Source: Pseudomonas muyukensis (GTDB taxonomy: Bacteria > Pseudomonadota > Gammaproteobacteria > Pseudomonadales > Pseudomonadaceae). From it: DNA of 64,000 nucleotides. The notes under the pieces were generated by a model, which did no database searches, was not told where the DNA came from, and saw nothing but the letters and a program-made list of their open reading frames with translations. The stretch's first letter is position 1. Each line of letters begins with the position of its first letter. A program made the translations under genes and the position numbers. Below are positions 1 through 64,000 of this stretch, piece by piece. The DNA lies in NCBI RefSeq assembly GCF_019139535.1, contig NZ_CP077073.1, forward strand, positions 571,501 through 635,500, read 5' to 3'.

Positions 1-370
1 ACTTGTCCGTGGGCAGGCCTTCGGGCACTTCCACGAGCATCCCGTAGGCATCGTCCTTGTCCCAGCTGAAGGCGACGATCAAGCGCTTGTAGGTGCACTT
101 GTCCTCAGCCTCGCACAGCGGGCCGACCAAGTAGCGATCGCCATCCTCGGTCACCGCCGACATTTGTTGCGCCGAGCTGCCGCTGAGGTTGATCACCCAC
201 TCGGGCAAGCGTTCTTCATCCTTGATGGTCTTCTGCCAGGTCTGGCGGTATTCCGGGTCGCTGCCCAGCAGCTGGTTGACCCGGGCCTGGCCGTCGTTGG
301 CGGCCATCGCCGCCGTGCCACCGCCCAGCAACAGGGCGGTGACCAGCAGCTTGGGGAGCATCCTGCCCAT
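1..370 (-). CDS. Ivy-family lysozyme inhibitor (partial, C-terminus outside window)
   Basis: Reading from base 370 down to the window edge gives an open frame of 123 residues with no stop, so the 3' end is missing. It starts with a signal peptide (hydrophobic LLVTALLLGG, then AMA cleavage before ANDGQ). The mature part resembles periplasmic inhibitors of vertebrate lysozyme (Ivy): a PEYRQTWQK-like N-terminal helix, LPEWV, and a disulfide-type loop CEAEDKC where E. coli Ivy has its lysozyme-binding CKPHDC loop. The charged loop differs, so C-type lysozyme inhibition is plausible but not proven. A second in-frame ATG lies three codons downstream (MLPKLL). It is followed on the same strand by the small DUF1328 gene, which ends 5 bases before this start, so the two are probably co-transcribed. 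Confidence 0.75.
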   Translation of the reverse strand, partial: MGRMLPKLLVTALLLGGGTAAMAANDGQARVNQLLGSDPEYRQTWQKTIKDEERLPEWVINLSGSSAQQMSAVTEDGDRYLVGPLCEAEDKCTYKRLIVAFSWDKDDAYGMLVEVPEGLPTDK

Positions 371-375
371 GATCG

Positions 376-573
<198 letters not shown>

Positions 574-582
574 CTAGCAGGA

Positions 583-867
583 TCAGAACACCCAGCGTTC
601 CTGGGGCTCGACACGTTCAAGCACCGCCGGCGCGGCGTCGGCCTGGGGCAGCGGTTCGGCGGCCCGGACCAAGGTGTTGCCGGTGGTGGCCCGCAGCTGC
701 GTCAACAGGGCGGTCTGCGCCGCCACCTGCTCGGCCAGCCGCGCGGTCTGCCAGCTGTAGTACGCCTGGCCGGCCGCCAGGGTGAGCAGTACGGCCAGGC
801 CAAGGAACAGCAGCTGTCGCAGTGACCAGTCGGTGACCTGTGCGCGGTTGACGTTGGGGCGATTCAT
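583..867 (-). CDS. hypothetical single-pass membrane protein
   Basis: A 94-residue protein that I do not recognise. The ATG at 867 was chosen over the longer frame because AGGAGGAG lies 5 bases upstream. After a short polar N-terminus (MNRPNVNRAQ) comes one strong membrane segment (LLFLGLAVLLTLAAG), then about 55 residues with regularly spaced hydrophobic and polar positions (RLAEQVAAQTALLTQLRAT) suggesting a periplasmic coiled coil. The C-terminus is EPQERWVF. Topology suggests an inner-membrane anchor with a periplasmic tail. It is the first gene of the minus-strand group running into DUF1328 and Ivy, with 45 bases between it and DUF1328. Function unknown. Confidence 0.7.
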   Translation of the reverse strand: MNRPNVNRAQVTDWSLRQLLFLGLAVLLTLAAGQAYYSWQTARLAEQVAAQTALLTQLRATTGNTLVRAAEPLPQADAAPAVLERVEPQERWVF

Positions 868-932
868 GCCGGCTCCTCCTGCTGTACTTGTTATCCATGC
901 TGGAAGGGCTGTTGCAGGCTGCATGCCAGTAT

Positions 933-973
933 TATCTAACTAAAAAAATCCTTATAAATCAGACGGTTAGATA
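933..973. promoter_or_regulatory. AT-rich inverted repeat upstream of envelope genes
   Basis: The arms TATCTAAC (933-940) and GTTAGATA (966-973) are perfect inverted copies separated by 25 bases of very AT-rich DNA. The stretch 930-985 stands out against the GC-rich surroundings. It lies 65-105 bases upstream of the minus-strand gene starting at 867. A regulator binding site or promoter region is the likeliest reading; no known box was identified. Confidence 0.4.
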
Positions 974-1041
974 TTAATCACGAAAACTGAAAGGACGTAT
1001 CCTGCACGATGCCGGCTGGCGCACCGTGCGAATTGCACGAT

Positions 1042-1863
1042 TCATCCCTCCACCTTGGTCGCCACCTTCAGCAGGTCGGCATCCACCCCACGCACGCCGA
1101 CGATCTGCCGCGCCACCTCAACGGCGATGGTTTTCTGCTCGCTGCTGACCACCTCGCCGGCCAGCCTGACCAGTCCCTGTTCGCTGGCGACCTTGAGGTT
1201 CAGACCGTCGAGGTTGCGGCTGAAGCGATAGCTGGCCTGGATCTTGTCCACTATCCAGCTGTCGCTGGGCTGCGGGCCATCCGCTGCATCCACCGGCGTC
1301 TGCCGGGCCTTGGCCAGCGCGGTGCTGTCCAGGCTGACCAGGTTGTTGACCAGGTGCACGCCGGTACTGGTGCGCGCCAGCACGCCAGCCAGCTCCTTGG
1401 CCTGCGGGCTGTCCACCTTGCCGCGCAAGGTAATCACGCCGTCGCGGCTTTGAACCTCGATGGGCGCCTTTTGCGTGACCCGGCTCCACAGCAAACGGGC
1501 ACGAATCACCGCGGCCAAGGTGGCGTCCTCCAGGCGCTGGGCATAAGCGCGCAGCTCCAGTGGCCGCTCCACCAGTTGCGGATTGACCCGCAGTTGGTTG
1601 TCGACCTGTTCCACGCCGCGGGTGGCCAACGCCACCTGCTCGGCCAGGGCGCGCTCTACCGGGTTCTCGACCTCGCCGGTCAGCCGTGCCCGCTGGCCAT
1701 CGACCTGCACCTTTATAGAGAAGGGATTGAGCATGCGATTGAGTGACAACGCCGTTTGCAGGGCGCCTTCCAGGCGGGCGTCCTGCACCGGGTCGGCCAG
1801 CGCCGGGGCAATCATCGGCAGCAGGCAGGCAGCCAGCGCGGTCATTCGGAGGGAACGAAACAT
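1042..1863 (-). CDS. periplasmic BON-domain protein
   Basis: A 273-residue exported protein. The start at 1863 is supported by AGGAG 7-8 bases upstream and gives a clean signal peptide (ACLLPMIAPALA, cleaved before DPVQD). Three BON-type repeats follow: residues about 25-95 (VDGQRARLTGEVENPVE), 100-170 (GVITLRGKVDSPQAK) and 190-265 (GLVRLAGEVVSSEQ). Each has the typical glycine-valine core of OsmY-like BON domains, which bind phospholipid or help hold the envelope together under osmotic stress. It lies alone on the minus strand, divergent from algB, with a 212-base spacer. The precise role is unknown. Confidence 0.8.
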   Translation of the reverse strand: MFRSLRMTALAACLLPMIAPALADPVQDARLEGALQTALSLNRMLNPFSIKVQVDGQRARLTGEVENPVERALAEQVALATRGVEQVDNQLRVNPQLVERPLELRAYAQRLEDATLAAVIRARLLWSRVTQKAPIEVQSRDGVITLRGKVDSPQAKELAGVLARTSTGVHLVNNLVSLDSTALAKARQTPVDAADGPQPSDSWIVDKIQASYRFSRNLDGLNLKVASEQGLVRLAGEVVSSEQKTIAVEVARQIVGVRGVDADLLKVATKVEG

Positions 1864-2075
1864 GAACAGATCTCCTTGCCAATAGCTCAACCGAAGGCAG
1901 GCGCAAGCGGCGTGCCAGTGCAAAACAGGGAACCATCCTGCGGTTTATCAATCACTTAGCCATCATGAAGGCACTCAGCTAGCATGCATGGCGCGGAATC
2001 AATCAGAATCGACCATGCAACTTGCCCGATTTTTCCGACACTAATTGAGACCAATCCCAAAGGAGCGCAGGAAAA

Positions 2076-3422
2076 ATGGAATCAGCCCAGGACAACCAAG
2101 GCCGCATTCTGCTGGTGGACGACGAGTCCGCCATCCTGCGTACCTTCCGCTACTGCCTCGAAGACGAAGGCTATAGCGTGGCCACCGCCAACAGCGCCGC
2201 ACAGGCTGAGACCCTGCTGCAACGCCAGGTGTTCGACCTGTGCTTCCTCGATTTGCGCCTGGGCGAGGACAACGGCCTGGATGTACTGGCACAGATGCGC
2301 ATCCAGGCACCGTGGATGCGCGTGGTGATCGTCACCGCCCACTCGGCCATCGATACTGCGGTGGACGCGATCCAGGCCGGCGCCGCCGACTACCTGGTCA
2401 AGCCGTGCAGCCCCGACCAGTTGCGCCTGGCGACCGCCAAGCAGTTGGAGGTGCGCCAGCTGTCGGCGCGCCTGGAGGCCCTCGAAGGCGAGGTGCGCAA
2501 GCCCAAGGACGGCCTGGACTCCCACAGCCCGGCGATGATGGCGGTACTGGAGACCGCCCGGCAGGTAGCGACCACCGACGCCAACATCCTCATCCTTGGC
2601 GAATCCGGCACCGGCAAGGGCGAACTGGCCCGGGCCATCCATGGCTGGAGCAAACGGGCGCGCAAGGCCTGCGTGACCATCAACTGCCCGTCGCTGAACG
2701 CCGAACTGATGGAAAGCGAACTGTTCGGCCATACCCGTGGCGCCTTCACCGGTGCCAGCGAGAGCACCCTGGGGCGGGTCAGCCAGGCGGATGGCGGCAC
2801 CTTGTTTCTCGACGAAATCGGCGATTTTCCCCTCACCTTGCAGCCAAAACTGCTGCGTTTCATCCAGGACAAGGAATACGAGCGGGTCGGCGACCCCGTC
2901 ACCCGTCGCGCGGATGTACGCATCCTCGCCGCCACCAACCTCAACCTCGATGAGATGGTGCGCGAAAACCGCTTCCGCGAAGACCTGCTGTATCGCCTGA
3001 ATGTCATCACCTTGCACCTGCCGCCCCTGCGCGAGCGCAGCGAGGACATCCTGACCCTGGCCGACCGTTTCCTGGCGCGCTTCGTCAAGGAATACTCGCG
3101 CCCCGCCCGGGGCTTCAGCGACGAAGCCCGCAGCGCGCTGCTGAACTACCGCTGGCCGGGCAACATCCGCGAACTGCGCAACGTGGTCGAGCGCGCCAGC
3201 ATCATCTGCCCGCAGGAGCGCGTGGAAATCAGCCACCTGGGCATGGCCGAGGCGCCCGTCAGCAATGCCCCGCGGGTCGGCGCAGCGCTGAGCCTGGATG
3301 AGCTGGAACGGGCCCATATCGGCGCGGTGCTGGCGGCCAGCGATACCCTCGACCAGGCCGCCAAGACCCTCGGTATCGATGCCTCCACCCTGTACCGCAA
3401 GCGCAAGCAGTACAACCTATGA
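2076..3422 (+). CDS. algB: sigma-54-type response regulator AlgB
   Basis: 448 residues in three parts. A receiver domain (1-120) has the acidic pocket DDE at 15-17, phospho-acceptor D59 in FLDLRLGEDNG and the conserved K in YLVKP. An AAA+ domain (about 145-375) has Walker A GESGTGKGE, the sigma-54 contact loop GAFTGA and Walker B GGTLFLDEIGDF. A Fis-type helix-turn-helix is at the C-terminus (LDQAAKTLGIDASTLYRKR). The sequence is very close to P. aeruginosa AlgB as I remember it. There it is phosphorylated by KinB and controls alginate, virulence and quorum/light responses; in P. putida-type species the regulon is less clear. The ATG has AAAGGAG upstream. It overlaps kinB by 4 bases, so the pair is translationally coupled. 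Confidence 0.95.
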   Translation: MESAQDNQGRILLVDDESAILRTFRYCLEDEGYSVATANSAAQAETLLQRQVFDLCFLDLRLGEDNGLDVLAQMRIQAPWMRVVIVTAHSAIDTAVDAIQAGAADYLVKPCSPDQLRLATAKQLEVRQLSARLEALEGEVRKPKDGLDSHSPAMMAVLETARQVATTDANILILGESGTGKGELARAIHGWSKRARKACVTINCPSLNAELMESELFGHTRGAFTGASESTLGRVSQADGGTLFLDEIGDFPLTLQPKLLRFIQDKEYERVGDPVTRRADVRILAATNLNLDEMVRENRFREDLLYRLNVITLHLPPLRERSEDILTLADRFLARFVKEYSRPARGFSDEARSALLNYRWPGNIRELRNVVERASIICPQERVEISHLGMAEAPVSNAPRVGAALSLDELERAHIGAVLAASDTLDQAAKTLGIDASTLYRKRKQYNL

Positions 3423-5197
3423 AATGGCCGATGAAGCTGCGTACACGGCTGTTCCTCAGCATCTCGGCGCTGGTGACCGTGGCGCTGCTGGGCTTGCTGC
3501 TGGGGCTGGTCAGCGTGCTGCAGATGGCGACCCTGCAGCAGCGCCTGGTGCAGGACACCACCCACACCCTGTCCCTGGGCCTGCAACTACGCCAGAACCT
3601 CGGCGAGCAGCTGAACCTGATGCTCGACGCCGGCACCGATCCCAAGAGCCTGGTCACCTTGCAGAACCAGTTCCAGCACCTGCTCAACCAGGGCCTGGAA
3701 CAAGGCGGCGAGCGCACCGGCTTCAGCAAGGCCAGCAGCAACTACCAGGCCTTCCTCCAGGCCTACCGCGACAGCCCGGTACCGGCCCGCAGCATGGGCG
3801 TCGAGCAGCCGCTGGGCGCGGCGTTCAACCAGGTGCGCAACGACCTGATCGACTCGCACAAGCAAGCCCTGGAGCACATCACCCGCAGCGAGGAACAGTC
3901 CCGCGACCACGCCCTGCTGGTCGGCGGCGTCCTCGGCCTGATGGGCCTGACCGTGCTGGTCCTGGGCTTCATTACCGCGCACAACATCGCCCGGCGCTTC
4001 GGCCAGCCGATCGAGGCCCTGGCCAAGGCCGCCGACCAGGTCGGCCAGGGCAACTTCGACGTGACCCTGCCGGTCACCCAAGCCACCGAGCTCAACCAGC
4101 TGACCCGTCGCTTCGGGCTGATGGCCGATGCCCTGCGCAAGCACCAGGCCACCAATATCGACGAGTTGCTGGCCGGGCAGCAGCGCCTGCAAGCAGTGCT
4201 CGACAGCATTGACGACGGGCTGTTGATCATCGACCGCCAGGGGCGCCTGGAACACCTCAACCCGGTGGCCCAGCGCCAGCTCGGCTGGGACCCCAGCCGC
4301 CTGGGCGTGAGCCTGGCCGAAGCCCTGCAACGCCCTGAGCTGGAACAGCAACTGCGCCAGGTGCTGCGCGGCGGCAGCCTGGATCGCCCACCCGACGACC
4401 TGAGCCTGGAGGTGGACGAGGAAAGCCGCCTGCTGACCTACAGCCTGACGCCGGTCAGCCACCCCCAGGGGCCGATTCTCGGGGCGGTGATGGTGCTGCA
4501 CGATGTCACCGAGCAACGCGCCTTCGAACGGGTACGCAGCGAATTCGTGCTGCGTGCCTCCCACGAACTGCGCACCCCAGTCACCGGCATGCACATGGCC
4601 TTCGGCCTGCTGCGCGAACGCATCAGCTTCCCGCCCGAGGCCCGCGAGACCGACCTGCTGGAGACCATCGGCGAGGAAATGCAGCGCCTGACCCAGTTGA
4701 TCAACGACCTGCTGAACTTCTCCCGCTACCAGAGCGGCCTGCAGAAACTGGAGCTGCAACCGTGCAACCTCGGCGAGCTGTTCGAGCGCGCCCAGGCGCG
4801 CTTCGCCGAACAGGCCACGGCCAAGCAGGTCGAACTGGTGGCCGAACTGGAGCCGCCGCTGCCGCGAATCCAGGCCGACATCGCCCAGCTCGACCGGGTG
4901 CTGGACAACCTGCTGCACAACGCGATCCGCCACACCGGCAGCGGCGGGCGTATTCGCCTGCATGCACGCCGGCACGCCGAACGGGTGATCATCAGCGTCG
5001 AGGACAGTGGCGAGGGTATTGCCTATGGCCAGCAGGGGCGGATTTTCGAGCCCTTCGTGCAGGTTGGCCGCAAGAAAGGCGGGGCAGGCTTGGGCCTGGC
5101 GCTGTGCAAGGAAATCGTGCAACTGCATGGCGGGCGCATGGGGGTGTTCTCCCGGCCGGGGCAGGGCACGCAGTTCTACATGGCCTTGCCGGTCTGA
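3419..5197 (+). CDS. kinB: sensor histidine kinase/phosphatase KinB
   Basis: 592 residues, close to the 595 of P. aeruginosa KinB. Order: a first membrane helix (about 10-35), a periplasmic sensor region (about 35-165), a second membrane helix (LLVGGVLGLMGLTVLVLGF), a HAMP linker, a PAS domain (about 255-365; LQAVLDSIDDGLLIIDRQG), a HisKA domain with phospho-accepting H382 in ASHELRTPV, and an HATPase_c domain (N box DNLLHNAIRH, G1 DSGEGI, G2 GGAGLGLAL). It autophosphorylates and acts on AlgB; in P. aeruginosa its phosphatase activity towards AlgB is important. It follows algB through an ATGA overlap. The stop lies 38 bases from the end of the convergent EAL-domain gene. Confidence 0.94.
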   Translation: MKWPMKLRTRLFLSISALVTVALLGLLLGLVSVLQMATLQQRLVQDTTHTLSLGLQLRQNLGEQLNLMLDAGTDPKSLVTLQNQFQHLLNQGLEQGGERTGFSKASSNYQAFLQAYRDSPVPARSMGVEQPLGAAFNQVRNDLIDSHKQALEHITRSEEQSRDHALLVGGVLGLMGLTVLVLGFITAHNIARRFGQPIEALAKAADQVGQGNFDVTLPVTQATELNQLTRRFGLMADALRKHQATNIDELLAGQQRLQAVLDSIDDGLLIIDRQGRLEHLNPVAQRQLGWDPSRLGVSLAEALQRPELEQQLRQVLRGGSLDRPPDDLSLEVDEESRLLTYSLTPVSHPQGPILGAVMVLHDVTEQRAFERVRSEFVLRASHELRTPVTGMHMAFGLLRERISFPPEARETDLLETIGEEMQRLTQLINDLLNFSRYQSGLQKLELQPCNLGELFERAQARFAEQATAKQVELVAELEPPLPRIQADIAQLDRVLDNLLHNAIRHTGSGGRIRLHARRHAERVIISVEDSGEGIAYGQQGRIFEPFVQVGRKKGGAGLGLALCKEIVQLHGGRMGVFSRPGQGTQFYMALPV

Positions 5198-5235
5198 CGA
5201 TCCCTGCCGGGTGCGGCTGACAGGCAAAGGCAGCC

Positions 5236-6879
5236 TCAAGGCTCATCGTCGATGCGCCGGCCCGCCACCCGCCGGCCGCGGGTGATCAACTCGGCGAACT
5301 GGCGGGCATTCAACGGGTGGGCGAACAGCCAGCCCTGGCCATAGTGAACCCCCTCGGCGTTGAGCAGCAGCGCCTGGTCCTCGCACTCGATGCCCTCGGC
5401 GATCACCCGCAGGTGCAGGTCGTGGGCCATGCGAATGATGTGCGGGGCGACGCCGCTGCTGGCAGCGTCATGGCCCAGGGCATCGATGAACGACTTGTCG
5501 ATTTTCAGGCAATCCACCGGCAGGGTCTGCAAGTAGGCCAGGCTGCAATAGCCGGTGCCAAAGTCGTCGATCAGCACCTGGTGCCCCACCGCGCGCAGGG
5601 CCTGCAGGTTGTCCCGCGCCACCACCACATCGATCAGGCCACGCTCGGTCACCTCGAAGGCGATCTGGCTGGCGGCCACCCGATGCTGCGCCAGCAAGCG
5701 CGCCGCCACCCGGCCGATACGCGGCACCATCACATCGCACGCGGCCAGGTTCACCGAGATGTACAACTGCCGGTTGGCCCGCAGCAACTGCCCCAGCTGT
5801 TCCAGCACCCGCTGCAGGACGAAGTCGGTGATCTGGCGAATCTGCCCGGTGTTCTCCGCCAGCGGGATGAACAGCTCCGGGCTGGTCAGGCTGCCGTCCG
5901 GGCGACGCCAGCGCACCAGCGCCTCGGCGCCCACGCAGCGGCGGCTGTCGAGTTCGAAGATAGGCTGGTACAGCACCTGCAGCTCACCCCGCCGCAAGGC
6001 CTGTTGCAGCTCGGCACTCATCGAGCGCCGTTGCAGGATCAGTTGCAGCACCAGCCAGCCGATACAGCACGCCAGCACCAGGCTGCCGGGAAACAGCAGC
6101 CAGAGCATGCCATTGAGCTTCAGCGGCAAGCTGGCCCTGGGCGCGATCAGCACCAGTTGGTAGTCCGGCGACTTGGTCGCCATGCGGTACACCAGCCGGT
6201 CGGGCAGCTCGACCAGCGACTTGTTCGCCGGTGGTGGCCAGTCGGCAATCGGCGGCCAGTGCTGTGTCGGGCCGAGCACCGGAATGGCGCGGGTGCTGTG
6301 GTCCAGCACCACCAGCAGGCTGCCGCCGGCCGGCAAGTCGACCACGTCGGTGAGATGGCCGCGGGAGGTAGACACCAGGAAGTTGCCACGCCCGAGCATC
6401 AGCGCGGCGAGGTTCTCGTTGGGTTCGGTGGTGGTGTTGAGCCAGTAGCTGTAGGTCGGGCCCTGGATATCCGGGGTACGCAGCGGTTCGATGTTGCGCT
6501 CGCCACCGCGGTTGGAGCAGGCCTGGGTGCCGTTTACGTACGCCGCCTCATAGATGAAACGCGATTTCAGCGCCACCTGCTGCAACTGCGCCAGCATGGC
6601 CGCATCGCAACCGCGCAGGGGCTGCGCCTGCAATTGGTCGACCGCCTCGCGCAACTGGCCGAACACTTGCTCGAGGCGCTCGAGAAAGCGCTCGCCCTGG
6701 GCATACATCTGGGCGCTTTCGCTCTGTTTCATCTGTTGCAGGGTCAAGCCCACACTGGCGGCCAGCAACAGCGCGGCGCTGGCCAGGGCCGCGAGAGCGG
6801 CCAGCAGCCAGGGCCGGTGGAAAAATTGACGCACCACGGCGAACAGGGCAGGCATGCGCGGCATCCAGTTGAATACCAA
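5236..6879 (-). CDS. membrane EAL-domain cyclic-di-GMP phosphodiesterase, CSS-motif type
   Basis: 547 residues. Two membrane helices (about 22-45 and 255-280) bracket a roughly 200-residue periplasmic domain, followed by a cytoplasmic EAL domain (about 290-540). The EAL domain keeps the signature GAEALVRWR, the metal/catalytic block IDDFGTGYCSL, KIDKSFI and VIAEGIE, so it should hydrolyse c-di-GMP. The periplasmic part has CSNRGG and a second region near GCDAAM, resembling the redox-sensing CSS domain of PdeC-type proteins, though the motif is CSN here. That kind of sensor can be controlled by DsbA-dependent disulfide formation, and a dsbA gene lies 5 kb away. It converges on kinB. No operon partner is evident. 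Confidence 0.88.
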   Translation of the reverse strand: MVFNWMPRMPALFAVVRQFFHRPWLLAALAALASAALLLAASVGLTLQQMKQSESAQMYAQGERFLERLEQVFGQLREAVDQLQAQPLRGCDAAMLAQLQQVALKSRFIYEAAYVNGTQACSNRGGERNIEPLRTPDIQGPTYSYWLNTTTEPNENLAALMLGRGNFLVSTSRGHLTDVVDLPAGGSLLVVLDHSTRAIPVLGPTQHWPPIADWPPPANKSLVELPDRLVYRMATKSPDYQLVLIAPRASLPLKLNGMLWLLFPGSLVLACCIGWLVLQLILQRRSMSAELQQALRRGELQVLYQPIFELDSRRCVGAEALVRWRRPDGSLTSPELFIPLAENTGQIRQITDFVLQRVLEQLGQLLRANRQLYISVNLAACDVMVPRIGRVAARLLAQHRVAASQIAFEVTERGLIDVVVARDNLQALRAVGHQVLIDDFGTGYCSLAYLQTLPVDCLKIDKSFIDALGHDAASSGVAPHIIRMAHDLHLRVIAEGIECEDQALLLNAEGVHYGQGWLFAHPLNARQFAELITRGRRVAGRRIDDEP

Positions 6880-6993
6880 AGGTATAGCAACTGAATCGAA
6901 GCTTGGCGTGGCCGCTGGGCATATAGAGAAGACCTATCGAAGATCGCCCCGCGATTCAGGTTGCGCTGTTACACAGGAAAAAAGGTACTACCT

Positions 6994-7033
6994 GCGTGGG
7001 GCAGCGCATCGCGGGGCACGCCCCCTCCCACGC
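6994..7033. repeat. degenerate REP-like hairpin
   Basis: GCGTGGG (6994-7000) and CCCACGC (7027-7033) pair around a GC-rich core containing GCGGGGCACGCCCC. It resembles a second type of Pseudomonas intergenic palindrome, different from the REPs listed elsewhere. It lies just beyond the end of the amidase gene (minus strand) and could also help termination. Confidence 0.45.
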
Positions 7034-7051
7034 TGAACGCTCAAAAATCTA

Positions 7052-7828
7052 TTAGCGCTTGCGGTTGAGCACCTGCAACATCGCCGCCGTTTGCGCATCC
7101 GGCATGCCGTCGAAACGCTGCGGGCGAAAGCGCATCTGGAAAGCCGCGATCACATGGCGGGTGGCTACATCCAGCTCGCCGGTCTGGTCGATGGCATAGC
7201 CGAAGCGCGCCAACTGTTGCTGGTACCAGGTGAGGGTCGGTGGATTGGCCTCGAAATAGGCCTGCTGGCGCGCCACCGTGGTGGCATCCGGCCAAATGCC
7301 CAGGCCAGCGTCGGCCAGGCGTTTCCAGGGGAACAGCGGGCCTGGGTCGAGCTTGCGCAGCGGGGCGATGTCGCTGTGGCCGATGATGTGCCGGGGGTCG
7401 ATGTTGTTGCGCTTGACGATGTCCTTGAGCAAGGCGATCAGCGCCTGCACCTGTGCTTCGCTGTACGGGTGCCAGACCCGCCCGGACGGGGTGTCGGTGT
7501 AGCCCGGGTTGACGATCTCGATGCCGATCGAGCTTGAGTTGAGCCAGGTGCGGCCCTGCCATTGGCTGTCACCGGCGTGCCAGGCACGACGGTTCTCGTC
7601 CACCAGCTGGTAGACCGTGGCCGGGCCATCGCCGATCAGGTAGTGGCTGCTGACCTCGCCATGGGTGAGCAGGGCAAGCGAGCGCTGCAACGACGCATTG
7701 GTGTAATGCAGGACGACGAACTGGATGCGGCTGTCCTGGTTCGCCGAAGGGTGGCTGCGGTCGATGCGCAGGCCGCTGGAACAACCGGCCAGGGCCAGCA
7801 GGAGCAGGGCGGTGAAGAGTCTTTTCAT
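7052..7828 (-). CDS. lipoprotein N-acetylmuramyl-L-alanine amidase, AmpDh2-like
   Basis: 258 residues. The N-terminus MKRLFTALLLLALAGCSSG carries a lipobox (LAGC), so the mature protein is probably an outer-membrane-anchored periplasmic lipoprotein. An Amidase_2 domain (about 35-180) has the zinc-ligand pattern: H in VVLHYTN, and H and D in IIGHSDIAPLRKLDPGPLFPW. A C-terminal peptidoglycan-binding domain (about 195-250) includes GELDVATRHVIAAFQMRF. It should cut the bond between MurNAc and the stem peptide, in cell-wall remodelling and recycling. P. aeruginosa AmpDh2 sits in the same place beside algB-kinB and the dgcH region, which supports the assignment. AmpD proper is cytoplasmic and has no lipobox. 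Confidence 0.88.
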   Translation of the reverse strand: MKRLFTALLLLALAGCSSGLRIDRSHPSANQDSRIQFVVLHYTNASLQRSLALLTHGEVSSHYLIGDGPATVYQLVDENRRAWHAGDSQWQGRTWLNSSSIGIEIVNPGYTDTPSGRVWHPYSEAQVQALIALLKDIVKRNNIDPRHIIGHSDIAPLRKLDPGPLFPWKRLADAGLGIWPDATTVARQQAYFEANPPTLTWYQQQLARFGYAIDQTGELDVATRHVIAAFQMRFRPQRFDGMPDAQTAAMLQVLNRKR

Positions 7829-7911
7829 TGCAGGAACACGTCATCAAGTAGGCGGCAATAGCGCTACAGTATAACGTGCTCCACGCATCGGGTTACCAGG
7901 TTCGTCACGCC

Positions 7912-8307
7912 TCAGCGCACGCACAGCACCTGAAACTCCAGCGAGTTGTCGCCGCTGGCGCCGGGTACATCCACCAGTTGGGTCTGCACCGTCAGCTTGT
8001 CGGCCAGCGGCGTGCCGACCACCTTGGCCGCCCCATGCAGCTGGCGCTCGTAGCTGCTGGCGTCGAGCGGGGAGACCGAGCAGAAGCCTGGGGCCTGGCG
8101 CAGTTGGTCCTTGTCCAGGCTCAGCTTGTACTGGGTGAAGTAGTTGGCCTGGGGTTGCACCTGCACCTGGCTGATCCAGTGCGGCGACTGGCTCAAGATG
8201 CGGCCATCGGCGGCGATATGGGCGGTGAGGGCCACTTCGTGGGCCATGGCCGCCCCCTGGAAGATCAGGGCCAGCAGCACGGGCAGGCAGCAACGGGTCA
8301 TGTTCAT
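7912..8307 (-). CDS. exported hypothetical protein, possibly CS1-type fimbrial-like
   Basis: 131 residues from the ATG at 8307, chosen because AAGGAG lies 7 bases upstream. A signal peptide (MNMTRCCLPVLLALIFQGAAMA) is followed by HEVALTAHI and a beta-strand-rich sequence ending FQVLCVR. There are two cysteines in the mature part (GFCSV and VLCVR), likely a disulfide. The start of the mature region recalls CS1/CFA-I type fimbrial subunits of Pseudomonas, but the rest does not let me assign the family, and no chaperone or usher genes are nearby. It stands alone between the amidase and the GGDEF genes on the minus strand. Confidence 0.6.
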   Translation of the reverse strand: MNMTRCCLPVLLALIFQGAAMAHEVALTAHIAADGRILSQSPHWISQVQVQPQANYFTQYKLSLDKDQLRQAPGFCSVSPLDASSYERQLHGAAKVVGTPLADKLTVQTQLVDVPGASGDNSLEFQVLCVR

Positions 8308-8405
8308 GTTCGACTCCTTGTGTCGATCGATTACGGGCAAGGCGCTGGGATTCCAGCGCAGGCCCGCAGTGTCGAGGACAGTGGCGTCGCCAGTGCGGTA
8401 ACTAT

Positions 8406-10397
8406 TTATGCCTGCTCGACCCGATTGCGGCCTTGGTCCTTGGCCCGGTACAGCGCCTCGTCCGCACGCTTGAGTACCTGGTCGCCACGTTCACCCGAGC
8501 GGAAGGCGCTCAGGCCGATGGAGGTGGTGATCACCACCCGCTCGCCCTTGAAATGGAACGGACAGGCCTCGATCGCCGCGCGCAAGGCTTCGGCCACCTG
8601 CGCCGCGGCCGGCGGCGTGGTCTGCGGCAGCAACAGGACGAATTCCTCGCCGCCGAAGCGGGCGATGAAATCGCGGCCACGCAGGCGCTTGCGCAACTGT
8701 TCGGCGACGATCTTCAGCACCTTGTCGCCAGCCAGGTGTCCGTAGCCATCGTTGATGCGCTTGAAGTGATCGAGGTCGAGGATGGCCATGGCCAGGTGGC
8801 CACCGTGCTCCTGCCAGTCGAGTACCTCGCGCTCGACCCGTTCGGACCAGGCGGCGCGATTGGGCAGGCCGGTCAGTGGGTCGATCATCGCCTTCTGCCG
8901 TTGTTCCTCAAGGTGCTCGCGGTAACCTTGGGCCTCTTGCTCCATGCTTGCCACCCGCTCGGCCAGGCCTTGCAGGCGACCCGCCAGCTCCTGTTCGCGG
9001 CGATCGCGCTCATGCTGGTGCTCGTCCATGGTCACCAGCAGGCCTTCGAGGCGATTCTCGAGGATGTGCTTGAGGCTATCGACATCGGCGGCGCCCTGCA
9101 CGCTGTTTTGCAGGCCATCGACCTGCTCACGCAACTGGCTGTCCAGCTCGCGGGCGGCAGAGCTGTTGTCGGCATGGCCGGCGCTGGCTTCGTGCAAGTG
9201 GCTCTGGAAGCTCTCCAGGCGCCCGTTGAGCTCCTGCAGGTAAGCCTCGAACTCATGCTGGCCGCTGTCGGTGATCGCCAGCATGAGCACGGCCAGGTCA
9301 TCCAGCACCGGAATCAACTCGTACCAGTTCAGGCCTCGCGAGACCCGCTCGCGCATCTGCAGGGCCTGGGCCTTGTGGCGCTCGGGCAGGCTGAGGTCGT
9401 CGAGCAGGCCGATCAGGGTCTGCTCGATATGCGCGGCGACCTGGCTGTAGGGCGGCTCGACGGCATCCGGCAGGGCGTAGGGGCCATCCTCGCCGAGGCT
9501 GTCCGCGGGCGCTTGCGCCTCATCCTCCAGCAGGCTTTCCGGCGCCGCGTCGGGGGGCAGGGGTTCAGGCTCGGCTTGGCTGGGCTCAGGCTCGGCCTCG
9601 ATCGGCGCGGGGGGCGCCTGCACCTCAGGCTGTGGCGGGGGCTCGGCGGCCACCACCGGCGTGGCCTCGACCAGCGCCGGGCCTGGCAGCTCGGCCGCGG
9701 CAACCGGGGCCGTTGCCTCGGGGGCGGGCGCCGCCTGCGGGACTTGTGGCAGCGGGGCCAAGGCATGCAGCTCATCGGCATCCTGCGCCGCGGTAACTGG
9801 CGCCACGGGCGCAGGTTGCGCAGGCGGAGCCTCGCCAGCAACGGGCAGCGGCGCCAGATCGGCCGGCGCCTCGTCACGGCCACCGAACAGGCGCTGCAAG
9901 AAGCCGGGCCTGGCGTCTTCGTCCGGCCTTTGCACGGCATTCAGGGCACGCCCCTGCAAACCGCTGAGCTCGCCCAACAGCGGCGGTAGCTCGCGAGACT
10001 GGCTGACGCCACCGTCGAGCTTCTTGGCGAGTTTTTTCAAGGGGCGGGCGACTTCGCCCGGCAACGGCAGGCTCTGCAGTTGGCTGACCAGCGCCGTCAG
10101 CGCTTCGCTGACCTGGTTCATGCGCGTCTCGCGACGCTGCTCGGAGTCGAGCACGGCTTTTTCCAGGCGCGGAATCAGCCCGGCCAGCCCCGCGTCCATG
10201 TTGTCGCCACGGATGACCTCGCGCATTTCCTTCATGCACTGGTCAACCGTCTTGTCGCTACCCTCTGCCGCCAGGGTGCTGCGCACCAGGCCACGGCGCA
10301 GCAGGTCGAGGCGGGCTTCCCAGCGCCGCTCGAGCTTTTCCTGCTGCTCGATGCTCTTGAGGTATTTTTCTTTCCAGCGCTCGGCTTCTTCGGTCAT
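8406..10397 (-). CDS. diguanylate cyclase, DgcH-like
   Basis: 663 residues from the ATG at 10397 (MTEEAERWKEKY); a longer start at 10424 adds nine residues. The N-terminal half is soluble and helical. A low-complexity Ala/Pro/Glu-rich linker (about 200-310) follows, then more coiled coil, then a C-terminal GGDEF domain (about 500-660). The active site reads FGGEEF near residue 580. It is preceded at the right spacing by RGRD, an RxxD inhibitory site, so the enzyme is probably active and feedback-inhibited by c-di-GMP. I see no membrane segment. P. aeruginosa DgcH (PA5487) is the positional counterpart. The alanine/proline linker is probably flexible and fast-evolving. Confidence 0.88.
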   Translation of the reverse strand: MTEEAERWKEKYLKSIEQQEKLERRWEARLDLLRRGLVRSTLAAEGSDKTVDQCMKEMREVIRGDNMDAGLAGLIPRLEKAVLDSEQRRETRMNQVSEALTALVSQLQSLPLPGEVARPLKKLAKKLDGGVSQSRELPPLLGELSGLQGRALNAVQRPDEDARPGFLQRLFGGRDEAPADLAPLPVAGEAPPAQPAPVAPVTAAQDADELHALAPLPQVPQAAPAPEATAPVAAAELPGPALVEATPVVAAEPPPQPEVQAPPAPIEAEPEPSQAEPEPLPPDAAPESLLEDEAQAPADSLGEDGPYALPDAVEPPYSQVAAHIEQTLIGLLDDLSLPERHKAQALQMRERVSRGLNWYELIPVLDDLAVLMLAITDSGQHEFEAYLQELNGRLESFQSHLHEASAGHADNSSAARELDSQLREQVDGLQNSVQGAADVDSLKHILENRLEGLLVTMDEHQHERDRREQELAGRLQGLAERVASMEQEAQGYREHLEEQRQKAMIDPLTGLPNRAAWSERVEREVLDWQEHGGHLAMAILDLDHFKRINDGYGHLAGDKVLKIVAEQLRKRLRGRDFIARFGGEEFVLLLPQTTPPAAAQVAEALRAAIEACPFHFKGERVVITTSIGLSAFRSGERGDQVLKRADEALYRAKDQGRNRVEQA

Positions 10398-10493
10398 GCC
10401 TGGTTCCGCAACGGGTGGTGGCATCTAGTCCTGCAATCACTGGATTTCGGCGGAAAAGCCCAACACTTGAGTGCAGGATTCACCCAGGCAGGG

Positions 10494-11348
10494 CTAACTC
10501 AGGACCGGCAGCGTATCCACAGTCAGGGCATCAGGCAATCGGATCTCGACGGCGACGGGCAGGTGATCGGAAATTGGCTGTGCCAGCACCTCAACGCGTT
10601 CCAGCGTAAGGCTCGGGCTGAGCAGGATGTGGTCAAGGCAGCGCTGGGGACGCCAGCTGGGAAAAGTGGCCTCGACCTGGGGCGCGACAAGCCCGAGATC
10701 ACGCAAGGGCGAATGGTCGAGCAGGTCGTTGGCATGGGTGTTCATGTCACCCATGAGGATCTGGTGACGATAGCCACCTATCAGCTCGCGGATGTAGGCC
10801 AGCTGCCGGGCGCGCGTCTTGGAGCCGAGCGCCAGGTGCATCATCACCACGATCAGGGCGTCGGCACCTTCGCCGAAACGCACCAGGATCGCGCCTCGCC
10901 CAGACGGGCCAGGCAAGGGATGGTCTTCCAGGTGCTGGGGCTTGAGCCGGCTGAGCACGCCATTGCTGTGCTGGGCGAAACGCCCGAGGTTGCGGTTGAG
11001 CTGCTGGTACCAGTAGGGGAAGGCCCCCAGCTGGGCGAGATGCTCCACCTGGTTGACGAAGCCGGAGCGCAGGCTGCCGCCGTCGGCTTCCTGCAAGGCC
11101 ACCAGGTCGAAGTCGCCGAGCAACTCGCCGATCTTCTGCAGGTTGCCGGCACGGCCGTTGTGCGGCAGCAGGTGTTGCCAGCTGCGGGTCACGTAGTGGC
11201 GGTAGCGCTCGGTGCTGATACCGACCTGGATATTGAAACTGAGCAGCCGCAGGCGACCATCGGCCGGCAGGCCAGTGGCCTGCAGGTGATGCTCGTTGAC
11301 CTGCGGCTGGTGCAGGCCGACGCTTCGTGTGGAGCGAAAGCGGCCCAT
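10494..11348 (-). CDS. endonuclease/exonuclease/phosphatase family protein
   Basis: 284 residues. It has the EEP fold signature: LLSFNIQVG near the N-terminus, the metal-binding glutamate in LVALQEAD, VVMMHLALG, the ILMGDMNTH motif (catalytic Asp/Asn), DHILLS and the final ISDHLPVAVEI. These are the usual DNase I-like catalytic residues, so phosphodiesterase or phosphomonoesterase activity on nucleic acid, lipid or sugar phosphate is expected; the substrate is not known. No signal peptide. It is separated from dsbA by only 12 bases on the same strand and may share its transcript. Confidence 0.85.
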   Translation of the reverse strand: MGRFRSTRSVGLHQPQVNEHHLQATGLPADGRLRLLSFNIQVGISTERYRHYVTRSWQHLLPHNGRAGNLQKIGELLGDFDLVALQEADGGSLRSGFVNQVEHLAQLGAFPYWYQQLNRNLGRFAQHSNGVLSRLKPQHLEDHPLPGPSGRGAILVRFGEGADALIVVMMHLALGSKTRARQLAYIRELIGGYRHQILMGDMNTHANDLLDHSPLRDLGLVAPQVEATFPSWRPQRCLDHILLSPSLTLERVEVLAQPISDHLPVAVEIRLPDALTVDTLPVLS

Positions 11349-11360
11349 GGCAGTCGCCGC

Positions 11361-11996
11361 TTACTTAGCGGCGCGCTCCTTGGCGATCAGCTGGTCGGCG
11401 ACGTTCAGCACGCCTTCCGGACCTTGGGCGGTACCCAGGTCGAAGCGATACTTGCCGTTGACCACCATGCTTGGGACGCCAGTGATCTCGTACTTCTTGG
11501 CCAGCTCTTTGGCCTGGTTGACCTGGCCCTTGATGGCGAAGGAATTGAAGGTGGCGAGGAACTTGTCCTTGTCCACGCCCTGGGTGGCCAGGAAGTCGGC
11601 CATGTCTTTCGGGTCGGTCAGGCGCATGCGCTTGTTCTGGATGGCATCGAACACGGCATTGTGCACGGCGTGCTCCACGCCCATGGCCTCGAGGGTCAGG
11701 AACATCTGGCCGTGGGCATCCCATGGGCCACCGAACATGGCGGGGACGCGCTTGAAGTTGACGTCCTTGGGCAGCTTGTCGACCCATGGATTGACGACCG
11801 GTTCGAAGTGGTAGCAGTGCGGGCAGCCGTACCAGAACAGCTCGACGACTTCGATCTTGCCTGGCACCGATACCGGCACCGGGTTGCTCAGCTCGATATA
11901 TTCCTTGCCGGCAGTGGCAGGTTCCGCGGCCTGCACGGCGGCCATACCGAATACGCTGGCGGCGACCAGCGCAGCGCTGAGAATCAGTTTACGCAT
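11361..11996 (-). CDS. dsbA: periplasmic thiol:disulfide oxidoreductase DsbA
   Basis: 211 residues. A signal peptide (LSAALVAASVFGMAAVQA) is followed by a thioredoxin fold with an inserted helical domain. The active site is GCPHCYHF, the same CPHC as E. coli DsbA, and the cis-proline loop is TGVPSMVV. It oxidises cysteine pairs in exported proteins and is re-oxidised by DsbB (not in this window). The ATG has AGGAGTAAA just upstream. The next gene on the strand, cytochrome c4, is separated from it by an intrinsic terminator, so dsbA has its own promoter in the 11997-12090 space. Confidence 0.95.
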   Translation of the reverse strand: MRKLILSAALVAASVFGMAAVQAAEPATAGKEYIELSNPVPVSVPGKIEVVELFWYGCPHCYHFEPVVNPWVDKLPKDVNFKRVPAMFGGPWDAHGQMFLTLEAMGVEHAVHNAVFDAIQNKRMRLTDPKDMADFLATQGVDKDKFLATFNSFAIKGQVNQAKELAKKYEITGVPSMVVNGKYRFDLGTAQGPEGVLNVADQLIAKERAAK

Positions 11997-12094
11997 GCTT
12001 TACTCCTGAGCAGTCTTTGGTCGCCTCGACGCGACCTGAGTAGGACAGGTCGGGAAGGGCTCGAGTTCTGTAGTGTAACGGCTATGGACAGAAA

Positions 12095-12119
12095 AAAGGG
12101 CAGCCTGGGCTGCCCTTTT
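12095..12119 (-). terminator. intrinsic terminator downstream of cytochrome c4
   Basis: A 12-base perfect stem (AAAAGGGCAGCC with its complement) and a two-base loop. Read on the minus strand it is followed by a run of T. It lies 87 bases after the cytochrome c4 stop and ahead of dsbA, so it should end the cytochrome c4/c5 transcript. The A-rich side makes it partly bidirectional. Confidence 0.85.
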
Positions 12120-12205
12120 CATCTTTAGCGCCAGTGCATTAACCGAGCGTTAACGCCCCCCACATTGTGCGGGCGCCGGCCTTGCTGGCGAACCCGGCGC
12201 CGCGA

Positions 12206-12823
12206 TCAGTGCAGGCCCTGGATGTAGCTGGACAGCGCTTCGATGTCCTTGTTGCTCAGTTTGCCGGCGATGGTGCGCATGGTCATGGCGTCGCCGTCGT
12301 TGGTGCGGTTGCCTTCGCGGAAGTCGGTCAGCTGCTTGCCAACGTACTGCGCGTGCTGGCCGCTCAGGTGCGGGAAGCCGGCCAGGGCGATACCTGCGCC
12401 GTTGGGCGAATGGCAACCGGTGCAAGCCGGCATGCCCTTCTCGAGGTCGCCGCCATTGAACAGTGCGCGGCCACGTTCGACCAGTTTCGGGTCGGCGGCG
12501 CCGACGCTGCCTTTCTGGCTGGCGAAGTAGGCGGCGATATCGGCCAGGTCCTGGTCGTTGAGGTTGGCCAGCATGCCGGTCATCTCCAGCACGGTACGCT
12601 TGCCGGACTTGATGTCGTGCAGTTGTTTTTCGAGGTAACGCTGGCCTTGGCCGGCGAGTTTCGGGAAGTTCGGCGCCAGGCTGTTGCCGTCGGGGTTGTG
12701 GCAGGCGCCACAGACGGCTGTCTTGGCCTGGCCGGCGGCGGCGTCGCCCTTGATAGGTTCTGCAGCAGTGGCCGCACCTGCGACACCCATGGTCAACAGC
12801 AGACTCACGACTAGTTTGTTCAT
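12206..12823 (-). CDS. di-haem cytochrome c4
   Basis: 205 residues with a signal peptide (VVSLLLTMGVAGAATA) and two class I cytochrome c halves. Haem attachment sites are CGACH and CTGCH, and the later methionine ligands lie in the conserved SGxHAQYVGKQL/NDGDAMTMR type regions. Cytochrome c4 carries electrons between the bc1 complex and terminal oxidases in the periplasm or at its membrane face. The gene is followed by a terminator and preceded 31 bases upstream by a second cytochrome gene on the same strand, so the pair likely forms an operon. The aa3 oxidase genes lie 17 kb away. Confidence 0.93.
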   Translation of the reverse strand: MNKLVVSLLLTMGVAGAATAAEPIKGDAAAGQAKTAVCGACHNPDGNSLAPNFPKLAGQGQRYLEKQLHDIKSGKRTVLEMTGMLANLNDQDLADIAAYFASQKGSVGAADPKLVERGRALFNGGDLEKGMPACTGCHSPNGAGIALAGFPHLSGQHAQYVGKQLTDFREGNRTNDGDAMTMRTIAGKLSNKDIEALSSYIQGLH

Positions 12824-12854
12824 CAGCTAATCCAACACGGCTAAGGGTGAAATG

Positions 12855-13157
12855 TTATGTATCGGGACTGCCGCTCATCCAAAGGATGACCAAACGGTAG
12901 TCCTCGGCACTGCAGTCCATGCACAATCCACGCGGCGGCATAGCCTTGAAACCCTGTGTAACATGTGTCACCAGTCGCTCCATGCCTTGCGCCAGCCTTG
13001 GCTCCCAGGCCGCCCGGTCACCCTGCTTGGGCGCCTGTGGCAGTTGTCCGGCGTGACAGGCCGCACAGGTGCGGTTGTACAACGCCTTGGGATCCTGTGT
13101 AGCCTGTGCGCTGTAAAACGGCAGGAACATACCGACAGCAAGCAGCCATATCGCCAT
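12855..13157 (-). CDS. cytochrome c5-like mono-haem protein
   Basis: 100 residues from the ATG at 13157; the longer open frame upstream has no signal peptide and runs into the region ahead of engB. A signal sequence (MAIWLLAVGMFLPFYSAQA) precedes a single haem-binding site CAACHAG near residue 30. A second cysteine pair, GLCMDCSAED, is typical of cytochrome c5. Length and layout match the c5 family of small periplasmic electron carriers. It lies upstream of cytochrome c4 on the same strand and is probably its operon partner. Confidence 0.85.
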   Translation of the reverse strand: MAIWLLAVGMFLPFYSAQATQDPKALYNRTCAACHAGQLPQAPKQGDRAAWEPRLAQGMERLVTHVTQGFKAMPPRGLCMDCSAEDYRLVILWMSGSPDT

Positions 13158-13365
13158 GCGAAACGACCTGACAGGGTTGGGGGCCGCGCTGCGTTCTGTT
13201 GCGCGAGCTATTGTTCGACACCCCATGCTCACATTGCCTGCTTCAGGCGAATGAGCACACAAAAACTGGGGCATTATATACTTCCGCCAGCCAAACGGAA
13301 ACGACACCGCTTGCCGGGCCTGGTCCTTCGACGCCAGTGCTGGGCAACACCACTTCGGAAATCCC

Positions 13366-13995
13366 ATGCAAGTCAAGAACCCCATCCTCGGCCTGTGCCA
13401 GAAAGCCACATTCGCCCTCAGCGCTGCCAAGGTCGAACAATGCCCCCAAGACCAGGGTTACGAGGTGGCTTTCGCCGGCCGGTCCAACGCCGGTAAGTCC
13501 AGCGCCCTCAATACCCTGACCCACGCCAGCCTGGCGCGGACCTCGAAGACTCCGGGCCGCACCCAGCTGCTGAATTTCTTCAGTCTGGACGATGAACGGC
13601 GTTTGGTCGACCTGCCGGGCTACGGATATGCAAAAGTCCCGATCCCGCTCAAGCAGCACTGGCAGAAGCACCTGGAGGCCTACCTGGGCAGCCGCGAGTG
13701 CCTGCGCGGGGTGATCCTGATGATGGACACCCGCCACCCGATGACCGACTTCGACAAGATGATGCTCGACTGGGCCAGGGCCAGCGGCATGCCGATGCAC
13801 ATCCTGCTGACCAAGGCCGACAAGCTGACCCACGGCGCTGGCAAGAACACCCTGCTCAAGGTGCAGGCGGAAATTCGCAAGGGCTGGGGCGATGGCGTGA
13901 CCATCCAGTTGTTCTCGGCGCCCAAGCGCCTGGGCCTGGAAGAAGCCTACCGGGTGCTGGCGAACTGGATGGAGCTGGAAGACAAGCCAGCCTGA
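13366..13995 (+). CDS. engB: ribosome-biogenesis GTP-binding protein EngB (YsxC/YihA)
   Basis: 209 residues. GTPase motifs in order: G1 [12 protein letters not shown] (about 38-48), the switch region around [12 protein letters not shown]3 [11 protein letters not shown]4 LLTKADKL and G5-like FSAPKR. EngB is an essential TRAFAC GTPase that helps assemble the 50S ribosomal subunit. It converges on polA, and the ErsA small RNA lies in the shared intergenic space. Enteric bacteria have Spot 42 in the equivalent polA-engB interval. Start MQVKNPILG is well supported by family alignment from memory. Confidence 0.95.
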
Positions 13996-14010
13996 GGCGA
14001 CACCCGCCCT

Positions 14011-14112
14011 TGTAGGAGCGGCCTTGTGTCGCGATGGGCCGCGTAGCGACCCCAAAGACCACAGGCATGCAAGATTGCCGGGGCTGCTGCGCAGCCCTTT
14101 CGCGACGCGCCT
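14011..14112. repeat. REP pair downstream of engB (one degenerate)
   Basis: The first unit runs from TGTAGGAGCGGCCTTGTGTC at 14011 to about 14053 on the plus strand. The second, inverted and diverged (GGGGCTGCTGCGCAGCCCTT then CGCGACGCG), is at 14077-14112. This is the window's common REP type, here in the engB/ErsA intergenic space. It may act as mRNA 3' protection for engB. Confidence 0.75.
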
Positions 14113-14152
14113 ACGCAAGGCTTGCGCAGGGCCTGGAGGTCAAATTTCAGGC

Positions 14153-14195
14153 AAAAAAAACCCCGGACTTCATATGGGGAGGGGGAAGTTCGGGG
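14153..14195 (-). terminator. intrinsic terminator of ErsA
   Basis: On the minus strand CCCCGAACTTC pairs with GAAGTCCGGGG (one mismatch) around a short loop, followed by eight T. Textbook Rho-independent shape. Confidence 0.9.
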
Positions 14196-14282
14196 TTCAA
14201 GTCCGGACCGCTAGGGCGGGGTCCGGGTATCTGCCAACACTTAACACAACATAGGAGCATCGAAAGGCTTCACCAGCCATTC
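14153..14282 (-). ncRNA. ersA: ErsA small RNA
   Basis: Non-coding stretch between engB and polA, on the polA strand. An AlgU-type promoter (14289-14316) would start transcription at about 14282. A strong intrinsic terminator ends in T8 at about 14153. The predicted RNA is about 130 nt; ErsA of P. aeruginosa is 132 nt, is AlgU dependent and lies in the same polA-engB interval. Inside it an extra hairpin forms from CCGGAC and GTCCGG (about 14205-14228). The 5' portion is less structured and pyrimidine/U-rich, suitable for Hfq-assisted pairing. In P. aeruginosa ErsA represses algC and affects exopolysaccharide and biofilm. Targets here are not determined, and exact ends are inferred. Confidence 0.82.
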
Positions 14283-14288
14283 AGTACC

Positions 14289-14316
14289 TCTGAGTGGCGG
14301 TTCACCGGATTAGTTC
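14289..14316 (-). promoter_or_regulatory. AlgU (sigma-22/RpoE-type) promoter of ErsA
   Basis: Read on the minus strand: -35 GAACTA at 14316-14311, a 17-base spacer, and -10 TCAGA at 14293-14289. The consensus is GAACTT-N16/17-TCNNA, so five of six and all defined -10 positions match. A start 6-8 bases downstream gives the RNA length expected for ErsA. Confidence 0.75.
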
Positions 14317-14326
14317 CGGGCCCCTG

Positions 14327-14347
14327 GAAACTATTTGCGATAGTTTC
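14327..14347. promoter_or_regulatory. perfect palindrome just upstream of the ErsA promoter
   Basis: GAAACTAT and ATAGTTTC, perfect 8-base arms around TTGCG. It lies at about -45 to -65 relative to the inferred ErsA start and downstream of polA. There is no T-run on either strand, so a protein binding site is more likely than a terminator. The regulator is unknown. Confidence 0.4.
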
Positions 14348-14430
14348 ATGAAACCCCGATCTAATGGCCTGCAGCCAGCACCGGATCCGCGACACTACGC
14401 CGCAGATCCTACACAGCTTTCACGCGCCGT

Positions 14431-17178
14431 TTAGTGAGCTTCGTCCCAATTCGCGCCAACGCCCACTTCCACCAGCAGCGGCACATCCAGTTGCGCGGCA
14501 GCGCTCATGTGACTGCGGATCTCAGCTTTCACCTGCTCGACCAGGTCCTCGCGTACTTCCAGCACCAGTTCGTCATGCACCTGCAGGATCACCCGTGCAT
14601 CCAGCCCGCTGGCGCTCAGCCAGTTATCCACCGCCACCATGGCGCGCTTGATGATGTCTGCCGCGGTGCCCTGCATCGGCGCGTTGATCGCCGTACGCTC
14701 GGCGCCCTTGCGCAGGGACGGGTTCTTGGCGTTGATGTCCGGCAGGTACAGGCGGCGACCGAACAGGGTTTCGACGAAGCCTTGCTCGGCGGCCTGGGCG
14801 CGGGTGCGCTCCATGTACGCCAGCACGCCCGGGTAACGGGCGAAGTAGCGGTCGATGTAGTCCTGGGACTGCTTGCGATCGACGCCGATCTGCTTGGCCA
14901 GGCCGAACGCGCTCATGCCGTAGATCAGGCCGAAGTTGATCGCCTTGGCGCTGCGCCGCTGGTCGCTGGTCACCGCGTCCAGGGCCACGCCGAACACCTC
15001 GGCGGCGGTGGCGCGGTGCACGTCCAGGTCGTTGCGGAAGGCATGCAACAGGCCTTCGTCCTTGGCCAGGTGGGCCATGATGCGCAGCTCGATCTGCGAG
15101 TAGTCCGCCGCCAGCAGGGTGTAGCCGGGGCTGGCGACGAAGGCCTGGCGGATGCGCCGGCCTTCGGCGGTGCGGATCGGAATGTTCTGCAGGTTCGGGT
15201 CGCTGGACGACAGCCGGCCGGTGGCGGCCACGGCCTGCTGGTAGGAGGTATGGATACGCCCGGTGCGCGGGTTGATCTGCCCCGGCAACTTGTCGGTGTA
15301 GGTGCTCTTGAGCTTGCTCAGGCTGCGGTACTGCATCAGCACCCTGGGCAGCGGGTAGCCTTGCTCGGCCAGTTCATCCAGCACCGCCTCGGCGGTGGAC
15401 GGCTGGCCCTTGGCGGTCTTGCTCAGCACCGGCATGCCCAGCTTGTCATAAAGAATCGCGCCAAGCTGCTTGGGCGAACCAAGGTTGAATGCCTCGCCGG
15501 CCAGCTCGAACGCCTCGCGCTCCAGCTCGACCAGCTTGGCCCCCAGCTCGCCGCTCTGCACGCCGAGCAGCGCGGCATCGACCAGCGCGCCCTGGCGCTC
15601 GATCTTGGCCAGCACCGGCACCAGCGGCATCTCGATGTCCATCAGCACCGGCAGCACGCTGGGGGTCTTGGCCAGGCGCGCCTGCAAGGCCTGGTGCAGG
15701 CGCAGGGTGATGTCGGCGTCCTCGGCGGCGTAGGGGCCGGCCTTGTCCAGGGCGATCTGGTTGAAAGTCAGCTGCTTGGCGCCCTTGCCGGCGATGTCCT
15801 CGAAGGCGATGGTGCTGTGGTCGAGGTACTTCTGCGCCAGGCTGTCCATGTCGTGACGGGTGGCGGTGGAGTCCAGCACGTAGGACTCGAGCATGGTGTC
15901 GTAGGCCACGCCGCGCAGGTGGATGGCCGGGCTGCCGTTGGCCAGGATGTTGATGTCGTACTTGGCGTTCTGGCCGACCTTGCCCTTGGCCGGGTCTTCC
16001 AGCAGCGGCTTGAGCGCCAGCAGCACTTGCTCGCGGTCCAGCTGGGCCGGGGCACCTTCGTAGTCATGGGCCAGCGGTACATAGGCCGCCTCATGCGGCG
16101 TTACCGCGAACGACAGGCCGACCAGTTGCGCCTGCTGGGCATCGAGGCCGGTGGTTTCGGTGTCGAAGGCAAACAATGGCGCCTGGCGCAGTTTTTCCAG
16201 CCAGGCGTCGAAGCGCGCCTGGTCGAGGATGGTTTCGTACTGCGGTTCGACCTTGACGGCGGGCGCCTCGGCCACCACGGCGGTGCCCCCGGCCTGGCTC
16301 GCCTCGCGCTGCACGTCGGCGACCCAGCTCTTGAACTCCATCTCGGTGTACAGCGCCAGCAGGGTTTCACGGTCTGGCGCGCCGCATACCAGCGCATCGA
16401 CCTCGACGTCCAGCTCGACATCGCACTTGATGGTGGCCAGCTCGTAGGAAAGGAAAGCCGCGTCGCGGTGCTCCTCAAGCTTGGCGGCGAGGGTCTTGGC
16501 GCCTCGAATGGCCAGGCCCGGCACCTTGTCCAGGTTCTGGTACACATCGCGCAGGCCGCCGCCGATGCCGGTCAGCAGGCCGACCGCGGTCTTCTCGCCA
16601 ACGCCCGGCACGCCTGGGATGTTGTCGACCTTGTCGCCCATCAGGGCGAGGAAATCGATGATGTGCTCGGGGCCGACGCCGAATTTCTCATGCACGCCCG
16701 CCACGTCCAGCACGCTGCCGGTCATGGTGTTGACCAGGGTGACATGGCCGTCCACCAACTGGGCCATGTCCTTGTCGCCGGTCGAGATGATCACCGGCCG
16801 GCCAGCCGCCGCGCTGCTGCGCGCCAGGGTGCCGATCACGTCGTCGGCCTCGACACCCTCGACGCACAGCAGCGGGTAGCCCAGGGCGCGTACGCTGGCA
16901 TGCAGCGGCTCGACCTGCACCCGCAGGTCGTCGGGCATGCTCGGGCGGTTGGCCTTGTACTCGGCGAACATGGCGTCGCGGAAGGTCCCGCCCTTGGCGT
17001 CGAAGACCACCGCGAACAGGCTGTCGGGGTATTGCTTGCGCAGGCTCTTGAGCATGTTCAGCACGCCCTTGACCGCGCCGGTGGGCATGCCCTTGGAGGT
17101 GGTCAGCGGCGGCAGCGCGTGAAAGGCGCGGTAGAGGTAGGACGAACCGTCCACCAGGACGAGGGGCGCTTGGCTCAT
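14431..17178 (-). CDS. polA: DNA polymerase I
   Basis: 915 residues from the ATG at 17178 ([19 protein letters not shown]); an upstream TTG would add four. Three domains: 5'-3' exonuclease (about 1-290; [40 protein letters not shown]), 3'-5' exonuclease (about 315-510; FDTETTGLD and [10 protein letters not shown] keep the acidic metal ligands), and polymerase (about 520-915; [13 protein letters not shown] motif A, the [17 protein letters not shown]-helix, and VHDELVLEV motif C). All proofreading and polymerase residues I can recognise are present, so it should be fully active in Okazaki-fragment processing and excision repair. It converges on engB with the ErsA gene in between. Confidence 0.96.
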
Positions 17179-17252
17179 GAGGAGAATCAACCTTTTCGGC
17201 GGGTCCGGAGCTAGAATAGCCGGATCAATGACGACAAAAGGACTAGGTTATC

Positions 17253-17543
17253 ATGCGCACACTCAATCGCCTGTTACTGCTCGGTCTGCTGGCCACCATG
17301 CCGGTCGTCACCCAGGCGGCGGACGAAGCCCCATCGGCCGATCCCGATGTAACCATTCGCACGGAAGGCGATAAAACCATCCAGGAATACCGGCAGAACG
17401 GCTTCCTGTATGCGATCAAGGTCACGCCGAAGGGCGGCAAACCTTATTTCCTGGTACGCGCCGATGGCACCGATGCCAATTTCATTCGCTCAGACCAGCC
17501 GGACATGCTGATTCCGTCCTGGAAAATCTTCGAGTGGAAGTAG
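17253..17543 (+). CDS. DUF2782 exported protein
   Basis: 96 residues. A signal peptide (LLLLGLLATMPVVTQA, cleaved before ADEAPS) is followed by a compact domain VTIRTEGDKTIQEYRQNGF...IKVTPKGGKPYFLVRADG ending IPSWKIFEWK. This is the DUF2782 family, common between polA and thrB in pseudomonads. Function unknown; periplasmic by inference. It is divergent from polA with a 74-base gap, and precedes thrB on the same strand by 67 bases, so the two may be co-transcribed. Confidence 0.88.
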   Translation: MRTLNRLLLLGLLATMPVVTQAADEAPSADPDVTIRTEGDKTIQEYRQNGFLYAIKVTPKGGKPYFLVRADGTDANFIRSDQPDMLIPSWKIFEWK

Positions 17544-17610
17544 GCTCGCGTACCGTTCATATCAACCAGGCACTTCCCGGCGGAGGTGCCCGCATGGGCA
17601 ATTCTTCAAC

Positions 17611-18561
17611 ATGTCAGTCTTCACCCCTGTGTCCCGGCCTGAGCTGGAAACCTTTCTGGCGCCATACGAGCTGGGCCGCCTGCTCGACTTCCAGGGCATC
17701 GCCGCCGGTACCGAGAACAGCAATTTCTTCGTCAGCCTGGAAAAAGGGGAGTTCGTCCTTACACTGATCGAGCGCGGGCCGGCTGAAGACATGCCGTTCT
17801 TCATCGACCTGCTCGACGTGCTGCACGCTGCCGACATGCCTGTGCCCTACGCCGTGCGCGACCGCGACGGCCATGGCCTGCGCGAGCTGTGCGGCAAGCC
17901 GGCGCTGCTGCAACCGCGGTTGTCGGGCAAGCACGTCAAGGCCCCGAACAACCAGCACTGCGCCCAGGTCGGCGAGCTGCAGGCGCATATCCACCTGGCC
18001 ACCCGCGAGCGCATCCTCGAGCGCCGCACCGACCGTGGCCTGGACTGGATGCTGGATTCGGGCGCCGAGCTGCTGCCGGGCCTGAGCGCGGCCCAGGCGG
18101 CGCTGCTGACCCCGGCACTGGAGGAGATCCGCGCGCACAAGGCGCAGATCCTTGCCTTGCCCAGGGCCAACCTGCACGCCGACCTGTTCCGCGACAACGT
18201 GATGTTCGAAGGCACCCACCTGACCGGGTTGATCGACTTCTACAACGCCTGCTCCGGGCCGATGCTGTATGACATCGCCATCACCGTGAACGACTGGTGC
18301 CTGAACGAAACGGATGGCATCGACCTGCCGCGCGCCCAGGCGCTGCTGGGCGCCTATGCGGCGCTACGGCCGTTCACGGCCGCCGAGGCCGAGCTGTGGC
18401 CAGTGATGCTGCGGGTGGCGTGCGTGCGCTTCTGGCTGTCGCGGCTGATCGCGGCGCAAGCGTTCGCCGGGATGGACGTGATGATCCACGACCCGAGCGA
18501 GTTCGAGATACGCCTGGCGCAGCGCCAGCAAGTGGCGTTGAAGCTGCCCTTCGCCTTGTAG
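17611..18561 (+). CDS. thrB: homoserine kinase
   Basis: 316 residues of the aminoglycoside-phosphotransferase-like ThrB type found in pseudomonads, not the GHMP type of E. coli. Motifs: GTENSNFFVSLEKGEFVLTL (N-lobe), the catalytic loop LHADLFRDNV and the metal-binding GLIDFYNAC. It phosphorylates homoserine to O-phosphohomoserine in threonine synthesis. It follows the DUF2782 gene on the same strand and ends before a REP pair. The start MSVFTPVSRPELE agrees with the family. Confidence 0.93.
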   Translation: MSVFTPVSRPELETFLAPYELGRLLDFQGIAAGTENSNFFVSLEKGEFVLTLIERGPAEDMPFFIDLLDVLHAADMPVPYAVRDRDGHGLRELCGKPALLQPRLSGKHVKAPNNQHCAQVGELQAHIHLATRERILERRTDRGLDWMLDSGAELLPGLSAAQAALLTPALEEIRAHKAQILALPRANLHADLFRDNVMFEGTHLTGLIDFYNACSGPMLYDIAITVNDWCLNETDGIDLPRAQALLGAYAALRPFTAAEAELWPVMLRVACVRFWLSRLIAAQAFAGMDVMIHDPSEFEIRLAQRQQVALKLPFAL

Positions 18562-18613
18562 AGCGCGCCTGCCTGCTCGCCGGCCAATGTGGATTTCCCG
18601 GCCGTCCCTACCC

Positions 18614-18729
18614 CTGTAGGAGCGGCCTTGTGTCGCGAAGGGCTGCGCAGCAGCCCCGACAGTCTTGCAGGAAGCCGAGACCCTGGGGCCGCTGCGCAGC
18701 CCATCGCGACACAAGGCCGCTCCTACAGG
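18614..18729. repeat. inverted REP pair between thrB and znuA
   Basis: Unit one at 18614-18659 (CTGTAGGAGCGGCCTTGTGT to CAGCCCCG) and its inverted copy at 18685-18729, separated by about 25 bases. Nearly perfect complements, so a large cruciform or mRNA hairpin is possible. It lies between the convergent thrB and znuA ends. Confidence 0.9.
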
Positions 18730-18747
18730 GTGCTACAAATAACGACC

Positions 18748-19656
18748 CTAGAGCTGTTCCAGGCAGCCAGCCAGGTCGCCGCCCAGCTTCTCCAGCAAGC
18801 GCTCATAGCCCTTGCCATCCACCGCATCGCTGCCGCCCAGCGCATCCAGCTCGGCCAGGCGTACCGGCAGCCCCGCCGTCAGGGTCTCGGCCAGGCGCGG
18901 GCGCAGCGGCGGCTCGCTGAACACGCAGGTCTTGCCCACGGCCTGCAGGCGCTGGCGCATGGCGGCCACGTGCTGCGCGCCCGGTTGCACCTCGGATGCC
19001 ACGCTGAACACACCGGTGTGCTTCAGGCCATAGGCCGCCTCGAAGTAGTCGAACGCCTCGTGGAACACGAAGTAGGGCTTGCCGGCGATACCCGACACGC
19101 GCTGCTTGATGCGCAGGTCCAGGGCATCCAGGCGCTCGACGAACTGCTTGAGGTTGGCCTGGTAGCGCGGGGCATTGGCCGGGTCGGCCGCTGCCAGGTC
19201 GCCAGCCATCTGCGTGGCGATCACCCGGGCATTCAGCGACGACAGCCACAGGTGGGCATCGAGGCTGCCTGGACGGTGATCATGGTCGTGATCGTCGTGG
19301 TCGGCTTCTTCGTGGGAATGGCTGTCCTCGCCGAAGTGGCGCAGTTGCATGCCCGCCAACGACTGCACCGCCGTGGTCGGCTTGCGGCGGCCGGCCAGCA
19401 CGCGGGGCAGGAAGCCCTCCATGTCCGGGCCGATCCAGTACAGCAGGTCGGCATCGGCGACCTTCCGCACGTCGGACGGACGCAGCGCGTAATGGTGCGG
19501 CGAAGCGCCCGGCGGCAGCAGCACGTCGGGGCTGCCGACACCGTCCTGCACGGCGGCGGCGATCTGTTGCAGGGGCTTGATGCTGGTCAGCAGGCGCACC
19601 TCGGCCTGGGCCGAGCACGCGATGAAAGCGACAAAGAAGGCAAGGAATCGGGACAC
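18748..19656 (-). CDS. znuA: zinc ABC transporter substrate-binding protein ZnuA
   Basis: 302 residues from a GTG at 19656, which gives a clean signal peptide ([17 protein letters not shown]). An ATG at 19704 would add 16 residues but places the operator region inside the coding sequence. The cluster A-I fold has zinc-ligand histidines in [24 protein letters not shown] and FHEAFDYFE, and a His/Asp-rich metal-collecting loop ([16 protein letters not shown], about 115-135) typical of zinc rather than manganese binders. It delivers periplasmic zinc to ZnuBC. It is divergent from zur-znuCB across a 66-base region with a Zur-like box. Confidence 0.93.
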
Positions 19657-19683
19657 GGTGGCTACTCGGGTCGTCAGAAACAG

Positions 19684-19696
19684 GTAACATAATAAC
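19684..19696. promoter_or_regulatory. candidate Zur operator between znuA and zur
   Basis: GTAACATAATAAC in the only space between the divergent znuA and zur genes. It resembles the AT-rich, partly palindromic GTTATA-type Zur boxes, but symmetry is imperfect. Position and the adjacent zur gene support zinc-dependent repression of both transcripts. Confidence 0.5.
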
Positions 19697-19722
19697 GTCT
19701 CCATCCAGAACCGTCGCTGCCC

Positions 19723-20208
19723 ATGTCCATCACGCCGCTGGCCCACCGTCCCCACGATCATTCCCATTGCGTGCACAGCGCGCTGGCCGAGGCCGACGCG
19801 CTGTGCAACCGTCAGGGCCTGCGCCTGACCGCCCTGCGCCGACGGGTGCTGGAACTGGTGTGGCAGAGCCACAAGCCACTGGGCGCCTACGACATCCTCG
19901 CCGTGCTCAGCGAACAGGACGGTCGCCGCGCCGCGCCGCCGACGGTGTACCGCGCCCTGGACTTCCTGCTCGACAACGGCCTGGTGCACCGCATCGCCTC
20001 GCTCAACGCCTTCATCGGCTGCAGCCACCCCGAGCACGCGCACCAGGGTCAGTTCCTGATCTGCCGCGCCTGCCACGTGGCCATCGAGCTGGAGCAGGAC
20101 AGCATCAGCAACGCCATCGTCGACAGCGCCAAGGCCGTGGGCTTCGCCGTCGAGACCCAGACCGTCGAAGTAGTGGGCCTGTGCGGCAACTGCCGGGGCC
20201 AGGCATGA
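19723..20208 (+). CDS. zur: zinc uptake regulator Zur (Fur family)
   Basis: 161 residues. An N-terminal winged helix (about 25-95; [48 protein letters not shown]) is followed by a metal-binding/dimerisation half with CRAC and CGNC, the structural zinc cysteines of Fur-family proteins, plus a [12 protein letters not shown] histidine cluster. It should repress znuA and its own operon when zinc is sufficient. It overlaps znuC by 4 bases (ATGA). An unusual His-rich N-terminus ([12 protein letters not shown]) may also bind zinc. Confidence 0.93.
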
Positions 20209-20978
20209 GCGACGCCCTGATCCGCCTCGAGCAGGTCGGCGTCAGCTTTGGCGGCGAGGCGGTGCTCGACAGCATCGACCTGTCGGTGGCTCCAGGCCAG
20301 ATCGTCACCCTGATCGGCCCCAACGGCGCCGGCAAGACCACCCTGGTGCGCGCCGTGCTGGGCCTGCTCAAGCCGCACCGCGGCAAGGTCTGGCGCAAGC
20401 CCAGGCTGCGCATCGGCTACATGCCGCAAAAGATCCAGGTGGATGCCACGCTGCCGCTGTCGGTGCTGCGCTTTTTGCGCCTGGTGCCCGGGGTGGACCG
20501 CGCAGCTGCCTTGTCGGCATTGCAGGAGGTCGGCGCCGAGCAGGTAATCGACAGCCCGATCCAGAGCATTTCCGGCGGCGAGATGCAGCGCGTGCTGCTG
20601 GCCCGCGCACTGCTGCGCGAACCCGAGCTGCTGGTGCTGGACGAACCGGTACAGGGCGTCGACGTGGTCGGCCAGACCGAGCTGTACAACCTCATCACCC
20701 GCCTGCGCGACCGCCACGGCTGCGGCGTGCTGATGGTCAGTCACGACCTGCACCTGGTGATGAGCGCCACCGACCAGGTGGTCTGCCTCAACCGCCATGT
20801 GTGCTGCTCGGGCCACCCCGAGCAGGTCAGCAACGATCCGGCCTTCGTCGAGCTGTTCGGCCAGAACGCCCCGAGCCTGGCCGTCTACCACCACCATCAC
20901 GATCACAGCCATGACCTGCACGGCTCGGTGATCGCCCCCGGCCCCCATGTCCACGGAGAGCACTGCAAGCATGGCTGA
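20205..20978 (+). CDS. znuC: zinc ABC transporter ATP-binding protein ZnuC
   Basis: 257 residues from the ATG overlapping the zur stop. ABC motifs in order: Walker [13 protein letters not shown]-loop YMPQKIQ, signature [17 protein letters not shown], Walker B LLVLDEP, and switch VSHDLHLVM. The C-terminal 35 residues are strikingly histidine-rich ([20 protein letters not shown]), suggesting local zinc binding or zinc-dependent control. It powers zinc import with ZnuB. Operon: zur-znuC-znuB, with overlaps at both joints. Confidence 0.94.
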
Positions 20979-21753
20979 TTTTCTTCTCTACGCCCTGCTT
21001 GCCGGTTTGTCCCTGGCCTTGGTCGCCGGCCCGCTGGGTTCGTTCGTGGTGTGGCGGCGCATGGCCTATTTCGGCGACACCTTGTCCCATGCCGCGCTGC
21101 TGGGCGTGGCACTGGGCTTCGCGCTGGACGTCAGCCCGGCGCTGGCGGTAACCGTCGGCTGCCTGTTGCTGGCGATCCTGCTGGTCACCCTGCAACAGCG
21201 CCAGCCGCTGGCCTCTGACACCCTGCTCGGCATCCTCGCCCCCAGCACCTTGTCACTGGGGCTGGTGGTGCTGAGCTTCATGCACGACGTGCGCATCGAC
21301 CTGATGGCCTACCTGTTCGGCGACCTGCTGGCGATCAGCACCACCGACCTGGCCTGGATCCTTGGCGGCAGCGCGCTGGTGCTGATGCTGCTGACGGTGT
21401 TCTGGCGGCCGCTGCTGGCGGTGACCGTGCACGAGGAACTGGCCATGGTCGAAGGCCTGCCGGTGGCGGGCCTGCGCCTGGCGTTGATGCTGCTGATCGC
21501 GGTGGTGATCGCGGTGGCGATGAAGATCGTCGGCGTGTTGCTGATCACCTCGTTGCTGATCATTCCGGCCGCCGCGGCACAACGTCACGCCCGCTCGCCG
21601 GAGCAGATGGCCCTGGGCGCCAGCCTGCTGGGCGTCACCGCGGTGTGCGGCGGCCTGGCGCTATCGTGGTTCAAGGACACCCCGGCCGGGCCATCGATCG
21701 TGGTCTGCGCGGCAGTGCTATTCTTGCTGAGCCTGGCATTACCCAAACGCTGA
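20971..21753 (+). CDS. znuB: zinc ABC transporter permease ZnuB
   Basis: 260 residues from the ATG at 20971 ([12 protein letters not shown]), overlapping the end of znuC by 8 bases; the longer frame from 20947 is less likely. It has about eight hydrophobic segments, the ABC-3 family [24 protein letters not shown] motif region, and the conserved [11 protein letters not shown] near the C-terminus. It forms the membrane channel for zinc with ZnuC. It is the last gene of the zur operon. Confidence 0.93.
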
Positions 21754-21881
21754 AATATCTGGATGCGCGCAGGCGCATCCTGCAACCTTTTCAGCGGTTG
21801 CAGGTCTGTAGGACTTGTTTTCGAGCGTGCGCACCTGGGTGTAGACTTGCTCGCTTTTTGCGCAAATAGAGAGTCGCAGGA

Positions 21882-22589
21882 ATGAAGCCGTTCGCCTCAC
21901 GTTATCTGCTTGTTGCCGCGTTTTCCCTGTTCCTGGCTGCGTGCTCCAGCACCCCGGCAGAGCAGCCGAGCGCGCCTGCCCAGCCGGATGCCTGGCAACA
22001 GCTGGAACAAAGCATCGCCAGCAACGAGCTGGCCACCGCCGAGGACCAGCTGGCCGCCCTGCAAACCCAGGCCCCGGACGATCCTCGGGTCGAGCCGCAC
22101 CAGCGCCAGCTTGCCGAGGCCTACCTGCAACGCAGCCAGATCGTCCTGCAAAAGGGCGATGTCAACGCCGCGGCCACTGCCCTGGCCCGTGCCCGCGCGC
22201 TGATGCCGCAGGCACCGGCGCTGACCGGCGGCGACGCCATGGCCCAGGCACGCAAGGCCGAGCTGGAAAAAGCCGAGGCCGCGCTCAAGGCCGCCGAAGC
22301 CAAGCCCAAGGCGCGCCTGATCGACCCGAGTGCGCCATCTACCGTGGTGGCGTTGCAGACTACCGACAGTCGCGCCCTGCGCCGGCAGCTCGATGACATC
22401 GCCGCCGACGTGGTGAGCTACCAGTGCGAGGTGGTGTTCCAGGTGCCGCGCACCCAGGATGCGCCGTGGCTCAAGACCCTGCTGGAGAAACGCGTGCGCA
22501 AGCTCGACAGCGGCTTCGCGTTGCAGCAGACGCATGAGATCCAGCGTTCGCTGCCGGCGCAGGTGGTGCTGGTTCCGCACCGGCAGTGA
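21882..22589 (+). CDS. lipoprotein with TPR-like helical region
   Basis: 235 residues. A lipoprotein signal (FSLFLAACSST) is followed by a helical Ala/Gln-rich stretch (about 35-140) resembling tetratricopeptide-like repeats (AEDQLAALQTQAPDDP; YLQRSQIVLQKGDVNAAATAL). The C-terminal domain contains ADVVSYQCEVVFQVPRTQDAPW and VRKLDSGFALQQT. The same gene follows znuB in P. aeruginosa (PA5502, hypothetical) as far as I remember. Function unknown; a periplasmic or outer-membrane scaffold role is a guess. It ends 8 bases before the REP that received the insertion sequence. Confidence 0.75.
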   Translation: MKPFASRYLLVAAFSLFLAACSSTPAEQPSAPAQPDAWQQLEQSIASNELATAEDQLAALQTQAPDDPRVEPHQRQLAEAYLQRSQIVLQKGDVNAAATALARARALMPQAPALTGGDAMAQARKAELEKAEAALKAAEAKPKARLIDPSAPSTVVALQTTDSRALRRQLDDIAADVVSYQCEVVFQVPRTQDAPWLKTLLEKRVRKLDSGFALQQTHEIQRSLPAQVVLVPHRQ

Positions 22590-22596
22590 GATTGCC

Positions 22597-22635
22597 GGGG
22601 CCGCTGCGCCCCATCGCGACACAAGGCCGCTCCTA
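22597..22635. repeat. REP unit, left half interrupted by the insertion sequence
   Basis: GGGGCCGCTGCGCCCCATCG followed by CGACACAAGGCCGCTCCTA. It is a standard REP unit truncated after CCTA, where the IS begins. Its missing ACAGG-type end is found at 24069-24074 on the other side of the element. Confidence 0.9.
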
Positions 22636-22638
22636 TGT

Positions 22639-22649
22639 ATGGACTCGCC
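22639..22649 (+). repeat. subterminal inverted repeat, transposase 3' side
   Basis: ATGGACTCGCC, an exact inverted copy of 24053-24063. Three bases (TGT) separate it from the element end. Confidence 0.9.
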
Positions 22650-22884
22650 TACATTGTCTACCTGCTTTTCGAACAAGGTTACCCGGTTGCATCTATGTAT
22701 CAGGCCTATTCGAGGAAGCTTGGTGCTTCTGGCCAACATCGGGTGAGCTCGCAGCATGCCCATTACATTCAGGCCTCTTGGGCCGGTAGGAGCGTAGGCA
22801 TTGATCCGCGACGGTCTTACCTAGGGTCGATGTTCACTAGCAGGGGCTGGGGCGCTCGGCACCCCGGTGGCGTAACGCTGTAAG
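22650..22884 (-). ncRNA. candidate bridge RNA region of the IS110-family element
   Basis: The 3' non-coding end of the element, where IS1111-group elements are known to encode their bridge (seeker) RNA. On the transposase strand a stem ATGCC/GGCAT (22797-22801 with 22756-22760) closes an internal loop capped by a small hairpin GGCC-CAAGA-GGCC (22784-22772). The 5' side of the loop holds CGCTCCTAC (22794-22786), exactly complementary to the target strand GTAGGAGCG that spans the insertion point. The 3' side includes CCTG, matching the other target flank. Further downstream ATACATA (22700-22694) matches the joined donor ends ACA|TA. The order target loop then donor loop is that of known bridge RNAs. 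Exact RNA ends are unknown. Confidence 0.65.
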
Positions 22885-23988
22885 TCAGCGGCTCATGGCG
22901 GGCTCCTGACGATCATCCGGTTGACGTTGGTAAACCTGCTCTCCTTGTAGCAGCACCCAAATGATGCGCAGATTTCGATTAGCCAGTCTGATCGCCGCCT
23001 CCTTGCGACCAAGCCGAGTTAACCATCGCAAGAGGCGGCGATCGTCTGGCTGATCGGAATCAGGCTTCAAATGGCTAAGAACCGCGTGCGCACCCTGGAT
23101 CATCATGCTGCGTAAGTAGCCGTCACCTCGCTTGCTCATCTTGCCCAGCCTGACCTTCTTTCCACTGCTGTGCTGGTCGGGCACCAGGCCAAAGTAAGCG
23201 GCAAACTGTCGAGCATTGGGGAACCGCGAAGGTTCAGGCTGCTTGGCCAGCATCGCTGTGGCGATGATCGGGCCGACACCGCGTATCGTCATCAGGCGGC
23301 ATGCGACCTTGTCGGCCCCCGCCGCTGTTTCGAGCCGTCCTGTCAGGACGGCGATACGCTCGCCCAGATAGCGCCATTCGGCGAGCAGTTCATCGAGCAA
23401 TTCACGCAGCAGATCTGGTAATGGTTGGGTCGCATCTTCAAGAATCCGCGACACACCTTGGCTGACGGCAAAATCGCCTTGCGCCAGGGCGACGCCCTGT
23501 TCCAGTAACAGGCCGCGGATCTGGTTGCCTAGCGCGGTGTGGCGCCTGACATAGCCTCTGCGAGCGCGGTGTAAAGCTTGAATCGCCAAAGCGGCAGTGC
23601 TCTTGATCGGCACCGCAGCAATGCTGGTATCCCGGCCTGCGCGCAAGATGGCATGGGCGTCGTTACGATCATTCTTGGCACCACTGCGGTGCTCCGCCAC
23701 TCGCTGCGCGGGCAGGATGCGGACTGGGGTGCCCTGCGCCTGGAGCAAACGCCCCCATGCTTGAGCGCCGGGGCCACTTTCCATCAGGACCGTCACGGTG
23801 GGTGGCAGCTTGGTCAGGAACGCGTGAAAGGCTTCACGGGATTTGATTCGATCTTCGTAGATGACGCGCCCGGAGCCGTCATCTCCGGCCACCTGAAAGA
23901 CTTGCTTGGCCAAGTCGACTGACAGGTGTTGGCAAAGCGTTACATCGGTGGAAGACAGGGAATTGCGCTTCGTCCTATGCTTGCTCAT
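22885..23988 (-). CDS. IS110-family transposase (DEDD recombinase)
   Basis: 367 residues, intact. The N-terminal RuvC-like domain has D25 (LSVDLAKQ), E70 (LMESGPG), D107 and D110 (KNDRNDAHA), the DEDD tetrad. A helical middle follows, then a C-terminal Tnp_20 domain with IRGVGPIIATAML and FAAYFGLVP followed by QHSSGKKVRLGKMSKRG, which holds the candidate nucleophilic serine. In this family the enzyme uses an element-encoded RNA to pair donor and target DNA. No frameshift or truncation is seen, so the element may still be active. It is oriented opposite to the upstream lipoprotein gene and the same way as katE. Confidence 0.95.
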   Translation of the reverse strand: MSKHRTKRNSLSSTDVTLCQHLSVDLAKQVFQVAGDDGSGRVIYEDRIKSREAFHAFLTKLPPTVTVLMESGPGAQAWGRLLQAQGTPVRILPAQRVAEHRSGAKNDRNDAHAILRAGRDTSIAAVPIKSTAALAIQALHRARRGYVRRHTALGNQIRGLLLEQGVALAQGDFAVSQGVSRILEDATQPLPDLLRELLDELLAEWRYLGERIAVLTGRLETAAGADKVACRLMTIRGVGPIIATAMLAKQPEPSRFPNARQFAAYFGLVPDQHSSGKKVRLGKMSKRGDGYLRSMMIQGAHAVLSHLKPDSDQPDDRRLLRWLTRLGRKEAAIRLANRNLRIIWVLLQGEQVYQRQPDDRQEPAMSR

Positions 23989-24052
23989 GGTCTCGCCCTC
24001 GCTGCCGTTGGCTTCTTAGAACGCCACCGTGGCACTGTGATGCCTCGGCGGG

Positions 24053-24063
24053 GGCGAGTCCAT
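24053..24063 (-). repeat. subterminal inverted repeat, transposase 5' side
   Basis: GGCGAGTCCAT, inverted partner of 22639-22649, seven bases (CCGATTA) from the element end. Confidence 0.9.
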
Positions 24064-24070
24064 CCGATTA

Positions 24071-24106
24071 CAGGTGAGCGCGAAATCCCTGCAGGAGCGG
24101 CCTTGC
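24071..24106. repeat. remainder of target REP and truncated second REP
   Basis: CAGG completes the interrupted left REP. After GTGAGCGCGAAATCC comes CCTGCAGGAGCGGCCTTGCT, the head of an inverted REP that stops where katE ends at 24107. The original site was therefore an inverted REP pair with only the first arm complete. Confidence 0.75.
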
Positions 24107-26251
24107 TTACGCCGGCACCCCCTCGGCCACCGCCTCCCGCGCCCACACCCGATGTGCCTCGACTGCCTTGAAGAAGGCCTCGAAGGTTTGCTGATCATCG
24201 CCCAGCAGCAAGCCGGCATCTTCCTGCAGGCCCAGCTTGTTCAGCAACAGCTTGGCCTCCAGCGCCAGCCCCATGGGCTTGAGGTGCTTGTAGGCCTCGA
24301 GCAGGAAGTGCTTGGCCACGCCGCTGTTCTCCAACGCTTCGAGCGACGCCTTGCCAGCCGGCACCCAGACCCCGTCGAACATCACCGACGGCATGCCCTG
24401 CATCGACGCATCCACCGCCAGCACCTTGCCCCGCGCGTCCTTCACCGGCGCAGAAGTCGGCCCCAGCAGCATTGGCCGGGCGCGTTGGGCCTCCAGCGCC
24501 TTGACCAGCTTGTCGACACTTGCCGCGTCCACGCCATCGGCCACCAGCACGGCGACCTTGCGCCCACTGATACCGATGTCGCCGGGGTGGTTCATCTGGC
24601 TCAACGCCTTGGACTGCCCTGGCTTGCTGCCCTTGACCTTGACCGTCCCGGCCTTGGGCGCCGGCAGGCCAAGGTTGGCCGCCACCGCCGAGGCCAGCTT
24701 GAGGTCGATGTTGGCCAGGATCTCGTTGACCGTCCGCGCGCGGATCGCTTCACGCTCCACCTTGCCCAACTCGAAACTGTAGGCCTTGATGATGTGCTGC
24801 TGCTCGGTGGCGCTCATGCTGTGGAAGAACAGCCGCGCCTGGGAGAAGTGATCGCCGAACGACTCGCTGCGCTGGCGGATCTTGTGCGCCTCGATACGCT
24901 CCTGGTAGCTCTCGAAACCGCCATCGCGCGGGGCCGGCGGGGTTTCCCTGGGCCAACCGCCATCGATCGAATTGGGCTCGTAGGAAGCCCGCCCCCTGTC
25001 GATGGTCATGCGGTGCATGGCATCGCGCTGGCTGCTGTGGTTGGGAGCGATGGGCCGGTTGATCGGGATTTCGTGAAAGTTCGGCCCGCCAAGACGGCTG
25101 ATCTGCGTATCGGTGTAGGAGAACAGCCGCCCTTGCAGCAACGGGTCATTGGAAAAGTCGATGCCGGGCACGATATGCCCCGGGCAGAAGGCGATCTGCT
25201 CCACCTCGGCGAAGAAGTTGTCCGGATTGCGGTCGAGCACCATCTTGCCCAACGGCGTTACCGGCACCAGCTCCTCGGGGATGAGCTTGGTCGGGTCGAG
25301 CAGGTCGAAGTCGAACTTGTGCTCGTCGGCCTCGGGGATGATCTGCACGCCCAGCTCCCATTGCGGGTAGTGCCCGGTCTCGATCGCGTCCCACAGGTCG
25401 CGGCGATGGTAGTCGGTGTCCTTGCCGGCCAGCTTCTGGGCTTCGTCCCACAGCACCGAGTGCACGCCCTGGCGCGGTTTCCAGTGGAACTTGACGAAAC
25501 TGGCCACGCCATCGGCGTTTATCAGCCGGAAGGTATGCACGCCAAAGCCTTCCATCATGCGCAGGCTACGGGGGATGGCGCGATCGGACATGGCCCAGAT
25601 CACCATGTGCGCCGACTCCGGCACCAGCGAGACGAAATCCCAGAACGTATCGTGGGCCGAGCCGCCGGTGGGCATCTCGTTGTGCGGCTCGGGCTTCACT
25701 GCGTGGACAAAATCCGGGAACTTGATCGCATCCTGGATGAAGAACACCGGCATGTTGTTGCCGACCAGGTCGAAGTTGCCCTCGTCGGTGTAGAACTTCA
25801 CCGCGAAGCCGCGCACGTCACGCACCGTGTCGCCGGAGCCGCGCGGCCCCTGCACGGTGGAAAAACGCACGAACACCGGGGTGATGGCGTCCGGGTCCTG
25901 GAGGAAGCCGGCCTTGGTCAGTTCGGCGTGGCAGCCATAGCTCTGGAAGTAGCCATGGGCACCGGTGCCACGGGCATGGACGATGCGCTCGGGGATGCGC
26001 TCATGGTCGAAGTGGGTGATCTTCTCGCGCATGATGAAGTCTTCGAGCAGCGATGGCCCGCGGGCACCGGCCTTGAGGCTGTTCTGGTTGTCGGCGACCT
26101 TGACCCCCTGGTTGGTGCGCAGCGCCTGGCCGCTGGCGTCGCTGCGGAAGTTCTCCAGGCTCTGCAGCTTGGCGTTGGTGTTGGCCCGATCGGGTGTCTG
26201 GGTGCCCGCCACCTGGCTTTCCCGTGGCTCCGACTTGTTCTTGCTGGCCAT
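24107..26251 (-). CDS. katE: large-subunit catalase HPII
   Basis: 714 residues, the long class II (HPII) type. The catalase core (about 70-560) has the catalytic histidine in [14 protein letters not shown], the asparagine in [11 protein letters not shown], and the haem-ligand tyrosine in [17 protein letters not shown]-terminal flavodoxin-like domain (about 575-710; [16 protein letters not shown]) is characteristic of HPII. It degrades hydrogen peroxide, mainly in stationary phase in relatives, where RpoS controls it; I did not identify that promoter here. The stop lies inside the remnant of a REP. The next gene upstream, metN, is divergent with 224 bases between. Confidence 0.96.
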
Positions 26252-26475
26252 GTCCGGCTCTCCTCATCAGTCTTCAGGCTGCCCCTGGGGGCTGGTTGAA
26301 GTAGTGACTGGGGTGCGACGACGAGCGTTCAATCTGGATTACCGGTTGTCGCGTTATAGCCGGCGAGTTGGATGAATCAGAAATAAGTGATAAGTACCGC
26401 TATTGAAAAAGGCTAAAATGCGCCACCCCGGCTCACCGCCAGCCCAAATTCCATGCGCCCCACAAGGTTCGCTCA

Positions 26476-27483
26476 GTGATCGAGTTTCAAAACGTCCACA
26501 AGACCTACCGCGTCGCCGGTAGGGATATCCCGGCCCTGAACCCGACCAGCCTGACCATCGAAGATGGCCAGGTGTTCGGCCTGATCGGCCACTCCGGCGC
26601 CGGCAAGAGCACCATGCTGCGCCTGATCAACCGCCTCGAGGAGCCCTCTGGCGGCACCATCGTCGTCGACGGCGAAGACGTCACCGCCTTCGATGCCAGC
26701 CAGTTGCGCCACTTCCGCCAGCAGGTCGGGATGATCTTCCAGCACTTCAACCTGCTGGCCTCCAAGACCGTCGCCGACAACGTCGCCCTGCCGCTGGTAC
26801 TGGCCGGCGAGCTGCCCCGTGCGCAGATCGACAAGCGCGTGACCGAACTGCTGGCCCGCGTTGGCTTGCAGGACCACGCCAGGAAATACCCGGCGCAGCT
26901 GTCGGGCGGGCAAAAGCAGCGCGTCGGCATCGCCCGCGCCCTGTCCACCAACCCGAAGATCCTGCTGTGCGACGAGGCCACCAGCGCCCTCGACCCGCAG
27001 ACCACCGCCTCGGTGCTGCAACTGCTGGCCGAGATCAACCGCGAGCTGAAACTGACCATCGTGCTGATCACCCATGAAATGGATGTGATCCGCCGCGTCT
27101 GCGACCGCGTGGCCGTGATGGATGCCGGGCAGATCGTCGAGCAGGGCCCGGTGGCCGAGGTGTTCCTGCACCCGCAGCACCCGACCACCAAACGCTTCGT
27201 CCAGGAAGACGAGCAAGTCGACGAAAACGAGCAACGCGACGACTTCGCCCACGTGCCGGGGCGCATCGTGCGCCTGACCTTCCAGGGCGACGCCACCTAT
27301 GCGCCGTTGCTCGGCACCGTGGCCCGCGAAACCGGCGTGGACTACAGCATCCTTGCCGGGCGTATCGACCGCATCAAGGACATTCCCTATGGCCAGCTGA
27401 CCCTCGCCCTGATGGGTGGCGACATGGAGGCGGCGTTCGCCCGCTTCACCGCGGCTGACGTACATATGGAGGTACTGCGTTGA
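26476..27483 (+). CDS. metN: methionine ABC transporter ATP-binding protein MetN
   Basis: 335 residues from a GTG start ([17 protein letters not shown]). Motifs: Walker [12 protein letters not shown], signature [15 protein letters not shown], Walker [13 protein letters not shown], and H-loop [10 protein letters not shown]-terminal NIL regulatory domain (about 260-335; [17 protein letters not shown]) is typical of MetN, where bound methionine inhibits transport. It forms an operon with metI (one-base overlap) and metQ. Confidence 0.94.
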
Positions 27484-28154
27484 TGGATATCCTGAACTAC
27501 TTCGCCAACGTCGACTGGGTCGAGATCTGGCAGGCAACCAACGACACCCTGATCATGCTGTTCACCTCGCTGGTGTTCATCGTGCTGCTGGGGCTGCCCC
27601 TGGGCGTGGTGCTGTTCCTCTTCAGCCCGCGGCAGATGTTCGAGCACACCAAGTTCTATGCGGTGCTGGCGACCATCGTCAACATCGTGCGCTCGGTGCC
27701 GTTCATCATCCTGCTGATCGTGATGATCCCGGTCACGGTGCTGATCACCGGCACCTCGCTGGGGGTCGCCGGCGCCATCCCGCCGTTGGTGGTGGGTACC
27801 ACGCCATTCTTCGCGCGCCTGGTGGAAACCGCCCTGCGCGAGGTCGATCGCGGCATCATCGAGGCCACCCAGTCGATGGGCGCCACCACTGGCCAGATCA
27901 TCTTCAAGGCCGTGCTGCCAGAAGCCATGCCGGGCATCATCGCCGCCATCACCGTGACCGCGATCACCCTGGTGTCCTACACCGCCATGGCTGGCGTGGT
28001 CGGCGCCGGTGGCCTGGGCGACCTGTCGATCCGCTTCGGCTACCAGCGCTTCCAGACCGACGTGATGATCGTCACCGTGGTGCTGCTGGTAATCCTGGTC
28101 CAGGTGCTGCAGATGATCGGCGACAAGCTGGTCGTGCATTATTCCCGTAAGTAA
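27483..28154 (+). CDS. metI: methionine ABC transporter permease MetI
   Basis: 223 residues from the ATG whose A is the last base of the metN stop; the TTG just before is less likely. Five hydrophobic segments, with the BPD-type EAA loop around EVDRGIIEATQSMGATTGQIIFKAVLPEA, which docks on MetN. It forms the inner-membrane channel for D/L-methionine or related compounds. It is followed by two small hairpins before metQ. Confidence 0.93.
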   Translation: MDILNYFANVDWVEIWQATNDTLIMLFTSLVFIVLLGLPLGVVLFLFSPRQMFEHTKFYAVLATIVNIVRSVPFIILLIVMIPVTVLITGTSLGVAGAIPPLVVGTTPFFARLVETALREVDRGIIEATQSMGATTGQIIFKAVLPEAMPGIIAAITVTAITLVSYTAMAGVVGAGGLGDLSIRFGYQRFQTDVMIVTVVLLVILVQVLQMIGDKLVVHYSRK

Positions 28155-28162
28155 CCCCAATG

Positions 28163-28202
28163 GGGTCGGCCCGGCCGACCCGTTCGGGGGCCGTCGCGGC
28201 CC
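28163..28202 (+). promoter_or_regulatory. tandem hairpins between metI and metQ
   Basis: First hairpin GGGTCGGC-CCG-GCCGACCC (28163-28181), second GGGCCG-TCG-CGGCCC (28188-28202). Neither has a T-run, so they are not typical terminators. They sit 8 and 17+ bases from the flanking genes and could protect the upstream mRNA or set differential metQ expression. Confidence 0.5.
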
Positions 28203-28218
28203 TCACAAGGAGTGATCA

Positions 28219-28989
28219 ATGAAGAAGCTGCTTGCTGTTGTCGCCGCCGTCGCGGCCTTCTCGGCCAACGCCGAGACCCTGACCGTCGCCGCCACGCCGG
28301 TGCCGCACGGCGAGATCCTCAAGTTCGTACAGCCACAGCTGGCGAAGGAGGGCGTGGAGCTGAAGGTCAAGGAGTTCACCGACTACATCCAGCCGAACGT
28401 GCAGGTATCGGAAAAGCGCCTGGACGCCAACTTCTTCCAACACCAGCCGTACCTCGATGAGTTCAACAAGGCCAAGGGTACCCACCTGGTGAGCGTCGCC
28501 GGCGTGCACATCGAGCCCCTGGGCGTTTACTCGAGCAAGTACAAGAAGCTCGACGAGCTGCCATCCGGCGCCGCGCTGGTCATCCCCAACGACGCCACCA
28601 ACGGCGGCCGCGCCCTGCTGCTGCTGGACAAGGCCGGGGTGATCAAGCTCAAGGACAACAAGAACATCCTGTCGACCATCAAGGACATCGCCGAGAACCC
28701 GAAAGGCCTGAAGTTCCGCGAACTGGAAGCGGCCACCATCCCGCGCGTGCTGACCCAGGTCGATGCCGCCCTGATCAACACCAACTACGCGCTGGAAGCC
28801 AAGCTCAACCCGCAGAAGGACGCGCTGGCCATCGAAGGCAGCGATTCGCCCTACGTGAACATCCTGGTGACCCGCGAGGACAACAAGGACGCGGACGCGG
28901 TGAAGAAACTGGTGCAGGCCCTGCACTCGCCCGAGGTGAAGCAGTTCATCACCGAGAAGTACAAGGGCGCTGTGGTGCCGGCATTCTAA
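28219..28989 (+). CDS. metQ: methionine-binding protein MetQ (NlpA family)
   Basis: 256 residues. A signal peptide (KLLAVVAAVAAFSANA) is followed by the NlpA-family start ETLTVAATPVPHGEILKFV and conserved PNVQVSEKRLDANFFQHQPYL, DATNGGRAL and ALINTNYAL. There is no lipobox cysteine, so this version is a soluble periplasmic protein rather than a lipoprotein. It captures methionine for MetNI. AAGGAG lies 7 bases upstream of the ATG. Confidence 0.93.
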   Translation: MKKLLAVVAAVAAFSANAETLTVAATPVPHGEILKFVQPQLAKEGVELKVKEFTDYIQPNVQVSEKRLDANFFQHQPYLDEFNKAKGTHLVSVAGVHIEPLGVYSSKYKKLDELPSGAALVIPNDATNGGRALLLLDKAGVIKLKDNKNILSTIKDIAENPKGLKFRELEAATIPRVLTQVDAALINTNYALEAKLNPQKDALAIEGSDSPYVNILVTREDNKDADAVKKLVQALHSPEVKQFITEKYKGAVVPAF

Positions 28990-29000
28990 GCTGACATCCC

Positions 29001-29105
29001 CGGGGCCGCTTTGCGGCCCATCGCGACACAAGGCCGCTCCTACAGAGGACACGCGATTCTCTGTAGGAGCGGCCTTGTGTCGCGAAAGGCCTGCGCAGCA
29101 GGCCC
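29001..29105. repeat. inverted REP pair between metQ and sco
   Basis: Units at 29001-29045 and 29061-29105 are head-to-head inverted copies with a 15-base spacer, lying between the convergent metQ and Sco genes. Confidence 0.9.
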
Positions 29106-29112
29106 GCCGATC

Positions 29113-29745
29113 TCAATCCCGCTTGACCAGCCCCGGCAACTGCGCCACCAGCTTCTGGTTGTTGAACGGCGCACGAATGAACCCGCGCTGACGACCATCC
29201 GGGCCGACGATGGCCAGGTTGCCGCTGTGATCCACGGTATACCCCGGCTTGCTGGTATCGGCCGGAATGAACGGGATGCTCAAGGCATTGGCCAACTTCT
29301 GGGTATCCTCGATCGACCCCGCCACCCCGACGAAATCCTTGTCGAAATAGCCCAGGTACTGCTTGAGCTGGTTCGGCGTGTCGCGGTGCGGGTCGACGCT
29401 CACCAGCACCACCTGCAGACGCTCCAGCGCCTCCTTGGGCAGCTCGCTCTTGACCTGGCGCAGCTGGGCGAGGGTGGTCGGGCAGATGTCCGGGCAGTAG
29501 GTGTAGCCGAAGAACAGCAACGACCACTTGCCCTTGAGCTGGTCCAGCGCCAACGGCTGGCCGTTCTGGTCGGTCATGCTCACGTCCGGCACGGTACGGC
29601 TCTGCGGCAGCAGGATGATGCCGGCGTCGATCAGTTCGGTGGGGTTCAACTGACCGCGGTCGTTGAGCACCTTGTTGACGGTCAGGCCCATGATCAGCGC
29701 GACCAGGGCAACGAGGATGAAGACGGTTTTCTGGGTTCGGGTCAT
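29113..29745 (-). CDS. SCO1/SenC copper chaperone for cytochrome oxidase
   Basis: 210 residues. One N-terminal membrane anchor ([17 protein letters not shown]) precedes a periplasmic thioredoxin-like domain. It has the copper-binding CxxxC in [11 protein letters not shown] and a conserved distal histidine in [11 protein letters not shown] proteins help build the CuA centre of oxidase subunit II. It overlaps ctaB by 4 bases and is the last gene of the oxidase cluster. Confidence 0.92.
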
Positions 29746-30641
29746 AGGTTCAGCAACAGGTAGTGGTCAACGAGCAACGCGATGAACAGGGCGAACAGGT
29801 AGCCGATAGAGTACTTGAACGTGCCGATCGCCGCGTGCGGCCGGGTGCCACGGTACAACACCCAGGCCCACTGCAGGAAGCGCAGGCCCAACCCCAGGGC
29901 ACAGGCCAGGTAGAGCGGGCCGCTCATGTGGATGGCATACGGCAGCAGGCTCACGGCCAGCAGAATCAAGGTGTAGAGCAGGATATGCAGGGCGGTGTAG
30001 CGCTCGCCATGGGTCACCGGCAGCATGGGAATATCGGCCTTGGCGTACTCGGCCTTGCGGTGGATGGCCAGGGCCCAGAAGTGCGGTGGGGTCCAGGCGA
30101 AGATGATCAGCACCAGCAGCAATGGCTCGGCGCTCACATGACCGCTCACCGCCACCCAGCCGAGCAATGGCGGGGCCGCCCCGGCCAGGCCGCCGATCAC
30201 GATATTCTGCGGCGTGGCCCGCTTGAGATAGCCGGTATAGAGCACCGCATAGCCCAACAGCGAGGCCAGCGTCAGCCAGGCGGTGAGGGGGTTGGTGAAC
30301 ACCAGCAGCAGGCCCATCCCCGCCAAGGCCAGCAGCAGGGCGAACAGCAAGGCCGGCACTGGCGCGACCCGGCCCTGGGCCAATGGACGCTTGTGGGTGC
30401 GGGCCATCAGCGCGTCGATGCGCCGGTCCAGCACGTGGTTGACCGCCGCCGCGCCCCCCGCGCACAAGGCGATGCCGAGGTTGCCGAACAGCAGCACGCT
30501 CCAGGCCACGCCCGCGCGGGTGGCGAGGAACATGCCCACCAGCGAGGTGATCAGCATCAGCACCACCACCTTGGGTTTGGTCAGCTCCATGTAGTCGCGC
30601 CAACCGGCGCGTGGGCGATCCGTGCTCAGAAGCGTCGCCAC
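29742..30641 (-). CDS. ctaB: haem O synthase (protohaem IX farnesyltransferase)
   Basis: 299 residues from a GTG start at 30641 ([17 protein letters not shown]), which also fixes its 16-base overlap with the ctaA end; the longer frame upstream is antisense to other coding content. It has seven to nine membrane segments and the UbiA-type Asp-rich motif [21 protein letters not shown]. It attaches farnesyl to haem B, giving haem O, which CtaA then oxidises to haem A. Also called CyoE. Confidence 0.93.
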
Positions 30642-31699
30642 GAGTCGTTCCTCATGTGATGGGAAATGCCCACGCTGGTGATCGGCCGCAGGCGCCAGCC
30701 ATGGCCCACGCGCACCTTGTCGGCCACGCGGATGCGATAGTTCACCAGCACCATGCTCAGCAGCAGCAGGGCGCCCCCGGCGTTGTGTGCCACGGCCACG
30801 CCCAGCGGCAGGTGCAGCAGCACATTGCTGATGCCAAGGCTCAGTTGCAGCGCCAGGGCCAGCAGCACCAGGCGGGCCAGGCCGCCCTGACCGTGGCGAT
30901 GCAGCTTCCAGGCAAGCATCAGCAGCACCGCCGTGACCATCAACGCGCCAAGGCGGTGGCTGAGGTGAATGGCCGTGCGCGCATCGCTGTCCAGCTGCCC
31001 GCCCAGGTAGTTGGGCCCGACGTGCTGGGTCAGGTGGAAGCCGTTGCTGAAGTCCGCCGCCGGCCACCACTGACCATGGCAGGTGGGCAGGTCGATGCAG
31101 GCAACGGCGGCGTAATTGGCGCTGACCCAGCCGCCCAGGGCGATCTGCCCGATCACTACCAGCAGCGCCAACGCGGCGATCCGGCGCAGGCTCAGCGGCA
31201 GCTTCGGCAAAGGCGCAAAGGCCCGGGATAGACGCAGCGATAACAGGAACAACAGGCTCAGGGTGGTGAACCCGCCAAGCAGGTGGGCGGTGACCACCTG
31301 CGGCCAGAGCTTCAGGGTTACCGTCCACATGCCGAACGCCGCCTGTGCCAGCACCACCCCCAGCAGCAACAGCGGCAGGCGGTACGGCTGGCCGTCGCGG
31401 GCATGCCGGCGCACGGCCTGGAAGGCAAGCAGGGCGATCACCAGCGCCAGGGTGCCGGCGAAATAGCGATGGGTCATCTCCGCCCAGCCCTTGGCCGCTT
31501 CCACTGGGTGCTCGGGGAAGTGCTGCTCGGCATGGGCCAGCTGGGCTGCGCTTTTCGGCACGCCGATGAAGCCATAGCAACCCGGCCAGTCGGGGCAACC
31601 CAGGCCGGCGTGGGTCAGCCGCGTGTAGGCGCCGAGCAACACCACCAGCAGCGCCAGCAGGGTGGCGAACACAGCAAGGCGGAATCCGGGTCTGGCCAT
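30626..31699 (-). CDS. ctaA: haem A synthase CtaA (COX15)
   Basis: 357 residues, about eight membrane helices. Conserved features: [21 protein letters not shown] with a cysteine pair and THRYFAGTL early, and HLSHRLGAL and [11 protein letters not shown] late, giving the four haem-ligand histidines. It hydroxylates and oxidises haem O to haem A for the aa3 oxidase. It lies between the small PA0111-like gene and ctaB on the minus strand. Confidence 0.93.
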
Positions 31700-31708
31700 G
31701 ACAGCCTC

Positions 31709-32293
31709 CTAGCCGATGTTGGACAGCTTGAGCAGGTGGCGCAGGTCATCCAGCACCTGCTTGCCATTGACCTTGGCGTCGTAGCGCAGCACCAGGTTGC
31801 CGTGGGGGTCGACGATCCACAGTTGCGGGCCGGGTTCGGCCACCTTGGCGCGATAGCGCGCGGCATCCAGCGGGTAGCGCTGCAACTGTGGGTACTCGCG
31901 GCCCAGCAGCGCCAGGTAGTCCGCCGTCAGTGGCTGGGCGGCGGCCAAGGCATGGCTGGCGCGGCTGGCATCGCGGCCCAGGCCGATCTGGATCTGCCGG
32001 GCCAGGTACACCAGTTGCTGGCAGTCCTGCGCGCAGGCCTGCGGCGCGCTGACCAGCAGTTGCCAGCGCGATTCCTGGGCATCGATGCCGATATCGGCGC
32101 GGCCCTGGCCATTGCCGATCATCGCCCCGTGATAGCTGCGCCCTTCCGGCACCCAGAACTGCAGCTTGTACATGCTGGTGGCGAGGATCATCGGCCCGAG
32201 CACGACGAACAGGATCAGCAACAGCTGCAAGCGCCCGCGGGCTCGGGGCTTGCCAGCTTCAGGCGTGTCCAGTGGACGCGTGGCGACGGCCAT
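31709..32293 (-). CDS. membrane-anchored hypothetical protein of the oxidase cluster
   Basis: 194 residues from the ATG at 32293 ([12 protein letters not shown]). A short cytoplasmic tail and one membrane helix ([20 protein letters not shown]) precede a periplasmic domain with a cysteine pair ([10 protein letters not shown]) and a thioredoxin-like end ([33 protein letters not shown]). This shape suggests a redox or copper-related assembly factor. It corresponds by position to PA0111. It overlaps SURF1 by 35 bases, an unusually long overlap, so translation is probably coupled. Confidence 0.75.
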
Positions 32294-33002
32294 GGCGGTT
32301 CTCCTTGTCGTTGTGATGCCAGCCGAAATAGAGGTAGAGCAGCACCAGTGCGCTGGCCAGGGCGAACCACTGCACGGCGTAGCCCAGGTGCTTTTCCGGG
32401 CCCATCGCCACCACCGGCCAATCCAGCCGGTAGGTGGCCGGGCCCGCTTGCAGGCGCAGTTCATGGGCAAAGCCGTCGCGGCCCAACTGCTGCCAGAGCG
32501 TGCTCGGGTCGACGGCGGTGAGCAGTTGCGGCCACTGGCCGCTGGCGGGGTCGGGGTGCAACTGGAAGGTCTTGCCCGGGGCGACATAGACCGAGGCGTC
32601 AAGGGTCAGGGTGCGCTCGGGCGTGTCGAAGTGGACCGGTACGCGGCGATCCGGCCAAGGCAGCCAACCGCGGTTGACCAGCAGCCAGCGGCCGCTGGCC
32701 TGATCGTGAAACGGTTGCAGCAGCTCGACGCCGGCCTTGCCGTCGCGCATCTGGTTATCCAGCAACAGGCTGTGTTCGCCGTCGAAGCGGCCCTGCAGGT
32801 GTACCGCCTGGAACGCCGGGTCCGGCAACTGCTGCAGTTGCGCCACGGCCACCGGCGCCTGGGCCTGGCGCGCGGTGTAGGTGTCCAGCAACAGGCGCTT
32901 CTCATCGGCCCGGCGCAGTTGCCAGCAGCCAAGCGCGATCAGCCCCGGCAGCAGCGCAAGCACCACCAGGGTCGGCACCAGCCCGGGGCGAAACGGCTTC
33001 AC
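32259..33002 (-). CDS. SURF1-family cytochrome oxidase assembly protein
   Basis: 247 residues from a GTG at 33002 (VKPFRPGLVPTLV). Two membrane helices, one at each end (LVVLALLPGLIALGCWQL and FALASALVLLYLYFGW), flank a periplasmic domain containing LQGRFDGEHSLLLDNQ and LLVNRGWLPW, all typical of SURF1. SURF1 proteins bind and deliver haem A to subunit I. The stop lies inside the next gene. Divergent from the small DUF2909 gene with a 63-base gap. Confidence 0.88.
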   Translation of the reverse strand: MKPFRPGLVPTLVVLALLPGLIALGCWQLRRADEKRLLLDTYTARQAQAPVAVAQLQQLPDPAFQAVHLQGRFDGEHSLLLDNQMRDGKAGVELLQPFHDQASGRWLLVNRGWLPWPDRRVPVHFDTPERTLTLDASVYVAPGKTFQLHPDPASGQWPQLLTAVDPSTLWQQLGRDGFAHELRLQAGPATYRLDWPVVAMGPEKHLGYAVQWFALASALVLLYLYFGWHHNDKENRHGRRHASTGHA

Positions 33003-33065
33003 CGCGGCCCCGCGAGGTCGAACGCTATACTTGTCCTCATCACCGCATCCCCCCGGAGTTTCGCC

Positions 33066-33269
33066 ATGCTCAAGGCCGCGATTGTCCTGATGCTGCTGGC
33101 CACCATCGCCAGCCTGTTCAGTGGCCTGGTGTTCCTGGTCAAGGACGACGACCAGTCGACCCGCCTGCTCAAGGCCCTCACCCTGCGCGTCACCCTCGCC
33201 ACCCTGACCGTCGGGCTGGTGGCCTGGGGGTTCTTCAGCGGGCAATTGGTGTCGCACGCGCCGTTCTGA
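33066..33269 (+). CDS. DUF2909 twin-transmembrane small protein
   Basis: 67 residues, two membrane helices (AAIVLMLLATIASLFSGLVFL and TLATLTVGLVAWGFF) joined by a polar loop KDDDQSTRLLKAL. DUF2909 small proteins are usually found inside cytochrome oxidase clusters; the role is unknown but assembly or stability of the oxidase is likely. It runs opposite to its neighbours: coxC and SURF1 are on the minus strand. Confidence 0.85.
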   Translation: MLKAAIVLMLLATIASLFSGLVFLVKDDDQSTRLLKALTLRVTLATLTVGLVAWGFFSGQLVSHAPF

Positions 33270-33282
33270 ATTATCTCGATCC

Positions 33283-33410
33283 CTGTAGGAGCGGCCTTGC
33301 CGAAGCGTCGGACCGGTCGGAAAGGGCTGCGCAGCAGCCCCGGCGATTGCCCATGGCGCCGAGATCCTGGGGCTGCTGCGCAGCCCATCGCGACACAAGG
33401 CCGCTCCTAC
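33283..33410. repeat. REP pair with one altered unit
   Basis: Unit one (33283-33342) begins CTGTAGGAGCGGCCTTG but then carries CCGAAGCGTCGGACCGGTCG in place of the usual TGTCGCG before AAAGGGCTGCGCAGCAGCCC. The inverted unit at 33369-33410 is standard. It lies between DUF2909 and coxC. Confidence 0.85.
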
Positions 33411-33428
33411 AAAGGGTCGCGCAACCCG

Positions 33429-34316
33429 TCAAAGCACATACACAAAGATGAACAACCCCACCCACACCACATCGACGAAGTGCCAGTACCAGCTGGCCGC
33501 CTCGAACCCGAAATGCTTGTCCGGGTTGAAATGCCCGCGCAGCACCCGGCAGAACATCACGAACAGGATCACGGTGCCCAAGGTCACGTGGGCACCATGG
33601 AACCCGGTAAGCATGAAGAACGTCGCCCCGTAGATCCCCGACCCCAGGGTCAGCCCCAGCTCGTTGTAGGCCTCGTGGTACTCGTAGGCCTGCAGCACGA
33701 GAAACGCGATCCCCAACAGGATGGTCAGCCCCAGCCACAGTTTCAGCGCGCCACGGTGCCCCTTGCGCAGGGCATGGTGGGCGATGGTCACGGTGACACT
33801 GGAACTCACCAGCAGGATGGTGTTGATCAGCGGCAGGTGCCACGGGTCGATCACCTCCTTGGGCGGCGGGAACAGCTTCGGGTCGGGCGTGTGCAACAAC
33901 GGCCAGACGAACTCGAAATTGGGCCAGAGCATGTGCGCCACGCCCTTGTCCCCTTCACCTCCCAGCCACGGCCCGGCCAGCACCCGCACGTAGAACAGCG
34001 CGCCGAAGAAAGCCAGGAAGAACATCACCTCGGAGAAGATGAACCAGCTCATGCCCCAGCGGAACGAGCGGTCCATCTGCGCGCTGTACAGCCCGGCGTG
34101 GCTCTCCTTGACCACCGCGCCGAACCAGCCGAACAGCATGTACGCCAGGAACAGCCCGCCGACGAAGAAGATCAGCGGCCCGTGGGATTCCGGGTGGCCG
34201 GCCTTGAGGTCGTTGAACCAGGTGCCCAGGCCGAACACGGTGATGAACAGGCCGATCGTGGCGATGATCGGCCACTTGCTCTGCGCCGGGACGTAGTAGT
34301 GCTCGTGGCTTGCCAT
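33429..34316 (-). CDS. coxC: cytochrome c oxidase subunit III
   Basis: 295 residues, seven membrane helices as in proteobacterial subunit III. Conserved elements include SMSWFIFSEVMFFLAFFGALFY, HHALRKGHRGALKLWL, EYHEAYNELGLTLGSGIYGATFFMLTGFHGAHV and the C-terminal FEAASWYWHFVDVVW. Located downstream of ctaG with a 16-base gap. Part of the aa3-type oxidase. Confidence 0.95.
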   Translation of the reverse strand: MASHEHYYVPAQSKWPIIATIGLFITVFGLGTWFNDLKAGHPESHGPLIFFVGGLFLAYMLFGWFGAVVKESHAGLYSAQMDRSFRWGMSWFIFSEVMFFLAFFGALFYVRVLAGPWLGGEGDKGVAHMLWPNFEFVWPLLHTPDPKLFPPPKEVIDPWHLPLINTILLVSSSVTVTIAHHALRKGHRGALKLWLGLTILLGIAFLVLQAYEYHEAYNELGLTLGSGIYGATFFMLTGFHGAHVTLGTVILFVMFCRVLRGHFNPDKHFGFEAASWYWHFVDVVWVGLFIFVYVL

Positions 34317-34332
34317 GGCGGATCTCCTTCCC

Positions 34333-34884
34333 TCAACGGGCGCCCGCGGTCGCGGCGACCGGGGGGTGGCGAGCGGTGATGTCGAACAAGGTGTAGGCCA
34401 GTGTCAGGTGTTTCACCGCGTCCGGCAGGTCGCGGTCGACGATGAAGCGCACCGGCATCTCGATGCGCTCGCCGGGCTGCAGCACCTGCTGGGTGAAGCA
34501 GAAGCACTCGGTCTTGTGGAAGTACGCCGCCGCCTCGGCCGGGGTGATGCTGGGGATGGCCTGGGCACTCATGGGTTTGTCGGTGGGGTTGCGGGCGATG
34601 AAGATCATCTGGTTGACCGCCCCGGGGTTGACCTCGAGCTGGTCGGCGGTGGAATGGAACTCCCAGCTCATGTCGCCGGCGTTGGTCGACATGAACTGCA
34701 CCCGCACCGAACGCGACGGGTCGCTGACCTGGCTGCCGGCGTACTGCCCGCCGGTCTTGCCGTTGATGCCGAAGGCCTTGCACATCACGTCGTAGATCGG
34801 CACCAGGGCAAAACCGAAGGCGAACATCACCACCGTCAGCATCAGCAGGCGGGTGACCAGGCGTCTGAGCGACAGGCCGTCCAT
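34333..34884 (-). CDS. ctaG: cytochrome oxidase copper assembly protein CtaG (Cox11)
   Basis: 183 residues. One membrane anchor (LLMLTVVMFAFGFALVPIYDVMCKAFG) and a periplasmic immunoglobulin-like domain with the copper-binding motif ECFCFTQQ. It inserts copper into the CuB site of subunit I. Located between coxA and coxC; 10 bases from coxA. Confidence 0.93.
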   Translation of the reverse strand: MDGLSLRRLVTRLLMLTVVMFAFGFALVPIYDVMCKAFGINGKTGGQYAGSQVSDPSRSVRVQFMSTNAGDMSWEFHSTADQLEVNPGAVNQMIFIARNPTDKPMSAQAIPSITPAEAAAYFHKTECFCFTQQVLQPGERIEMPVRFIVDRDLPDAVKHLTLAYTLFDITARHPPVAATAGAR

Positions 34885-34894
34885 GGGCAGGCTC

Positions 34895-36484
34895 CTACTT
34901 CACGTCCGGCGGGGTCTGGAAGGTGTGGTAAGGCGCCGGCGACGGCACCGACCACTCCAGGCCCTCGGCGCCATCCCAGGGCTTGGCCGGGGCCGGCGCG
35001 CCACCACGGATGCACTTGATGACAATGAACAGGAAGAACACCTGCGTGGCACCGAAGATGAACGCGCCGATCGACGAGACCATGTTGAAGTCGGCGAACT
35101 GCAGGTTGTAGTCCGGGATACGCCGCGGCATGCCGGCCAAGCCGACGAAGTGCATGGGGAAGAAGGCCAGGTTCATGCCGACGAACGACAGCCAGAAGTG
35201 CAGCTTGGCCAGGGTTTCGTCGTACATGTGCCCGGTCCACTTGGGCAGCCAGTAGTAGGCCGAGGCGAAGATGCCGAAGATCGCTCCGGGCACCAGCACG
35301 TAGTGGAAGTGCGCCACCACGAAGTAGGTGTCGTGGTACTGGAAGTCGGCCGGGGCAATGGCCAGCATCAGCCCGGAGAAGCCGCCGATGGTGAACAGGA
35401 TGACGAAGGCGATGGCGAACAGCATCGGTGCTTCGAAGGTCAGCGAGCCTTCCCACATGGTGCTGACCCAGTTGAACACCTTCACCCCGGTGGGCACCGC
35501 AATCAGCATGGTGGCGTACATGAAGAACAGCTCGCCGACCACCGGAATGCCGACCACGAACATGTGGTGGGCCCAGACGATGAACGACAGGAAGGCGATC
35601 GCCCCGGTGGCGTAGACCATCGAGGTGTAGCCGAACAGCGGCTTGCGCGAGAACGCCGGGATGATCGAGCTGACCGCGCCGAAGGCCGGCAGGATCATGA
35701 TGTACACCTCGGGGTGGCCGAAGAACCAGAACACATGCTGGAACAACACCGGGTCGCCGCCGCCGGCGGCACTGAAGAAGCTGGTGCCGAAATGGATGTC
35801 CATCAGCATCATGGTCACCACCCCGGCCAGCACCGGCATCACTGCGATCAGCAAAAACGCGGTGATCAGCCAGGTCCAGACGAACAGCGGCATCTTCATC
35901 AGGGTCATGCCCGGGGCGCGCAGGTTGAGAATGGTGGCGATCACGTTGATCGCACCCATGATCGAGCTGATGCCCATCAGGTGGATGGCGAAGATGAAGA
36001 AGGTCACGCTGGCCGGGGCGTAGGTGGTCGACAGCGGGGCGTAGAAGGTCCAGCCGAAGTTCGGCCCGCCGCCGGGGCTGAACAGGGTCGAGACCAACAG
36101 CAGAAACGCCGCCGGCAGCAGCCAGAAGCTGAAGTTGTTCATCCGCGGCAGGGCCATGTCGGGCGCGCCGATCATCAGCGGGATCATCCAGTTGGCCAGG
36201 CCGACGAAGGCCGGCATCACCGCGCCGAACACCATGATCAGGCCGTGCATGGTGGTCATCTGGTTGAAGAACGCAGGCTCCACGATCTGCAACCCGGGCT
36301 GGAACAGCTCGGCGCGTATCACCATGGCGAACGAGCCGCCGAGCAGGAACATACAGAAGGCGAACCACAGGTACATCGTGCCGATGTCCTTGTGGTTGGT
36401 GGTCAGTACCCAGCGCATCAGGCCCTTGGCCGGGCCGTGGGCGTGCTCATGGCCGGGGGCGTGGTCGTCGATCACTGCACTCAT
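34895..36484 (-). CDS. coxA: cytochrome c oxidase subunit I
   Basis: 529 residues, twelve membrane helices. Ligands visible: the haem a histidine in MHGLIMVFGAV, the CuB/haem a3 cluster in FGHPEVYIMILPAFG (with the cross-linked tyrosine), WAHHMFVVG, and VAHFHYVLV. K- and D-channel type residues are those of A-type aa3 oxidases. It reduces oxygen to water and pumps protons. It follows coxB with a 43-base gap. Confidence 0.96.
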   Translation of the reverse strand: MSAVIDDHAPGHEHAHGPAKGLMRWVLTTNHKDIGTMYLWFAFCMFLLGGSFAMVIRAELFQPGLQIVEPAFFNQMTTMHGLIMVFGAVMPAFVGLANWMIPLMIGAPDMALPRMNNFSFWLLPAAFLLLVSTLFSPGGGPNFGWTFYAPLSTTYAPASVTFFIFAIHLMGISSIMGAINVIATILNLRAPGMTLMKMPLFVWTWLITAFLLIAVMPVLAGVVTMMLMDIHFGTSFFSAAGGGDPVLFQHVFWFFGHPEVYIMILPAFGAVSSIIPAFSRKPLFGYTSMVYATGAIAFLSFIVWAHHMFVVGIPVVGELFFMYATMLIAVPTGVKVFNWVSTMWEGSLTFEAPMLFAIAFVILFTIGGFSGLMLAIAPADFQYHDTYFVVAHFHYVLVPGAIFGIFASAYYWLPKWTGHMYDETLAKLHFWLSFVGMNLAFFPMHFVGLAGMPRRIPDYNLQFADFNMVSSIGAFIFGATQVFFLFIVIKCIRGGAPAPAKPWDGAEGLEWSVPSPAPYHTFQTPPDVK

Positions 36485-36527
36485 GTCCTGTCTCCTGCAA
36501 TCCGTTGATTGCCGCGAGTGAGCCGGT

Positions 36528-37655
36528 TCATTGGCCTTCGGCCTGCTTGAGCGCCAGCACGTCCTTCGGCGTGACCATGTCGCCCTTGTTGTTGCCCCAG
36601 GCGTTGCGCTCGTAGGTGACCACGGCGGCGATATCGACTTCCGAGAGCTGCTTGCCGAAGGCGGCCATGGCGGTGCCCGGCTTGCCGTGGAAGACGATGC
36701 CCAGGTGGCCTTCCTTCGGCCCGGTGGCGATCTTCGAGCCCTTGAGCGCCGGGAACATTGGCGGCAGGCCCTGGCCCTCGGCCTGGTGACAGGCCACGCA
36801 GGTGGTGTGGTAAACCTTGTCGCCGCGCTCGACCAGCTCTTCGAGCGTCCATTCCTTGCTGGTCAGCTCCTTGAGCTTGGCGGCCTCGGCCTTGCGCTCG
36901 CCGAGCCAGGTTTCGTAGTCGGCCTTGGACTTGACCTCGACCACGACCGGCATGAAGCCGTGGTCCTTGCCGCACAGTTCGGTGCACTGGCCGCGGTAGA
37001 TGCCGGGCTTCTCGATACGCGTCCAGGCCTCGTTGACGAAGCCTGGGATGGCATCACGCTTGACCGCGAAGGCCGGCACCCACCAGGAGTGGATCACGTC
37101 GGCGGCGGTCACCAAAAAGCGCACCTTGGCCCCCACCGGCAACACCAGCGGCTGGTCCACTTCGAGCAGGTAGTGCTCATCCTTGGGCGCCTTGTTGTGA
37201 ATTTGATCGGCGGGGGTGGCCAGGTTGCTGAAGAACTCGACGTCCTGGCCCAGGTACTTGTAGTGCCATTTCCACTGGTAGCCGGTGACCTGGATATCGA
37301 TGTCCGATTCGCTGGCGTCGTAGATGTCGATCAGGGTCTTGGTCGCCGGGATGGCCATGGCCACGAGGATCAGAAAGGGCACCACGGTCCAGAGGATCTC
37401 GACCCAGGTGTGCTCGTGGAAGTGCGCCGGTTGCTGGCCGGTGGAGCGGCGGTGGATGACCATCGACCAGAACATCGCGCCGAACACCACGATGCCGATG
37501 ATCACGCAGATCCAGAAGATGGTCATGTGCAGGTCGAACACGGCGTGGGAGACGTCCGTCGCCCCGGGGGCCATGTTCACCGTCCATGCGGCGTGTGCCT
37601 GTCCGAATACCGACCACAGCAACAGGCCCATCCAGACATGTGGATGTCGCATCAT
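36528..37655 (-). CDS. coxB: cytochrome c oxidase subunit II with fused cytochrome c domain
   Basis: 375 residues. A signal peptide (GLLLWSVFGQAHA) is followed by two membrane helices, then a cupredoxin domain with the CuA site: VIHSWWVPAFAVK and CTELCGKDHGFM. A C-terminal class I cytochrome c domain (about 270-375) has CVACH at about 288 and a likely methionine ligand. The fusion makes this a caa3-like subunit II, as in other pseudomonads. It is the first gene of the oxidase cluster, so the promoter lies in the 381-base region upstream. Confidence 0.95.
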   Translation of the reverse strand: MMRHPHVWMGLLLWSVFGQAHAAWTVNMAPGATDVSHAVFDLHMTIFWICVIIGIVVFGAMFWSMVIHRRSTGQQPAHFHEHTWVEILWTVVPFLILVAMAIPATKTLIDIYDASESDIDIQVTGYQWKWHYKYLGQDVEFFSNLATPADQIHNKAPKDEHYLLEVDQPLVLPVGAKVRFLVTAADVIHSWWVPAFAVKRDAIPGFVNEAWTRIEKPGIYRGQCTELCGKDHGFMPVVVEVKSKADYETWLGERKAEAAKLKELTSKEWTLEELVERGDKVYHTTCVACHQAEGQGLPPMFPALKGSKIATGPKEGHLGIVFHGKPGTAMAAFGKQLSEVDIAAVVTYERNAWGNNKGDMVTPKDVLALKQAEGQ

Positions 37656-38036
37656 TGCGGGTTCCCCTTATCGTTCTTGTAGTCCCGGAGGCGTGGACGA
37701 CCTGCTACGACAAAGGGGGGAACGGCGGCCAAGACTGCCTGGCTTCGACGACCGAGCCCCCTGCTAAAGGCAGTCGGGCCTCATCAACGAATCACGTTTC
37801 ACCGGGAGTATAGCCACCGACCAATGGCGCGCAACGCAGGGCATGAAATCAACTTCATGAAACCAAACGTTTGCGCTGAAAGCCCCATGAATACTGGGCT
37901 CTGGCACAATGATGGCATAGTGATATAGCGAATTTCCTACACGTGTCTCAGTGATATAACAAATGCGTCTTAGCCATTCTCGTAAGCAAGCTAACTTAGT
38001 GTCTTCCGTTTGTAACGCCTTGTCCCTGGAGTTGTC
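37656..38036. promoter_or_regulatory. 381-base intergenic region between coxB and the divergent gene
   Basis: It must hold the promoter of the oxidase cluster (minus) and of the gene at 38037 (plus). A GG-N10-GC element, TGGCAC-N5-TGGCA at 37902-37917 on the plus strand, matches a sigma-54 promoter except one base of the -12 box. No protein-coding frame in it is convincing. Confidence 0.45.
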
Positions 38037-38678
38037 ATGAACATCGCTGCTGTACGCGAGCAGATCGAAAATGCCCATCAACACGAACGCCAGACCGGCC
38101 AATTGAAGCAACGCCTCGAGCAGCAACTGCCGCATTTGCATCCTTCGATTCAGCTACCCCAGCAGGACGCACAGGGTACTTTGGCGCGCTTCGTCGGCGC
38201 CTATATCAACGAGGTACCGGAACTGCTCGAAGCCGCGCACACAGTGGCAGTCGAGGCCGGTATCGAGTCGCAGATCAAACCGGTGCTGAAGATCGCCGAA
38301 GCCTACTTCCTGCAGCCGCCGAGCGTGATGGCCGGACAGGTCGGGCTGGACTGCCTGCTGGACGAGGCCTACCTGGCCCATCGCCTGGTGGAGGAGGTCA
38401 ACGACCTGTATATCCGCCACCTGAAGCAGCCGTTGATCCCGGTGGACACCACCGTCGCCAACCTGATCGCCCACCAGCTGATCGGCGAGACCTTCGCCAA
38501 CCAGCTGGATGAGGTGGTGCATCACTCGGTGGACGAAATGCTCAGCGAGGAGAGCTTTGCCGTGGAGTCGGTGGAGGCCTACCGCGACAAGCTGTCGAGC
38601 CCGGCCACTGGCCAGGCCTGGAAGCGCTGGCCGTGCCTGTCGCGCCAGCTGGGTGTGGAGTTGGGGCAATCGGCCTGA
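38037..38678 (+). CDS. hypothetical protein (PA0104-like)
   Basis: 213 residues, soluble and mostly helical (MNIAAVREQIENAHQHERQTGQLKQRLEQQLPHLH is written in two helices). The middle contains EVPELLEAAHTVAVEAGIES and a run of acidic helical segments; a LLDEAYLAHRLVEEVNDLYI stretch and IGETFANQLDEVVHHSVDE follow. I do not recognise a family. Position next to a SulP-carbonic anhydrase pair matches PA0104 of P. aeruginosa from memory. A sigma-54-like promoter lies 120 bases upstream. No signal peptide. Confidence 0.75.
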   Translation: MNIAAVREQIENAHQHERQTGQLKQRLEQQLPHLHPSIQLPQQDAQGTLARFVGAYINEVPELLEAAHTVAVEAGIESQIKPVLKIAEAYFLQPPSVMAGQVGLDCLLDEAYLAHRLVEEVNDLYIRHLKQPLIPVDTTVANLIAHQLIGETFANQLDEVVHHSVDEMLSEESFAVESVEAYRDKLSSPATGQAWKRWPCLSRQLGVELGQSA

Positions 38679-38693
38679 GTAACATTCGATATT

Positions 38694-38784
38694 GCCGGGG
38701 CTGCTGCGCAAGGCCGCGCCTGCAGGGGCACGCGCGCTCCTGTAGGAGCGGCCTTGTGTCGCGAAAGGGCCGCAAAGCGGCCCC
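38694..38784. repeat. REP pair, first unit internally deleted
   Basis: The first unit (38694-38727) joins GGGGCTGCTGCGC directly to AAGGCCGCGCCTGCAGG, losing the central TCGCGACAC. The second (38740-38784) is complete, CTGTAGGAGCGGCCTTGTGT to GCGGCCCC. Confidence 0.85.
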
Positions 38785-38798
38785 AGCAATCTGCCAGG

Positions 38799-40334
38799 CT
38801 AAACCCCAACCCCCGCCGTCGTGCGCAACCGTCCCTCGACCCGCCGCTTCAACCGCCGCTGCTCAAGCACCAGCCGCGTGCCCTTGGCCGCCTGGCTGCG
38901 CCCCCAGTCTTCCAGCAGTTCCAGGCAGGCATGGTCGATGTAGCTCAGGTTGCCCAGCGGTACATGCAGCGTGGTCCCTGGCGGCACGCCATCGAGCACC
39001 TGGGTCAGCGCCGGCACCTTGAGAAAAGTCGCCGCACCGCTCAGGCGCAGCTCCATGTGCCCCGGCTCGCCCAGGCTCACCAGGGCAATCTTCAACCGCG
39101 CCGCCTTCAACGCCAGCTTCAGCAAGGTGAGGGCAAAGCCCAGCAGCACACCGGTCAGCAGGTCGGTGAAGATGATCGCCAACGCCGTCGCCGCATAGGT
39201 GAACATCGGCATCCGTCCATATCGGCCCAGCCCCCGGAACGCCTTGAAGTCGACTAGCTTCACGCCGGTATAGACCAGCACGCCGGCCAGGCTGGCCACC
39301 GGAATCTGCTGCAGCAGGCTGCCCAGCACCACCACGAACGCCAGTAGCCACAAGCCATGCAGGATCGCCGAGGCGCGGGTTTGCGCGCCGGCCTGCACAT
39401 TGGCCGAGCTGCGCACGATCACCCCGGTCATCGGCAGCGCACCGAGCACGCCGCACAGCATGTTGCCGATGCCCTGTGCCGACAGCTCACGGTCGAAGTC
39501 CGAGCGCTGGCCACTGTGCATGCGGTCCACCGCCGCCGCCGACAACAGGGTCTCGGCACTGGCGATGAAGGCCAGGGCGAAGGCGGCCACCAGCAGGCTC
39601 GGGTCAGCCAGCGCCAACAGGTCGTCCGGGCGCAGCCAGTCGATGGCCTCGGACAAGTCGGCCGGCACTTGCACGCGGTTGACCGGCAGCGCCAGCCACA
39701 GGCTGGTGGCCGTCATCGCCGCCACCCCGAGCAAGGCCCCCGGCACGCACCGCAACCGCTGCGGCCGCCAGCGCTCCCAGCCGCACATGATGGCAATGGT
39801 ACCCAGGCCCAGGGCGCCGGCCTGCCAGCCATTGCCCGCGCTTTCCAGCGCCAGGGCCGCAGCCAGTGTCGCAGGGAAACCCAGCAGGTTATCCACACCT
39901 GAAGGCTGCGGCGCCGAGTCGAACATCACATGCACCTGGGACAGCACGATCAGCACGCCGATACCGGCGAGCATGCCGTACACCACCGCCGGCGCCGTCA
40001 CCCGGAACCAGCAGCCCAGGCGCAGGCGCCCGGCCAACAGTTGCAACACACCGGCCAGTAGCAGGATCGGCCCAAGCATGGCCACGCCGTGCTGGCGCAC
40101 CAGCTCGAACACCAGCACCGCCAGGCCCGCGGCCGGGCCGCTGACCTGCAGCGGCGAGCCCGCCAGGAAACCCACCACGATACCGCCGATGATGCCGGTG
40201 ATCAGGCCCTTGGCCGGCGGCATGCCGGAGGCGATGGCGATGCCCATGCACAAGGGCAGGGCGACCAGGAACACCACCACCGAGGCCAGCAATTCGCGCG
40301 GCAATGCCGCTTTGATCTGTGTCTTGTTCACCAT
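38799..40334 (-). CDS. SulP-family anion transporter with STAS domain
   Basis: 511 residues. About ten to twelve membrane helices begin LLASVVVFLVALPLCMGIAIASGMPPAKGLITGIIGG, and SulP signatures such as VSGPAAGLAVLVFELV and GMLAGIGVLIVL follow. A short C-terminal STAS-like domain (about 430-500) is present. SulP proteins carry sulfate, bicarbonate or dicarboxylates. The next gene upstream on the strand encodes a beta carbonic anhydrase, so bicarbonate is the likeliest substrate; sulfate cannot be excluded. A 189-base gap separates the two. Confidence 0.85.
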   Translation of the reverse strand: MVNKTQIKAALPRELLASVVVFLVALPLCMGIAIASGMPPAKGLITGIIGGIVVGFLAGSPLQVSGPAAGLAVLVFELVRQHGVAMLGPILLLAGVLQLLAGRLRLGCWFRVTAPAVVYGMLAGIGVLIVLSQVHVMFDSAPQPSGVDNLLGFPATLAAALALESAGNGWQAGALGLGTIAIMCGWERWRPQRLRCVPGALLGVAAMTATSLWLALPVNRVQVPADLSEAIDWLRPDDLLALADPSLLVAAFALAFIASAETLLSAAAVDRMHSGQRSDFDRELSAQGIGNMLCGVLGALPMTGVIVRSSANVQAGAQTRASAILHGLWLLAFVVVLGSLLQQIPVASLAGVLVYTGVKLVDFKAFRGLGRYGRMPMFTYAATALAIIFTDLLTGVLLGFALTLLKLALKAARLKIALVSLGEPGHMELRLSGAATFLKVPALTQVLDGVPPGTTLHVPLGNLSYIDHACLELLEDWGRSQAAKGTRLVLEQRRLKRRVEGRLRTTAGVGV

Positions 40335-40523
40335 GACGCTCCTTTCTCAAGTTCACGGCCATTCCTCTGGCCGCAGGCACGGGGATCCCTGAGTCGCGCG
40401 CAGGCGCGGGCCGCCAGCAAGCTTGCCGGCAAGGTGTCCAGGGAAATTCAAGGCAGGCGAAGGCCGCGCCGCACCCATCGGGTGCAGCCGGCAATCAAGG
40501 TTGTTGCAGCGTGGTCGGGTCGC

Positions 40524-41243
40524 TTAGTAGCGGCCTCTCGGAGTAGCGGAGGGGATCGACTCGCCGGCCGTCAGCGGCAGGAAGCGGTCGCTGGCGGCAT
40601 CGTAGGCTTCGATCTGGCTGGTTTCGATGTCGTAGATCCAGCCATGGATATGCAGCTGCCCGGCCGCCAGGCGCGAGGCCACCGATGGGTGGGTGCGCAG
40701 GTGATGCAGCTGGGCGATGACGTTTTCCTTGGTCAGCAGTTGCATGCTTTCGTGCTCGCTGCCGCAGGAGCAGTTGTCCTCGATCACCGTGCGCGCGACT
40801 TCGGCATGGCGCAGCCAGGCGGCAACGGTGGGCATCTTGTCCAGCGAATGCGGGTTGAGCACCGCACGCATGGCGCCGCAGTCAGAGTGGCCGCAAATGA
40901 TGATGTGGTGCACGCCCAGGGCCAGTACCGCGTATTCGATGGCACTCGATACACCACCGTTCATCTGCCCATAAGGCGGTACGACGTTGCCGACGTTACG
41001 GGTGACGAACAGGTCGCCCGGCGAGCTCTGGGTGATCAGCTCGGGGACGATGCGCGAGTCGGCGCAGGTGATGAACATGGCGCGCGGCTTCTGCGCGGTG
41101 GCCAGCTTCTTGAACAGCTCCTGCTGCTCGGGGAAGACTTCGGTGTGAAACCGCAGGAAGCCGTCGACGATATGCTTCATGGCGGCTTCGGCGCTTTCGG
41201 CGGGCGCAGCCGGGACGACCTTGGAGGGGTCCTTGACGGGCAT
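40524..41243 (-). CDS. beta-class carbonic anhydrase
   Basis: 239 residues. Zinc and catalytic motifs: CADSRIVPE (C and the Asp-Arg dyad) and GHSDCGAM (H and C ligands), as in type II beta carbonic anhydrases. It interconverts carbon dioxide and bicarbonate in the cytoplasm. The N-terminus MPVKDPSKVVPAAPAESAEAA is a short extension without a signal sequence. Upstream of a SulP gene on the same strand, it probably works with that carrier. Confidence 0.92.
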   Translation of the reverse strand: MPVKDPSKVVPAAPAESAEAAMKHIVDGFLRFHTEVFPEQQELFKKLATAQKPRAMFITCADSRIVPELITQSSPGDLFVTRNVGNVVPPYGQMNGGVSSAIEYAVLALGVHHIIICGHSDCGAMRAVLNPHSLDKMPTVAAWLRHAEVARTVIEDNCSCGSEHESMQLLTKENVIAQLHHLRTHPSVASRLAAGQLHIHGWIYDIETSQIEAYDAASDRFLPLTAGESIPSATPRGRY

Positions 41244-41365
41244 GATTCATCCTCTTGGCGGTTTGTTGAAAGTGAATGCCATGTTACCGGGGAAAGATTG
41301 CAGTGACGCGGGGATTTAGATGACACGCACGGGTAAATAATCACAGTCGCTGCGGACTGATGACT

Positions 41366-41399
41366 TACGCTAGCGTAGGAAACTTAACTGAAACTTAAT
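41366..41399 (+). promoter_or_regulatory. palindrome and tandem CTTAA repeats, PmrA-box-like
   Basis: TACGCTAGCGTA (41366-41377) is a perfect 12-base palindrome. Next to it CTTAAC-N5-CTTAAT (41383-41399) repeats at 11-base spacing, the layout of PmrA-type response-regulator boxes. It lies in the 278 bases between the carbonic anhydrase start and the radical SAM gene end; no plus-strand gene follows, so the assignment is weak. Confidence 0.35.
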
Positions 41400-41521
41400 T
41401 GCGAACACTCTGGAACTGGCGTCCTAGAGCGGTTTGGCGGGATCTGGATAATAGCAAAAAAGCATCAGTTGCCAAGGGTCATGAGCAGAATTATCGGCTT
41501 ACCCCAGCCCAACTGATGTTA

Positions 41522-42580
41522 TCAAAACAACGCCATCTGGCCGCCTGGCGGGCAGAAGGCGCTGCAATCGAGCCTCACCTGCTCGCGAGCTTCGAAGCCC
41601 AATCGCCTGGCAGCCTTGGCAAAGCGCTGCGCCAGCAGTTCGGCAAACACGCCTTCACCGCGCATCCGCGCCCCAAACCGGCTGTCGTACAGCTCGCCGC
41701 CACGGCTTTGGCGAATCAGGCTCAGTACATGGGTGGCGCGTTGCGGGTAATGATCGTGCAACCACTGCTCGAATAGCGGCGCCACCTCCAGCGGCAGGCG
41801 CAGCAGCATGTACGCCGCGCTCTGCGCCCCGGCCTCCCTGGCCGCCTCCAACAGATGCTCCAGCTCGCTGTCGTTGATCATCGGGATCATCGGCGAACAC
41901 AGCACGCCCACCGGCACCCCGGCCTCACGCAGCACGCGGATCGCCCGCAGTCGCGCCTTGGGCGCCGCTGCCCGTGGCTCCAGGGTGCGCTTGAGTTCGT
42001 CGTCGAGGGTAGTCAGGCTGATCATCACCCGCGCCAGGCGTTGGCTGGCCAGTTCGGCCAGCAGGTCGAGGTCGCGCAGCACCAGCGAGCCCTTGGTGAC
42101 GATGGTCACCGGGTGGCGGTAGCGCAGCAGCACCTCCAGCAGGCGCCGGGTCAGTTGCTGTTCGCGCTCGATGGGCTGGTAAGGGTCGGTGTTGGAACCC
42201 AGGTTGATCGGCGCACAGGCATAGCCCGGCTTGCTCAGCTGTTGCTCGAGCACCTCGGCGGCGTTGGTCTTGGCGATCAGCTTGGTCTCGAAGTCCAGGC
42301 CAGGGGAGAGGTCCCAATAGGCATGGCTGGGGCGGGCGTAGCAGTAGATGCAGCCATGCTCGCAGCCACGGTAGGGATTGATGGCGCGGTCGAAAGGCAG
42401 GTCGGGCGAGGTGTTGCGGCTGATGATGGTCCTGGCCGCTTCCACTCGCACTTCGGTGCCCTGGGTGGACGGAACCTCCTGGTGCCAGCCGTCGTCCTCC
42501 ACCACCGACAGGCGTGGGGCGAAGCGGTTGTGCGGGTTGTGAACCGTGCCACGGCCTCGTTGCGGTGCTGGCGGAATCAT
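41522..42580 (-). CDS. PA0069-family radical SAM protein
   Basis: 352 residues from the ATG at 42580 (MIPPAPQRGRGTVHNPHNRF). The radical SAM cluster is CEHGCIYCYARPSH (CxxxCxxC) near residue 95, followed by FETKLIAK and NLGSNTDPYQPIER, with a SplB-like organisation (spore photoproduct lyase relatives). Such proteins bind a 4Fe-4S cluster and cleave S-adenosylmethionine. The function of this subfamily is not established; a DNA-repair link is suggested by the LexA box directly upstream. Ends inside the intergenic region before the carbonic anhydrase gene. Confidence 0.88.
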   Translation of the reverse strand: MIPPAPQRGRGTVHNPHNRFAPRLSVVEDDGWHQEVPSTQGTEVRVEAARTIISRNTSPDLPFDRAINPYRGCEHGCIYCYARPSHAYWDLSPGLDFETKLIAKTNAAEVLEQQLSKPGYACAPINLGSNTDPYQPIEREQQLTRRLLEVLLRYRHPVTIVTKGSLVLRDLDLLAELASQRLARVMISLTTLDDELKRTLEPRAAAPKARLRAIRVLREAGVPVGVLCSPMIPMINDSELEHLLEAAREAGAQSAAYMLLRLPLEVAPLFEQWLHDHYPQRATHVLSLIRQSRGGELYDSRFGARMRGEGVFAELLAQRFAKAARRLGFEAREQVRLDCSAFCPPGGQMALF

Positions 42581-42586
42581 GAGCGG

Positions 42587-42620
42587 CCCCTTGTACTGTG
42601 TTTTTATACAGTACAAGGGG
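42587..42620 (-). promoter_or_regulatory. LexA (SOS) box inside a 34-base palindrome
   Basis: CTGT-N8-ACAG core (42596-42611) with TA and further matching bases on both sides: arms of 13 bases (CCCCTTGTACTGT and its complement) around an AT-rich 8-base centre. It is 7-40 bases upstream of the radical SAM start, and its gene-proximal arm contains AAGGGG, the probable Shine-Dalgarno. This predicts LexA repression and possibly an RNA hairpin that hides the ribosome binding site. Confidence 0.85.
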
Positions 42621-42646
42621 CTCGAGCAAACGGCCAGCGCCTTCGG

Positions 42647-44656
42647 TCAGCTCAGGCCATGCCAGGCGAGGAAGGCATCAGCGTTCGGCTCGCGGCCCAG
42701 GAACGCGCGCATGCCTTCTTGCAGCGGGCGGGCAGCGCCGCTGTCGAGTAGCGCCCCTTGCAAGGCCGCACCACTGGCGCGATCCAGCAGGCCATTGCGC
42801 TGGAACCGGGTGAACAGGTCGAAAGCCTGCACGTCCGACCAGACATAGGCGTAGTACCCGGCGTCGTAGTAGCTCAGCAGATGCTCGAAGGCATGCGCCG
42901 GATGCTCATATTGCTCCAGCGGCCAGAAGCCGCAACGCTCACGCGCCTCGTCCAGGCGCTGGCGCAGGCTTCTGCCGTCACTGGGCGTGGCGTGCAGGTC
43001 AAGGTCGAACAAGGCCAGGGCCAGGTCATTGGCGGTCTGCTCGAGCGCCACGCCGCGCAAGCTGGTGAGCAAGGCTTGCAGCGCCTCGCGCTCGATTGCC
43101 CGACCGTCGTCCTGGTGCGCCGAGATCCCCGCCAGGTAGTCGGCATCCCAGGCCCAGCGCTCGAACAGCTTGCTGAAGACCTCGACGCCGTCCGCGCCCA
43201 GGTTGCTCACCCCGGAAACCACATGGTTGGTGGTGCGCACCAGCAGATGGTGCATGGCATGGCCGAACTCATGGAACAGCTTGAGCAGGCCGGTAGGGTC
43301 GAGCAGGGCAGGGCTGCCCTGCGGGACGTCGCTGAAGGCCATCACCACTGCGGGGTGGAAGCGGCCCTCCGCATCGACCCGCCGGTTGCGCACGTAGCGG
43401 GTCGCCACCAGGTCGGGCTGCTTGCCGGGATATTGCTCGGCATCCAGGTAAAAATAGCCGACCAGCGCCTGGTCGAGCCACACTTCGAAGGCCCTGACGC
43501 TTGGATGCCATACCGCCATTGTGGCGGGCGTTGCATCGGCGACCAGCTTCAGCCCGAACAGCTTGCGCACCAGCTCGACCAAGGCGTCGATCACTTTCGG
43601 CAACGGGAAGAACTCCCGGAAGGTATCCAGGGTGAGCAACTGCCTGGCCTGGCGCTCGAGGGTTTGCACGTAGCGCCGGTCCCAAGGTTGCAAGACGCCT
43701 AGCCCATGCTGGTGTGCCTGCGCCTGCAATGCCTCGCGCCGCTTGATCATCAGCGGTTTGATGCGCGCCGCCAGGTCATTCAGGAAGCGCCGCAGCTGCT
43801 CCGGGTTACCGGCGCTCTTGGCGCGCAAGCTCAGCGCCGGGTAGTCGGCAAAGCCCAGCAAGCGCGCCTTCTTTTCACGCTGCAGGGCCAGGTTGAGCAG
43901 GTGGGTGCCATTGTCCTGCTGCGCATCGCTGCTGACGCCACGCTGATGGTGGCGACGATAGACCGCCTCGCGCAGGCTGCGCTCAGCGGCCTGATCGAGC
44001 AGCGCCTGGGTCGAGCTGACATCGGTGCCAATCAGCCAACCCGACTTGCCTTGGAGCCTGGCCTGCGCCGCCAAGGCTTCGCGCATCTTCACGGGCAGCC
44101 CCGCCAGCAAGGCAGGGTCACTGACATGAGTGCCTGGCAGCTGCATGTTTTCGCCAAACATGTAGGCGAGTTCCTGGATTTTTTCGTTGATCTGCGCAAG
44201 TTCCCCCTTGCCTGCCTCATCCAGCTGCGCGCCGTGCCGGACGAAGGCATCGCGGTACCACTGCAAGGTGGCACGCTCATGGGCATCGAGGTTCATGCCC
44301 ATGCGCTCTGCCAGTTGCTGGTACAGGTCGCGCAATTGCGCACAGGCCAGTTTTTCGTCGAATCGACTGAGCAACTGCCCGTAGGATTCGTTGAGCAGGC
44401 GCACCCAATCGTCGCCTTGGTAGGCCAGGGGCGACGCCGCCAGCAGCACGGCATTGAGCTGTGCATCCAGCTCATCTATCGCCAGGACCAGGTCATCCCA
44501 GGTCGGCAGCTCACGTTGCTGCGCGATGATCCGGGCAATGCCATCGCGGTGGGCCGTGAGGGCATGGGCAAACGCCTCGCGGGCGTTGGCCAGGGTCACC
44601 GCGGCGTAGTCGACAGGCGTGGCGCTGGGTTGCAGGAGGGGGTTAACGGAAGACAT
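42647..44656 (-). CDS. M3-family oligopeptidase, divergent PrlC paralogue
   Basis: 669 residues from MSSVNPLLQPS (an ATG three codons upstream is also possible). The zinc motif HEFGHAMHH and the downstream glutamate in DGVEVFSKLFERW are kept, so it should be a metallopeptidase cutting short peptides. Sequence around the active site has drifted: PrlC's VELPSQFMENW is VEVFSKLFERW here, and the C-terminal tyrosine region is SYYDAGYYAYVWSDVQ versus GGYAAGYYSYKWAEV. Both proteins begin STNNPLLQ/SSVNPLLQ, so this is probably an old tandem duplicate of prlC with a different specificity. It is on the same strand, downstream of the YheV and prlC genes. Confidence 0.85.
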   Translation of the reverse strand: MSSVNPLLQPSATPVDYAAVTLANAREAFAHALTAHRDGIARIIAQQRELPTWDDLVLAIDELDAQLNAVLLAASPLAYQGDDWVRLLNESYGQLLSRFDEKLACAQLRDLYQQLAERMGMNLDAHERATLQWYRDAFVRHGAQLDEAGKGELAQINEKIQELAYMFGENMQLPGTHVSDPALLAGLPVKMREALAAQARLQGKSGWLIGTDVSSTQALLDQAAERSLREAVYRRHHQRGVSSDAQQDNGTHLLNLALQREKKARLLGFADYPALSLRAKSAGNPEQLRRFLNDLAARIKPLMIKRREALQAQAHQHGLGVLQPWDRRYVQTLERQARQLLTLDTFREFFPLPKVIDALVELVRKLFGLKLVADATPATMAVWHPSVRAFEVWLDQALVGYFYLDAEQYPGKQPDLVATRYVRNRRVDAEGRFHPAVVMAFSDVPQGSPALLDPTGLLKLFHEFGHAMHHLLVRTTNHVVSGVSNLGADGVEVFSKLFERWAWDADYLAGISAHQDDGRAIEREALQALLTSLRGVALEQTANDLALALFDLDLHATPSDGRSLRQRLDEARERCGFWPLEQYEHPAHAFEHLLSYYDAGYYAYVWSDVQAFDLFTRFQRNGLLDRASGAALQGALLDSGAARPLQEGMRAFLGREPNADAFLAWHGLS

Positions 44657-44744
44657 GGGGACCATCTCGCTCAGTTGAAAATCTGGCGAGCATGGAAGGC
44701 CACCTGGCGCTGGGTGCGTTGCACACCTACTACCCGGTACCGCG

Positions 44745-44779
44745 AAAAACAGGCGGCCCGGGCATCACGCCCGGACCGC
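44745..44779 (-). terminator. intrinsic terminator after the yheV/prlC transcript
   Basis: On the minus strand GCGGTCCGGGC pairs with GCCCGGGCCGC (one mismatch) around GTGAT, then CTGTTTTT. It lies 10 bases beyond the zinc-ribbon stop and isolates prlC-yheV from the second peptidase gene. Confidence 0.85.
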
Positions 44780-44788
44780 ATGACGGCC

Positions 44789-45070
44789 TTACTCGGCCGG
44801 TTTCTTCAGCTTCGGATTGGGGAAGAACTGCACGGTCTGCACCTTGGCCGGCGCCGCCTTCGGCGCCAGGTGGTTGACCCGCGTGCCCAGCTCCGAAGGC
44901 ACCGACAGCCCCTGTTCGTTGAGGGTGTCGGTGAACCCACAGGCCACGCACTCGCGGTGCGGCACGCCGTCCTCGTTCCACATCATCAGCTTGTCCATCT
45001 CGCTGCACGCCGGGCATACCGCCCCGGCGATGAAGCGGCGCTTGCTCTTGCTCACGGCTACCTCGCTCAT
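44789..45070 (-). CDS. YheV-family zinc-ribbon protein
   Basis: 93 residues. Two CxxC pairs, VCPACSEMDKL and RECVACGFTDTL, form a putative zinc ribbon, with a basic N-terminus (KSKRRF) and a C-terminal tail rich in Ala, Lys and Pro. YheV-family proteins are uncharacterised. It overlaps the end of prlC by 4 bases, so it is translationally coupled to it, and a terminator follows. Confidence 0.85.
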   Translation of the reverse strand: MSEVAVSKSKRRFIAGAVCPACSEMDKLMMWNEDGVPHRECVACGFTDTLNEQGLSVPSELGTRVNHLAPKAAPAKVQTVQFFPNPKLKKPAE

Positions 45071-47118
45071 GCCGCCGCGTCCTCGCTGAGGCCGCTGTGG
45101 CGCAACAATGCATCGATGGAAGGCTCACGGCCACGGAAGTCGACGAACAGCACCATCGGCTCGCGGGAGCCGCCACGGGCCAGGATGGCCTCGCGGAACG
45201 CGCGACCGGTTTCGGCATTGAGCACGCCTTCTTCCTCGAAGCGCGAGAAGGCGTCGGCTGACAGCACTTCGGCCCATTTGTAGCTGTAGTAGCCCGCCGC
45301 GTAACCGCCGGCGAAGATGTGCGCGAAGCTGTTGGGGAAGCGGTTGTAGGCCGGCGGGCGCATCACCGAGACTTCGTCGCGCACGCCCTCGAGCACTTGC
45401 AGCACGCCGCGGCCATCGCCATGGGTGGCGTGCAGCTCGAAGTCGAACAGCGAGAACTCCAGCTGGCGCACCATCATCATGCCGGACTGGAAGTTCTTCG
45501 CCGCCAGCATCTTGTCCAGCAGGTCCTGGGGCAGTGGCGCGCCGGTCTCGAAGTGGCCGGAGATCAGCGCCAGGCCTTCAGGCTCCCAGCACCAGTTCTC
45601 CATGAACTGGCTCGGCAGTTCCACTGCGTCCCAGGCCACGCCGTTGATACCGGACACGCCGGCATGCTCGATGCGGGTCAGCAGGTGGTGCAGGCCATGG
45701 CCGAACTCGTGGAACAGGGTGGTGACTTCGTCGTGGGTCAGCAGCGCTGGCTTGCCAGGCGCGGCCGGGGTGAAGTTGCACACCAGGTTGGCCACCGGGC
45801 TCTGCAGCGCGCCGGCAGCGGTGCGGCGCCGGTCGCGGGCGCCATCCATCCAGGCGCCGCCGCGCTTGTTGGCGCGGGCGTAGAGGTCGAAGAAGAAGCG
45901 CCCGACATGCTGGCCGTTTTCCTTGATCTCGAACAGGCGCACGTCCGGATGCCAGCTGTCGAAGCCCTTGAGCTCGGCGATCTCGATGCCGTACAGGCGC
46001 TGCACGATGCTGAACAGGCCGCCCAGCACCTTGTCGATCGGGAAGTAGGCGCGCAGCGCTTCCTGCGACACGCTGTAGCGTTGCTCGCGCAGCTTCTCGC
46101 CGAAGTAGCCGGCATCCCAGCTGGCCAGCTCGGCGGTGCCCTGCTCGGCGGCATAGGCCTTGAGCTGCTCCAGGTCCTGGGCGGCAAACGGCTTGGAGCG
46201 CTTGGCCAGGTCACGCAGGAAGCTCAGCACCTGGTCGCTGGATTCGGCCATCTTGGTGGCCAGGCTCAGCTCGGCGAAGTTCGGGTAGCCCAGCAGCTTG
46301 GCCAACTCCTGGCGCAGGTCGAGGATCTCTCCCATCACCGGGCCGTTGTCGAACTGGCCGGCGTTCGGGCCCTGGTCGGAGGCGCGGGTGCAGTAGGCGG
46401 CGTACAGTTCTTCGCGCAGGGCGCGGTCACTGGCGTAGGTCATCACCGCGTAGTAGCTGGGGAATTCCAGAGTGATCAGCCAGCCATCGAGGCCCTTGGC
46501 CTGCGCGGCGGCGGCCATCTGTGCCTTGGCCGAGTCGGTCAGCCCGGCCAGCGCGGCTTCATCGGTGACGTGCTTGGTCCAGGCCTGGGTGGCGTCGAGC
46601 AACTGGTTGGAGAAGCGGCTGCCCAGTTCGCTGAGCTTGCTCTGCACTTCGGCATAGCGCTGCTGCTGGTCGGCCGGCAGGTCGATACCCGACAGGCGGA
46701 AGTCGCGCAGGGCGTGATCGAGGATGGTCTTCTGCGCCACGTCGAAGCCTGCGGCTTCGGGGCTGGCGGCCAGGGCCTGGTAGGCTTCGAACAGGGCACG
46801 GTTCTGCCCCAGTTCGGTGGAATAGGCGCTCAGGGCCGGCAGGCACGCTTCATAGGCCTCGCGCAGCGCCTGGCTGTTGCATACCGCGTTGAGGTGGCTG
46901 ACCGGGCTCCAGGCGGCGCCCAGGCGGTCGTTCAGTTCGTCCATGGCCAGCACCAGGCCGGCCCAGGTCGGGTTCTTGCCCTGCTGTTCGAGGATCTCGG
47001 CGATAGCCTTGCGGTTGTCGGCGAGGATCTGCTCGATCGCCGGCAGCACATGCTCGGGGCGAATGGCCGAGAAGGGCGGCAGATCATGGGACTGCAGCAG
47101 CGGGTTGTTCGTACTCAC
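45067..47118 (-). CDS. prlC: oligopeptidase A
   Basis: 683 residues from a GTG at 47118 (VSTNNPLLQSHDLPPFSAI). M3 metallopeptidase with HEFGHGLHH, the third zinc ligand in WDAVELPSQFMENW, and the conserved GGYAAGYYSYKWAEVLSADAF tyrosine-rich loop. It degrades short peptides, including cleaved signal peptides and proteasome-type products, in the cytoplasm. It is divergent from the gamma carbonic anhydrase gene with a 102-base gap. Confidence 0.95.
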   Translation of the reverse strand: MSTNNPLLQSHDLPPFSAIRPEHVLPAIEQILADNRKAIAEILEQQGKNPTWAGLVLAMDELNDRLGAAWSPVSHLNAVCNSQALREAYEACLPALSAYSTELGQNRALFEAYQALAASPEAAGFDVAQKTILDHALRDFRLSGIDLPADQQQRYAEVQSKLSELGSRFSNQLLDATQAWTKHVTDEAALAGLTDSAKAQMAAAAQAKGLDGWLITLEFPSYYAVMTYASDRALREELYAAYCTRASDQGPNAGQFDNGPVMGEILDLRQELAKLLGYPNFAELSLATKMAESSDQVLSFLRDLAKRSKPFAAQDLEQLKAYAAEQGTAELASWDAGYFGEKLREQRYSVSQEALRAYFPIDKVLGGLFSIVQRLYGIEIAELKGFDSWHPDVRLFEIKENGQHVGRFFFDLYARANKRGGAWMDGARDRRRTAAGALQSPVANLVCNFTPAAPGKPALLTHDEVTTLFHEFGHGLHHLLTRIEHAGVSGINGVAWDAVELPSQFMENWCWEPEGLALISGHFETGAPLPQDLLDKMLAAKNFQSGMMMVRQLEFSLFDFELHATHGDGRGVLQVLEGVRDEVSVMRPPAYNRFPNSFAHIFAGGYAAGYYSYKWAEVLSADAFSRFEEEGVLNAETGRAFREAILARGGSREPMVLFVDFRGREPSIDALLRHSGLSEDAAA

Positions 47119-47220
47119 GGTTCGGGTACCTTGGCAGGAGAAACACGGGACCATCTTAATTACAATCGACGCCGACCGCAGCAGGCAGCCCGCCTATCGG
47201 CATTGCAGAGGAACACTATC

Positions 47221-47763
47221 ATGGCCATCCGCACGTTCCAGGCCCACACGCCCAAAGTTGGACCGCGCGCCTTCGTCGACCGTTCGGCGGTGGTCATCGG
47301 CGATGTCGAGCTCGGCGAGGACAGTTCGGTATGGCCGCTGACGGTGGTGCGCGGCGACATGCACCGCATCCGCATCGGCGCGCGCACCAGCGTGCAGGAT
47401 GGCAGCGTGCTGCACATCACCCACGCCGGGCCGTTCAATCCCGACGGTTTCCCGCTGATCATCGGCGACGAGGTGACCATTGGCCACAAAGTCATGCTGC
47501 ATGGCTGTACCCTGGGCAACCGCATCCTGGTCGGCATGGGCAGCACGGTCATGGACGGCGCCATCGTCGAAGACGAGGTGATCATCGGTGCCGGCAGCCT
47601 GGTGCCGCCGGGCAAGCGCCTGGTCAGTGGCTACCTGTACATGGGCAGCCCAGTGAAGCAGGTGCGCCTGCTGAGCGAGCAGGAGCACGCGTTCTTCGCC
47701 TACAGCGCCGGCAACTACGTCAAGCTCAAGGACCAGCATCTGGCCGAAGGCTACGACCAGTAA
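47221..47763 (+). CDS. gamma carbonic anhydrase-family protein
   Basis: 180 residues of left-handed beta-helix (hexapeptide) repeats. Metal-ligand pattern: HITHAG, then IGHKVMLHG, giving the three histidines of the gamma-CA/PaaY/YrdA family. The active-site features (RGD, Q in SVQDGSVLH) are present. Carbonic anhydrase activity is possible, but many relatives have other or unknown functions. It starts at an ATG with GAGGAACACT upstream. Confidence 0.88.
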   Translation: MAIRTFQAHTPKVGPRAFVDRSAVVIGDVELGEDSSVWPLTVVRGDMHRIRIGARTSVQDGSVLHITHAGPFNPDGFPLIIGDEVTIGHKVMLHGCTLGNRILVGMGSTVMDGAIVEDEVIIGAGSLVPPGKRLVSGYLYMGSPVKQVRLLSEQEHAFFAYSAGNYVKLKDQHLAEGYDQ

Positions 47764-47838
47764 CGCCCACGCATACCTCGTTGCAGGAGCAGGGCGAAGC
47801 AATTGTTTGCACGAAGGCCAACCGATACAGAGAAAACC

Positions 47839-48486
47839 ATGCACCAGCAAAACATCCTCTTCGACCTCGACGGCACCCTGACCGACCCCCGCGAGGGCAT
47901 CACCCGCTCGATCCAGTACGCCCTGGCCAAGCTGGGCATCGACGAACCGGACCTCACCCGCCTCGAGCACTTCATCGGCCCCCCCTTGCTGCAGGCGTTC
48001 ATGCAGTTCTACGGCTTCGACCAGGCCAAGGCGTGGGAGGCGGTGAACTTCTATCGCGAGCGCTTCAAGGTCACCGGGCTGTACGAAAACCTGCTGTTCG
48101 ACGGCGTGCCCGAACTGCTGCAGGCGCTCAACGACCGAGGCCGCACGCTGTACATCGCCACCTCAAAACCGTGGGAATACGCCCGCGAGATCGCCCGGCA
48201 CTTCGCCTTCGACCATCACTTCAAGGTGATCTACGGCAGCGAGCTGGACGGTACCCGTACCAACAAGGTCGAGCTGATCCGCCACCTGCTGGACGAAGAG
48301 CGGCTGGACCCGGCGCAGACCTTGATGATCGGCGACCGCAAGCATGACCTGATCGGCGCACGCAGCAATGGCTTGCAGGCGGTGGCGGTGGGCTATGGGT
48401 TCGGCAGCCGGGAGGAACTGCAGGCCGAGACGCCAGCGTTCCATTTCGAGACGCTGGCTGAATTGCACCAGGCCTTTATGCGCTGA
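47839..48486 (+). CDS. HAD-family hydrolase, phosphoglycolate phosphatase-like
   Basis: 215 residues from MHQQNILFDLDGTLTDP. HAD motifs: I FDLDGTLTD, II IATSKPW, III K near TNKVELIRHL, and IV MIGDRKHDLIGAR. The helical cap lies after motif I (about 20-85). It is similar to phosphoglycolate phosphatase (Gph) and to 5'-nucleotidase-like HADs, and the substrate cannot be told from sequence alone. It follows the gamma-CA gene by 75 bases. The stop is followed by a hairpin. Confidence 0.85.
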   Translation: MHQQNILFDLDGTLTDPREGITRSIQYALAKLGIDEPDLTRLEHFIGPPLLQAFMQFYGFDQAKAWEAVNFYRERFKVTGLYENLLFDGVPELLQALNDRGRTLYIATSKPWEYAREIARHFAFDHHFKVIYGSELDGTRTNKVELIRHLLDEERLDPAQTLMIGDRKHDLIGARSNGLQAVAVGYGFGSREELQAETPAFHFETLAELHQAFMR

Positions 48487-48490
48487 CCTC

Positions 48491-48541
48491 TTCGCGGGGC
48501 AAGTCGCAGCGCCAGTTCACCGCTGCGACTTGCCCGGCGAA
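48491..48541. repeat. near-perfect 21-base inverted repeat
   Basis: TTCGCGGGGCAAGTCGCAGCG (48491-48511) and its complement (48521-48541, one mismatch) with a 9-base loop. It overlaps the last codons of the aminopeptidase gene on the minus strand, and lies just after the HAD gene. Probable shared terminator-like structure. Confidence 0.75.
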
Positions 48542-49602
48542 GGCATCAAACGCTGCAACTGCGCCTTGCGCCTATCAATGGGCATCCGTCCCAATTCTTC
48601 GACTCGCTGGTAAAACCGCAGCCAATCTTCACCAACATCCTTGAACAGCTGAGAAAACGCCGGAACCCACTGATCATAAAGCCCAAACGGCAACAACTTG
48701 GCATTATTCATCGGCCCATGGATCCAGGCATCGAAGCGCCGATCCCCGGCCCAGTCCCGATCCCGCACCTCGCGGTACTCGCGGCGCAACCGCTCGAATT
48801 CGGCCTGCTTGGCCAGCCGCTTGCCCGGATCATCCAGCGGCCCGGCATAGATCGCCTGCAAGCGCTCGCGGCTGGCCAATACCAGGCGAATGAACTGCTC
48901 GCGCTGCGCGCCGCTGGCGGCCTCGGTCGCTGCCAGGCCACGCGCGGCCCGCCATTGCCGCGTACCCTCCTGCTCGACGAAGGAGGCGAACGACTCGTTG
49001 AACGCGGTATCGTCCTGCACATAGAACCGCTGGTGCGCCAGCTCGTGGAAGATCACCGTGGCCAGGCGCTCGTCGCCCCAGCCGACCATGCTCGACAGGA
49101 TCGGGTCGTCGAACCAGCCCAGGGTGGAATAGGCCTCGACGCCGCCGACGTAGACATCCAGCCCGTCCGCACGCAGCAACGCCGCCGCGCCGCGGGCCGC
49201 GCCCTGCTGGTAATAGCCGCGGTAGGCCACGCAACCGGCAATCGGGAAGCAGTGGGTCACCGGCTGCAGCGAAAGCTCCGGGGTGGCGAACAGGTTCCAC
49301 ACCACATAGGGCCGGCCCAGGTCGGCGTACACCCGATAGCTGCGGTTGTCCGGCAGCTTGAGCTGCTCGCTGGCAAATACCCGGGCCTGTTGCGCCACTT
49401 GCAGGTGCTGGCGCAGCAGCGGGCCGGTGGCCGGATCGGCGATCACCTTGTCCACCGGCTGCCGGGCCCGCAGCAGTTGCCACTGCCCCTCGGCCAGCTG
49501 GCCGTAGTAAGCCAGGCTGGAGCAACCGCTCAGCAGGACACCCAGGGCAACGGGAACCAACCCGGTGAAAACGCGGTCCAGAGCCCGACGGCTGCAGCGC
49601 AT
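48517..49602 (-). CDS. lipoprotein putative aminopeptidase (PF10023-like)
   Basis: 361 residues from the ATG at 49602. A lipobox (ALGVLLSGCSSL) predicts an outer-membrane or periplasmic lipoprotein. The zinc motif HELAHQ and downstream FNESFASFVEQEG (glutamate ligand) are present. The family is often annotated aminopeptidase (DUF2265), although the peptide specificity is unproven. The C-terminal end overlaps an inverted repeat. It is divergent from the small lipoprotein gene with 88 bases between. Confidence 0.82.
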   Translation of the reverse strand: MRCSRRALDRVFTGLVPVALGVLLSGCSSLAYYGQLAEGQWQLLRARQPVDKVIADPATGPLLRQHLQVAQQARVFASEQLKLPDNRSYRVYADLGRPYVVWNLFATPELSLQPVTHCFPIAGCVAYRGYYQQGAARGAAALLRADGLDVYVGGVEAYSTLGWFDDPILSSMVGWGDERLATVIFHELAHQRFYVQDDTAFNESFASFVEQEGTRQWRAARGLAATEAASGAQREQFIRLVLASRERLQAIYAGPLDDPGKRLAKQAEFERLRREYREVRDRDWAGDRRFDAWIHGPMNNAKLLPFGLYDQWVPAFSQLFKDVGEDWLRFYQRVEELGRMPIDRRKAQLQRLMPSPGKSQR

Positions 49603-49690
49603 GAAAAGAAAAAGTCCAAACATCGAGGCTGTCTATCTCGCTCGTCGGCCGAATGCGACCAAGACTATCTCGCCCAGGGGGAGCTTCGCC

Positions 49691-50104
49691 ATGCGTACTC
49701 TGTTTGCCGTCGGCACACTTGTGCTGCTGTCCGGTTGTGCCACCTTGCCCGATCCCGATCCGAACCAGGCCTGGATCGACCTCGCCCCCGGCGACAACGA
49801 TTCGCTGCACGCCGTCCTGGTCGACGAACGCGCCTGGGCCGATACCCGCTATTTCGAAGTGCAGCCCGGTAACCACGAACTGACCGTGCGCTACCAGTTC
49901 CCCGTGGCCCCGAGCAATATCGGCCCAGTCGCGCAGCCCTTGTGGCGCGACTGCCAGCTCAACCTCAGCTACAAGGGCTTCAGCGCCGGGCAGCGTTATC
50001 AGATGCAGGCTGGCAGCATCGGCTTTCGCCCGTGGATCAAGCTGTACGACCAGCAGCAGAAGCTGATCGGCCAGGGCGAACCGGCAGGCTGCCAACGCAC
50101 CTGA
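49691..50104 (+). CDS. small lipoprotein, paralogue of the next gene
   Basis: 137 residues from the ATG at 49691. A lipobox (VLLSGCATLP) is followed by PDPNQAWIDLAPG, RYFEVQPGNHELTVRYQF and YKGFSAGQRYQMQAG. The family is unknown to me; it is clearly related to the following gene (AWIDM, RYFQVTPGKHELVVRFDY, FNDFKAGERYRLEA), so the two arose by tandem duplication. Outer-membrane lipoprotein by inference. Separated from its copy by 55 bases. Confidence 0.75.
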   Translation: MRTLFAVGTLVLLSGCATLPDPDPNQAWIDLAPGDNDSLHAVLVDERAWADTRYFEVQPGNHELTVRYQFPVAPSNIGPVAQPLWRDCQLNLSYKGFSAGQRYQMQAGSIGFRPWIKLYDQQQKLIGQGEPAGCQRT

Positions 50105-50159
50105 ACGCCGCGAACGGCGCTATGCTTGTAGCCTGTGAACCGCGAGCGGGAGTTTCGCC

Positions 50160-50573
50160 ATGCGCCAGCCCATGATGCTGATGGCCCTCAGTGCCCTGGG
50201 GGCTTGCGCCAGCCCCTTGCCCCCCACCGACCCCGGCAAGGCCTGGATCGACATGTACACCATCACCCCCGGCCGCACCTTGATGGCCGACCGCCTCGAC
50301 GGCCAGCGCCTGGACGATGGTCGTTATTTCCAGGTGACGCCGGGCAAGCATGAGCTGGTGGTGCGTTTCGACTACGAGATCTATGCCGGTGGTATGAGCA
50401 CCGACCCGACCGAACGCACCTGCTATCTCACCGTGCGCTTCAACGACTTCAAGGCTGGCGAGCGCTATCGCCTTGAGGCCAGGGCACCCGCGATGCAGCC
50501 GCAGGTGCTGCTGTACGACGGCAATCGCAAGGTGGTGGTGAACGAGCCTAGCAACGTGTTCTGCATTCCTTGA
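50160..50573 (+). CDS. small lipoprotein, paralogue of the previous gene
   Basis: 137 residues. MRQPMMLMALSALGACASP gives a lipobox (LGAC). The rest aligns with the preceding protein: shared AWID, RYF(E/Q)V.PG(N/K)HEL.VR and AG(Q/E)RY. Two further cysteines occur (TCYL and VFCIP), the latter at the extreme C-terminus. Function unknown. Confidence 0.75.
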   Translation: MRQPMMLMALSALGACASPLPPTDPGKAWIDMYTITPGRTLMADRLDGQRLDDGRYFQVTPGKHELVVRFDYEIYAGGMSTDPTERTCYLTVRFNDFKAGERYRLEARAPAMQPQVLLYDGNRKVVVNEPSNVFCIP

Positions 50574-50654
50574 AAGCCGCCGTAGCCTGCGCCAGATACT
50601 GCGGCGCCTGGTTCGCCAGCCAGGCTGGCTGCTACAGGTAGGGACGCGCCAGGG

Positions 50655-50888
50655 CTATCGATCGTTCTTTTGGTAGACGATCTTCTTCGTCCCGCCCTCG
50701 CAACTGCCCACGATCATGTTGGGGTCGCTGACCTCGGCGTTGGGCACGATTTCCAGCGTGTAGGAGCTGACCCCGCGCGCCTGGATCTTCGCCTCGATCT
50801 CGGCCTTCAATTCTTCGCACGGTTTGGGCGCGGCCAGTGCCGCCGTAGCCAGCAGGGAGGCCAGCACGGCGAGGGTTACGCGAATCAT
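50655..50888 (-). CDS. DUF1161 exported protein
   Basis: 77 residues. A signal peptide (LAVLASLLATAALA) is followed by APKPCEELKAEIEAKIQARGV, SYTLEIV and GSCEGGTKKIVYQ. It has two cysteines, C near residue 25 and C near 66, probably disulfide-bonded. DUF1161 proteins are small periplasmic proteins of unknown role. A second copy is at 52622-52843. Confidence 0.88.
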   Translation of the reverse strand: MIRVTLAVLASLLATAALAAPKPCEELKAEIEAKIQARGVSSYTLEIVPNAEVSDPNMIVGSCEGGTKKIVYQKNDR

Positions 50889-50963
50889 GGGGAACGGCTC
50901 CTGGTAAGGCAGGCGGGCTGCCGACGCAGATTAGACTACAGCAATCGGCCGCCGTTGCGCCGC

Positions 50964-51389
50964 CTACGGCAGTAGCGTCGCCTCCAGGCTGATGGTCGCG
51001 TTGAGCACCTTGGACACCGGGCAACCAGCCTTGGCCTTGTGGGCGACTTCCTGGAACTGCGCCTCGCTGGCGCCCGGCACGCTGGCCTTGAGGGTCAGGT
51101 GCACCGCCGTGATGGCAAAGCCATCGGCCTGCTTGTCCAGGCTCACCTCGGCGTGGGTATCGATACGCTCCGCGGTGAAGCCCGCTTCACCGAGCATCAT
51201 CGCCAGCGCCATGGAGAAGCACCCGGCATGTGCGGCGCCGATCAGCTCCTCCGGATTGGTCCCGGGGCTGCCCTCGAAGCGGGTGTTGAAGCCATAGGGC
51301 GCCTGCTTGAGCGCGCCGCTTTCAGTGGATATCTGGCCCTTGCCATCCTTCAGGCCACCTTGCCAGACCGCCGATGCCGACTTTTTCAT
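50964..51389 (-). CDS. OsmC-type peroxide reductase
   Basis: 141 residues. Two catalytic cysteines are visible: AAHAGCFSMAL (about residue 57) and AKAGCPVSKVL (about 124), and the N-terminal WQGGLKDGKGQISTESGAL and NPEELIGAAH. It reduces organic hydroperoxides using lipoylated or thiol donors, and is osmotically or stationary-phase induced in relatives. Ohr is the related alternative; the NPEELIGAAHAGC form fits OsmC. Confidence 0.9.
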   Translation of the reverse strand: MKKSASAVWQGGLKDGKGQISTESGALKQAPYGFNTRFEGSPGTNPEELIGAAHAGCFSMALAMMLGEAGFTAERIDTHAEVSLDKQADGFAITAVHLTLKASVPGASEAQFQEVAHKAKAGCPVSKVLNATISLEATLLP

Positions 51390-51543
51390 GCTGCCTCCTG
51401 GTCACAGGGTTTTGGTATGTAAGTTTCTGAGGCCAGGGCCCCCGCCAAGTTCAGATCAATCCATGACCAGGCATTGAATCCGCCGAATGTGCCCATACAG
51501 AGTCCAGAAGGCCCTTGGCCAACCACCTGTAGCGGAGGCTCCG

Positions 51544-52548
51544 ATGACCCACCTGCGAGACCTGAAGATTTCCACCCTCGACCTGGTGCCGGTGCGCGCC
51601 GACGGCGGCCCGGCGCAAGCGCTGCGCAACTCGCTGGACCTGGCGCAGCACGTCGAGCGCTTCGGCTACAACCGCTTCTGGGTGGCCGAGCACCACAACA
51701 TGGACGGCATCGCCAGCTCGGCCACCGCCGTGCTGATTGGCTATCTGGCGGGTGGCACCTCGACCATTCGCCTGGGCTCCGGTGGGGTGATGCTGCCCAA
51801 CCACGCGCCGTTGGTGGTGGCCGAGCAGTTCGGTACCCTGGCCAGCCTGTACCCCGGCCGCATCGACCTGGGCCTGGGCCGCGCCCCGGGTTCCGACCAG
51901 ATGACCGCCCGCGCGCTGCGCCGCGAGCGTTCCGGCAGCGCCGACGATTTCCCCGACGATGTCGAGGAGCTATCGCGCTACCTGGGCCCGCGCACCGACG
52001 ACCAGAAGGTCATCGCCGTGCCCGGCCATGACACCGAGGTACCCCTGTGGCTGCTCGGCTCCAGCCTGTTCAGCGCCCAACTGGCCGGCATGCGCGGCAT
52101 GCCCTATGCCTTCGCCTCGCATTTCGCGCCGCGCTACATGCACGAGGCGATCCGCATCTACCGCGACCACTTCAAGCCATCGACGACGCTGGACAAACCC
52201 TACGTGATGCTGGGTATCCCGATGGTGGTGGCCGAAACTGACGAGAAGGCCGAGTACCTGGCCACCTCGGTGTACCAGCGCATTCTGGCGTTGATCCGCG
52301 GTCAGAGCTTGATGCAGCGCCCGCCAGTCGAAAGCATGAACGGGCTGTGGCTGCCCCATGAGCGCGAGGCGGTAAGCAGCTTCCTGGGCCTGGCGATGAT
52401 CGGCAGCCCGCAGAAGGTGCGGGCCAAGGTGGAGGTGCTGTTGGAACAGACCGGCGCGGACGAGCTGATCTTCACCAGCGACCTGTACGAGCATGCGGAC
52501 CGGCTCAAGTCCTATGAGCTGATGGCGCAGGCACTGCAGACCGCGTGA
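51544..52548 (+). CDS. LLM-class flavin-dependent oxidoreductase (MsnO8-like)
   Basis: 334 residues from the ATG at 51544; the longer frame from 51487 has no other support. TIM-barrel bacterial-luciferase fold: [64 protein letters not shown] and a C-terminal [12 protein letters not shown]. These conserved blocks place it in the MsnO8-type group. A flavin-using monooxygenase or reductase is expected; the substrate is unknown. Confidence 0.85.
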
Positions 52549-52555
52549 GGCCCTG

Positions 52556-52608
52556 CGCCGGCAAGGCCGGCTCCTACACCTAACCTGTAGGAGCCGGCCT
52601 TGCCGGCG
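52556..52608. repeat. perfect 23-base inverted repeat of the second REP type
   Basis: CGCCGGCAAGGCCGGCTCCT plus ACA (52556-52578) and its exact complement (52586-52608) around 7 bases. The same GCCGGCAAGGCCGG core occurs at 56687-56756. It lies between the convergent LLM and DUF1161 genes and may serve as a terminator. Confidence 0.9.
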
Positions 52609-52621
52609 AAGACGCCAACAG

Positions 52622-52843
52622 TCAACCGCGGCGGTAGACGATTTCCTTGGTGCCGCCCTCGCAGCTGCCGATCACCTTGCCGGCCGGCTCGCCCTTCTTG
52701 ACGATCTCCAGCGAATAACCCTGCACGCCCTTGGCATCGAGCTTGGCGGCGATCTCCGCCTTGAGCTCCTCGCAGGGCTTGCCTGCCGCCATTGCACCAC
52801 CGGCCAATACCATCAGGCCCACGGCCAGAATCAGTTTGTTCAT
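52622..52843 (-). CDS. DUF1161 exported protein, second copy
   Basis: 73 residues. A signal peptide (LAVGLMVLAGGAMA) is followed by AGKPCEELKAEIAAKLDAKGVQGYSLEIV and GSCEGGTKEIVYRRG. It is a paralogue of the protein at 50655 (shared PCEELKAEI, GSCEGGTK). Periplasmic, function unknown. Confidence 0.88.
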   Translation of the reverse strand: MNKLILAVGLMVLAGGAMAAGKPCEELKAEIAAKLDAKGVQGYSLEIVKKGEPAGKVIGSCEGGTKEIVYRRG

Positions 52844-52940
52844 CGATCGCTTTCCTTGTACTGATCAAAGACGAAAAGGGCGCGAAGCACGCGCCCTGGG
52901 ACCTTATTACCCGATCATGCCGGGCAAGCCTAGCCTTGTT

Positions 52941-53156
52941 TCAGCTGTTGGCGATACGGAAGCCGACCTTCAGCGTCACCTGGAAATGCGCGGCCTTGTT
53001 GTCGCGGATATGCCCGCGGGTATCGACCACCTCGAACCATTCCAGGTGCTTGATGCTCTTGCCCGCCTCGGCCAGGGCATTGTTGATCGCGTCCTCGATG
53101 CTGGTGGGCGAGGAGCCGACCAGTTCGATCTTCTTGTAGGTATGGTGATCCGACAT
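52941..53156 (-). CDS. dodecin-family flavin-binding protein
   Basis: 71 residues from the ATG at 53156 ([16 protein letters not shown]). Dodecin signatures: [32 protein letters not shown] and [11 protein letters not shown]. These form dodecameric shells that bind flavins and protect or store them. The ATG has AGGAGA upstream. It lies on the minus strand and diverges from the DUF883 gene. Confidence 0.92.
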
Positions 53157-53306
53157 GAGCGCTCTCCTTGAGTGGGTGTCAGTTGAGCCTAGCAGCACAG
53201 GCCTGGTTTACCTGCGAGCCATCGTCGCAGGGGAAAGTTCGATCGCACTTTCGCCAAGCCGCGCAGTCGCAACCAGTACAGCCCACTACCGCGAAGGAGA
53301 GTCACC

Positions 53307-53630
53307 ATGGCCCACAACTCGCTGCGCAAAGCGTCGCTGGAAAGCATGGAAGCCGAGATCGAGAGCCTGCTCAAGGCCCTGGAGCACCTCAAGCACGATG
53401 CCTCGGAAGAGTCCCACAAGACCATGAAGGCGCTGCGCGGCAATGCCGAGAACGCCCTCAAGCACTCGCGCAGCCTGCTCAGCGATGCCTATGACGAGGT
53501 CAAGACCCGCACCCGCCAGACCGGCATCGCCACCCGCGACTATGCCCAGGAACACCCCTGGACCACCGCCGGCGTGGCGGTGGGCGCCCTTGGCCTGCTG
53601 GCCGCCTACCTGATGTGCCGGCGCAACTAA
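53307..53630 (+). CDS. DUF883 (YqjD/ElaB-like) membrane protein
   Basis: 107 residues. A long N-terminal helix (about 1-70; [20 protein letters not shown]) and a C-terminal amphipathic/transmembrane segment with [26 protein letters not shown]. This is the DUF883 layout: soluble helices plus a C-terminal membrane anchor, as in YqjD and ElaB, which associate with ribosomes in stationary phase. The stop overlaps the end of trpI by 4 bases on the opposite strand. Confidence 0.9.
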
Positions 53631-54523
53631 CCGGCCTGGCGCTGTAGTTCCTGGCGCAGCCAATGCGCCAGTTGCTCGGCGCGCCCGTCCGCGGCGCGCC
53701 GGGGTACCCAGAGCGCCAGGGCCGCCGGGGTCGGGGAAAAGCCCCAGGGCGCGACCAGCCGCCCGGCCTTGAGGTCATCCGCCACCAGCGGTTGCGGCGC
53801 GATGGCCACCCCCAACCCGGCCACTGCAGCCTCCAGCAGGTAGTACAAGTGCTCGAAGGCCTGGCCGTACTGCAGGCCCTCGGCGGCCAGGCCATGCTGG
53901 CGCGCCCAGGTTGGCCAGGCTTGTGGACGGGACGTGGTGTGCAATACCGCGAATCGTTGCAAAGCCACGGCTGGCGCGGCCTTCAAACGATCGAAGCTTT
54001 CGCACAGCGGGCTCAGTACCGGGCCGATGCGCTCCTCGGCGAGCACATGCACCTGCATGTCCGCAGGCCAGGGCGGCTCGGCGTACACCAGCAGCGCATC
54101 CAGCCCTGGGCGGCGTGGGTCGAGGTCGCCTTCACCGGCGGACAGGTGCAGGCGCAGTTCCGGCAGGTCAGCCTTCAGCCGCCCAAGCCGGGGGATGAAC
54201 CAACGCGCCAGCAGGCTGCCGGAGCAGCCCAGCACGAACGGCGCTTCGTCGGCATCACGGGCCAATTCGGCACAGGCGCCGCGCAAGCGGTCGAACGCCT
54301 CGAAGCTGGCATCGCGCAGGCGCACGCCGGCATCTGTGAGTTTGATGCCGCGTCCTTCCTTGACGAAAAGCACCACCCCCAAATGCTCCTCGAGCACCTT
54401 GAGCTGCCGACTGACCGCACCATGGGTCACGTGAAGCGCTTCGGCGGCCTGGCTGACGCTGTTGAGCCGAGCCGTGGCCTCGAAGGCGCGCAGGGCGTTG
54501 AGGGGCGGGAGATCCTGAGCCAT
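53627..54523 (-). CDS. trpI: LysR-family regulator TrpI
   Basis: 298 residues. An N-terminal winged helix ([42 protein letters not shown]) is followed by the LysR substrate-binding domain. It is divergent from trpB, the arrangement of TrpI in pseudomonads, where indole-3-glycerol phosphate is the coinducer of trpBA. The 3' end overlaps the DUF883 gene by four bases. Confidence 0.93.
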
Positions 54524-54649
54524 TTGACTTGTGAGTTTTCCTGACAGGTTTGCGCAATCTTATCGGTTTTCAGCCGGGCGTGCGCTGGTTAGAGTAGACC
54601 TCATTGATCAGCCTCAGCCCCTTTATCGACTATGTCTACGGAGCGCCCC
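54524..54649 (+). promoter_or_regulatory. trpI-trpBA divergent control region
   Basis: 126 bases that must contain both promoters and the TrpI binding sites. I could not single out a palindrome with confidence; a TTTTCC-N6-like AT-rich stretch (54535-54570) is the most promoter-like part. Confidence 0.6.
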
Positions 54650-55867
54650 ATGACCCAGACCCAATACCGCGCCGGCCCTGATGCCAACGGCCTGTTCGGC
54701 TCGTTCGGCGGCCGCTACGTGGCCGAAACCCTGATGCCGCTGGTGCTCGACCTGGCCCGCGAATACGAAGCCGCCAAGGCCGATCCCAAGTTCCTCGAGG
54801 ACCTGGCCTACTTCCAGCGCGACTACATCGGCCGCCCCAACCCGCTGTACTTCGCCGAGCGCCTGACCGAGCACTGCGGCGGCGCGAAGATCTTCTTCAA
54901 GCGTGAAGAGCTCAACCACACCGGCGCGCACAAGGTGAACAACTGCATCGGCCAGGTGCTGCTGGCCAAGCGCATGGGCAAGAAGCGCCTGATCGCCGAG
55001 ACCGGCGCCGGCATGCACGGCGTGGCCACCGCCACCGTGGCCGCGCGCTTCGGCCTGCCCTGCGTGATCTACATGGGCGCCACCGACATCGAGCGCCAGC
55101 AGGCCAACGTGTTCCGCATGAAACTGCTGGGTGCCGAGATCGTCCCGGTCACTGCCGGCACCGGCACCCTGAAGGACGCCATGAACGAGGCCCTGCGCGA
55201 CTGGGTCACCAACGTCGACGACACTTTCTACCTGATCGGCACCGTGGCCGGTCCACACCCGTACCCGGCGATGGTCCGCGACTTCCAGTCGATCATCGGC
55301 AAGGAAACCCGCGCCCAGCTGCAGGAAAAGGAAGGGCGCCTGCCCGACAGCCTGATCGCCTGCGTCGGCGGCGGCTCCAACGCCATGGGCCTGTTCCACG
55401 ACTTCCTCGATGATGCCAGCGTGCAGATCATCGGCGTCGAAGCCGGTGGCCACGGCGTGCACACCGACAAGCACGCGGCCAGCCTCAACGGCGGCGTGCC
55501 CGGCGTGCTGCACGGCAACCGCACCTACCTGCTGCAGGACGACGACGGCCAGATCACCGACGCCCACTCGATTTCCGCAGGCCTGGACTACCCCGGCATC
55601 GGCCCGGAGCACGCCTTCCTGCATGAAGTGAAGCGCGTGGAGTACGTCAGCATCACCGACGACGAGGCCCTGGACGCCTTCCACGCCACCTGCCGCCTGG
55701 AAGGCATCATCCCGGCGCTGGAGAGCTCCCACGCCCTGGCCGAGGCGATCAAGCGCGCGCCGAAGCTGCCCAAGGACCACCTGATGGTGATCTGCCTGTC
55801 CGGTCGCGGCGACAAGGACATGCAAACCGTGATGAACCACATGGCCGCCCAGGAGAAACAGGCATGA
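54650..55867 (+). CDS. trpB: tryptophan synthase beta subunit
   Basis: 405 residues from the ATG at 54650 ([21 protein letters not shown]), preferred over one six codons upstream. The PLP lysine lies in [13 protein letters not shown]; the phosphate-binding glycines are in [12 protein letters not shown], and the substrate loop is [10 protein letters not shown]. It makes tryptophan from indole and serine, in an alpha2beta2 complex with TrpA. It overlaps trpA by 4 bases. Confidence 0.96.
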
Positions 55868-56673
55868 GCCGTCTCGAACAACGCTTCGCCGAACTCAAGG
55901 CCGAAGGCCGCTCGGCCCTGGTCACCTTCGTCACCGCCGGCGACCCGGGCTACGACGCCTCGCTGCAGATCCTCAAGGGCCTGCCGGCCGCTGGCGCCGA
56001 CGTGATCGAGCTGGGCATGCCGTTCACCGATCCGATGGCCGACGGCGTGGCGATCCAGCTTGCCACCCTGCGTGCCCTGGAAGCCGGCCAGACCCTGGCC
56101 AAGACCTTGCAGATGGTGCGTGAATTCCGTGTGGATAACCAAACCACGCCGATCGTGCTGATGGGTTACTACAACCCGATCCATCGCTTCGGCGTGGAGC
56201 AGTTCGTCGCCGAGGCAAAAGAGGCCGGCGTCGATGGCCTGATCATCGTCGACCTGCCACCGGAGCACGACGCCGAGCTGGCCACCCCGGCCCAGGCCGC
56301 CGGCATCGACTTCATCCGCCTGACCACCCCGACCACCGACGACGTACGCCTGCCGCGGGTGCTGGAGCGCAGCTCGGGGTTCGTCTACTACGTATCGGTG
56401 GCGGGTGTGACCGGTGCGGGTTCGGCGACCACCGAGCATGTGACCCAGGCCATTGCCCGCCTGCGCCGGCATACCGACCTGCCGATCAGCGTTGGCTTTG
56501 GTATCCGCACGCCTGAGCAGGCAGCGGCGATTGCCCGCCTGGCCGATGGCGTGGTGGTGGGTTCGGCGCTGGTCGACAAGATCGCCCAGGCCAAGGATGC
56601 CGACCAGGCGGTGAAGGATGTGCTGAGCCTGTGCTCGACGCTGGCCGAAGGCGTACGCGCCGCTCGGGCCTGA
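55864..56673 (+). CDS. trpA: tryptophan synthase alpha subunit
   Basis: 269 residues. A TIM barrel with the catalytic glutamate in [15 protein letters not shown] and the aspartate in [14 protein letters not shown] loops; the phosphate-binding part includes [11 protein letters not shown]. It cleaves indole-3-glycerol phosphate to indole, which is channelled to TrpB. Translationally coupled to trpB. An inverted repeat of the second REP type follows. Confidence 0.96.
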
Positions 56674-56686
56674 TCCGCGTCGCCTT

Positions 56687-56756
56687 GTTCGCCGGCAAAG
56701 CCGGCTCCTACAGGTTATACGACGATCCCTTGTAGGAGCCGGCCTTGCCGGCGAAC
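56687..56756. repeat. inverted repeat of the second REP type after trpA
   Basis: The arms 56687-56712 and 56731-56756 are complementary over 26 bases with one mismatch (GTTCGCCGGCAAAGCCGGCT in one arm). It lies 14 bases after the trpA stop and probably serves as its 3' boundary. Confidence 0.88.
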
Positions 56757-56774
56757 AACGTCAGCCGGCGCAAC

Positions 56775-57107
56775 CTAACCTTCGAATATCGACAGGTCCA
56801 ACGGCCTGATCGCCCCCATCCAGATCGCATGATCGCGGTGATCCGCCAGCTCATCGCCGGTCTCCGGGTGCAGGAACACCACCAGCCCCTTGCGATACAA
56901 CGCCAACCACGGCAACACCACCCCCACCACCTCCGGCCCGAAGGCCAGCTGGCAGCTCCAGTCCGGGTGCGGCCCGACGGGTTTCTGGTGCATCCGCCCC
57001 ATGGTCACGGGGAACAGCCGCGCCGCTTCCTCGCACAGCTCGCGGGCCTGCTGCATGGTCGATGCGTCGTAGTACACGTGGGCGTGATAGCCCTTGATCC
57101 TTTGCAC
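56775..57107 (-). CDS. DOPA 4,5-dioxygenase family protein
   Basis: 110 residues from a GTG at 57107, chosen because AGGAG lies 6-10 bases upstream; the long upstream frame runs through REP sequence. MQRIKGYHAHVYYD starts with the HxH motif, and further histidines occur in GRMHQKPVGPHPDW and VVFLHPETGDEL, matching the DOPA dioxygenase family (PF08883). Activity on catechols is possible; the substrate in bacteria is unknown. Confidence 0.85.
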   Translation of the reverse strand: MQRIKGYHAHVYYDASTMQQARELCEEAARLFPVTMGRMHQKPVGPHPDWSCQLAFGPEVVGVVLPWLALYRKGLVVFLHPETGDELADHRDHAIWMGAIRPLDLSIFEG

Positions 57108-57156
57108 AGCGGCTCCTGATTGCAGTAATTCGAACGTCTTGAAGTCTACGCCATCC

Positions 57157-57261
57157 CTGTAGGAGCGGCCTTGTGTCGCGAAAGGGCTGCGCAGCAGCCC
57201 CGGCAATGTTGCAGGAATGCTGAAATCTGGGGCTGCTGCGCAGCCCTTTCCGCGCCTACAG
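57157..57261. repeat. REP pair, second unit degenerate
   Basis: A complete unit at 57157-57203 (CTGTAGGAGCGGCCTTGTGT to CAGCCCCGG). The inverted unit at 57229-57261 keeps GGGGCTGCTGCGCAGCCCTT but then has TCCGCGCCTACAG, with the ACACAAGGCCGCTC middle lost. Confidence 0.85.
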
Positions 57262-57271
57262 ACAGCGCCGC

Positions 57272-58171
57272 TCATCGGCCACGCTCCTGCTCCAGCCAGT
57301 CGACGAAGCGCTGGATCAGCGCCCCGCGCCGTTTGCGCGGTGGCAGCACCACGTAGTACCCGCGCGCCGACCGTAAGCTGCCCTCCATGGGCCGGCACAA
57401 CAACCCCTGCTCGACTAGCCCATCAACCAGGTGCGCCCAGCCAATCGCCACCCCTTGCCCGGCAATCGCCGCCTGAATCAGCAACGTGTAGTTGTCGAAG
57501 CGCAATTGCCCGGACGGAGGAGGGCTGTCCACACCAAGGCCACGAAACACCCCGGCCCAATCGAACCAGCGACTGGCCTGCTCGCCCTTCAGGTGTAGCA
57601 GTGGCAAGCGTTGCAAAGCCACGGCTGACAAGGGTTTGCCATGAATCAGCCGAGGGCTGCACACCGGGAAAACTTCCTCATCGAACAGCCAGCGGCTCTC
57701 GCCCTGATGGAAGCGCCCATCACCGAACAGCACCGCCACATCGATGTCCGGGCGCAGCATCGCCTGGCTGCGCTCGCCGGTCACCAAGCTCACGTCCACC
57801 TGTGGATAAGCCTCGTGGAAACGCTGCAAGCGTGGCATCAGCCAGAACGCCGCAAAGGCGAAGTCGGTAGCCACCTGCAGCACCTCGCGCTGGCCGCGCC
57901 CACTGGCCTGGGCAACGCCATCGTCCATCGCCTGCAAGCCCTGGTGCACCTGTTCGAACAACAGCAACCCCGCCTCGGTCAGCTCGATGCCCCGGTAGAT
58001 TCGGTCGAACAACCGCGTCCCCAGGTGCGCCTCCAGGCGCTTCATCTGCTGGCTGACCGCCGGCTGGGTGGTGCCCAGCTCCACGGCGGCAGCGGTGAAG
58101 CTGCGCAGGCGGGCGGCGGCCTCGAACACGCGCAAGGCGTCGAGGGACAAGTCGGCGAGGTGCTCAAACAT
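57272..58171 (-). CDS. LysR-family regulator of choline-sulfate use
   Basis: 299 residues. Helix-turn-helix ALRVFEAAARLRSFTAAAVELGTTQPAVSQQMKRLEAHLG, then a LysR sensor domain. It lies divergently 109 bases from betC, the arrangement of the choline-sulfate regulator in pseudomonads, so control of betC is inferred. The intergenic interval should hold its operator. Confidence 0.85.
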   Translation of the reverse strand: MFEHLADLSLDALRVFEAAARLRSFTAAAVELGTTQPAVSQQMKRLEAHLGTRLFDRIYRGIELTEAGLLLFEQVHQGLQAMDDGVAQASGRGQREVLQVATDFAFAAFWLMPRLQRFHEAYPQVDVSLVTGERSQAMLRPDIDVAVLFGDGRFHQGESRWLFDEEVFPVCSPRLIHGKPLSAVALQRLPLLHLKGEQASRWFDWAGVFRGLGVDSPPPSGQLRFDNYTLLIQAAIAGQGVAIGWAHLVDGLVEQGLLCRPMEGSLRSARGYYVVLPPRKRRGALIQRFVDWLEQERGR

Positions 58172-58280
58172 AAGCTTGGCTAATCCCAGTCATTGCCCGG
58201 CATGGGCTTTACCCACGTTATCCACAGCACCATGCTGGATTGCAAGCATTCACCATAACTCCTGACGATGGAAGGGCACC

Positions 58281-59798
58281 ATGAAGCGACCCAATATCCT
58301 GTTCATCATGGCCGACCAGATGGCCGCGCCGCTGCTGCCGATCTACAACCCGTCGCCGATCAGGATGCCCAACCTGGCCCGCCTGGCCGAACAGGCCGTG
58401 GTGTTCGACTCTGCCTATTGCAACAGCCCGCTGTGCGCGCCATCACGCTTCACCCTGGTCAGCGGCCAGTTGCCCAGCCGCATTGGCGCCTACGACAACG
58501 CTGCCGATTTCCCCGCCGATGTGCCGACTTATGCACACTACCTGCGGCGCCTGGGTTACCGCACCGCGCTGTCGGGCAAGATGCACTTCTGCGGCCCGGA
58601 CCAGCTGCACGGCTACGAGCAACGCCTGACCAGCGACATCTACCCGGCCGATTACGGCTGGGCGGTAAATTGGGATGCGCCGGGCGAGCGCCCGAGCTGG
58701 TACCACAACATGTCCTCGGTGTTGCAGGCCGGCCCCTGCGTGCGCACCAACCAGCTGGATTTCGACGAGGAGGTGGTGTTCAAGGCCCGCCAATACCTTT
58801 ACGACCATGTGCGCGAGGACGATGGCCGGCCGTTCTGCCTGACCGTTTCCATGACCCATCCGCACGACCCCTACACCATCCCCAAGCACTACTGGGATAG
58901 GTACGAGGCTGTGGATATCCCGCTGCCGCGCGAGGAAATCGCCCAGGACCAGCAGGACCCGCACTCGCAACGCCTGCTGAAGGTCTACGACCTGTGGAAC
59001 AAGCCCCTGCCCGTGGACAAGGTCCGCGACGCCCGCCGCGCCTACTTCGGCGCCTGCAGCTACATCGACGACAACATCGGCAAGCTGCTGCAGACCCTCG
59101 CAGACTGTGGCCTGGCCGACGACACCCTGATCGTCTTCTCCGGCGACCACGGCGACATGCTTGGCGAGCGCGGGCTCTGGTACAAGATGCACTGGTTCGA
59201 GATGTCGGCGCGGGTGCCGCTGCTGGTCCACGCGCCCAAGCGCTTCGCACCGGCCCGGGTCAGCGCCAGCGTGTCCACCTGCGACCTGCTGCCAACCCTG
59301 GTCGAACTGGCCGGTGGTGCCGTGGATAACCAACTGCACCTGGACGGTCGCTCGCTGCTCGGCCACCTGCAAGGGCAGGGCGGCCATGACGAGGTGATCG
59401 GCGAATACATGGCCGAAGGCACGGTCGGCCCGCTGATGATGATCCGCCGCGGCGCCTACAAGTTCGTGTACAGCGAGGACGACCCCTGTTTACTCTACGA
59501 CCTGAGCCGCGACCCGCACGAGCGGGAGAACCTCACCGGCAGCCCGGATCACCAGGCGCTGCTGCAGGCATTTGTCGATGAAGCCCGCCAGCGCTGGGAC
59601 ATCCCCAGCCTGCGCCAGCAGGTGCTGGCCAGTCAGCGCCGCCGCCGCCTGGTGGCCGAGGCGCTGGCCATCGGCACGCTGAAAAGCTGGGACCACCAAC
59701 CGCTGGTGGACGCCAGCCAACAGTACATGCGCAACCACATCGATCTCGACGACCTCGAGCGCAAGGCACGTTATCCACAGCCCGCACCCCTGGATTGA
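58281..59798 (+). CDS. betC: choline-sulfatase
   Basis: 505 residues of the arylsulfatase superfamily. MKRPNILFIMADQM (metal-binding DQ), and CAPSRFTLVSGQLPS where the cysteine of C-x-P-S-R is converted to formylglycine. HGDMLGERG carries further metal ligands. It cleaves choline-O-sulfate to choline and sulfate, in the cytoplasm. Choline can feed glycine betaine synthesis. The next gene, a choline-type binding protein, starts 14 bases downstream. Confidence 0.94.
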   Translation: MKRPNILFIMADQMAAPLLPIYNPSPIRMPNLARLAEQAVVFDSAYCNSPLCAPSRFTLVSGQLPSRIGAYDNAADFPADVPTYAHYLRRLGYRTALSGKMHFCGPDQLHGYEQRLTSDIYPADYGWAVNWDAPGERPSWYHNMSSVLQAGPCVRTNQLDFDEEVVFKARQYLYDHVREDDGRPFCLTVSMTHPHDPYTIPKHYWDRYEAVDIPLPREEIAQDQQDPHSQRLLKVYDLWNKPLPVDKVRDARRAYFGACSYIDDNIGKLLQTLADCGLADDTLIVFSGDHGDMLGERGLWYKMHWFEMSARVPLLVHAPKRFAPARVSASVSTCDLLPTLVELAGGAVDNQLHLDGRSLLGHLQGQGGHDEVIGEYMAEGTVGPLMMIRRGAYKFVYSEDDPCLLYDLSRDPHERENLTGSPDHQALLQAFVDEARQRWDIPSLRQQVLASQRRRRLVAEALAIGTLKSWDHQPLVDASQQYMRNHIDLDDLERKARYPQPAPLD

Positions 59799-59812
59799 GA
59801 AGAGAGGCCGCC

Positions 59813-60736
59813 ATGCAGAAGTTCTCCACCGCCGTGCTCGCCCTGGCCCTGAGCCTGGGCACGGCCCACGCCGCCGACAACGACGCGCAATGCAGCACCG
59901 TGAAACTGGCCGACCCCGGCTGGAGCGATATCGCCAGCACCAATGCCGTTGCCCGCCTGCTCCTGGAAAGCCTGGGCTACCAGGTGAAGATCGACAGCCT
60001 GGCCGTGCCGATCATCTATGGAGGCTTGAAGGATGGCCGGGTGGATGCCTTCCTTGGCAACTGGATGCCGGCGCACCAGGGCTTCCATGACAAGTTCATC
60101 GCCAGCGGTGATGTACAGCGACTGGCGCGCAACCTCGAAGGCACGGAATTTACCCTGGCGGTGCCGGACTATGTGTGGAACGCCGGGGTAAAAGACTTCG
60201 CCGACCTGCAAAAACACGCCGACCGGTTCGACAACAAGCTCTACGGCATCGGCTCCGGCGCGCCGGCCAACCTGTCGCTGAAGGAGATCATTGCCAACAA
60301 CGCATTCGACCTGGGCCGGTGGAAACTGGTCGAGTCCAGCGAGCAGGCGATGCTGGCCCAAGTGGACCGGGCGGTGAAGAAGCAGCAGTTCATCACCTTC
60401 CTCGGCTGGACCCCGCACCCGATGAACGTGAAGCTGAAGATGCATTACCTCACGGGTGGGGAGCAGTGGTTCGGCAGCAAGGGCGAGGTGTACACCCTGA
60501 CCCGCAAAGGTTATCCACAAGCCTGTCCGAATGTGGCGAAGCTGCTGGGGAACCTGAAGTTCTCGCTGGAGATGGAGAACAGCATCATGGCTGAGGTTGT
60601 GGATAAGAAGGTGAGCTTCGATGAGGCGGCCAGGGGTTGGGTGAAGGCTCATCCACAGGTGCTGGATGGTTGGCTCGCAGGCGTGACCACCAAAGCTGGC
60701 GGGGATGCAGCAGAAACGGTCAAAGCCACACTCTGA
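59813..60736 (+). CDS. choline/choline-sulfate ABC transporter substrate-binding protein (ChoX-like)
   Basis: 307 residues from the ATG at 59813. A signal peptide (AVLALALSLGTAHA) is followed by a quaternary-amine-binding (OpuAC) fold: VKLADPGWSDIASTNAVA, FLGNWMPAHQGF and ITFLGWTPHPMNV, with aromatic residues lining a choline pocket. No permease or ATPase is next to it, so it presumably works with a CbcWV/ChoWV-type transporter elsewhere in the genome. Co-transcribed with betC. Confidence 0.88.
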   Translation: MQKFSTAVLALALSLGTAHAADNDAQCSTVKLADPGWSDIASTNAVARLLLESLGYQVKIDSLAVPIIYGGLKDGRVDAFLGNWMPAHQGFHDKFIASGDVQRLARNLEGTEFTLAVPDYVWNAGVKDFADLQKHADRFDNKLYGIGSGAPANLSLKEIIANNAFDLGRWKLVESSEQAMLAQVDRAVKKQQFITFLGWTPHPMNVKLKMHYLTGGEQWFGSKGEVYTLTRKGYPQACPNVAKLLGNLKFSLEMENSIMAEVVDKKVSFDEAARGWVKAHPQVLDGWLAGVTTKAGGDAAETVKATL

Positions 60737-60754
60737 TTTTTGTCTGTTAGGCTG

Positions 60755-60862
60755 CCAGGGCCGCTTTGCGGCCCTTTCGCGACACAAGGCCGCTCCTACA
60801 GGAGTTCGCGCTTTTCTGTAGGAGCGGCCTTGTGTCGCGAAACGAGGGCAAAGCCCTCGCCA
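60755..60862. repeat. inverted REP pair between choX-like and sulP genes
   Basis: Units at 60755-60801 and 60816-60862, head to head, with a 14-base spacer. The palindromic heads differ in sequence (GGGCCGCTTTGCGGCCC versus GAGGGCAAAGCCCTC), so stem complementarity is kept within each. Confidence 0.9.
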
Positions 60863-60885
60863 GCGATACTGAACAGGAATGACGC

Positions 60886-62451
60886 ATGCCTCGTCTCCAC
60901 CACCTGCTACCCTTCCTCACCTGGCTGCCCCGCCAATCGGGCCGCAGCCTGCGCCAGGATTTGCTGGTGGGCTTGAGCGGCGCCATCCTCGCCCTGCCGC
61001 AATCGATCGCCTACGCCCTGATCGCCGGCCTGCCCGCCGAGTACGGCCTGTACGCCGCCATCGTGCCGGTGCTGGTCGCCTGCCTGTGGGGTTCGTCCTG
61101 GCACCTGATCTGTGGCCCCACCGCTGCTATCTCCATCGTCCTGTACGCCAGCATCAGCCCACTGGCCGTGACCGGCAGTGCCGACTACGTGACCCTGGTG
61201 CTGCTGCTGACCTTTCTCGGCGGCATCTTCCAACTCTTGCTGGGGCTGCTGCGCTTCGGCGCGCTGGTCAACTTCGTCTCCCATTCGGTGGTGCTGGGCT
61301 TCACCCTCGGTGCCGCCGTCGTCATCGCCCTGGGGCAATTGCCCAACCTGCTGGGCCTGGACTTGCCTAGCCAGGCCACGGCTCTGAAGACCGTGCAGGA
61401 ACTCGCTGGGCACGTTGGCGAGGTGGACATGCCATCGCTGGTTCTGGGACTGAGCACCCTGGCGATTGGCGTGGTGTTGAAGCTGTGGCGCCCACGCTGG
61501 CCGAGCCTGTTGATAAGTCTGCTGCTGGTGAGCCTGGCGGCCTGGCTGCTGCCCGGCGTGTTCGGCCATGTGCCGCGTGTGCCCGCCTTCGTCGGCCAGT
61601 TGCCACCGCTCAGCCCACTGCCGTTACTCGATGTGGAACTGATCCTGCGCCTGCTGCCCAGTGCCGTGGCTATCGGCATGCTCGGGCTGGTCACCAGCCT
61701 GTCCATCGCCCGTTCCCTGTCCGCCCGTTCCGAGCAACTGATCGACGCCAACCAGGAGATCCGCGCCCAGGGCCTGTCGAACATCGTCGGGGCGTTCTTC
61801 TCCGGCTACCTGTCCTCCGGCTCCTTTACCCGCTCCGGGCTCAGCTACGACGCAGGCGCCCGCTCGCCGTTGGCCGGGGTGTTCTCGGCGCTGTGGGTGG
61901 CGCTGTTCGCGGTCGCTGGTGCCGGGCTGATCGCCCATCTGCCGATCCCGGCAATGGCGGGGAGCATCCTGCTGATCTGCTGGGGGCTGGTGGACCATCG
62001 CGGCATTCGCGCGTTGTTCCGGGTCAGTCGCTCGGAGTTCCTGGTAATGGCCCTGACGGCGGCGGCGACCCTGCTGCTGGAGCTGCAGACGGCGATCTAC
62101 GCCGGGGTGCTGGCATCGCTGTTCTTCTACCTCAAGCGCACCTCGAGGCCGCGAGTACAGCAGAGCCGGGAAGGGGAGGCGGACGTGTTGCGGGTGGGCG
62201 GGTCGATCTTCTTCGGCGCGGCGCATTACCTGCAGGTGCGCTTGCAGCGCTGCCAGGGGCCGCATGTGGTGATCGATGCGCGACAGGTGAACTTCATCGA
62301 TTATTCGGGTGTGGATATGTTGCACCGCGAGGCGCGGCGGCTGATGCGCAATGGCGGGAGCCTTACGTTGCAGCGGGCAAGGCCGCAGGTGATCGAGGAA
62401 CTGCAGAAGCTGGAAGGCATGGCAAGTTGCCCGATTCGCTTCGAGGGCTGA
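60886..62451 (+). CDS. SulP-family transporter with STAS domain
   Basis: 521 residues. About ten to twelve membrane segments: DLLVGLSGAILALPQSIAYALIAGLPAEYGLYAAIVPVLVA is the SulP signature region; GPTAAISIVLYAS follows. The C-terminal STAS domain (about 425-515) includes HVVIDARQVNFIDYSGVDML. It lies downstream of betC and choX-like genes on the same strand, though a REP pair separates them. Sulfate released by BetC, or choline-O-sulfate itself, are reasonable substrates; neither is proven. Confidence 0.85.
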   Translation: MPRLHHLLPFLTWLPRQSGRSLRQDLLVGLSGAILALPQSIAYALIAGLPAEYGLYAAIVPVLVACLWGSSWHLICGPTAAISIVLYASISPLAVTGSADYVTLVLLLTFLGGIFQLLLGLLRFGALVNFVSHSVVLGFTLGAAVVIALGQLPNLLGLDLPSQATALKTVQELAGHVGEVDMPSLVLGLSTLAIGVVLKLWRPRWPSLLISLLLVSLAAWLLPGVFGHVPRVPAFVGQLPPLSPLPLLDVELILRLLPSAVAIGMLGLVTSLSIARSLSARSEQLIDANQEIRAQGLSNIVGAFFSGYLSSGSFTRSGLSYDAGARSPLAGVFSALWVALFAVAGAGLIAHLPIPAMAGSILLICWGLVDHRGIRALFRVSRSEFLVMALTAAATLLLELQTAIYAGVLASLFFYLKRTSRPRVQQSREGEADVLRVGGSIFFGAAHYLQVRLQRCQGPHVVIDARQVNFIDYSGVDMLHREARRLMRNGGSLTLQRARPQVIEELQKLEGMASCPIRFEG

Positions 62452-62534
62452 CGGTCAACTGGTATTTCTGTCAGTTGCGAACAGCGTGCAGGCGATGAAA
62501 GAGTAAACAACGCTCATTCACTGCGGAGCACGCC

Positions 62535-62843
62535 ATGAGTAGTTGCATTCATCTCGCACTGGCACTCGTGCCATTACTAGCCGCTCCAGGCAGCGGCGCT
62601 GTGGACAACTGCTGGAGCGTTGCCGATGCACAGGCACGTATCGCCCGGCTGGAAAGCGATATGACAGCACGCGATCCCTACACCGGCAGAACGCAATCCG
62701 CAGCAAAACTCGCTCACTACCAACAGCAGGTCGAACTGGAGCGCCAATTCATCCGACAGCGCTCCGACGTCAACTGCGCGCCAGCTGACGACGCAGCTCA
62801 TCCAGCACAGGCGCCGTGTCCGGACGCACCCCCCGCCAGATGA
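62535..62843 (+). CDS. small exported hypothetical protein
   Basis: 102 residues: a signal peptide ([18 protein letters not shown]), then [53 protein letters not shown], a helical region, and a Pro/Ala/Cys-rich tail. The cysteines at CWSV, VNCAP and CPDAP could form disulfides. Unknown family. The last 74 bases overlap the aroE end on the opposite strand, which lowers confidence in the tail. Confidence 0.55.
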
Positions 62844-63594
62844 AGAACGCCTCGGCCGCCTGCTCGGCGAGCATCCCCAGCCCGTCCAGCACCTTTGCCG
62901 CGCCCAGCTTGCTAGCCCATTGGCAGAACGGCGTCGGCTCCTTGCCATACATCATGTCGTAGCAGACGGTGCTTCCTGCCTCGACCAGGCTGTCGGCAAT
63001 CGGCGGCAGTTCGCCAGATAAGCTCGCAGAAGTAGCGTTGATGATCACGTCCACCGGCTCCTGCAACCAGCTGAAACCACTGGCCACCACCGGCCCTAGC
63101 TCGTCGAACTCTCGCGCCAGTTGCTCGGCTTTCTCGACGGTACGGTTGGCGATCACCAACGATTGCGGGTTGTGCGCCAGGATAGGCTCCAGCACGCCCC
63201 GAACAGCACCGCCGGCGCCAAGGATAAGGATACGCTTGCCCGCCAAGACCACCCCGGCGTTCACCGTCAGGTCACGCACCAGCCCGGCGCCATCGGTGTT
63301 GTCACCCTGCAGGGTGCCGTCAGCCAGCTTGGTCAAGGTGTTCACCGCGCCGGCACGCTGGGCGCGCGGGGTGAGGCTGTCGCACAGGCGATAGGCCTCT
63401 TCCTTGAACGGCACGGTGACGTTGGCGCCGCTGCCTTGCTTGAAGAAGCCAGTGGCGCAGTCGCTGAACTCGTCCAGAGGCGCCAGCAGGGTGGCGTACT
63501 CCAGGTCCTGGCCGGTCTGGTCGGCGAACAGGCGGTGGATCAGCGGCGACTTGCTGTGGCCAATGGGGTTGCCGAATACGACGTACTGGTCCAT
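62770..63594 (-). CDS. aroE: shikimate dehydrogenase (NADP+)
   Basis: 274 residues from the ATG at 63594 ([20 protein letters not shown]). Active-site elements: the shikimate-binding SKSP and the catalytic Lys-Asp pair ([17 protein letters not shown]), the nucleotide-binding GAGGAVRGV, and [10 protein letters not shown] (NADP preference). It reduces 3-dehydroshikimate to shikimate, in aromatic amino-acid synthesis. It follows hemF on the same strand with a 25-base gap. Confidence 0.95.
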
Positions 63595-63619
63595 GGGAGC
63601 TCCTCGGTTATCCACAGGC

Positions 63620-64000
<381 letters not shown>

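Follow-up and report, generated by a model that had tools for sequence, protein, structure and literature searches.

A REP-targeting IS1111-group element of Pseudomonas muyukensis and its predicted bridge RNA, whose target guide varies with the landing site

What directs an insertion sequence to one particular repeat of its host genome? The question is raised by an element in the window, that is, the whole stretch of 64,000 nucleotides of Pseudomonas muyukensis DNA analysed here. An earlier note on this DNA had proposed that the element recognises REP sequences through a 9-base guide in an RNA encoded in its non-coding end.

The element, its recombinase and its site

The element and its surroundings comprise the following features.

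22636..24070, minus strand: complete IS1111-group insertion sequence of 1435 bp (boundaries from aligning the genome's three copies and from the 7/3-bp rule for the bases beyond the sub-terminal inverted repeats)
24053..24063, minus strand: ATGGACTCGCC, sub-terminal inverted repeat of the left end, beyond which lie 7 bp, TAATCGG (copy alignment)
22639..22649, minus strand: GGCGAGTCCAT, sub-terminal inverted repeat of the right end, beyond which lie 3 bp, ACA (copy alignment)
22885..23988, minus strand: recombinase (transposase) gene, 367 aa (PF01548 and PF02371; NCBIfam NF033542)
22628..22635, minus strand: right half of the target, TAGGAGCG, host DNA (copies and joined flanks)
24071..24074, minus strand: left half of the target, CCTG, host DNA, of which the last two bases alone are well conserved in relatives

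The genome contains three copies of the element, and all three occupy the REP-like repeat site G|TAGGAGCG. Their alignment gave the left end TAATCGG-ATGGACTCGCC and the right end GGCGAGTCCAT-ACA. The sub-terminal inverted repeat of 11 bp lies within the 11-13 bp of the IS1111 group, and the 7 and 3 bp outside it follow the rule of 7 bp left and 3 bp right described for these elements (PMC11187229). The long non-coding region of the group is represented by a non-coding end of 249 nt downstream of the transposase gene. The window copy is flanked by CACCTG|TAGGAGCGGCC, and joining these flanks restores an uninterrupted repeat; together with the occupation of one site by all three copies, this clean rejoining indicates a specific target and precise insertion. 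A search for the empty site via the flanking gene found no orthologous REP-bearing empty site. Four relatives with a printed intergenic region (L135-L138) keep both neighbouring genes with neither IS nor REP between them, and therefore show absence, not an empty REP. The repeat that was hit is one of a facing pair, CAAGGCCGCTCCT being present in inverted orientation in the left flank (22585-22635 and 24071-24120), an arrangement which we take to resemble BIME-type REP pairs.

The recombinase scored 284.5 bits against NCBIfam NF033542, "IS110 family RNA-guided transposase" (cut-off 140), and PF01548 and PF02371 correspond to the DEDD recombinase domain and the C-terminal S(t)G-motif domain of IS1111/IS110 proteins. 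Residues D25, E70, D107, D110 and S275-G276, presumably the catalytic positions, were invariant among 21 relatives. The closest protein among the matches listed, 97% identical, belongs to Pseudomonas entomophila. At E 1e-60 or better, and with the own genome included each time, matches were obtained in 21 of 398 genomes of the genus sample, 8 of 390 of the order sample and 5 of 369 of the class sample. The plasmid search gave no match at E 1e-60 and at least 5000 records at E 1e-15, all below 60% identity among the matches listed; the phage search gave 3 records. ISCro4 and IS621 were the sole relatives found by a PDB sequence search with the recombinase, the IS621 structure 8wt6 being only distantly related to it (E = 1.3e-5).

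The target loop and the choice of site

The predicted RNA and its target loop consist of the following parts.

22683..22821, minus strand: predicted bridge RNA (seekRNA) core, comprising a target loop and a donor loop (from the fold shared by 18 relatives and the covariation of its pairs)
22797..22801, minus strand: ATGCC, 5' strand of the stem that closes the target loop (consensus fold)
22786..22794, minus strand: target guide CGCTCCTAC, the 5' arm, complement of GTAGGAGCG (guide-target covariation)
22772..22784, minus strand: cap stem-loop GGCC-CAAGA-GGCC (consensus fold)
22762..22767, minus strand: TGTAAT, 3' arm of the target loop, a handshake candidate made up of TG of the left flank, core TA and the AT also present in the element's left end
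22756..22760, minus strand: GGCAT, 3' strand of the stem that closes the target loop (consensus fold)

The stem ATGCC/GGCAT, the guide CGCTCCTAC and the cap GGCC-CAAGA-GGCC were all found on the minus strand where the earlier note had put them, and CGCTCCTAC is, as it had read, exactly complementary to GTAGGAGCG, which straddles the insertion point. Taken alone, this match is suggestive but inconclusive, because 114 of 20,000 sequences made by dinucleotide shuffling of the 249-nt non-coding end also contain an antisense match of at least 9 nt spanning the insertion point (about P = 0.006). Chance at that level has to be reckoned with when a scan reports striking matches. It leaves room for an explanation in which the recombinase itself reads REP DNA, through its sequence or a cruciform, and the complementarity of the non-coding end arose by coincidence; REPs are palindromes, and members of other IS families insert there too (PMC1525189).

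The behaviour of guide and target in relatives was used to evaluate both readings. From 122 loci, 64 relatives with a transposase identity of at least 55%, both ends and flanks were kept, and 58 were dropped as distant, truncated, short of flank, or without the transposase gene or one end. Six of those kept duplicated insertions from another source, leaving 58 distinct insertions, the window's three included. The guide was located via anchors in the surrounding RNA and not via its match to the target. Across transposases 62.6-74.5% identical, guide and target varied in step: they agreed at 9/9 positions in 52 of the 58 insertions, at 8/9 in five (L025, L066, L107, L110 and L127) and at 5/9 in one (L113, four mismatches). 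Eight guide variants were present, each with a complementary target. Five guide/target pairs were CGCTCCTAC/GTAGGAGCG, CGCTCTTAC/GTAAGAGCG, AGCTCCTAC/GTAGGAGCT, AGCTGCTAC/GTAGCAGCT and GGCTCCTAC/GTAGGAGCC, and the pairs represented by single insertions were CCACCCTAC/GTAGGGTGG, CCAGCCTAC/GTAGGCTGG and CCAACCTAC/GTAGGTTGG. Three of the nine guide positions were invariant (positions 7-9, at the CTAC end). When insertions were linked at 95% nucleotide identity into 15 clusters, each represented by its commonest guide and target, 133 of 135 positions agreed and 13 of 15 clusters were exact; permuting guides among clusters, a procedure that ignores relatedness among them, gave a mean of 108.3 and a maximum of 127, and 0 of 100,000 permutations reached 133. 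Even inside one 95% cluster, elements with AGCTGCTAC lay at GTAGCAGCT in 6/6 cases (all in one genome) and those with AGCTCCTAC at GTAGGAGCT in 10 of 11. The recognition of REPs by a 9-base guide is thus supported, changed guides being found at correspondingly changed sites. Elements with the same guide, which might have been expected at unrelated targets if the proposal were wrong, shared the same 9-mer. The loop thereby carries the covarying, target-complementary guide that characterises seekRNAs and bridge RNAs, and since loop and landing site change together in relatives, the RNA very probably picks the insertion site.

A few individual loci deserve separate description. L025 (G046) is a degraded copy in which guide and site disagree, the guide being AGCTGCTAC and the flank GTAGGAGCT. 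On its right, L113 (G254:C1:1791000-1794000) borders not a REP but the tail of an element of the same kind (TAGGCCTGATACATAGATGC...), with a second copy about 550 bp off, probably a rearrangement. Two distant relatives carry guide-like complements, of 10 nt in L083 (CTAACAATCT) and of 7 nt in L168 (TAACAAT), to GTTAG-type flanks, which resemble the attC targets described for ISKpn4 (PMC11187229).

The abundance of the sites was determined by counting motifs in whole genomes on both strands. G128 has 222 copies of GTAGCAGCT, against 11-31 in the seven further genomes counted, while GTAGGGTGG occurred 106 times in G1141, 125 times in G254 and 5-19 times in the other six. A weak case is GTAAGAGCG, with 35 copies in its host G263 and 5-28 elsewhere. 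The commonest motif of the host is not always that of the guide, as in G000, with 487 copies of GTAGGAGCG and 671 of GTAGGAGCC. The 125 copies of GTAGGGTGG in G254 concern the target motif of the Stutzerimonas element L044; the guide of G254's own element matches GTAGGAGCC. Guide and abundance were compared at the last base, using insertions at GTAGGAGC[G/C/T] with at most five copies scored per genome; L107 (G138) and L113 (G254) were excluded, as they do not lie at such sites. The guide's last base was carried by 5/5 copies in G181 (site share 0.28, P = 0.0019) and 4/5 in G274 (share 0.28, P = 0.024), and by 3/3 in G000 (share 0.42, P = 0.072), 4/4 in G254 (share 0.61, P = 0.14) and 4/4 in G138 (share 0.85, P = 0.53). 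The insertions therefore followed the guide rather than site abundance at P < 0.05 in two of the five genomes, the other three being not significant. Coincidence cannot make a guide vary with its target across 15 clusters, nor can it track the last base within one host, as in G181, and a recombinase that reads REP DNA by itself is accordingly very improbable. The earlier note had further suggested that such a guide would explain why REP palindromes are IS hot spots. The guide accounts for the use of REPs by the window element and not for REPs as hot spots in general; REP association has been reported for elements of five IS families (PMC1525189).

The position of the loop was upheld by the conserved fold. 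The RNAalifold consensus of 18 RNAs keeps the guide in an internal loop, closed by ATGCC/GGCAT and capped by GGCC-loop-GGCC, on an outer stem with compensatory changes in three of its five pairs. In the whole consensus structure 98.9% of cells pair (shuffled mean 95.0, 0/500 as high) and 6 of 29 pairs are changed on both sides (shuffled mean 2.4, 0/500; 0-2 when slid by 1-3 columns), the structure having been taken from the same alignment as was tested. Further pair types were not distinctive (11 against 9.3 shuffled, 75/500). The closing stem is conserved rather than proven by covariation, because four of its five pairs never vary. Folding of single sequences was rejected as evidence: the minimum-energy fold of the window's 139-nt core alone is without the target loop, which the centroid has, and its stability does not exceed that of shuffled sequences, 148 of 200 of which were as stable or more so (z = +0.76). 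Folded by itself, the 68-nt target loop gave z = -0.62. Rfam gave no match up to E = 1 over 22300-24400.

The 3' side of the loop was also re-evaluated. The letters CCTG, which the earlier note had matched to the left flank of the target, are present at 22773-22770, but their role as a guide for that flank is unsupported, CC being paired in the cap stem. In the window's own genome, CCTG adjoins two of the three copies and GATG the third; over the 58 insertions, position -4 carries 0.16 bit and -3 carries 0.55 bit, -1 is G in 58/58 and -2 is T in 47/58. CCTG as a left guide was rejected on the low information at -4 and on the varied flanks found beside one identical 3' arm. The core is carried by the 3' arm GTAAT, not by CCTG. 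The guide order is that of IS1111 elements, the top-strand complement (22794-22786) preceding TGTA (22767-22764), with a short bottom-strand match consisting of TG and the core.

The predicted donor loop and a possible handshake pattern

Besides the target loop, a second, donor-binding loop is predicted in the RNA at 22742-22693, with two arms.

22738..22742, minus strand: CCGAT, 5' arm of the donor loop, complementary to TAATCGG of the left end (33 types, 0/3000 permutations)
22693..22700, minus strand: 3' arm of the donor loop, ATACATAG, with right end ATACA, core TA and G as in the target; handshake candidate

For the 5' region, the longest matches to the left end summed to 156 over 33 types, against 127.1 with left ends permuted (0/3000 as high); some single matches, for example in L021, fall outside the arm, since a region of 60 nt was searched. 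The 3' anchor, defined as the last five bases of the right end and sought 40-110 nt before that end, was present in the window's element and in 32 of 38 distant ones, 33 of 39 in all, scrambled 5-mers giving a mean of 2.6 and a maximum of 9. The RNA thus holds the donor-binding bases matching the element ends that are found in seekRNAs and bridge RNAs. These matches bear on the view that the non-coding end captured a piece of host REP by recombination, the resemblance reflecting shared ancestry without any guiding. The guides do resemble the REPs of their own hosts, but the match ends at 9 nt within conserved RNA and sits at one fixed place in a conserved internal loop, and the second loop has its donor-end matches without any REP; such capture is extremely unlikely. 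Just as little credence can be given to a downstream RNA that regulates transposase expression without selecting targets, as suggested by the approximately 180-nt sense RNA downstream of the transposase gene of the REP-inserted IS110-family element ISPpu9, which anneals to an antisense RNA (PMC8450116), for a regulatory role gives no reason for the RNA to covary with DNA outside the element.

Once strands have been exchanged in IS621, bases adjacent to the guides pair with the other of the two DNA partners (PMC11208158). Covariation among 26 IS1111 types suggests that the bases following the core in the IS1111 3' arms tend to behave like these handshake guides. At +2 and +3, the donor loop agreed with the right flank of the target in 37 of 52 cells (26 types; permuted mean 19.9, 0/20,000) and with its own left end in 18 of 52 (1202/20,000). 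At +3 and +4, the target loop agreed with the left end in 28 of 34 (17 types; permuted mean 22.3, 37/20,000) and with its own right flank in 8 of 34 (3630/20,000). Agreement with the non-cognate partner only, set against the cognate only, stood at 14 to 1 (+2), 8 to 2 (+3) and 9 to 0 (+4) in the donor loop, and at 9 to 1 (+3), 14 to 2 (+4) and 3 to 7 (+2) in the target loop, whose +2 tends to follow its own target. Cells matching neither partner numbered 11 of 26 at donor +3 and 17 of 26 at donor +4, and the exceptions were L095 and L155 at donor +2 and L017 at donor +3.

Element ends in these counts were set by the published 7/3 rule, not by empty sites. Seventeen loci were dropped: nine without inverted repeats of at least 9 bp, two with short flanks and six without the donor-loop anchor, the last being the misses in the 33 of 39. 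Nine of the 26 types had no target-loop anchor and stand outside the target-loop counts; in the near clade, a fixed motif defined the target-loop arm. Under a harder collapse that also drops L154, L165, L168, L171 and L173 as having doubtful ends, the signal weakened to 21 of 30 for the donor loop (15 types, 7/20,000) and 19 of 22 for the target loop (11 types, 598/20,000). The covariation is stronger for the donor loop than for the target loop, where it leans on few variant left ends (L156, L161, L165 and L176) because left ends are mostly xAAT. On this evidence it is on balance probable that handshake guides are present in the bridge RNAs of the IS1111 group as a mirror image of those in IS621, the target 3' arm consisting of left target, core and own left end, and the donor 3' arm of right end, core and right target, so that each loop would spell a recombinant junction. 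A description of handshake guides in IS1111 elements was not found in a literature search that covered mainly openly accessible journal papers.

Proposed mechanism and relation to known systems

Guide-target, donor-guide and helix covariation, together with the insertion junctions, form the observed basis of the reading proposed here. We hold with high confidence that the element encodes a bridge RNA (seekRNA) downstream of its recombinase gene, whose target loop would pair with the REP site and whose donor loop would bind the element ends, the recombinase joining the circle to the REP at the TA core. Transcription, the RNA-protein complex, the circular intermediate and strand exchange would proceed as in published relatives. 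By the published cycle, excision would give a circle whose junction forms a promoter, and the RNA would arise by transcription through the transposase gene. The candidate promoter is as follows.

22655..22660, minus strand: -35-like TAGACA, promoter-like with CATAAT (22637-22636 joined to 24070-24067 in the circle) at a 17-bp spacer

The site TAGACA-17-CATAAT matches the consensus at 10 of 12 bases in the circle and at 8 of 12 when integrated; 31 of 5000 mononucleotide shuffles score as high, and the circle scored above the integrated form in 16/16 elements examined. The 9-nt arm CGCTCCTAC would pair with the top strand of G|TAGGAGCG, while in the donor loop CCGAT would pair with the left end and ATACA match the right end. 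With one loop on the REP and the other on the circle junction, the recombinase would exchange strands at TA, and the excised circle would be joined to the REP at the shared TA core.

Genome-engineering tools are being developed from RNA-guided recombinases of the IS110 family, whose IS1111 branch is less well understood than IS621. The present clade constitutes a natural experiment, with near-identical RNA, eight guides and matched landing sites, and it suggests how REP-dwelling elements track the diverging REP families of their hosts. If the handshake reading is true, it would provide design rules for IS1111-type systems and unite both groups mechanistically; the reversed guide order would then mean that the DNA is turned by 180 degrees relative to the RNA and that the opposite strand is exchanged first.

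Among known systems, IS621 of E. coli shares the two loops with two guides each and the REP target; its circle-junction promoter and handshake guides have candidate parallels in the window element (PMC11208160, PMC11208158). In contrast to the window element, IS621 belongs to the IS110 group, has its RNA upstream of the gene and the guide order reversed (PMC11208160, PMC11208158). ISPpu9 of P. putida KT2440 is likewise a REP-inserted IS110-family element with an RNA downstream of the transposase gene, similar by description, but that RNA was read as regulatory, unlike the one proposed here (PMC8450116). Bridge RNAs with target and donor loops were predicted from element ends for ISPpu10, ISPa11 and four others, and potential donor-binding bases were noted in many IS1111 orthologues (PMC11208160); the window element is likened to the ISPpu10 and ISPa11 predictions by description, not by sequence. 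SeekRNAs were shown for four IS1111 elements, REP-targeting ISPa11 among them (PMC11187229). With ISPa11, ISEc11, ISKpn4 and ISPst6 the window element shares the IS1111 anatomy and a non-coding RNA downstream of the transposase gene, and with the seekRNA elements of this family a top-strand complement 5' of the bottom-strand match (PMC11187229). It is also like ISPa11, again by description and not by sequence, which targets REPs of P. aeruginosa. For those four elements RNA and transposition data are reported, whereas the window element is known here from sequence alone (PMC11187229). The seekRNA paper names target matches (PMC11187229), to which the window element adds donor-end matches, as predicted in PMC11208160. 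Natural retargeting has been reported for ISEc11 and ISXne4 (PMC11187229). This kind of element has been known since 2024 as seekRNA or bridge RNA systems, a REP-targeting one included, and the window element joins them with a clean natural retargeting series.
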